From the IMG/VR virus record IMGVR_UViG_3300042568_000072, positions 1 to 24,843 of that record: a DNA stretch of 24,843 bases; one strand, given 5' to 3'. The position numbers were made by a program, and so were the translations under genes. A model generated the notes under the pieces. It did no database searches. It was given only the letters and a program-made list of their open reading frames with translations, and was not told the DNA's origin. Of this stretch, positions 1 through 24,843 are shown in pieces. The DNA is from a virus. The first letter of the stretch is position 1; each line of letters begins with the position of its first letter.

Positions 1-54
1 GCACCTAAAAAGGCTGTCGAAGTCCAACCTCTAGCAACGGTGAACAGGTGGTAA
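1..54 (+). CDS. 3' end of upstream gene, probably large terminase subunit (partial)
   Basis: Frame 1 is open from the first base and ends in TAA at 52-54, giving the tail APKKAVEVQPLATVNRW. The stop lies directly against the portal ATG at 55, so the two are translationally linked. No domain is visible in 17 residues. The terminase assignment is only an inference from gene order: in P22-like phages the large terminase gene directly precedes the portal gene. Confidence 0.5.
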   Translation, partial: APKKAVEVQPLATVNRW

Positions 55-2400
55 ATGGCTCGACTGACTAGAGAACAACGGCTCGGCAATGTGCATCAGG
101 CGGCATTGACTGAGTTTGATCGCTGTCAGTCATCCATGCGCGATGAACGCTTGCAGTGCCTTCAGGATCGCCGTTTCTATTCACTCGCTGGCGCACAATG
201 GGAAGGCCCCATCGGTGAGCAGTTCGAGAACAAGCCACGCTTTGAGGTAAACAAGGTTCACCTGAGCGTCATTCGTATCATCAACGAATACCGCAACAAC
301 CGCATCGGTGTTGACTTTGTGTCCAAGGACGGAAGCAGCAACGATAAGCTGGCTGAGACTTGCAACGGATTGTATCGCGCTGACGAACAGGACAGCGTTG
401 CAGATGAAGCTTTCGACAATGCTTTCGAGGAAGGTGTTGGCGGTGGCTTCGGTGCATGGCGTCTGCGCACCGTCTATGAAGACGATGAAGACGATGAGAA
501 TGAAAAGCAGCGCATCCGCTTTGAACCGATCTATGACGCTGATAGCAGCGTATTCTTTGATCTAGACGCAAAGCGCCAGGACAAGTCGGACGCTAAATAT
601 TGCTTCGTTCTCTATTCGATGACCCGCGAAGCCTATCGCGCTGAATGGAACGATGATCCGACCACATGGCCTAAAGAGATTCACCAATACGAATTTGACT
701 GGGACACGCCAGACGTTGTGTTCGTGGCGGAATATTACCGCGTCGAAGAAGTGCGCGAGACGATCCGCATATTCCAGACCATCACTGGCGAGGAAGAACG
801 CTACACGCAGGCAGACTTTGACGCAGACGAAACGCTTGAAGAAACTCTCCTGGCTGTTGGAACCATCGAGGTTCGCCAGAAGCGGGTGAAGCGTCGGCGC
901 GTTCACAAATACATCATGAGCGGTGGGGGCATCCTCGAAGATGCTGGCTACATCGCTGGCAAGAACATTCCGATTGTTCCCTATTACGGCAAGCGTTGGT
1001 TCGTCGATAACGTCGAGCGTTGCATGGGCCATGTTCGCCTAGCTAAAGATCCGCAGCGCCTGAAGAACATGCAGCTTTCAAAGCTGGGTGAGATCAGTGC
1101 GCTTTCATCCGTTGAAAAGCCGATCCTCGTTCCTGAGCAGGTCGCTGGACACCAAGTGATGTGGGCAGAGGATAATATCCGTAATTATCCCTATCTGCTG
1201 GTCAATCCAATCACTGGCCCGAATGGCGAGACGCAAGCCGCTGGCCCTGTTGCTTATACCAAGTCTTCCGACATTCCTCCGGCGATGGCTGCGCTCTTGC
1301 AGTTGACCGAGCAGGATATGGCGGAAATTCTTGGTAATAGTCAGCAAGCGGACAAGATGGTCAGCAACATCAGCGGTAAAGCCGTTGAGATGATCCAGAC
1401 CCGTTTGGACATGCAGTCATTCATCTACATGACCAACATGGCGAAGGCTATGCGCCGCTGCGGTGAGATATGGCTGTCGATGGCTAAAGACATTTACGTC
1501 GAAGAAGGACGTAAGATGAAGTCAATCGGCGCGATGGAGCAGGTTGAATCCATCGAGATGATGAAGCCGACCATTGACGCTGAAACTGGCGAATTGGTTT
1601 ACGAGAATGATCTAAGCCAAGCCAACTTTGATGTTGCTGTCGATGTTGGCCCGTCGTTCACCAGCCGCCGCGAATCCACTGTCCGTTCACTGACTGGAAT
1701 GATGCAGGTTACAAGCGATCCTGAAACACAGATGATCCTTCAGTCTATGGCGATCATGAACATGGACGGTGAAGGCATCTCTGACATTAAGGACTTCTTC
1801 CGCAAGAAGCTCGTTCAGATGGGCGTTGTTCCGCCGACTGATGAAGAACAGCAGCAGATGATGGAAGCCATGATGGCTCAACAGCAGCAGCAAGATCCGC
1901 AGACGGTCTATCTGATGGCTGAAGCGCAGAAGTCTGAAGCACTGGCGCGCAAAGCATTGGCTGACACTGAGCTTACAATGGCAAACGCTGAGAAAGCCAA
2001 AGCCGATACGCTTTCGATCCTGTCTGAGATTGACAACCCGACTAAAAACACCCGCACTGAGGTTAAGGTTGAGGAAGTTGACCCGATCAAGCAAGAGCGT
2101 GAGCGCCTGGACATTGAAAGCAAGCGATTCGATCTAGCGATCAAGATGCGCCAGCTTGAGGAAATAGAGTCAAAGGTTGACACTGTAAAAGCCCAGATCA
2201 CGGCAGCGCAAAGCCTTTCGGAAGCCAGCCAGAACATTACGAACGCTGTTTCTGGAATTGATAGCGGCGTTGCAGGGTTCAAAGATGCGGTAGAGATCAT
2301 GACAAAAAACCAGCGTGAAGCCGCACAAGCTGCCATCAAAGCGGTCAATCGGCCTAAAAAGCTGATACGCGAAAAAGGCAAGATCGTTGGAATTGAATAA
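55..2400 (+). CDS. Portal protein, P22 gp1-like
   Basis: 781 residues. It would form the dodecameric ring at one capsid vertex through which the terminase packages DNA and to which the tail attaches. The N-terminal part (YSLAGAQWEG at about 42-51, then VNKVHLSVIRIINEYRNNR) matches the P22-type portal pattern of podoviruses. From about residue 600 the protein is rich in Gln, Ala, Lys and Glu and strongly helical, as expected for the long C-terminal barrel of P22 gp1. The P22 protein is about 725 residues, so this one is slightly longer. The ATG follows the upstream stop immediately, with GGTGG-like bases as a weak ribosome site. Scaffold and gp5-type coat genes downstream support the call. Confidence 0.93.
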   Translation: MARLTREQRLGNVHQAALTEFDRCQSSMRDERLQCLQDRRFYSLAGAQWEGPIGEQFENKPRFEVNKVHLSVIRIINEYRNNRIGVDFVSKDGSSNDKLAETCNGLYRADEQDSVADEAFDNAFEEGVGGGFGAWRLRTVYEDDEDDENEKQRIRFEPIYDADSSVFFDLDAKRQDKSDAKYCFVLYSMTREAYRAEWNDDPTTWPKEIHQYEFDWDTPDVVFVAEYYRVEEVRETIRIFQTITGEEERYTQADFDADETLEETLLAVGTIEVRQKRVKRRRVHKYIMSGGGILEDAGYIAGKNIPIVPYYGKRWFVDNVERCMGHVRLAKDPQRLKNMQLSKLGEISALSSVEKPILVPEQVAGHQVMWAEDNIRNYPYLLVNPITGPNGETQAAGPVAYTKSSDIPPAMAALLQLTEQDMAEILGNSQQADKMVSNISGKAVEMIQTRLDMQSFIYMTNMAKAMRRCGEIWLSMAKDIYVEEGRKMKSIGAMEQVESIEMMKPTIDAETGELVYENDLSQANFDVAVDVGPSFTSRRESTVRSLTGMMQVTSDPETQMILQSMAIMNMDGEGISDIKDFFRKKLVQMGVVPPTDEEQQQMMEAMMAQQQQQDPQTVYLMAEAQKSEALARKALADTELTMANAEKAKADTLSILSEIDNPTKNTRTEVKVEEVDPIKQERERLDIESKRFDLAIKMRQLEEIESKVDTVKAQITAAQSLSEASQNITNAVSGIDSGVAGFKDAVEIMTKNQREAAQAAIKAVNRPKKLIREKGKIVGIE

Positions 2401-2410
2401 AGGATAACTC

Positions 2411-2812
2411 ATGGCAAACGCAATTTACCCGCTTTACAAGCAAGCCCTGCTTGATGGTTCTGCAAACACGGACATTAATGATCTGACCGTCAAGGTCGCG
2501 CTGGTTGATACTGGCGTTTACACCTATTCGGCTGCTCACGAATTCCTGACTTCGCTTACCGGCGTTGTTGGAACGGCACAGACCATCGCTGCCACCACGG
2601 TAGCCAATGGCCTATTTGATGGTGATAACGTGACCTATAGCGGCGTGACTGGTAACTCGGTCGAGGCTCTGGTTATTTATATCGACACCGGCACGGCTGG
2701 TACCTCGCGCCTTGTGGCTTACATTGACAGCGGCGTTACCGGCCTTCCTGTCACACCGAATGGCGGGGATATCACTGTCACTTGGAGCGTTTCTGGTATT
2801 TTCCAGCTTTAA
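2411..2812 (+). CDS. Conserved phage virion-type protein of unknown function
   Basis: 133 residues, starting MANAIYPLYKQALLDG, followed by NDLTVKVALVDTGVYTYSAAHEFL. This pattern (short helix, then a beta-rich domain with a VKVALVDT strand) occurs in small proteins of many podoviruses and siphoviruses and is usually unannotated. It has no signal peptide, membrane segment or catalytic motif. AGGA at 2401-2404 is the likely ribosome site, and the gene starts 10 bases after the portal stop. Its place between portal and scaffold and its beta-rich sequence make a virion surface or accessory role possible, but that is inference. Confidence 0.75.
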   Translation: MANAIYPLYKQALLDGSANTDINDLTVKVALVDTGVYTYSAAHEFLTSLTGVVGTAQTIAATTVANGLFDGDNVTYSGVTGNSVEALVIYIDTGTAGTSRLVAYIDSGVTGLPVTPNGGDITVTWSVSGIFQL

Positions 2813-2820
2813 GGTGATAT

Positions 2821-2976
2821 ATGGCAATTGGCATTGGCTCCATCGTTAAGGCACTTGCGCCATTTGATGAATTTTTCCCAGATCCTTGGGAAGTGGTCAG
2901 CCAATCCGAAACCGGCGCTTGGCAAAATGCAGATGGCGTGGACTTTGATGAATCCGTTCTGATAGAGGTGATTTAA
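2821..2976 (+). CDS. Small unknown protein, 51 residues
   Basis: The ORF starts MAIGIGSIVKALAPFDEF and ends ESVLIEVI. A good ribosome site (AAGGTGAT) lies within the preceding 9 bases, and the stop TAA at 2974-2976 shares its last base with the ATG of the next gene (TAATG), a coupling repeated throughout this block. The protein is acidic with Trp and Phe and has no transmembrane run. I do not recognise it. The tight spacing on both sides, filling an otherwise empty 160 bases, is the main reason to call it real. Confidence 0.62.
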   Translation: MAIGIGSIVKALAPFDEFFPDPWEVVSQSETGAWQNADGVDFDESVLIEVI

Positions 2977-3791
2977 TGGCGATTACGACACTAGACGGCG
3001 CTATCGCTGGTATGCAAGCTCCAGTACCTATCACAAAGGTAGGTATTGGAACCGCCGCTGTCGGAGCATTGCGCGGATACACCCCGTGGTATGCGGCAGG
3101 AAATCCCGGCGCTGCTACAGCAAACGCCGCTGGCGTTAACGGCGCGGCAGTTACTGCACCCGTGACAGGAATGCTTCCTCGCACAAATCCAACAGGCGGC
3201 GCATTTGCTTACCTTGCACGTTTAGGCATCAACGCTAGTACACCGGGCACTTTGTGGCTGATCGACCGTATGTGGAACAACAGCGGACTTTCGGTCACTT
3301 CTACGGCGGGTCAAGCCATCACATCGGCAGCACTTCCCGCCAGATCCGGCGACGGGACGGCTAATGGCGCTAACGTGATGGCTGCTATTGAATGGTCAGC
3401 AACGGGAGGCACGGGAACGCCTACTGTTACGTTGGTTTATAACGACCAAGATGGCAACACTGGCACGGGAACATTCGCTGCCGTTGCTTCGCCTCCTGTC
3501 GGCACTTTTGAGGTGTTTACTTTAGGTGCCGGCGATACAGGTATTAGATCGCTTACTTCAGCATCATCTTTCACGCAGTCCGCTACTCGCACCAGTGGTA
3601 CGATGCACTTAGTGCTGTTCCGTGTTCTCGCTCAGGTAGAAGTTACATCTGCCAACATCGGTAACGCTATTGACGTACTGACGGCAGGGATGCCGCGCAT
3701 TTACGATGGTAGTGTTTTGCAGCTTGTATGGTTTCCTAGTGCAACAACTGCCACTAACTTCATTGGGCAGTACATCGAAACTCAAGGCTAA
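2976..3791 (+). CDS. Conserved phage structural-type protein
   Basis: 271 residues beginning MAITTLDGAIAGMQAP, with YLARLGINASTPGTLWLIDR at about 78-97, then VTLVYNDQDGNTGTGT and near the C-terminus MPRIYDGSVLQLVWFP. This is a beta-rich, Gly/Ala/Thr-rich protein of a type common in tailed phages near head or tail genes, normally left as hypothetical. There is no enzyme motif or signal peptide. It is coupled at both ends by TAATG overlaps, so it probably belongs to one translation unit with the 51-residue gene before it and the repeat protein after it. A virion component is likely, but which part is not shown. Confidence 0.78.
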   Translation: MAITTLDGAIAGMQAPVPITKVGIGTAAVGALRGYTPWYAAGNPGAATANAAGVNGAAVTAPVTGMLPRTNPTGGAFAYLARLGINASTPGTLWLIDRMWNNSGLSVTSTAGQAITSAALPARSGDGTANGANVMAAIEWSATGGTGTPTVTLVYNDQDGNTGTGTFAAVASPPVGTFEVFTLGAGDTGIRSLTSASSFTQSATRTSGTMHLVLFRVLAQVEVTSANIGNAIDVLTAGMPRIYDGSVLQLVWFPSATTATNFIGQYIETQG

Positions 3792-5011
3792 TGCCTGGAC
3801 AGGGCGACTTTCCGCTTCGCTCCGCTTGGCTTGGCAGGGGCAGGGGCAGGGGCAGGGGCAGGGGCGCAAATCCGCGTAAAGTTGTCAATGTTGCTGCGCG
3901 AAATAGTGCAAACGCACCTGTATGGATTAATTGGACATTTAATGCTTCTGGCCCGTTCAGCCAAACACTTACCCCTGCGCTGTTTACTAATACCCAGACT
4001 TTCTACGCTGCGACGGTTGGTCGCGGCACAATCACTCTTGCCCCTGCGCTACTCACCAACACGCAAACCTTCTACTCGCCTACAGTTGCACAGGTAAGAA
4101 TCGTTGCCCCTGCACTGTTTACGAACACCCAAACCTTCTACAATGCGACAGTAACGACAACCCGCAATCTATCTGCTGGCCTGTTTACCAATACCCAGAC
4201 GTTTTATAGCCCGACCCGCACTTCAAGCAATGCGGTGTCGCCTGCGCTTTTCACAAACACGCAGACCTTCTACAGCCCAACAGCTACACGCTCCAACACA
4301 GTTTCACCCGCGCTGTTCACCAACACGCAAACATTCTTTGCGCCTGCCGTAACGACAACCAGAGCGGTTCAACCCAGCCTATTTACAAACACCCAGACAT
4401 TCTACGGGCCAACTGCATCGGCAATCAATCTGCTGTTGCCATCGCTGTTCACTAATGAACAAACTTTTTACAGCCCAACGGTTGCGATAGCTGGCCTTCC
4501 ACAAGAGCTATCGCCAAGCCTATTCGTTAACACGAACATCTTCTATCCCGTCACTGTCGTTGATCCGCCTGTGCAATTGGTCGGCGGTGGCGGTGGCGAA
4601 GCTTCATCAAGCAGCAAGCCAGCCAAGCCCAAGAGCAAGCGCAAGGCAAAAGGCTTTGCCAACGAGCGCGCACAACTTGAGGCGGCGCTATCAGCGGATC
4701 GCGTTGCAGAGAACATCAATGTTCTGAATGACAGCAAATTAGCTGCCGCGAAGAAAACAGCCAAAAGCCTGAATTCTTATCTGAACGAAAAGGGAACCGC
4801 TGACGCACTGCGCAAGCAGCTTAATGAACTGCAAATCCAGTTAAGCGTCAAAGCTGCCAACGATCAGAATGATTTGACCTTTAACGCTGATCTGCAAGCG
4901 GCAGCAGATGAGGTGCAAAGGTTCCTGGACGAAGAGCAAGAAGCAATTGAAATCCTACTGCTTGATGCGCAGGAAGATGACAGGCTGCTACTGTTAGCTA
5001 TTGGATTTTGA
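3791..5011 (+). CDS. Repeat protein: Gly-Arg start, nine 22-residue repeats, helical tail
   Basis: 406 residues in four parts. Residues 15-25 form a Gly-Arg run encoded by a GGCAGG hexamer repeat. Residues 62-256 hold nine copies of a unit with core PALFTNTQTFYSPTV, at spacings of 23, 22, 22, 22, 22, 22, 22 and 25 residues. Residues 265-290 are a Gly5 stretch and a Ser/Lys-rich basic linker. Residues 291-406 are charged and helical, with a very acidic end. The ATG at 3791 overlaps the previous stop (TAATG). No ATG, GTG or TTG occurs in frame between the G-rich run and the repeats, so translation must cross that run. Similar FTNTQTFY repeats occur in unannotated phage virion proteins. Function is unknown; a fibrous or beta-solenoid surface protein is my inference. 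Confidence 0.8.
   Translation: MPGQGDFPLRSAWLGRGRGRGRGRGANPRKVVNVAARNSANAPVWINWTFNASGPFSQTLTPALFTNTQTFYAATVGRGTITLAPALLTNTQTFYSPTVAQVRIVAPALFTNTQTFYNATVTTTRNLSAGLFTNTQTFYSPTRTSSNAVSPALFTNTQTFYSPTATRSNTVSPALFTNTQTFFAPAVTTTRAVQPSLFTNTQTFYGPTASAINLLLPSLFTNEQTFYSPTVAIAGLPQELSPSLFVNTNIFYPVTVVDPPVQLVGGGGGEASSSSKPAKPKSKRKAKGFANERAQLEAALSADRVAENINVLNDSKLAAAKKTAKSLNSYLNEKGTADALRKQLNELQIQLSVKAANDQNDLTFNADLQAAADEVQRFLDEEQEAIEILLLDAQEDDRLLLLAIGF
3833..3862 (+). repeat. Five tandem GGCAGG hexamers, G-quadruplex-prone
   Basis: Five perfect GGCAGG units lie in a row, followed by GGCG. Read another way, this is five GGGG tracts (3837-3840, 3843-3846, 3849-3852, 3855-3858, 3861-3864), each separated by CA. 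It lies 43 bases into the repeat-protein gene on the coding strand, so the mRNA also carries it. Unit changes would alter the number of Gly-Arg pairs without shifting the frame. Confidence 0.9.
3974..4558 (+). repeat. Nine imperfect 66-75 bp coding repeats
   Basis: The repeats encode the PALFTNTQTFY units of the surrounding gene. The protein core is almost constant, while codons differ from copy to copy (for example TTTACTAATACCCAG, CTCACCAACACGCAA, TTTACGAACACCCAA). The last copy has diverged most (SLFVNTNIFYPVTV). Conserved protein with scattered synonymous change points to an old duplication held by selection rather than a fresh expansion. Confidence 0.88.
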
Positions 5012-5100
5012 TATCATTGCGTTTTGAACGAAAACGTGTGATATTAAACGCAAGCGGTTCCACCCTTCGCTTAATTAGGGTGAGTTGATTGGGGTATAAT
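5012..5100 (+). promoter_or_regulatory. Intergenic leader before the scaffold gene, with two competing hairpins
   Basis: This is one of the few true gaps in the block. AAGCG at 5052-5056 can pair with CGCTT at 5068-5072. CACCCT at 5061-5066 can pair with AGGGTG at 5077-5082. The two stems cannot form together. A weak promoter-like pair is TTGCGT at 5017-5022 and GATATT at 5040-5045 with TGT just before it (17-base spacing). GGGG at 5091-5094 is the probable ribosome site. A separate input of transcription for scaffold and coat is plausible but unproven. Confidence 0.35.
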
Positions 5101-5955
5101 ATGAAAACGGCAGAATTGGATAACGCAGACAACATCGAAGCAATTGAGATTGAAGCCGCTCCACAAGAGCAACTCGACGATGAGAACAATGCCATCGACG
5201 AAACTTCAGATGACGATATTGTAGAGGATGAGGTTGTCATATCCATTGGTGAGGAATCGCCACCTCAAGAAGAAGAAGCGCGAGCGCCTAAATGGGTGCG
5301 TGAATTGCGCAAATCAAACAGAGAAAAAGAACGTCAGATTCGTGAGCTTGAAGCCAAGCTGAACGCCACCGTTGCTGAACCAAAGCCAGCCACGTTAAGC
5401 GAAAAGCCAAAGCTTGAAGACTTCGATTATGATCCAGAAGAGTACGAACAAAAGCTTGCTGAATGGTATGAGCATAAACGCGAATACGATGCAGCCCAAG
5501 CCAATGCTAAGGCCCAGCAAGATGCTGAAGCCAAAGCCTGGCAGGACAAGCTTGATTCCTATGCGAAAGCGAAAGCCTCGCTAAGGGTGCGCGATTACGA
5601 AGATGCAGAAGCTACGGCTCTCGAAACCTTCAACGTCACGCAACAGGGAATCGTTCTTCAGGGTTCTGACAATCCTGCTCTGCTTGTTTACGCAATTGGC
5701 AAAAACGCAACCAAAGCCAAAGAGCTTGCTTCTATTACTGACCCCGTAAAGTTCGCCTTTGCGGTAGCGAAACTGGAGACTCAGTTGAAAGTAACAAACC
5801 GTAAAGCAGCCGCATCACCTGAACGCACCATCTCCACTGGAGGCGGTAGAATCTCAGGCAGTGTGGATTCCACCCTTGATCGTTTGCGTGAAGAGGCTCT
5901 TAAGACTGGAGATCTGTCAAAGGTCATGGCCTACAAGCGCGGCAAGAAAACCTAA
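5101..5955 (+). CDS. Scaffolding protein
   Basis: 284 residues from the ATG at 5101. A TTG at 5089 is in frame, but it lies only four codons upstream and overlaps the GGGG ribosome site. The first 65 residues are very acidic (DETSDDDIVEDE). Residues about 65-95 and 120-170 are charged helices typical of coiled coils (KSNREKERQIRELEAKL). The last residues are basic (DLSKVMAYKRGKKT), as in phage scaffolds that use a basic helical C-terminus to bind coat protein. Its place directly before the coat gene and its composition are diagnostic. It would guide shell assembly inside the procapsid and leave before or during packaging. Sequence similarity to P22 gp8 itself is not evident by eye. Confidence 0.87.
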   Translation: MKTAELDNADNIEAIEIEAAPQEQLDDENNAIDETSDDDIVEDEVVISIGEESPPQEEEARAPKWVRELRKSNREKERQIRELEAKLNATVAEPKPATLSEKPKLEDFDYDPEEYEQKLAEWYEHKREYDAAQANAKAQQDAEAKAWQDKLDSYAKAKASLRVRDYEDAEATALETFNVTQQGIVLQGSDNPALLVYAIGKNATKAKELASITDPVKFAFAVAKLETQLKVTNRKAAASPERTISTGGGRISGSVDSTLDRLREEALKTGDLSKVMAYKRGKKT

Positions 5956-5970
5956 TTTGGAGTTAAGACA

Positions 5971-7245
5971 ATGGCTAACGCCTTTTCAAAAGAAGAAATT
6001 GTCGCCTTTGAAAACATCCTCGAAGGCTTCAACGATGCGCTGATTCTCTCGAAGAACATCAACGTATACAACACCAACGGCGTGACGATGGAACGCGCTC
6101 GTGACACCATCTGGCGTCCGCAGCCCTACATCGCCCAGTCGTTCAGCCGTACTGTCGGCACCACGATTGCAAGCGACATTCAGAACATGACGCAGCTTTC
6201 GGTTCCTTCGACCCTCGGCTTCAGCCAGTGCTCGGCTTGGCAGATGGACGCTCTGGAACTGCGTGACGCATTGCAGGAAGGTCGCCTGGGCGATGCTGCA
6301 AAGCAGAAGCTTGCTTCGGACATTAACCTGTCGGTTATGGACGTTGCTTCGGCGCAGGGTACGCTCGTTGTTTCTGTTGCAACCCCCGCTGGCGATTATG
6401 ATGACATTGCTCTGTGCGATAGCATCATGAACGAACAGGGTGTCATGGCTGGTGATCGTTACCTCGCTCTGTCGAGCCGCGATTACAACGGCATGGCTGG
6501 CAATTTGGCTGTGGCAACTCGTTCGTTCACCGGCACTAAGTCGGCTAACGCTTACGAGCGTTCGTATGTTGGCCCCGTGGCTGGCTTCGAGACCTATAAG
6601 CTCGACTATGCCAACCGTTGCGCTGACAACTCGGCAAGCCGCACCATCGCCACCAACGGCGCACAGGTGCGTTACGTTCCGCAGGCAACCACGACCAGCG
6701 TTGCTGGCGTTCTCAACGTGGACAACCGCTATCAGCAGGTTACTGTTTCTTCGACCACCGGCATTCTTGCTGGTGACTCGTTTGAAATCACCGGCATCGA
6801 AGCGGTCCACCACATCACAAAGCGTAGCACGGGACAGCTTAAGACGTTCCGCGTTATCTCGATTGACAGCGGCACGACCATGACGATCAGCCCGCCGATC
6901 ATTGGTGCAAACTCGTCCCCGACTGATGCTGAACAGCAGTATCAGAACGTGTTCGTTGCATCGACTTCGGCAACTGCTCCGATCATCTTCAAGAACATCG
7001 CTGCTTCGAACATCAACCCGTTCTGGCACAAGAATTCGATCGAACTGCTTCCGGGCCGTTACGCTGTTCCTGATGGTGCTGGCGTGGACGTTCTGCGCGC
7101 TTCGACCGATCAGGGCATCGAACTGGTCATGACCAAGAAGTTCGATCCGCTGACATTCCAGACGCTTTACACGCTCGATACGCTCTACGGCGTTGTGTGT
7201 ACAAACCCTGAAATGGCAGGCATTCTGCTTTTCAACCAGACGTAA
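5971..7245 (+). CDS. Major coat protein, P22 gp5-like
   Basis: 424 residues, close to the 430 of P22 gp5. It begins MANAFSKEEIVAFENILEGF and has the gp5-type layout: TIWRPQPYIAQ near residue 47, a helical region with LRDALQEGRLGDAAKQKLA, and VAGFETYKLDYANRC. At about 248-310 lies an inserted beta domain, VDNRYQQVTVSSTTGILAGD, that closely parallels [20 protein letters not shown] of the P22 coat I-domain. The HK97-fold shell protein would assemble around the scaffold. GGAG about 10 bases before the ATG is the ribosome site. Codons are more uniform and GC-ending than in neighbouring genes, as expected for the most highly expressed virion gene. Confidence 0.95.
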   Translation: MANAFSKEEIVAFENILEGFNDALILSKNINVYNTNGVTMERARDTIWRPQPYIAQSFSRTVGTTIASDIQNMTQLSVPSTLGFSQCSAWQMDALELRDALQEGRLGDAAKQKLASDINLSVMDVASAQGTLVVSVATPAGDYDDIALCDSIMNEQGVMAGDRYLALSSRDYNGMAGNLAVATRSFTGTKSANAYERSYVGPVAGFETYKLDYANRCADNSASRTIATNGAQVRYVPQATTTSVAGVLNVDNRYQQVTVSSTTGILAGDSFEITGIEAVHHITKRSTGQLKTFRVISIDSGTTMTISPPIIGANSSPTDAEQQYQNVFVASTSATAPIIFKNIAASNINPFWHKNSIELLPGRYAVPDGAGVDVLRASTDQGIELVMTKKFDPLTFQTLYTLDTLYGVVCTNPEMAGILLFNQT

Positions 7246-7257
7246 GTCTAATTGGGA

Positions 7258-7284
7258 GGGGGGGATTTGGAAGTCATCCCCCCC
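7258..7284 (+). terminator. Strong GC hairpin after the coat gene
   Basis: A perfect 9-bp stem, GGGGGGGAT at 7258-7266 with ATCCCCCCC at 7276-7284, closes a 9-base loop 12 bases after the coat stop. No U-run follows (the next bases are GACCTTCC), so it does not look like a complete rho-independent terminator. It may be a partial terminator or a 3' barrier that protects the coat mRNA. The next gene starts 24 bases later, with AAGGAG at 7295-7300 as its ribosome site. Confidence 0.6.
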
Positions 7285-7308
7285 GACCTTCCTTAAGGAG
7301 CAAATGAG

Positions 7309-7479
7309 ATGCCGCTTAAAAAAGGTTACAGCCGTTCAAGCATCGGCAAGAACATCAAGATGGAAGAAAAGGCTGGCCGCCCGAAAAAGCAGGCCATCGC
7401 CATTGCTCTCAATGTTGCCCGCGATGCTGCTATGAAAGCAGGCAAGCCAAGCAAGGCTCCGAAGCGGAAAAAGAAATGA
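7309..7479 (+). CDS. Small basic conserved phage protein, 56 residues
   Basis: It starts MPLKKGYSRSSIGKNIKMEE and ends in APKRKKK. It has the pattern of a small lysine-rich protein (KKG..S..I..NIK.E...G.P.KQA.AIAL..AR) found in many podoviruses, usually of unknown function. It is very basic, with one central helix, and could bind nucleic acid; that is inference from charge only. A clear AAGGAG lies 8 bases before the ATG. The stop TGA at 7477-7479 overlaps the next ATG (ATGA). Confidence 0.78.
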   Translation: MPLKKGYSRSSIGKNIKMEEKAGRPKKQAIAIALNVARDAAMKAGKPSKAPKRKKK

Positions 7480-7808
7480 CTGACTTTCCGACAATCATGT
7501 TTCGCGTTCCCGGCCCATTCAAAATGCCGCGTGGCGGAACCTATGACACAAGAGGCGCTGCCGATCAGGAAGCATTTGACGTATTGACCGCTAAAGGCTG
7601 GTTTCCGTCATATGAAGCTGCTCTAGGCGGTAAGAAGGCCGCCAAGGTTATCGAAGCCGCTGAAGCGTTTGAGGACGCTATCGACGAAGTTTCTGACCCG
7701 ACCCGCGATGAACTGGAATCCAAGGCAAAGGAACTTGGTGTCTCGTTTAATGCGCGAACTTCTGATATGAAGCTTGCCGAGCGCATCGCTGAAAAGCTGG
7801 AGGACTGA
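7476..7808 (+). CDS. HeH/LEM-like domain protein
   Basis: 110 residues. The N-terminal half (MFRVPGPFKMPRGGTYDTRGA, then EAFDVLTAKGWFPSYEAAL) has a pattern common in small phage proteins near head-tail genes. The last 40 residues (PTRDELESKAKELGVSFNARTSD.KLAERIAEKLE) fit the short HeH/LEM-like helix-extended-helix motif, in which RDELE..AKELG, a polar loop and a second helix are typical. Such motifs often bind nucleic acid, but here no target is known. The gene is coupled to the basic protein before it by ATGA, and its stop directly precedes the next ATG. Confidence 0.72.
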   Translation: MTDFPTIMFRVPGPFKMPRGGTYDTRGAADQEAFDVLTAKGWFPSYEAALGGKKAAKVIEAAEAFEDAIDEVSDPTRDELESKAKELGVSFNARTSDMKLAERIAEKLED

Positions 7809-8258
7809 ATGTCGCAGGTAGACACCAATCCCAATAGGACACTGGACGAAGCCTATCGTGAGTTTGGTGTCGAGCGCATTTTGCGTGACAACAGTGCCAC
7901 GCCATTTGTCAGAGACATATTGTTTCCGTTCAAGAATCCAGAAATGCAGCGTCCGCGAGAGCCTATGGCTCAAAAGCTGGAATACATGAACACCGAAAAC
8001 GGATCCATTGTATATCCGCGTCTGATGCTGGACGAAACAGGACAGTTGCGAGATTACGGGCAGAGCGCATTTGATGAGGCTTTGCGGCGTCGGAACATTG
8101 TACGATTTGAAACGCCTGAAATGGCGGAAAAGTTCGCGCAATTATATCCGCGATATTGGAGCCAGATCGGATTCAATCCAAACGAAATGCAAGAAGAACA
8201 ACGGCCAGAGGGTATGTCACCTGCCGCGATGTATCTTATGCAGCATTCTGGAAGGTAG
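7809..8258 (+). CDS. Conserved unknown protein with internal-virion-type segment
   Basis: 149 residues. The N-terminus is charged (NRTLDEAYREFGVERILRD). The middle, ENGSIVYPRLMLDETGQLRD, followed by AFDEALRRRNIVRFETPEMAEKFAQLY, resembles a module seen in phage internal virion and peptidase-linked proteins: P-hydrophobic strand, acidic turn, helix with A, then F.TPEEA..FA. That likeness is from memory and pattern only. No signal peptide or membrane segment is present. The ATG lies right after the previous stop. A virion role is likely from its place before the gp4 adaptor gene. Confidence 0.7.
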   Translation: MSQVDTNPNRTLDEAYREFGVERILRDNSATPFVRDILFPFKNPEMQRPREPMAQKLEYMNTENGSIVYPRLMLDETGQLRDYGQSAFDEALRRRNIVRFETPEMAEKFAQLYPRYWSQIGFNPNEMQEEQRPEGMSPAAMYLMQHSGR

Positions 8259-8260
8259 TC

Positions 8261-8740
8261 ATGGGATACACGAAAAGACAATTCGTGACTGCGGCCTTTG
8301 AGGAAATAGGGCTAGCAGATTACGTCTTCGATCTCTCGCCTGAACAGCTTGAGGGCGCTCTCCGACGCTTGGACGCCATGATGATGGAATGGAACGCGCA
8401 AGGCGTTCGTCTTGGCTATGCCGTTGCAAGCAGTCCGCAAGACAGCGATCTGGACACAGAGACCAACACGCCTGACAGTGCATGGGAAGCGGTTATCACT
8501 AACCTCGCTATCCGCATTGCCCCAGGCTACGGCAAGACCGTTTCGCCCGACACAAAAGTCATGGCAAAGAATGCCTATAACATTCTCTTGCAACGCGCTG
8601 CATTCCCGCTTGAGAAACAATTGCCTGAAACCATGCCGATTGGTCAGGGTAACAAGCCGTGGCGCTGGGACAATCCTTACGTCTATCCGCCTGTCGATCC
8701 CGTGGATGCTGGGCCGGATGGCCCTATTGAATGGAGTTAA
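8261..8740 (+). CDS. Tail accessory factor / head-completion adaptor, P22 gp4-like
   Basis: 159 residues from the ATG at 8261. The frame is open further upstream, but that part lies inside the previous gene, and this ATG sits 2 bases after the TAG of its neighbour. The pattern matches P22 gp4 (166 residues): TKRQFVTAAFEEIGLA, LRRLDAMMMEWNAQGVRLGY (gp4 has DLEAMMAEWYQDGI), NLAIRIAPGYGK (gp4 has NLACRIAPDYAL), then a lysine-rich helix and MPIGQGNKPWRW (gp4 has MPTGSGN). Twelve copies of gp4 bind under the portal and start tail assembly. Order coat, gp4, gp10 is as in P22, with extra genes between. Ribosome site probably GGAAGG at 8250-8255. Confidence 0.88.
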   Translation: MGYTKRQFVTAAFEEIGLADYVFDLSPEQLEGALRRLDAMMMEWNAQGVRLGYAVASSPQDSDLDTETNTPDSAWEAVITNLAIRIAPGYGKTVSPDTKVMAKNAYNILLQRAAFPLEKQLPETMPIGQGNKPWRWDNPYVYPPVDPVDAGPDGPIEWS

Positions 8741-8743
8741 TCA

Positions 8744-9070
8744 ATGCCGACTATTAACCAGCTTCCGCTGATCACGCAGGTCTCAGGCGGTAACAATGTC
8801 GTTCTGTGGGTTCCCGATCAGGGTGATAGCCGCCGCGCATCAATCACCACGCTGATTGAATATATCCAAGCCAACATGGATGGCGTTGTTTGCACTTCGG
8901 TTCAGACCACGCCTTCGACCTTTGCGCAGCTTCCTAACGCTGTCGGCCTGACTGGTGGTCGTGCATTCATCACTGATGGCAGCACAGCGACTTTCGGCGC
9001 AACCGTTGCTGGTGGCGGTGCAAACAAGGTTCCCGTTTATAGCGATGGCGCTGTCTGGAAAGTCGGCTAA
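8744..9070 (+). CDS. Small conserved phage structural-type protein
   Basis: 108 residues beginning MPTINQLPLITQVSGGNNVV, then GDSRRASITTLIEYIQ, and ending GGGANKVPVYSDGAVWKVG. This pattern is common in short podovirus proteins and at the N-termini of some tail fibre proteins. The GDSRRAS...L..YIQ segment reads like an attachment module, and the Gly-rich end like a fibre or decoration tip. GGAG at 8733-8736 is the ribosome site, overlapping the end of the gp4-like gene. Role in the tail is an inference from position. Confidence 0.75.
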   Translation: MPTINQLPLITQVSGGNNVVLWVPDQGDSRRASITTLIEYIQANMDGVVCTSVQTTPSTFAQLPNAVGLTGGRAFITDGSTATFGATVAGGGANKVPVYSDGAVWKVG

Positions 9071-9472
9071 TTGAAAAAAGATAGCCGCCTCGCCCGTGCT
9101 GGTGTTTCGGCTTTCAATAAGCCCAAGCGCACGCCTGACCATCCGAAGAAGTCGCATATCGTTGTCGCCAAAGAAGGTGATACGATTAAGACGATCCGAT
9201 TTGGTGAGCAGGGCGCGAAGACTGCTGGCAAGCCCAAGAAGGGTGAGTCTGAAGCTATGAAAAAGAAGCGCGCATCTTTTAAGGCTCGGCACGCAAAGAA
9301 CATCGCTAAAGGCAAGATGAGCGCGGCCTTCTGGGCTGACAAGATTAAATGGACAATAGTTCCAATTGGTATTAGCATTATGACTCTACAAGGAGTGTCA
9401 AATGCCAAATTTCAATCTGAGAATATCAGTCACTTGTCCGCGCTGCCTCAATCAGAGAGAGGCCCGTGGTGA
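9071..9472 (+). CDS. Small basic phage protein with a replaced C-terminus
   Basis: 133 residues from a TTG directly after the previous stop; GGAAAG at 9057-9062 is the ribosome site. Residues 1-94 (KKDSRLARAGVSAFNKPKRT, then RHAKNIAKGKMSAAFWADKIKW) match a short lysine-rich phage protein I know from other podoviruses, which ends a few residues after the ADKxKW motif. Here the frame continues for 39 more residues that are unlike that family and are encoded by the leader and first 71 bases of the HNH gene. The natural end was probably lost when the HNH gene inserted near 9352. The core seems intact. Function is unknown; its charge would suit DNA or membrane contact. Confidence 0.72.
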   Translation: MKKDSRLARAGVSAFNKPKRTPDHPKKSHIVVAKEGDTIKTIRFGEQGAKTAGKPKKGESEAMKKKRASFKARHAKNIAKGKMSAAFWADKIKWTIVPIGISIMTLQGVSNAKFQSENISHLSALPQSERGPW

Positions 9473-9851
9473 TGTTGTCCGCAGAGCACAAAGGGAAGGG
9501 CGCGAATTATTTTGTAAGCCGTGCAGGAATCAGGACAGGTTTGCCAACAAGTCACATCCTCGAAAAGGATCTGGAATTAAAAATGATCCAGATCGCCTTC
9601 CGGCTTATAAAAGCTATTCAAGGGCTAAAAGGCGCTGCAAAGAAGGTCGAGCCCATCACCCAGCTTATGAGAATGTTGAATTCAAATTCAAAAGCTTTGA
9701 TGAATTTTACGATGCACTTGGCCCTCGCCCAGAAGGATGTTCAGTTGATCGAATTGACCCTCTGGGGCATTACGAGCCGGGCAATGTCAGATGGGCAACT
9801 GTGCTTGAACAGGCAGCCAACCGTTTGCCGAAGAATTATTGGATAAGATAA
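9402..9851 (+). CDS. HNH-type endonuclease, free-standing homing type
   Basis: 149 residues. C12-x2-C15 and C38-x2-C41 form a zinc-ribbon-like pair. The second half has the signature of phage HNH-like nucleases: AYKSYSRAKRRCKEG, then SFDEFYDALGPRPEG, SVDRIDPLGHYEPGNVRWAT and EQAANR (residues about 69-141). Proteins of this group cut DNA and are often selfish genes that copy themselves into related phages. AAGGAG at 9390-9395 is an excellent ribosome site. The start lies inside the tail end of the previous ORF, and the stop is one base before the gp10 ATG. No intron is seen around it. Whether the enzyme is active cannot be told from sequence. Confidence 0.88.
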   Translation: MPNFNLRISVTCPRCLNQREARGDVVRRAQREGRELFCKPCRNQDRFANKSHPRKGSGIKNDPDRLPAYKSYSRAKRRCKEGRAHHPAYENVEFKFKSFDEFYDALGPRPEGCSVDRIDPLGHYEPGNVRWATVLEQAANRLPKNYWIR

Positions 9852-9852
9852 G

Positions 9853-11265
9853 ATGGTTCAGATTCCAATCATCAACGGCATCTTTACGGATAGCGGGCCT
9901 GACTTTCGCACGTCATATCCTATAAACTTCATCCCTGTTCCCAAAACTAATGGGATCAGCGAAGGCTTTCTGCGTCCCGCTGATGGATTGATTGCTAATG
10001 GCACAGGCCCTGGCGTTGATCGCGGCGGAATCAATTGGCGCGGCGTTTGCTATCGGGTGATGGGTTCCAAGTTGGTCACTGTCGGTTCCACTGGCACGAT
10101 CACGATCCTTGGAGATGTTGGCGACGATGGCGATCTAGTAACGCTTGATTACGACTTTGACCTTTTGGGTATAGCATCAAACGGCAATCTGTTTTTCTGG
10201 AATCCAGCAACCTCAACGCTATCGCAGAACACCGACCCTGATCTCGGCACTGTCTTAGACACGGTATGGGTCGATGGTTATTGGATGACCACGGACGGCG
10301 AGTTTCTGGTTGTCACGGATCTCGGAAACCCGCTGGCAGTCAATCCGCTTAAGTACGGATCATCTGAAGTTGATCCCGATCCAGTTGTTGCATTGCTCAA
10401 GCTACGCAATGAGATTTACGCGCTGAACCGTCACACCATCGAAGTGTTCGATAACGTTGGCGGCGATCTATTCCCGTTCCAGCGCATCGAGGGCGCACAG
10501 ATCGAAAAGGGCGTCATTGGCACCCACGGCTGTTGCGTTTATATGGAGAACATTGCGTTCCTCGGCAGCGGTTTTAACGAGGCCCCAGGAATCTATGTCG
10601 GCGCGAATTCGCAGACGCAGAAGATCAGCACGCAAGAAATTGATATGCTGCTTCTGGATTATACCGAAGCGCAATTGGCAAGCGTGAAACTGGAATCCCG
10701 CAACGATAAATCGCACCAACATCTTTATGTTCACCTTCCCAACAAGACGTTGGTCTATGACGCATCGGCAAGCCAAGATCTCGGCCAGCCCGTCTGGTTC
10801 ATCCTGACTAGCAGCCTTGTTGACTTCAGCCAGTATCGCGCACGCAATCTGGTCTGGTGTTATGACAAATGGCTGGTTGGCGATCCAGCAAGCAACAACG
10901 TCGGTTACATGACGCAGGATATTTCCTCGCACTATGGGGTAAAAGTGCGCTGGGAATTTTCAACGACCATTCTGTACAATGAAGGGCGCGGCGCGATCAT
11001 AACGAACCTTGAACTGGTCGGCTTGACTGGATCGGCTGCATATGGTCTCGATCCAACAATCAACACGTCCTATTCCACTGATGGGCAGACGTGGAGCCAG
11101 CAGAAGTTCATCAAAGCTGGCAAGCAGGGACAGCGTGCAAAGCGTCTTGTGTGGTTCCAGCAGGGATGGATGCGTAATTGGCGCATACAACGCTTTCAGG
11201 GCAATTCTGACGCGCATATGTCTTTTGCTAGGCTAGAGGCCCAGATCGAGGGATTGGCGTTCTAA
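9853..11265 (+). CDS. DNA-stabilisation / tail hub protein, P22 gp10-like
   Basis: 470 residues, against 472 in P22 gp10. Matches along the length include SYPINFIPVPKTNGISEGFLRP (gp10: DYLPVNMLATPKEILNSSGYLRS), CYRVMGSKL, VALLKLRNEIYALNRHTIEVF, EKGVIGTHGCCVYMENIAFL, LYVHLPNKTLVYDASASQ (gp10: LIIHLPRHVLVYDASSSQ) and KRLVWFQQGWMRNWRIQRF. The protein would form the hexameric hub under the gp4 ring that closes the portal channel and holds packaged DNA. It is mostly beta strands, as in the family. It follows the HNH gene by one base, and its stop overlaps the next start (TAATG). Confidence 0.92.
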   Translation: MVQIPIINGIFTDSGPDFRTSYPINFIPVPKTNGISEGFLRPADGLIANGTGPGVDRGGINWRGVCYRVMGSKLVTVGSTGTITILGDVGDDGDLVTLDYDFDLLGIASNGNLFFWNPATSTLSQNTDPDLGTVLDTVWVDGYWMTTDGEFLVVTDLGNPLAVNPLKYGSSEVDPDPVVALLKLRNEIYALNRHTIEVFDNVGGDLFPFQRIEGAQIEKGVIGTHGCCVYMENIAFLGSGFNEAPGIYVGANSQTQKISTQEIDMLLLDYTEAQLASVKLESRNDKSHQHLYVHLPNKTLVYDASASQDLGQPVWFILTSSLVDFSQYRARNLVWCYDKWLVGDPASNNVGYMTQDISSHYGVKVRWEFSTTILYNEGRGAIITNLELVGLTGSAAYGLDPTINTSYSTDGQTWSQQKFIKAGKQGQRAKRLVWFQQGWMRNWRIQRFQGNSDAHMSFARLEAQIEGLAF

Positions 11266-12044
11266 TGGCTACGCCGTTCCGCCTTAATCTGACACGCGAT
11301 CAGCTTGCTATGTTCCTTCAGGATCATGAGCAGATCAAGCAGTTCGAAAAGCTGTTTCAGATTGTCGACACCATCAATACGGTAACGCTTGATGACGTGA
11401 GCGTTTCGGCTGGTAATGCTGGTGCATCTGCGAACGAAGCGTTAAGCCAGGTTGAAGCTCTGCAAAGCCTTGTGCAACTTTTGGCCTATGCACCTGAAGC
11501 GCCGACGCAAAGCGACATAGCTGCACTGCAAGACCAGATCACCGGCTTGCAGCAACAGCCGCCGCCTAAAGAGTTTCGCACACCGCGCTTCGGATCGTTC
11601 TATGATACGACAACGCAGACGGCAGCGGCAATCAATACCGCTTATGCAATGACGATAAACACAACCGATCTTTCTCAGGGTGTGTACATCGGATCTCCAA
11701 CTTCGCGCATCTATGTAGATCGCCCTAATGTTTATAATGTGCAATTCTCTGCACAGTTGGACAAGACCACAGGCGGCGTTGGGCTGGTCTGGATTTGGCT
11801 TCGCAAGAATGGTGTCAACGTTCCCGACAGTACTGGATTTGTTCGCCTCCAAGGTAATAACGCAGAATTGTTGGCTGCATGGAATTATCTAGTCCAGCTT
11901 AACGCAGGCGACTATATTGAATTAATGTGGGAAGTTGATGATACTTCCGTTCAGATATTGTATGAAGCCGCAACAGCCGTGCATCCGGCAACTCCGTCTG
12001 TAATTGTGACGGTGAGCGATAACATCAGTTCAATGGAGGTCTAA
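11265..12044 (+). CDS. Tail needle-position protein with C-terminal jelly-roll
   Basis: 259 residues, coupled to gp10 by TAATG. This is where P22 has gene 26, the needle that plugs the hub. Residues 1-40 are a charged helix (LTRDQLAMFLQDHEQIKQFE). Residues 45-100 are heptad-like (NEALSQVEALQSLVQLL, SDIAALQDQITGLQQQ) and could form a trimeric coiled coil. Residues 115-255 are a beta domain (IYVDRPNVYNVQFSAQLDKT, VWIWLRKNGVNVPDS, LNAGDYIELMWEVDD) with the pattern of TNF-like or C1q-like jelly-rolls common in phage virions. Sf6-type needles also end in such a knob. The needle role is inferred from order and architecture. A head or tail fibre is the alternative. Confidence 0.68.
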   Translation: MATPFRLNLTRDQLAMFLQDHEQIKQFEKLFQIVDTINTVTLDDVSVSAGNAGASANEALSQVEALQSLVQLLAYAPEAPTQSDIAALQDQITGLQQQPPPKEFRTPRFGSFYDTTTQTAAAINTAYAMTINTTDLSQGVYIGSPTSRIYVDRPNVYNVQFSAQLDKTTGGVGLVWIWLRKNGVNVPDSTGFVRLQGNNAELLAAWNYLVQLNAGDYIELMWEVDDTSVQILYEAATAVHPATPSVIVTVSDNISSMEV

Positions 12045-12045
12045 C

Positions 12046-12381
12046 ATGGCTGTTCTTACAAGGGTTTTGATTTCGGCTAAAACAGCCGAGGCAACGCAGA
12101 CAACGCAATACACCGCGACGAACGTGACCACGATCATCGACAAGTTCACTGCGACCAATTACGACACGGTTGCACGCACGATCAGCGTTAACCTTGTGGC
12201 TTTGTCTGGCAGCGCAGGAAATGATAACCTGATCGTCAAGACCAAGACGCTTCAGCCGTCCGAGACATATACCTTCCCCGAATTGGTCGGCCAGGTTCTT
12301 GCAAACGGCAATTTCATTTCAACGATTGCCAGCACTGGCACGTCAATCAACATTCGCGCATCTGGCAGGGAGATCGCATAA
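12046..12381 (+). CDS. Small conserved phage virion-type protein
   Basis: 111 residues: VLISAKTAEATQTTQYTATN, IDKFTATNYDTVARTISVNL, then LQPSETYTFPELVGQVLANG and INIRASGREIA. This beta-sandwich-like pattern (an I..F..TN....RT..V.L strand, then PE.VGQVL..G) is widespread in tailed phages among tail and fibre genes, without a known function. GGAGGT at 12035-12040 is a strong ribosome site. The stop overlaps the next ATG. It probably accompanies the preceding jelly-roll protein in the virion, but this is a guess from co-location. Confidence 0.72.
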   Translation: MAVLTRVLISAKTAEATQTTQYTATNVTTIIDKFTATNYDTVARTISVNLVALSGSAGNDNLIVKTKTLQPSETYTFPELVGQVLANGNFISTIASTGTSINIRASGREIA

Positions 12382-12782
12382 TGAAGAAGCCCATGATCAT
12401 GATCGAAGGCTTTGCTGGTCTGCGTGAAAGCGAACCGTTCATCACTGCCTCGCAGAATAAGAAGAACACGCAAGTCGTGATCGACGATTGGATGCTCGGC
12501 CCTGAAAAGCCCAGCAACGAGCGCGGTGCAAACCCTGAATACTGGCGTTCGCTTGGCAAGGCCATGCAGTGCGATGAGACTGAAGCCCGTCGCCGCCGCT
12601 GCTCCAATTGCGAATATTACGACAACTCAACCATGACACAGGCCAAGATGGAACGTATCCCCTGGAACCAGTGGGACGTTGAGGCTGGCTTTCGCGGCTA
12701 TTGCCATAAGTTTGAATTCATCTGCCACGATCTTCGTTCTTGTCAAGCATGGGAAGAGCGAGAATTTGAATTCGAAGATTGA
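12381..12782 (+). CDS. Cysteine-cluster conserved phage protein
   Basis: 133 residues. C74-x2-C77, C108, C115 and C121 (RRRCSNCEYYDN, GYCHKFEFICHDLRSCQAWE) with H109 and H116 nearby form a likely metal-binding or iron-sulfur-like cluster. C64 is an extra cysteine. This C-terminal pattern is shared by small proteins of many podoviruses of unknown role. The N-terminal part has no recognisable motif. There is no signal peptide, so the cysteines are probably in a reducing compartment and bind metal rather than form disulfides. TAATG overlap couples it to the gene before. After it comes a real gap with a promoter-like site. Confidence 0.74.
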   Translation: MKKPMIMIEGFAGLRESEPFITASQNKKNTQVVIDDWMLGPEKPSNERGANPEYWRSLGKAMQCDETEARRRRCSNCEYYDNSTMTQAKMERIPWNQWDVEAGFRGYCHKFEFICHDLRSCQAWEEREFEFED

Positions 12783-12794
12783 CTGTGTTATGGT
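12766..12794 (+). promoter_or_regulatory. Candidate sigma70-type promoter
   Basis: TTGAAT at 12766-12771 is followed after 17 bases by TATGGT at 12789-12794, with TG at 12786-12787 giving an extended -10. It sits at the end of the cysteine-cluster gene, just before the only gap (64 bases) between the gp10 group and the ejection group. It would supply extra transcript for the ejection genes. Consensus match is moderate, so this is a candidate only. Confidence 0.35.
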
Positions 12795-12796
12795 TC

Positions 12797-12828
12797 AGCC
12801 ACCGAGCGTTACTGAGCAGCCGGTGGCT
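12797..12828 (+). other. Hairpin in the leader of the 153-residue gene
   Basis: AGCCACCG at 12797-12804 pairs perfectly with CGGTGGCT at 12821-12828 around a 16-base loop. A short TTTT run follows only 12 bases later (12841-12844), overlapping the ribosome-site region, so it is not a convincing terminator. It would form in the 5' leader of any transcript from the site at 12766-12794 and might tune start or stability. Confidence 0.5.
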
Positions 12829-12846
12829 CACCTTCAAGGGTTTTGA

Positions 12847-13308
12847 ATGACGCAGGATGGCTCCCCCAAATACTGGCTTAGGCGGAACTTTACCGAGACA
12901 CTCAGTCTTTCGGATGAAGCCTCCGACTGGCTGATTGCGCTTTGGGAAGTCATTCAGTTATTTGATGATATTGCAGACGGCACTTCGATAGATCGAGATG
13001 ATCTTGACGGCGCAATCTGGAACGCACTGGTCGGCCTTCCTGCAAATGGTTTCTATCAAAGAAACGCGCACATGCTCATCCCACTGATGGGCGTTGCTGT
13101 TTTGAAATGGAAAGCCTCTGACGTTGTTGAGCGTGAAGGCGAGGCTTGTGCCACCAGCTTCGTTTGGCGTGCTGGCTATTATGATATGGTTCTAGCCGCT
13201 GTGCAGATCGAGCATGGCGTGCAGGCCGCGATGGATATTGGTTGCGTTGTTCTGAAGCTATATGGCGAAAGCCTCGAAGATTATATGAAGGAAATGTCTG
13301 ATGCCTGA
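12847..13308 (+). CDS. Conserved podovirus protein of unknown function
   Basis: 153 residues. The pattern IALWEVIQLFDDIADG, DLDGAIWNALVGLPANGFY, LIPLMGVAVLKWKASD, REGEACATSFVWRAGYYDMVL and VLKLYGESLEDYM is shared with unannotated proteins found in many podoviruses just before the ejection genes. It is largely helical with several buried hydrophobic stretches, but none is long enough to be a clear membrane anchor. It has no catalytic motif. The weak ribosome site is AAGGG at 12836-12840. Its 3' end overlaps the next gene by 8 bases. Given its place it may help in ejection-protein recruitment, but there is no direct evidence. Confidence 0.75.
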   Translation: MTQDGSPKYWLRRNFTETLSLSDEASDWLIALWEVIQLFDDIADGTSIDRDDLDGAIWNALVGLPANGFYQRNAHMLIPLMGVAVLKWKASDVVEREGEACATSFVWRAGYYDMVLAAVQIEHGVQAAMDIGCVVLKLYGESLEDYMKEMSDA

Positions 13309-13990
13309 TCCAGTTACCGGCGTAATGGCTGCATCCAGTGTCGGTTCGGCTGCAATCGGATCGAGTGCTTCAAAAAGGGCTGGGCGACAGCAGGTGCAGG
13401 CCGCAGAGGCTGGCGCTGCTGAACAGCGTTTGGCCCGTGAAGAACTTCGCAGGTTGCTTGAGCCTTATGTTTCTGCTGGCACGCCTGCGCTTCAATCTAT
13501 GATGGGCGCGGTTGGATTGCGCGGCCCTGAAGAACAGGCTGCATTCGTTGCACAGCAAGAACAAAGCCCGATCTTTCAGGCATTGGCCCGTCAGGGTGAA
13601 GAAGCCATGCTCCAGCAAGCATCTGCTACTGGCGGACTTCGCGGCGGCAATATCCAAGGGGCATTGGCCCAGTTTCGACCCAGCCTTCTGAATCAATTCC
13701 TAAACCAGCAATATGAACGCCTAGGTGGATTGACGCAGCTTGGACAGCAATCCGCTGCTGGTGTTGGCGCTAGTGGATTAACCAGCGCAACAAACATTGC
13801 AGAATTGCTTGGTCAGGGTGGTGCTGCACGCGCTGGTGCTACTTTGGGATCAGCGCAGGCTTTTGGTCAGGGGCTTAGTAATCTCGCAACAATTGGCGGA
13901 ATGGCCTTTGGTCGCCAGCCCCCAAGCAACCTTGGCCGATTGACACCCGCCGCAGATGCTTTGATCGCCGCAAATCCGAGTATTTTCTAA
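13301..13990 (+). CDS. DNA ejection (injection) protein, P22 gp7-like
   Basis: 229 residues: an N-terminal Ala/Ser-rich stretch (VMAASSVGSAAIGSSASKRA), a charged helix with EEL.R.LEPY at about 46-60, ATGGLRGGNIQGALAQFRPS at about 108-127, QYERLGGLTQLGQQSAAGVG, and an Ala/Gly-rich end. This composition and the ATGGLRGGN...ALAQF.P.LL.Q motif are typical of phage DNA transfer proteins in the gp7 slot. These are packed inside the head and expelled into the host to help DNA cross the envelope. It overlaps the previous gene by 8 bases and the next by TAATG. The match to gp7 is by type and place more than by close identity. Confidence 0.68.
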   Translation: MPDPVTGVMAASSVGSAAIGSSASKRAGRQQVQAAEAGAAEQRLAREELRRLLEPYVSAGTPALQSMMGAVGLRGPEEQAAFVAQQEQSPIFQALARQGEEAMLQQASATGGLRGGNIQGALAQFRPSLLNQFLNQQYERLGGLTQLGQQSAAGVGASGLTSATNIAELLGQGGAARAGATLGSAQAFGQGLSNLATIGGMAFGRQPPSNLGRLTPAADALIAANPSIF

Positions 13991-14769
13991 TGGTCGCACC
14001 TTACAATTATTCAATCAACGTGCCTAATCCCTTGGCTGGATTCCTACAGGGAGTTCAGATCGGTCAGGTGCAACGCCAACAAGAACAAGAGCGCCAAAAT
14101 CAGCAATTGCAGCAGCAGCAGCAAGCCGCTTTTTTGCAAGACATTCAAGGCACAATTCGGAATCCAACGCCTGAAAAGTGGCAAGAGCTTTACGCCAAGC
14201 ACCCGCTGATGGTTGAGCAAATTTCCACTATCCGTAAAAATGTCACGCCAGCAGCTTCCAATTTGTTTACGCGAACAGCAATTCAAGTTCTGCAATCTGA
14301 TGCTGTTGGAGACGTGGAGGGCGCTGCAAAACAAGCGGAAGATGCTGCTGCGGCTGCTCAGGCAAGTGGAATGACCACTGAAGCGCAACAGCTTACTGAT
14401 ATGGCTAAAGCCTATCGGGGAATGCAGGGCGATCCCACACAACGTCGTGGCGCGATTGCTTCCTTGCTTGCCGTTTATGCAGACAAAGAACAATATGATC
14501 GCATTAATAAAATCTATGGATTTGATATGCCTGCACCGCTTGCAGAATATCAAGCCCGTGTTCGCAAGGATGGCAAAGACGAAGCTGATGTTTGGTGGGA
14601 GTCTCAGGGCAAATTCATGACCACTGACACCGACTTAATTGATATTCAACAGTTCATTAGAGATAGAAAACTCACCGGCAAGCCAGCGCCAAAAGGCGTG
14701 ACATTCACCCCATTGAATCCTGAAGGAGGTCAGACGGAAAAGCCGTCTGGCACCTTTCAAGGGCAGTAA
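13990..14769 (+). CDS. Second ejection protein, probable upstream half of a frameshifted fusion
   Basis: 259 residues as read without a shift. The N-terminus (APYNYSINVPNPLAGFLQGV) is followed by a Gln-rich helix at about 25-50 (QRQQEQERQNQQLQQQQQAA) and a long helical, Ala-rich middle with VLQSDAVGDVEGAAKQAED. This fits the gp20-like slot between the gp7-like and gp16-like genes. Its last residues (TFTPLNPEGGQTEKPSGTFQ) look like a linker, not a natural end, and the stop at 14767-14769 is followed at once by a peptidase domain in the +1 frame. A +1 shift at TTT-C (14755-14758) would give a 362-residue fusion with 256 residues from this frame. Confidence 0.72.
   Translation: MVAPYNYSINVPNPLAGFLQGVQIGQVQRQQEQERQNQQLQQQQQAAFLQDIQGTIRNPTPEKWQELYAKHPLMVEQISTIRKNVTPAASNLFTRTAIQVLQSDAVGDVEGAAKQAEDAAAAAQASGMTTEAQQLTDMAKAYRGMQGDPTQRRGAIASLLAVYADKEQYDRINKIYGFDMPAPLAEYQARVRKDGKDEADVWWESQGKFMTTDTDLIDIQQFIRDRKLTGKPAPKGVTFTPLNPEGGQTEKPSGTFQGQ
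14723..14730 (+). promoter_or_regulatory. Perfect internal Shine-Dalgarno sequence
   Basis: AAGGAGGT is an exact 8-base match to the 16S anti-SD. It lies inside the ejection-protein gene as Glu-Gly-Gly codons, and no ATG, GTG or TTG in the peptidase frame lies within usable distance. It may stimulate frameshifting rather than start translation. Confidence 0.6.
14731..14749 (+). other. Hairpin just before the frame change
   Basis: CAGACGG at 14731-14737 pairs perfectly with CCGTCTG at 14743-14749 around the loop AAAAG. The stem begins directly after the AAGGAGGT and ends 5 bases before the TTT-C at 14755-14758. No U-run follows, so a terminator is unlikely. Confidence 0.65.
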
Positions 14770-15079
14770 CATTAACCCGATTGCCGATCTTGGAAAGCTG
14801 GGCTTCGCACCGACAAGCGGATTCAGAACGCAGCGCCATCAAGAGGCATTGGTTGCTCAAGGGCTGACCAAGACCAAAGGTGGATCGCATCCAATAGGTG
14901 ACGCTTTGGACTTCATGCCGCCGAAGGGAATGTCCATGCAAGAGGCTATTGCCACTGTCCGCAGGATGTATCCTGGCGTTAAGGCTATCCCTAGCAACAA
15001 AGGCGCAATTCATGTAACCTTCCCCGGATGGGGACAGGCTCCTGACGTAAGCGGCTCTCGACGTAGATATGGTGATTAA
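14759..15079 (+). CDS. M15-type peptidase domain in the +1 frame (ejection-protein C-terminus)
   Basis: This frame is open from 14717 to the TAA at 15077-15079. It encodes GKLGFAPTSGFRTQRHQEAL, GGSHPIGDALDF and GAIHVTFPGWG. The SGFR-T start, S-H-x2-G-D-A-x-D (H300 and D307 in fusion numbering) and the last His (H341) fit zinc M15/VanY-type peptidases that cut peptidoglycan peptides. The only normal start codon is a TTG at 14849, after the SGFRT segment, so starting there would destroy the fold. Either a +1 shift from the gene before (TTT to TTC at 14755-14758) or a rare start such as ATT at 14771 is needed; a one-base sequence error is the simple alternative. The next gene starts 2 bases after its stop. 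Confidence 0.62.
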   Translation, partial: KGSNINPIADLGKLGFAPTSGFRTQRHQEALVAQGLTKTKGGSHPIGDALDFMPPKGMSMQEAIATVRRMYPGVKAIPSNKGAIHVTFPGWGQAPDVSGSRRRYGD

Positions 15080-15081
15080 AT

Positions 15082-17952
15082 ATGGCTGAAAAGTATCAAG
15101 AAGGTCAGCAGCTCAAGGGTAGCGACGGCAAAATTTATGTTGTTGTTGGCGGCGTTCCTCGTGAACAGATCGCTGGCCCTTCTGTGCAAAGCGGCGTTTA
15201 TCGCCTGCCAAAATCTCCTGAAAGAGCCGCTAAAGAGGAACGCGAAGCAGGCACTTTCGAACTAGCCAAAGAAGCTGCTGTTCGCGCCGAAGAAAGCGCC
15301 ATAATTTCCAAAGCTTCGGAAGCGCGTGCTGTTAGTGAAGATGAGCGCAAACGCGTAAAGGAATTGCGGGATGCTTATCGCGGCGAAGATGCCGTTAGGG
15401 ATTATGAAAAAGCATTCCCCAATTATGTCGCTGCGTTGAAAACTGGGCCAAATGAAGATTTGACGCTGCTCTATCTCTACGCAAAGACTATCGACCCGCA
15501 AAGCACGGTCGGCGCAAGCGATATGGAAAACATCAACGCGTCCGATGCGCGACTGCCAGCCGCCGTTCAAGGCGCATTGCGTGAATTGCGTGCATCTGAT
15601 GGCAAGTTTACCGATGCTGCTCGAACAAGTATTCGATCGGGCTTGCATAAGGTCATTACGGAAAAAAATCAGGCTTATAAATTTACGCGAGATCGCTTCA
15701 CTTCTGATGCGCAATCACCTGTCTATAACGTCGATCCAATGCTTGTTGTCGGCCAGCCATTCGGCACGCAGCAGCAGGTTGAAGATGTAAAGTCATATTG
15801 GCGCAAGGAATATGAGCGCAATCCAGAAAGCTTGCCGGAGCAATATCGTCCAGAGCGAGTTTCGGCTCCTGAGATAAATATTCCGCCTGACGGCGGCCCT
15901 GTTGCGACTGATCGCGACATTGAAATTACTAATGCCTTGCAGCAAGCATGGGCCGGCAATCAGACAATCGAGCAGATTGATGCGCTTTCACGTCAATTGA
16001 CTGGAGGCAATGGATTGAGTCCTGAAACCATTCAGGCGCTACGTGAGAATGAAACAACAAGGCAGAACATACGATTTAAGCCGTACATTGCGCCTTCTGA
16101 AGCAGCAGCAGCACCTGCTGGCGGCGATCTGGGTCAAGCATTTTACGCTGGCGTTGGTGATATAGCCCAGGGCGTCGGAGACGTTTTTGGCATCGTTGCG
16201 AATCCAGCAAATGCTGTTGTCAATGCGCTGACCGGAGCCAATCTTACAACTGATCTTGGTCAGACATTCCGCGAAGCAACCGGCGCTCCGCAGGGTGATC
16301 CGCTGGCAACTGCAATCAATCGCGCTGGCATAGGCGGTTTAACAAGTGTCGGCGGCGCAATGGGCGCTGCACGCGTGCTGCCTACCGCTGGCCGTGAAAT
16401 TGCTGAGATATTGGCAACGCAACCTGCTCAACAGATCGCTGCAAATATTGGCGGCGCTTCAGCAGCAGAGATCGTCAGGCAACAGGGTGGCGGAGTGCCA
16501 GCACAGATCGCTGCAACGATTGCTGGCGGCATCCCTGCGGCGGGTGCTGTTAGTCAGGCGCAATCTTTTGCGCGATCTCTTCCCGAAGCCGTTTCAACGT
16601 TCCGTGGCGTGCCTCAAGCGGTTCCTGCGGCGGTATCTGCTGCTGATGAAATTGCTGTCACATCACCACGTATGTTTGAGGCTGGCGAAACCATTACAAG
16701 TCGTTCTGGAGGCGCAATGGGAACATCGCCTGAAGAAATTCGGCTTATGCAGGCTGAAGGGCTTCCGGTTCCTGTTCAATTGACGCGTGGTGCTGCTGCA
16801 CGCGATCCTGAACAATTGGCTTTCGAGAAAGAGCAAATCTTTAGCGAACTTGGCGGCCCATTGCGCAGGCGTGCTGAAGAAAACAATCTTCAAGCATTGC
16901 AGAATTTTGATCGCTTCATTGATATGACTGGCGCAGAGGCTCCAGATATTGCGTCCACTGGCAATGCAGTAATCAAGGCTCTTTCACAGGGCTATCAAGC
17001 AAGCAAGAATCGCGTTCGAGTTGCATATACTGAAGCTGATAAGGCTGGTGAAACGGCTGAGATGGTTTCTTATAATGATTTGGTCAATTTTATTGATCAG
17101 CAAACGCCGACAACGCGAACATCGCTTGCACCGATTTTGCAATCAACGCTTGAGAAATTGCGCATGGAAGACCCGGCAGGCTCTGGGTTGATTTCCATCC
17201 GTGCGCTTGAAGATGTGCGCAAGTCGATCAATAAGGCCGTTCAGCCAGGAACACCTAATTCTACATATGGCGATGCGCTGAAAGATTTGATTGATGCTGC
17301 GACTGAAGGCGTAGGTGGCGATCTCTATAAGAAAGCTCGTCAGCTTCGCATTGATCAATCAGATAAGTTTGAAAAGCGTGCAATCGTTGCGCGGCTGGTA
17401 TCAAATATCAAAAACATGGATGATCGCCGCATTCCTGCCGACAGAGTATTCCAAAGCGCAATTCTAAACGAATCTCCTGAAAACATTCAATTCCTGCGCA
17501 GAACGCTTCGGGATCTGGGCGATGATGGCAAGCAGGCTTGGAGTGAACTCCAAGGTGCTACGCTGCGCCATATTCAGGAAAGAGCAACAGCAAACGTCAA
17601 TAAAACATCCGAGAACCTTGACGTTATTTCGGCGGCTCAACTCAATAAGGCTGTTGACGAACTGGACAAGAATGGTCGGCTTGATTTGATTTTCAATCCG
17701 AAGATGGCCCAGCAGGTGCGCGATCTGCGGGACGTGGTGCAGTATGTAAACACCGTTCCGCCTGGAACATCCATCAACAACAGTGGAACAGCACGTACAT
17801 TGGCTGCTGCATTGGGTGAAATGGTTATCACAGGCACCACAACCTCAATTCCGCTGCCTGTCTTGACTGGCATCAAAGTTATCCGCGATCAGATCAAAGA
17901 TGCGAAGATTAAAAAGCAGATCAACAGATCGCTGTTGCCGCGTGGCGAATAG
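15082..17952 (+). CDS. Large internal virion / ejection protein, gp16-like slot
   Basis: 956 residues, the largest gene here. The N-terminal 250 residues are charged and helical (AGTFELAKEAAVRAEESAI; ERKRVKELRDAYRGEDAVRD). Residues about 340-480 are Gly/Ala-rich with weakly hydrophobic stretches (YAGVGDIAQGVGDVFGIVAN, IAATIAGGIPAAGAVSQA) that could insert in membranes. The rest is helical again (EDVRKSINKAVQPGTPNSTY; ARQLRIDQSDKFEKRAIVAR). This arrangement is usual for the biggest ejection protein of podoviruses (P22 gp16 or T7 internal core types), thought to pass into the cell envelope ahead of the DNA. No transglycosylase motif is evident. Ribosome site GGTGA at 15070-15074. The assignment is from size, composition and order. 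Confidence 0.72.
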   Translation: MAEKYQEGQQLKGSDGKIYVVVGGVPREQIAGPSVQSGVYRLPKSPERAAKEEREAGTFELAKEAAVRAEESAIISKASEARAVSEDERKRVKELRDAYRGEDAVRDYEKAFPNYVAALKTGPNEDLTLLYLYAKTIDPQSTVGASDMENINASDARLPAAVQGALRELRASDGKFTDAARTSIRSGLHKVITEKNQAYKFTRDRFTSDAQSPVYNVDPMLVVGQPFGTQQQVEDVKSYWRKEYERNPESLPEQYRPERVSAPEINIPPDGGPVATDRDIEITNALQQAWAGNQTIEQIDALSRQLTGGNGLSPETIQALRENETTRQNIRFKPYIAPSEAAAAPAGGDLGQAFYAGVGDIAQGVGDVFGIVANPANAVVNALTGANLTTDLGQTFREATGAPQGDPLATAINRAGIGGLTSVGGAMGAARVLPTAGREIAEILATQPAQQIAANIGGASAAEIVRQQGGGVPAQIAATIAGGIPAAGAVSQAQSFARSLPEAVSTFRGVPQAVPAAVSAADEIAVTSPRMFEAGETITSRSGGAMGTSPEEIRLMQAEGLPVPVQLTRGAAARDPEQLAFEKEQIFSELGGPLRRRAEENNLQALQNFDRFIDMTGAEAPDIASTGNAVIKALSQGYQASKNRVRVAYTEADKAGETAEMVSYNDLVNFIDQQTPTTRTSLAPILQSTLEKLRMEDPAGSGLISIRALEDVRKSINKAVQPGTPNSTYGDALKDLIDAATEGVGGDLYKKARQLRIDQSDKFEKRAIVARLVSNIKNMDDRRIPADRVFQSAILNESPENIQFLRRTLRDLGDDGKQAWSELQGATLRHIQERATANVNKTSENLDVISAAQLNKAVDELDKNGRLDLIFNPKMAQQVRDLRDVVQYVNTVPPGTSINNSGTARTLAAALGEMVITGTTTSIPLPVLTGIKVIRDQIKDAKIKKQINRSLLPRGE

Positions 17953-17962
17953 GATTGATGCA

Positions 17963-18019
17963 ATGACCTTTCCAAACAACGCAACTTCAGATATACAGAG
18001 CGCGCAGGAGATCGTTTAA
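17963..18019 (+). CDS. Very short ORF, 18 residues, before the tailspike
   Basis: The ORF encodes MTFPNNATSDIQSAQEIV. AGGA at 17951-17954 lies 8 bases upstream, and its TAA at 18017-18019 shares a base with the tailspike ATG (TAATG). It fills the only 66 bases between the ejection protein and the spike. It may exist mainly to carry ribosomes to the tailspike start, for which no good independent ribosome site is obvious other than GGAG at 18007-18010. The peptide has no recognisable motif, and chance is possible. Confidence 0.4.
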   Translation: MTFPNNATSDIQSAQEIV

Positions 18020-20214
18020 TGTCGCTCACGCAAGTAACAGGCCCGTATCCGATCTTCACAGACCTTGACGGGTCTCCGTTGGATGACGGCTATCTATACA
18101 TCGGTAATCAGAACGATGATCCTGAAGCCAATCCGATTCAGGTCTATTGGGATAGTGCGCTCACCATTCCTGCCACACAGCCGATCCGCACGAACAGTGG
18201 TTATGCTTGGCGCAATGGAACGCCAGGACTGCTTTATACCGCTGGCGCATTCTCGATCACTATCCGTAATAAACGCAACGAGTTCGTTCTCTACAGCCCT
18301 GTAGGCTATGGCTTCGATCCTGCGGCTGTCTCTGCGTCCGTTGTAAAGAACGACTTCACTGGCGATGGCGTTGATACGACATTCACGCTTTCAGCAGCAC
18401 CTTCGACCATTCTGGCTACCAACGTTTTCATCAACGGCGTGTATCAGGAAAAGGACAGCTACAGCCTTTCTGGTAACGTGATTACGTTTTCCGTCGCTCC
18501 TCCGCTGAATTCCAGCATCGAGGTAATGACGAATGAAACCGGCGTGATCAATTCCGGCAACGCAACGGCGATCTCCTACACTGCAAGCTTTCCTGGCGCT
18601 GTCGCACAGACCGTTCAGACTAAGCTAGAGCAAACTGTTTCAGTCAAAGACTTCGGTGCTGTTGGCGACGGTGTGGCGGACGATACGGCTGCCATTCAGG
18701 ATGCAGTAGATGCGGTTCAGGTTAGCGGGCAACGCCTTTATTTGCCCGCGGGCACTTATCTTGTGACTTCAACCAATGGGTCTGGCGGCGTTAATATTTC
18801 CGCCGGTATAGAAATGTTTGGCGACGGTGCTGACACCATTATTAAATTAAAAAATGGAGCAACAGGGCTGGTTATTTATGCGTATAACGCTACCGTTTTC
18901 TCTGGACTTTACCTGCATGATTTCACTGTTGACGGCAACAATGTATCGACGGCCCAACTTGATGCTGGTTTAATCCAAATTTTGAACGCTTCCGATTTTG
19001 TTTTGGACAACTTGACGGTTAAAAACGGAACTCGCGCAGCCGCTCCTGCCGGAATTAATGGGATTGCGATTGCCGACACAGCAGGAAACGTCACAAGCGG
19101 AACGGTACAGAACTGTGTTGTCGAAAACTGTTCCAAGGGTCTGTTGAATTGGACAAGCAATGCGTGCAACGGACTGATCCAAGGCAACATCTTGCGCAAT
19201 GCGGTTGGCAACGGCTTGGCTCCCGGCTTGCAAATCAATGGCGGTCAGAACGTAAAAGTCATTGGCAATAGCATTTACGGAAACGAAGGCAGCGGCGTTC
19301 TTATTGGCACGGATGGCACGGGTAACGCGCCTCGTTTTCCTATCATTATTGGCAACCATATTTACGGTAACGGCACAGGAACTTCTGAAGGTTCTGGGAT
19401 TAGATTAGGACGCGCTTTCGGGTCTAATTTTGGGCGCGTCATTATCGCTAACAACCATATCTATGAAAATGGCGTAAATGTTTTGGACCACGGCATAGTC
19501 CTAAACAACGACGCCAACGTAAATGTTACCGGAAATTACATATACAAAAATAAGCTAGCGGCCATTAGTTTAGGCGGCGCTGTAAATGCGTTTGAAGACG
19601 TGCTTATCGAGGGGAACACGTTTGACAACAATAATCAGGCGAACAATTCTTCGGTCGGGATTATCTACGCTATTGGCACGGTTTCCGACGTAAAGATCAC
19701 CGGAAATCGGTTTGTTGATCGACAATCACCATCGACAATGCACTATCCCATTTACACAGCCAGTGGGACTTTCACGCGATGGTCTGTGAGCGATAACACT
19801 TTCTTTGGGCAACTAAACCCGCAGACTGTTTTTTGGGATACGGGAACTCCTGCTGTCTGGTCAAAATCATCGTTTGAAATTACTAGTGAATACCAGACCA
19901 CAAATGCGACAAGCGTTTATGTTGCTATCGCTCCTGTTGCGGACAACACTGCGTGCGTTTTGCGCACAACATCGCTGGCCGTGCAGAATGGCGGATCAAA
20001 CAGAGCGTATTATGATAAGGAAAACGCTATGTTCCGTGCTGGCGGCGCATTGACGGCGCTCGGCGCTGTAGTCACCTATTACGAGCAGGAAAGCGATGCC
20101 ACTTGGGGTGGGTTTAGCCCTTCCCAAACAGGCAACGTCGCGCTTGCAAGCATTGACGGCAAAGCTGCCACAACGATTAATTGGTCTTACACATATCGCA
20201 TGGTGTGGAAATGA
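18019..20214 (+). CDS. Tailspike with P22-type head-binding domain and beta-helix
   Basis: 731 residues. Residues 1-100 form a P22 tailspike-like head-binding domain (YPIFTDLDGSPLDDGYLYIG, PIQVYWDSALTIPATQPIRT, GYAWRNGTPGLLYTAG). About 110-175 is a small beta module (DFTGDGVDTTFTLSAAPSTI). From about 207 a pectate-lyase-3-type beta-helix begins (VKDFGAVGDGVADDTAAIQD, RLYLPAGTYLVT), with repeating N-x-I-Y-G-N rungs (IIGNHIYGNGTG, IANNHIYENG). A C-terminal beta part ends at 731. It would bind the tail hub with its N-terminus and recognise or cut surface polysaccharide with the helix; catalytic residues cannot be placed by eye. Codon choice in the middle (more TTA, GGA, ATT) differs from the anchor, suggesting module exchange. 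The stop overlaps the next ATG (ATGA). Confidence 0.9.
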   Translation: MSLTQVTGPYPIFTDLDGSPLDDGYLYIGNQNDDPEANPIQVYWDSALTIPATQPIRTNSGYAWRNGTPGLLYTAGAFSITIRNKRNEFVLYSPVGYGFDPAAVSASVVKNDFTGDGVDTTFTLSAAPSTILATNVFINGVYQEKDSYSLSGNVITFSVAPPLNSSIEVMTNETGVINSGNATAISYTASFPGAVAQTVQTKLEQTVSVKDFGAVGDGVADDTAAIQDAVDAVQVSGQRLYLPAGTYLVTSTNGSGGVNISAGIEMFGDGADTIIKLKNGATGLVIYAYNATVFSGLYLHDFTVDGNNVSTAQLDAGLIQILNASDFVLDNLTVKNGTRAAAPAGINGIAIADTAGNVTSGTVQNCVVENCSKGLLNWTSNACNGLIQGNILRNAVGNGLAPGLQINGGQNVKVIGNSIYGNEGSGVLIGTDGTGNAPRFPIIIGNHIYGNGTGTSEGSGIRLGRAFGSNFGRVIIANNHIYENGVNVLDHGIVLNNDANVNVTGNYIYKNKLAAISLGGAVNAFEDVLIEGNTFDNNNQANNSSVGIIYAIGTVSDVKITGNRFVDRQSPSTMHYPIYTASGTFTRWSVSDNTFFGQLNPQTVFWDTGTPAVWSKSSFEITSEYQTTNATSVYVAIAPVADNTACVLRTTSLAVQNGGSNRAYYDKENAMFRAGGALTALGAVVTYYEQESDATWGGFSPSQTGNVALASIDGKAATTINWSYTYRMVWK

Positions 20215-21452
20215 TTACGCCCGGATATGCTCTTACAGCTACCGAGCGCGTGCTCCCACGTTTGGCTTTGGATTTTACAACCGCCAATCTTGACAGCCGC
20301 GTCACGGTCACGCGGGCGCTCAATACGGCAACACGCGTTAACAGCAGCGGTTATGTGGAAGTCGTAAACGCTGATCTTCCTCGTTTTGATTTTGACCCTC
20401 TTGGGTCTGGCCTCTGCAAAGGGCTGTTAATCGAAGAAAGTCGGACTAACTTTTTAGCGTACGGAAACGATTTCCGTAATGCCTCATGGTCGCTTGCTAA
20501 TACAACTGTGTCCAATACCGCTGTGACCGGCCCTGATAACACTTTGTCGGCTTACGCTCTGACAGAGGACACCGCCACTAACAACCACGCAATTTTTCAA
20601 CAGTTTGCTACATTGGCTGCGGGCGCGTATACATATTCTATTTTCATAAAACCAAATGGAAGGACGCAGTTTCGTTTGGCTCAAACGGTAGGCGCAACCT
20701 ATTCGGTAGATTATGATTTAAACACTATGACCGCAGTAGGGACTGACGGCGGCGCTACAGGGTCTATCCAATCGTTTAGAAACGGGTGGTATAGGTGTTT
20801 TATGACGTTCACTACGGTGGCGTCAATCAATCAAGCTTTTGTTTTATATTTGATGTCCAATGGCCAGACCAACTATACCGGAAATGGAACTTCTGGTGTC
20901 ATCCCTTGGGGTGGGCAGGTCGAAGCAGGCGCATTTGCGACCAGCTACATCCCCACGACCACGACCAGTCTGACGCGCAACGCTGACGCTGTGGCGATGA
21001 CCGGCACGAATTTCAGCGATTGGTATAACGCCAGTGAGGGCGCTCTTTCGTTTGAAGGCTCTATTCTAGCAGATCAGGGCGCAACTACTGTAGATTTTTC
21101 GCAAATATCCAACGGCGTTTCTAACAGCAATGTAATTTCGCTATGTATGTTCGGCGCAACAGCCCCTCTTTTCCAAGTCGTGAACGGTACTACGCAAGCC
21201 AATATAGACTTAGGAACATTAGCCGTAGGCTCTGTTTTTAAAATGACCGGAGCGTATAAGCTAGACTCGTTTGCTGGCGCGATTAATGGCGACGCGGCGG
21301 TTACTGACGTTAGCGGTTCTATACCTACAGGTATGACGCAAATAGGTTTAGGCAACAGGTTAGGTGGCGGATATATGAACGGTCATGCGCGGCGGTTTAT
21401 GTACTGGCCTCAGAGATTAACCAATGCCGAAGTCCAAGCATTTTCAAAATAG
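20211..21452 (+). CDS. Carbohydrate-binding (LamG/CBM-like) tail fibre protein
   Basis: 413 residues from the ATG at 20211, which overlaps the tailspike stop as ATGA. The frame is open upstream, but that would be spike sequence. It starts MITPGYALTATERVLPRLAL, then RVTVTRALNTATRVNSSGYV and GLLIEESRTNFLAYGNDFRN, a pattern well known in alphaproteobacterial phage and prophage fibre proteins. A first beta-sandwich runs to about 255 (NGWYRCFMTF, WGGQVEAGAFATSYIPT), followed by a LamG/concanavalin-like domain (FKMTGAYKLDSFAGAINGDA, MYWPQRLTNAEVQAFSK). These folds bind glycans. It has no capsid-binding anchor of its own, so it probably attaches through another tail protein. Location between two spikes supports host recognition. 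Confidence 0.78.
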   Translation: MITPGYALTATERVLPRLALDFTTANLDSRVTVTRALNTATRVNSSGYVEVVNADLPRFDFDPLGSGLCKGLLIEESRTNFLAYGNDFRNASWSLANTTVSNTAVTGPDNTLSAYALTEDTATNNHAIFQQFATLAAGAYTYSIFIKPNGRTQFRLAQTVGATYSVDYDLNTMTAVGTDGGATGSIQSFRNGWYRCFMTFTTVASINQAFVLYLMSNGQTNYTGNGTSGVIPWGGQVEAGAFATSYIPTTTTSLTRNADAVAMTGTNFSDWYNASEGALSFEGSILADQGATTVDFSQISNGVSNSNVISLCMFGATAPLFQVVNGTTQANIDLGTLAVGSVFKMTGAYKLDSFAGAINGDAAVTDVSGSIPTGMTQIGLGNRLGGGYMNGHARRFMYWPQRLTNAEVQAFSK

Positions 21453-21461
21453 GATTTTGAC

Positions 21462-22865
21462 ATGACCCTGACCAAAGCAACATTCTCCCTGATCGAAGGC
21501 GCCCCAGTCAATGTGCTGGATTATGGCGCTGTTGGCGATGGTGTTGCTGACGATACGGCGGCGCTTAATGCTGCGCTGGCTGTTGCAGTAGCTAATAACA
21601 GATGTCTATATCTCCCCGCAGGGACATATCTGGCAACGGCTAACATTATCGTTCCTACGCCAAGCAACACGCAGCGCGGGTTCACAATCATGGGCGAAGG
21701 CAAGCATAGCGGGTCAATCATTAAATTCTCCGGTGCGGCAGTCACGACAGGGCTGACGTTCACCTCTGGCGTCGGTGTTTATCAGTATTGGGGAACAGTC
21801 TCTGAGTTGATGATTAGCTGCGTAAGCGGCGCGAAGCGAGGCATGACCTTCACATACGCGCACGCACCAATTCTAAGCAACATTCAGTTTAATGGCGCAA
21901 CTGAGCCAGGGCTTGTGCTGGATAACTGCAATCAGCCAGTTGTCGAAAAATGCTTGTTTTTGAATAACGGTTCCAGCGGAACAGCGCAATTGGCACTAGA
22001 TGTTTCCACAGCGTTTACACTCAGTGACAACTACATAGCTTCGTCTGCCAGCGCCGTCGCTGGTATTGATATTGATCGAAGCAACACAGGGATTGTTATC
22101 GGTGGCGCTATTGAAAGCACCGGCGTCCCTATCCGTATATGCGAAGCTGCTGACGGCACCGTCGGCTGCAATGACATAACCATTCAGTCAATTAACATAG
22201 AAAACCCAACCAACTGCTACGTTCGCATGGGTTATGGCTGGACATCAACTTTTGGCGTCCGAAACATCACTGTGTCAAACTGTCGTGGTTATACATCGGG
22301 CAGTACCACGGCGCTAATCGGCGTCGATATGAAAAACTGCCTTGGTGTGGATATTATTAGCTGCCAATTCGCTTTAAACGCTGGCGGAACTGCGTCTCAT
22401 AATTTGAACGGCACGACAAATCTCGGCGTTTTTGTAGGTAAGAACCGCGAAAGTTTTGGCACCGCGATCCCTTGGGTCATGGCTAATTCCGTTGCCGTCG
22501 CTGCCGCCACACCAATTACTGATTGGTCTTCCGATTTTGTCACCAATCAAACGGTTTATGTGTTTAGGTCGCCTACAACAGACACACTGAATAACGTTAT
22601 CTTCGCCGGCCAAGGTGGCCTATATAATTACATTCTTTTGGGCAACTCTGGTGCGACCACCATCAACCGCACATCCGCGGTGCCTTCGCTTGATGGAACA
22701 ACGATCACATTGGTTGCGTCTGATAATAACACTACAATCGCGCATTTTGGCGGCGGCGGAGGTGGTCAGTTTCGCAACCTCTCAGGCGCAAACATTACGA
22801 TGACCTCCGGCCAAGCACTTTCATATGTGTATGACAACAATACCGGCAACTGGTCACAAATCTAA
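21462..22865 (+). CDS. Second beta-helix spike protein (pectate-lyase-like)
   Basis: 467 residues. It starts with a short lead (MTLTKATFSLIEGAPVNVLD) directly into YGAVGDGVADDTAALNAALA and CLYLPAGTYLATANI, the same pectate-lyase-3 opening as the first tailspike. Beta-helix rungs follow (PILSNIQFNGATEPGLVLDN, VVEKCLFLNNGSSGTAQLAL, DITIQSINIENPTNCYVRMG) and then a beta-rich C-terminal part ending SYVYDNNTGNWSQI. There is no head-binding domain. It may trimerise and bind through the LamG-like protein or the first spike, giving a branched receptor-binding set. The gene starts 9 bases after the previous stop; the ribosome site AGGAT at 21452-21456 is weak. Confidence 0.82.
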   Translation: MTLTKATFSLIEGAPVNVLDYGAVGDGVADDTAALNAALAVAVANNRCLYLPAGTYLATANIIVPTPSNTQRGFTIMGEGKHSGSIIKFSGAAVTTGLTFTSGVGVYQYWGTVSELMISCVSGAKRGMTFTYAHAPILSNIQFNGATEPGLVLDNCNQPVVEKCLFLNNGSSGTAQLALDVSTAFTLSDNYIASSASAVAGIDIDRSNTGIVIGGAIESTGVPIRICEAADGTVGCNDITIQSINIENPTNCYVRMGYGWTSTFGVRNITVSNCRGYTSGSTTALIGVDMKNCLGVDIISCQFALNAGGTASHNLNGTTNLGVFVGKNRESFGTAIPWVMANSVAVAAATPITDWSSDFVTNQTVYVFRSPTTDTLNNVIFAGQGGLYNYILLGNSGATTINRTSAVPSLDGTTITLVASDNNTTIAHFGGGGGGQFRNLSGANITMTSGQALSYVYDNNTGNWSQI

Positions 22866-22906
22866 CGAGATTGCCAGACTGCATCAAATGATAGAGGAAT
22901 AAACCA

Positions 22907-23269
22907 ATGTTGAAAGCAGCACCAAACCAGACAGTTTTCCCAACGGTGGATTCTAGTGCCTTTATTCTAAGTGCGGCTGGAATCATCACCGAAGCCGGAA
23001 CCACGCGCACGCTGTCGGCAGCCGATAACGGCAAAGTCATTTATTGCACCAGCGGATCTGCGGTGACGATCACTTGCGCGGCTGGCCTTGGCGCTGGCTT
23101 TTCCTGCACGATCATTCAGGGCGGCGCTGGCAAGGTCACAGTGGCGGCAGGCGGTCAAACGCTAGTGTCCTATTCCTCGCTGTTTAGCACGATGGGCCAG
23201 TATGCGGTCATCTCTGCTATCTGCCCTGTAGCAAACACATTCCTTCTTGCCGGTAATCTTGGAGTCTAA
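22907..23269 (+). CDS. Small tail-associated beta protein
   Basis: 120 residues. ITEAGTTRTLSAADNGKVIY and SGSAVTITCAAGLGAGFSCT, then IIQGGAGKVTVAAGGQTLVS, form a module common at the ends of phage fibre and spike proteins and also as short separate genes. It is entirely beta-rich with Gly turns, as in trimeric fibre tips. GAGGAA at 22892-22897 is a good ribosome site. The gap of 41 bases before it holds nothing else I can see. It could be a tip, cap or accessory to the preceding spike; this is inferred from neighbourhood. Confidence 0.72.
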   Translation: MLKAAPNQTVFPTVDSSAFILSAAGIITEAGTTRTLSAADNGKVIYCTSGSAVTITCAAGLGAGFSCTIIQGGAGKVTVAAGGQTLVSYSSLFSTMGQYAVISAICPVANTFLLAGNLGV

Positions 23270-23271
23270 CA

Positions 23272-23625
23272 ATGGCCACTAATTCACAAATTGCTTTTGC
23301 CCCGCTTGGCGAAACCGTCGCCATCACTGCTAATGCCACCGCTCCTGATGGCGTGCAGGTTCTTGTTGCTGAACGCAACAGCGCAAACTCTCCTGGTCAA
23401 TATCGCGTGGTCAATGCTGGCACAGTGATCGTTCATCTCGGCGTTGGCTCAACGGTAGCAAAAGCCAAGGCGAATGCTGAAGCTGCTGCTTCTGGCAATC
23501 CTGCCGCTGGCATTCCACTTCTTCCTGGCGCTGTTGAAATTCTGCGCTTCGGTGCTGAAGCATATTTCAGCGGCTTGGCTGCAAGTGCGCAGACAATCTA
23601 TATCACCCCCGGACAAGGGATTTAA
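23272..23625 (+). CDS. Small conserved phage tail-region protein
   Basis: 117 residues: NSQIAFAPLGETVAITANAT, PGQYRVVNAGTVIVHLGVGS, PLLPGAVEILRFGAEAYFSG, then AQTIYITPGQGI. This is a beta-sandwich-like protein found beside fibre genes of many podoviruses, with no assigned function. The RVVNAGT...HLGVG and LPG..EILRFG......SG......I.ITPG.G pattern resembles small virion decoration proteins. It starts 2 bases after the previous stop. It closes the tail module; after it comes a 55-base gap and the lysis genes. Confidence 0.74.
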   Translation: MATNSQIAFAPLGETVAITANATAPDGVQVLVAERNSANSPGQYRVVNAGTVIVHLGVGSTVAKAKANAEAAASGNPAAGIPLLPGAVEILRFGAEAYFSGLAASAQTIYITPGQGI

Positions 23626-23680
23626 TTTATTGTCTGGCATGATATTAGTGCCAAATTGATAATAGCTTTAGGTGATTGCC

Positions 23681-23989
23681 GTGTCTGAATCGAGTGTTTT
23701 GACTGTCAAAATAGATATGTTGCACAGTGACGTTGTTGATATGAAAACAGCACTGAACGAATTATCGAAGGCAATCACCAAGCTGGCGCTTGTTGAAGAA
23801 CGTCAGGCACAGACTGCCGACGCGATGGAGCGTGCATTCAAAGCTATCGGCAAGGTCGAGGATCGGCTTTCCGCATTGGAATTGACAGCGCCTAAGACGA
23901 AAGAAACCAGTGCTTGGGTTGATCGCTTCATCCTCGCTGCAATCGTTGCTGTCATGGGCTTCGCTGGGACACGATTGGGCTTGTTATGA
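23681..23989 (+). CDS. Coiled-coil protein with C-terminal membrane anchor, lysis-associated
   Basis: 102 residues from the GTG at 23681, chosen because AGGTGA at 23670-23675 lies at proper distance. A GTG at 23672 is in frame but overlaps that site. Residues 1-70 are helical with heptads (VLTVKIDMLHSDVVDMKTAL, ALVEERQAQTADAMERAFKA). The last 22 residues (VDRFILAAIVAVMGFAGTRL) form one membrane helix. Soluble helix plus single C-terminal anchor, directly before an endolysin, resembles XhlA-type or holin-accessory proteins. It could be a holin partner or antiholin. The TGA overlaps the endolysin ATG (ATGA), so the two are made together. Confidence 0.7.
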   Translation: MSESSVLTVKIDMLHSDVVDMKTALNELSKAITKLALVEERQAQTADAMERAFKAIGKVEDRLSALELTAPKTKETSAWVDRFILAAIVAVMGFAGTRLGLL

Positions 23990-24378
23990 GCATAACACTA
24001 GGCAGCAGATCACTTATGCGCCTGGAGGGCGTCCACGCTGATCTGGTGCGCGTTGTAAAGCGTGCTGCTGCAATGTCGGATCTCGACTTCACCGTATTGG
24101 AAGGTCTGCGCACGGAAGCCCGTCAACGCCAGCTAATGCAGCAAGGCGCAACCAAGACGCTCAATTCTCGACACTTGACCGGACACGCTGTCGATCTAGC
24201 GCCCATGCTCGACGGCAAAGTATCTTGGGACTGGCCGCTCTATCATCGGTTAGCCAAGATTGTGAAGGCTGCTGCTGCGGCTGAAAACGTCTCGCTGCAA
24301 TGGGGGGGCGACTGGCGAACTTTCAAGGATGGTCCACATTGGGAACTGCCTTGGAAGCAATACCCGAAAGGAAAATGA
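23986..24378 (+). CDS. Endolysin, M15-type L,D-peptidase
   Basis: 130 residues. SRHLTGHAVDLAP (61-73) is the zinc motif S-x-H-x3-G-x-A-x-D, with H63 and D70 as ligands. DGPHWEL (115-121) holds the third ligand H118 and nearby E120. FTVLEGLRTEARQRQLMQQG (35-54) is the usual substrate-side strand and helix. This is the M15C (L-alanyl-D-glutamate endopeptidase) type of phage endolysin. No signal peptide or membrane segment is present, so a holin is needed to release it. The ATGA overlap with the anchored protein before it and the holin and spanins after it make a full lysis cassette. Confidence 0.9.
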   Translation: MSITLGSRSLMRLEGVHADLVRVVKRAAAMSDLDFTVLEGLRTEARQRQLMQQGATKTLNSRHLTGHAVDLAPMLDGKVSWDWPLYHRLAKIVKAAAAAENVSLQWGGDWRTFKDGPHWELPWKQYPKGK

Positions 24379-24379
24379 T

Positions 24380-24559
24380 ATGACTTTTGTACATTGGCTT
24401 TTGAGCCGTCTCAAAGAACCAAGTACCTACGCAGGCTTTTCAGCCCTTGCGCTGGCTTTTGGCCTGTCTGACGCACAGTGGGCGGCTGTCTCCACGGCGG
24501 TTGCTGGTCTGGCAGGTGTCGCCGCTGTGTTCCTTTCCGAGCAGAAGCCTGCAGAATGA
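24380..24559 (+). CDS. Small holin
   Basis: 59 residues from the ATG at 24380, with AAGGA at 24368-24372 ahead. The upstream in-frame extension lies within the endolysin gene. MTFVHWLLSRLKEPSTYAGF is followed by two hydrophobic stretches, ALALAFGLS and a longer one at about 33-52 (AVSTAVAGLAGVAAVFL), then a charged tail. The size, RLKEPST motif and two-helix hairpin match small class II-like holins next to endolysins in podoviruses. It would make membrane holes that let the endolysin reach the wall. Ends in ATGA with the spanin start. Confidence 0.82.
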   Translation: MTFVHWLLSRLKEPSTYAGFSALALAFGLSDAQWAAVSTAVAGLAGVAAVFLSEQKPAE

Positions 24560-24777
24560 TTAGATTCCTGACGGCGTTGCTGGCTGTGATCGACAAGGTT
24601 TTTGCCTTCTTCAATCAACAGCATTGGAAGCAGCAGGGCCGTCAGGAAACCATCAAGGAAGTGAACGATGCTATCAATCGCCAGATCGAATTGGGTGAAG
24701 CTGCCGTCAATGTTCCTGATCCTGAGCGCGATGAACGGTTGCGTAACCGATTTGACCGATCCCGCACCGATCAATAG
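24556..24777 (+). CDS. Inner-membrane spanin subunit (Rz-like)
   Basis: 73 residues from the ATG at 24556, which overlaps the holin stop as ATGA. MIRFLTALLAVIDKVFAFF is a single N-terminal membrane anchor. The rest is a charged periplasmic helix (RQETIKEVNDAINRQIELGE) ending PDPERDERLRNRFDRSRTD, a pattern typical of short i-spanins. It would bridge to the outer-membrane partner to fuse the membranes in the last step of lysis. It is shorter than lambda Rz (153 residues) but similar to those of other small podoviruses. The o-spanin is encoded inside its 3' end in the +1 frame. Confidence 0.78.
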   Translation: MIRFLTALLAVIDKVFAFFNQQHWKQQGRQETIKEVNDAINRQIELGEAAVNVPDPERDERLRNRFDRSRTDQ

Positions 24778-24843
24778 CTATTGCGAGATAGCCAAGCCGA
24801 TCAGCTACGATAGCACGAAAGACACGGCTGAAACGATAAAGCT
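24695..24843 (+). CDS. Outer-membrane lipoprotein spanin (Rz1-like), nested, partial at window edge
   Basis: In the +1 frame inside the i-spanin gene, a GTG at 24695 opens MKLPSMFLILSAMNGC, a short lipoprotein signal with Lys, a hydrophobic core and a Cys at residue 16 for lipid attachment. The frame stays open to the last base: VTDLTDPAPINSYCEIAKPI, then SYDSTKDTAETIK. The SYCEIAKPI-S...DT.ETI pattern is typical of small phage o-spanins. ATGs at 24710 and 24731 are alternative starts, but the GTG gives the best signal. The lipobox (MNGC) is imperfect. The ribosome site is not obvious. The end lies beyond the window. Confidence 0.7.
   Translation, partial: MKLPSMFLILSAMNGCVTDLTDPAPINSYCEIAKPISYDSTKDTAETIK

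Follow-up and report, generated by a model that had tools for sequence, protein, structure and literature searches.

The window analysed here is the whole 24,843-nt stretch of viral DNA in IMG/VR record IMGVR_UViG_3300042568_000072. Within it, a gene for a P22 gp7-like ejection protein adjoins a gene split between two reading frames, which is followed by a gene for a large protein. The features of the locus are as follows:

13301..13990, plus strand: P22 gp7-like ejection protein gene, adjoining the split gene upstream (Pfam and PHROG matches)
13990..14769, plus strand: frame-0 ORF at the gp20 position, 259 aa, with a QGQ-stop end just past the slip codon (gene order common to relatives)
14725..14729, plus strand: GGAGG, a Shine-Dalgarno-like element (sequence; kept in relatives)
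14731..14749, plus strand: perfect hairpin CAGACGG-AAAAG-CCGTCTG, 7 bp with a 5-nt loop (covariation in relatives)
14750..14754, plus strand: GCACC spacer from hairpin to slip codon (4-5 nt in 108 of 114 distinct cassettes)
14755..14758, plus strand: putative TTT-C slip site, TTT at 14755-14757 and C at 14758 (slip inferred, without measurement)
14767..14769, plus strand: TAA, the frame-0 stop (sequence)
14759..15079, plus strand: +1 frame with an M15-like domain (SGFRT, SHPIGDALD and a final His), 106 codons plus stop
15082..17952, plus strand: large 956-aa protein at the gp16 position (position and gene order only)

The frame-0 ORF (13990-14769, plus strand) encodes 259 aa and ends at the TAA stop at 14767-14769. 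The +1 frame ends with its own TAA at 15077-15079, leaving a gap of two bases before the next ATG at 15082, and a slip at TTT would give a predicted product of 362 aa with the join ...SGTF-KGSNINP.... From the codon list, ATG, GTG and TTG are absent between the slip site and SGFRT in the window. The ORF and its stop, the TTT-C, the extent of the +1 frame, its 106 stop-free codons ending 2 bases before the next gene, and the lack of a start codon before SGFRT had all been claimed in a preliminary description of this locus, and all held. That description saw the slip codon only; the GGAGG and the hairpin went unnoticed. The 61-nt region at the junction folds with z = -5.4 against shuffles, and a scan of both strands of the window found one GGAGG-hairpin-TTT cassette only, that at the junction.

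The gene at 13301..13990 matches PF25688 P22_gp7 (E 2.2e-7, exceeding the curated Pfam cut-off) and phrog_598 DNA ejection (E 5e-31). The order of gp7-like gene, split gene and large protein is that of P22 genes 7, 20 and 16, and the split gene is therefore put at the gp20 position. Only gp7 is assigned by Pfam, and the gp20 and gp16 assignments rest on position: no informative Pfam or PHROG match supports gp20 homology of the upstream protein, and the 956-aa protein (15082..17952) has no family match in either collection. The large downstream protein is ~760-1070 aa in most relatives examined. Elsewhere in the window, we noted by eye an ORF with many near-identical repeats such as ALFTNTQTFY (3791-5011) and a 149-aa ORF with CxxC pairs that resembles an HNH-type homing endonuclease and overlaps the preceding ORF (9402-9851).

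Reading frames at related loci

In IMG/VR, six of six relatives of the upstream protein (71-100% identity, from six metagenomes) keep the +1 split, the most distant of them (L006) with TGA, not TAA, as its frame-0 stop. Searching with the downstream domain gave 34 loci, all with the same split despite differing upstream proteins. Our test set comprised 234 IMG/VR loci that were picked solely by homology to three downstream domain classes, ignoring the cassette, and whose frames were classed by script. Class a is the domain of the window, class b has the motifs SGYRGP...GPHWHV, and class c has MTSGRRT. The +1 split was found in 199 of the 234 loci: 73 of 74 in class a, 68 of 80 in class b (12 in frame), and 58 of 80 in class c (17 in frame and five in -1). 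The count of 17 is approximate, since L223 was scripted as in-frame, yet its junction reads +1. L207, which the script placed in -1, matches only in part, at a site that has been rearranged; its contig carries a truncated cassette (GGAGGTCAGACGGCAAAACCG then GATC) with the second half of a class-a domain, and looks rearranged or chimeric. Since +1 loci were the main source of the domain profiles, the set is biased toward +1 relatives; it also includes repeated contigs and near-duplicates, the distinct hairpins numbering 114. The preliminary description had proposed comparing homologues to see whether the peptidase is fused in a single frame; most show the +1 split, and some are natural in-frame fusions.

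The arrangement is also present outside the metagenomic records. The cassette occurs among phage-like genes in Sphingopyxis bauzanensis DSM 22271, and another genome of the same order (L291) has a class-c +1 split; in a further sphingomonad genome (L293) the junction is not clearly readable. In the cultured Pseudanabaena phage (cyanophage) Pam1, the cassette lies at the end of Pam1_14, which is annotated as a DNA/protein translocase of the injectosome, and a class-b domain follows in the +1 frame. The Pam1 junction reads GGA GGT CAGGCGG-CTCCC-CCGCCTG CTGGC TTT TCG GAC TGG CTC TAA. A fragment of this +1 class-b domain appears in the record as the 50-aa hypothetical protein Pam1_15 (L290, ON014753, 5130-5279). 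The structural proteins of Pam1 have been identified by mass spectrometry (PMC9382816); the tryptic trans-frame peptide is predicted to be GGQAAPPPAGFR, and the frame-0 form is predicted to end in GGQAAPPPAGFSDWL. Sphingopyxis phage VSN-002 has its class-b domain in frame, within a single 390-aa ORF annotated as a P22 injectosome translocase.

At some loci (L031, L036 and others) TAA directly follows TTT, and the shift must therefore occur at or before TTT. In L218, merely 14 nt precede TTT, and 6 nt separate the first base of TTT from the stop. We infer from these TTT-TAA loci and from the narrow overlap of L218 that the slip takes place at TTT. An in-frame class-c fusion (L272) has the join GGF-PDPLKAPGQMTSGRRT, with the same residues (F-PDP) as are predicted for the shifted product; fusions in a single frame, found naturally, demonstrate that such a fused protein exists.

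Other arrangements were observed in smaller numbers. In five class-c loci (L226, L231, L247, L273 and L274) the domain lies in the -1 frame; the corresponding position holds the heptamer C-CCT-TTC, and the hairpins are weak, with only 3-4 bp. The direction of the shift thus seems to be exchangeable. In L111/L256, L250, L254 and L388, in-frame fusions retain a GGAGG-hairpin-TTT cassette a few hundred nt upstream, which is unexplained. In L111, it is frame 0 that encodes M15, together with an additional domain, and the +1 frame closes after two codons; frameshifting at that site would cost the protein its enzyme rather than supply it.

Purifying selection acts on the +1 frame. The +1 reading of 59 distinct class-a domains gave a median pairwise dN/dS of 0.14, compared with 1.45 and 1.89 for the two remaining frames, in which 7-9 stops occur per sequence. 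The claim in the preliminary description that selection keeps the downstream frame thus held in the dN/dS check across relatives that it had suggested.

The cassette at the junction

The cassette consists, in order, of GGAGG, a hairpin of 6-10 bp, 4-5 nt, and UUU plus C or U. It was found in 197 of the 199 +1 loci, with GGAGG 27-36 nt before TTT and C or T as the next base in 197/197; the two loci off this pattern have GGGGGG (L173) and a partial GAGG with a hairpin (L211). Of the 114 distinct cassettes, 113 have a stem that starts 0-1 nt past GGAGG, and in 108 the gap from stem to TTT is 4-5 nt; stems are of 6-10 bp and loops of 3-8 nt. Along the linear mRNA, 22-31 nt separate GGAGG from the slip codon, and about 4-6 nt remain when the hairpin is counted out. 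Across these cassettes the linear distance is variable, while the folded distance is nearly constant.

The comparison shows that the cassette is conserved and that its stem covaries. Stem sequences are diverse (for example CAGACGG/CCGTCTG, CCGGCG/CGCCGG, GCGGGG/CCCCGC and GGTAGT/ACTACC), and 36 representatives gave a covariation score of 0.665, compared with 0.154 +/- 0.028 for shuffles and <=0.125 for slid structures. In these representatives 97.2% of cells were paired and both-side changes were seen in six of seven pairs. They had been drawn from the best-pairing register; when the 93 distinct 30-nt cassettes were all taken, without picking, that single register paired 84% of cells, and 93/93 had >=5/7 pairs in one of three adjacent registers.

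The coding content of the region does not account for these features. In synonymous-codon shuffles of class c, the hairpin was stronger than the protein requires (p <= 0.05 in 41/57, median z -2.3), and GGAGG and TTT, expected at ~15% and ~22% given the amino acids, were both observed in 57/57. The cassette encodes the peptide GGQTxxPSG(T/N)F. When the whole of IMG/VR was scanned for this peptide with any synonymous codons, all 82 hits were already-found loci with the exact GGAGGTCAGAC...GTCTGG...TTT pattern, and none had another codon at the invariant positions. This codon lock holds despite downstream domains that differ by up to ~30% in protein and upstream proteins that are often unrelated, which points to selection at the RNA level. 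Protein-level constraint as the cause of the motif is ruled out by the synonymous-codon scan together with the covariation.

We also scanned IMG/VR with the cassette only and no protein reference, which returned 104 stretches. Nearly all of the 75 distinct cases have a frame-0 stop a few codons past TTT and a +1 domain of ~80-125 aa; in L050 and L111, frame 0 continues. Across 2.58 Mb of the loci under study, on both strands, 199 of 203 cassette-like sites lie at the junction, and each of the remaining four precedes an in-frame domain copy by a few hundred nt. Rfam gave no match at gathering score for the window or for Pam1.

Downstream domains and upstream proteins

The identities of the domains are established for several classes, as is the position of the split gene in the cluster. 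Class c matches PF08291 Peptidase_M15_3 above the Pfam cut-off, and in a profile search against solved structures it matched a muramoyl-pentapeptide carboxypeptidase at 0.005. At four loci (L075, L109, L110 and L099) we observed that the same cassette leads to an SLT transglycosylase instead of an M15 domain. The L075 and L099 domains match PF01464 SLT at 39 and 33.9 bits (cut-off 21.3). For class c and L075/L099, profiles thus show the same cassette leading to two unrelated enzyme families whose common substrate is peptidoglycan.

The domain of the window is less certain. Classes a and b have M15-like motifs and weak endolysin matches, that of the window (class a) being to phrog_465 endolysin (E 3e-5), and neither class has a Pfam match. 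The predicted class-a structure was of low confidence (pLDDT 66), its fold matches to M15 enzymes were non-significant, and a profile search of class a against solved structures returned none. The M15 peptidase domain claimed in the preliminary description therefore held in part: it is M15-like by motif and a weak PHROG match, without Pfam recognition, and its enzyme fold is unconfirmed. Enzyme activity of classes a and b is an inference from motifs and weak matches. INPHARED contained no relatives by upstream protein or class-a domain, and only chance matches by cassette DNA; a further homology search with the natural sequence as query found distant M15 genes only, mostly in microviruses. A second M15 gene in the window (23986-24378; PF13539, phrog_465 endolysin) is probably the lysis endolysin and is distinct from the frameshifted domain.

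Proposed programmed frameshifting and its alternatives

We consider it very likely that these loci undergo a programmed +1 frameshift that gives a fraction of the ejection proteins a wall-cutting domain. This is inferred from sequence alone, without protein, ribosome-profiling or reporter data, and the slippage itself, its frequency, the action of the signal and the presence of both forms in the virion are all inferences. The preliminary description had proposed a +1 shift at UUU-C yielding two forms of the ejection protein; the proposal is supported comparatively, and the product and the ratio are not shown.

In the mechanism we propose, ribosomes on the gp20-position gene would arrive at UUU 14755 with GGAGG and the hairpin behind them, the latter able to refold on leaving the ribosome. 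Folding of the hairpin would set GGAGG about 5 nt from the slip codon. The mRNA would then be drawn 5'-ward, whether by GGAGG pairing with the 16S rRNA anti-Shine-Dalgarno, by refolding of the hairpin or by the two together, and peptidyl-tRNA-Phe would move from UUU onto UUC (or onto UUU where the next base is U). Slipped ribosomes would make the 362-aa protein with a C-terminal wall-cutting domain, and the others would terminate at 14767, giving the 259-aa form. Virions would package and inject the two forms, and the subunits with the domain would cleave peptidoglycan as the DNA enters. In P22, about 12 copies each of gp7 and gp16 and about 30 of gp20 are injected (PMC8402733); if these numbers apply, a shift in a minority of passages may, by analogy, place a few enzyme-bearing subunits in each virion.

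Parts of this signal have precedents. The Shine-Dalgarno distances from the slip codon reported in bacteria are 3 nt where the shift is +1 and 9-14 nt where it is -1 (PMC5009743). As in prfB, the shift would be of one base in the + direction; both have a pyrimidine-rich codon in the P site and, upstream of it, a stimulator resembling a Shine-Dalgarno sequence (PMC5009743). In prfB, however, the stimulator is 3 nt from CUU, UGA follows directly and no hairpin is described, whereas here the codon is UUU, a hairpin lies between and GGAGG is 22-31 nt away. Of the prfB-type features, the ~3-nt spacing is not met at these loci, and a direct stop is met in few (TTT-TAA or TTT-TGA), most having no stop directly after the slip codon. 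UUU-C is not known to be a strong slip site on its own. Because 22-31 nt of linear mRNA exceeds the 3 nt reported for Shine-Dalgarno-stimulated +1 shifts (PMC5009743), a role for GGAGG needs the folded hairpin. For the 5' stem loop of T4 gene 60, the proposal is that refolding outside the ribosome lets it drag the mRNA 5'-ward (PMC5009743), but bypassing there skips a long coding gap, and here one base. Shine-Dalgarno pairing across the hairpin and refolding as a pulling force are non-exclusive models, between which sequence cannot decide. The five -1 loci, with weak hairpins and a heptamer that fits the classical -1 slippery type, fit a +1-specific role of the hairpin.

In the Listeria phages PSA, A118 and A500, too, a structural protein is produced in two forms through +1 frameshifting (PMC5009743); these phages differ in their CCC-U slip codon, in the proteins concerned (capsid and tail shaft), in the stimulator (a 3' pseudoknot or the stop codon) and in adding no enzyme. 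T7 gp16 is likewise an ejected virion protein with a peptidoglycan hydrolase (transglycosylase) domain, but is encoded in a single frame. Programmed +1 frameshifting, Shine-Dalgarno stimulation and frameshifted phage structural proteins are already known. The open-access papers searched and Rfam contained no description of the cassette or of a hairpin-bridged Shine-Dalgarno, and the papers none of ejection-protein frameshifting; a prior description in subscription papers is possible.

A rival view is that the split reflects an error of one base, in assembly or sequencing, or decay into a pseudogene; the window is a single contig, and the preliminary description could not rule out an error. That reading failed and is excluded: the same split occurs in independent metagenomes, in two bacterial genomes and in Pam1, and dN/dS is 0.14 in the +1 frame. 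Transcriptional slippage was dismissed by reasoning alone, as TTTC is no long homopolymer. It is also conceivable that the downstream domain is a separate small protein, made by a non-standard start or re-initiation, with GGAGG and the hairpin forming a folded ribosome-binding site. GGAGG is a good Shine-Dalgarno sequence, and at many class-c loci the domain frame offers an ATG within a few codons after the stop. We regard this as unlikely, however: the stretch from slip site to catalytic motif is free of ATG, GTG and TTG in 50/72 class-a loci, in 18/68 class-b loci and in the window, the folded hairpin aims GGAGG at UUU and at no start codon, and neither the invariant TTT (never TTC) nor the in-frame fusions with the same join are explained.

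A further alternative holds that the cassette is mainly a DNA-level recombination joint, an inverted repeat or shared linker for swapping domains, whose conservation is not translational. The modules are indeed mixed: the upstream proteins of +1 loci form 12 clusters, class-a and class-b domains occur behind one of them, SLT domains occur behind the same cassette, and the inverted repeat is exactly at the joint. Against this, the stems diverge yet pairing is kept, which is needless for a homologous joint; the +1 offset, the TTT and the distance from TTT to stem are all kept; and the +1-frame domains still need expression. We judge it very unlikely as the main explanation, and the joint could possibly have both roles.

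Programmed frameshifting is thus our preferred reading, and a bolder version can be put forward with narrower confidence, the balance tilting only slightly in its favour. The cassette may be a +1 signal of a new class, whose Shine-Dalgarno sequence acts on the ribosome across a spacer hairpin. As a portable joint it may have spread among P22-like phages, linking ejection proteins with interchangeable peptidoglycan hydrolases and determining the number of injected subunits that bear an enzyme. The signal is compact, and Shine-Dalgarno contact across a hairpin and a refolding pull on the mRNA are testable with it. For annotation, it provides a correcting rule, by which Pam1_15, for example, becomes a fragment of a hidden domain; such splits resemble sequencing errors, and this one was overlooked even in a cultured phage. 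A wall-cutting domain has been described in a review as missing from the P22-like injection machinery. If our interpretation is true, many P22-like phages would carry such an enzyme in that machinery, hidden by a frameshift that breaks gene calls, and they would offer a clear case of frameshifting as the joint between swappable modules.
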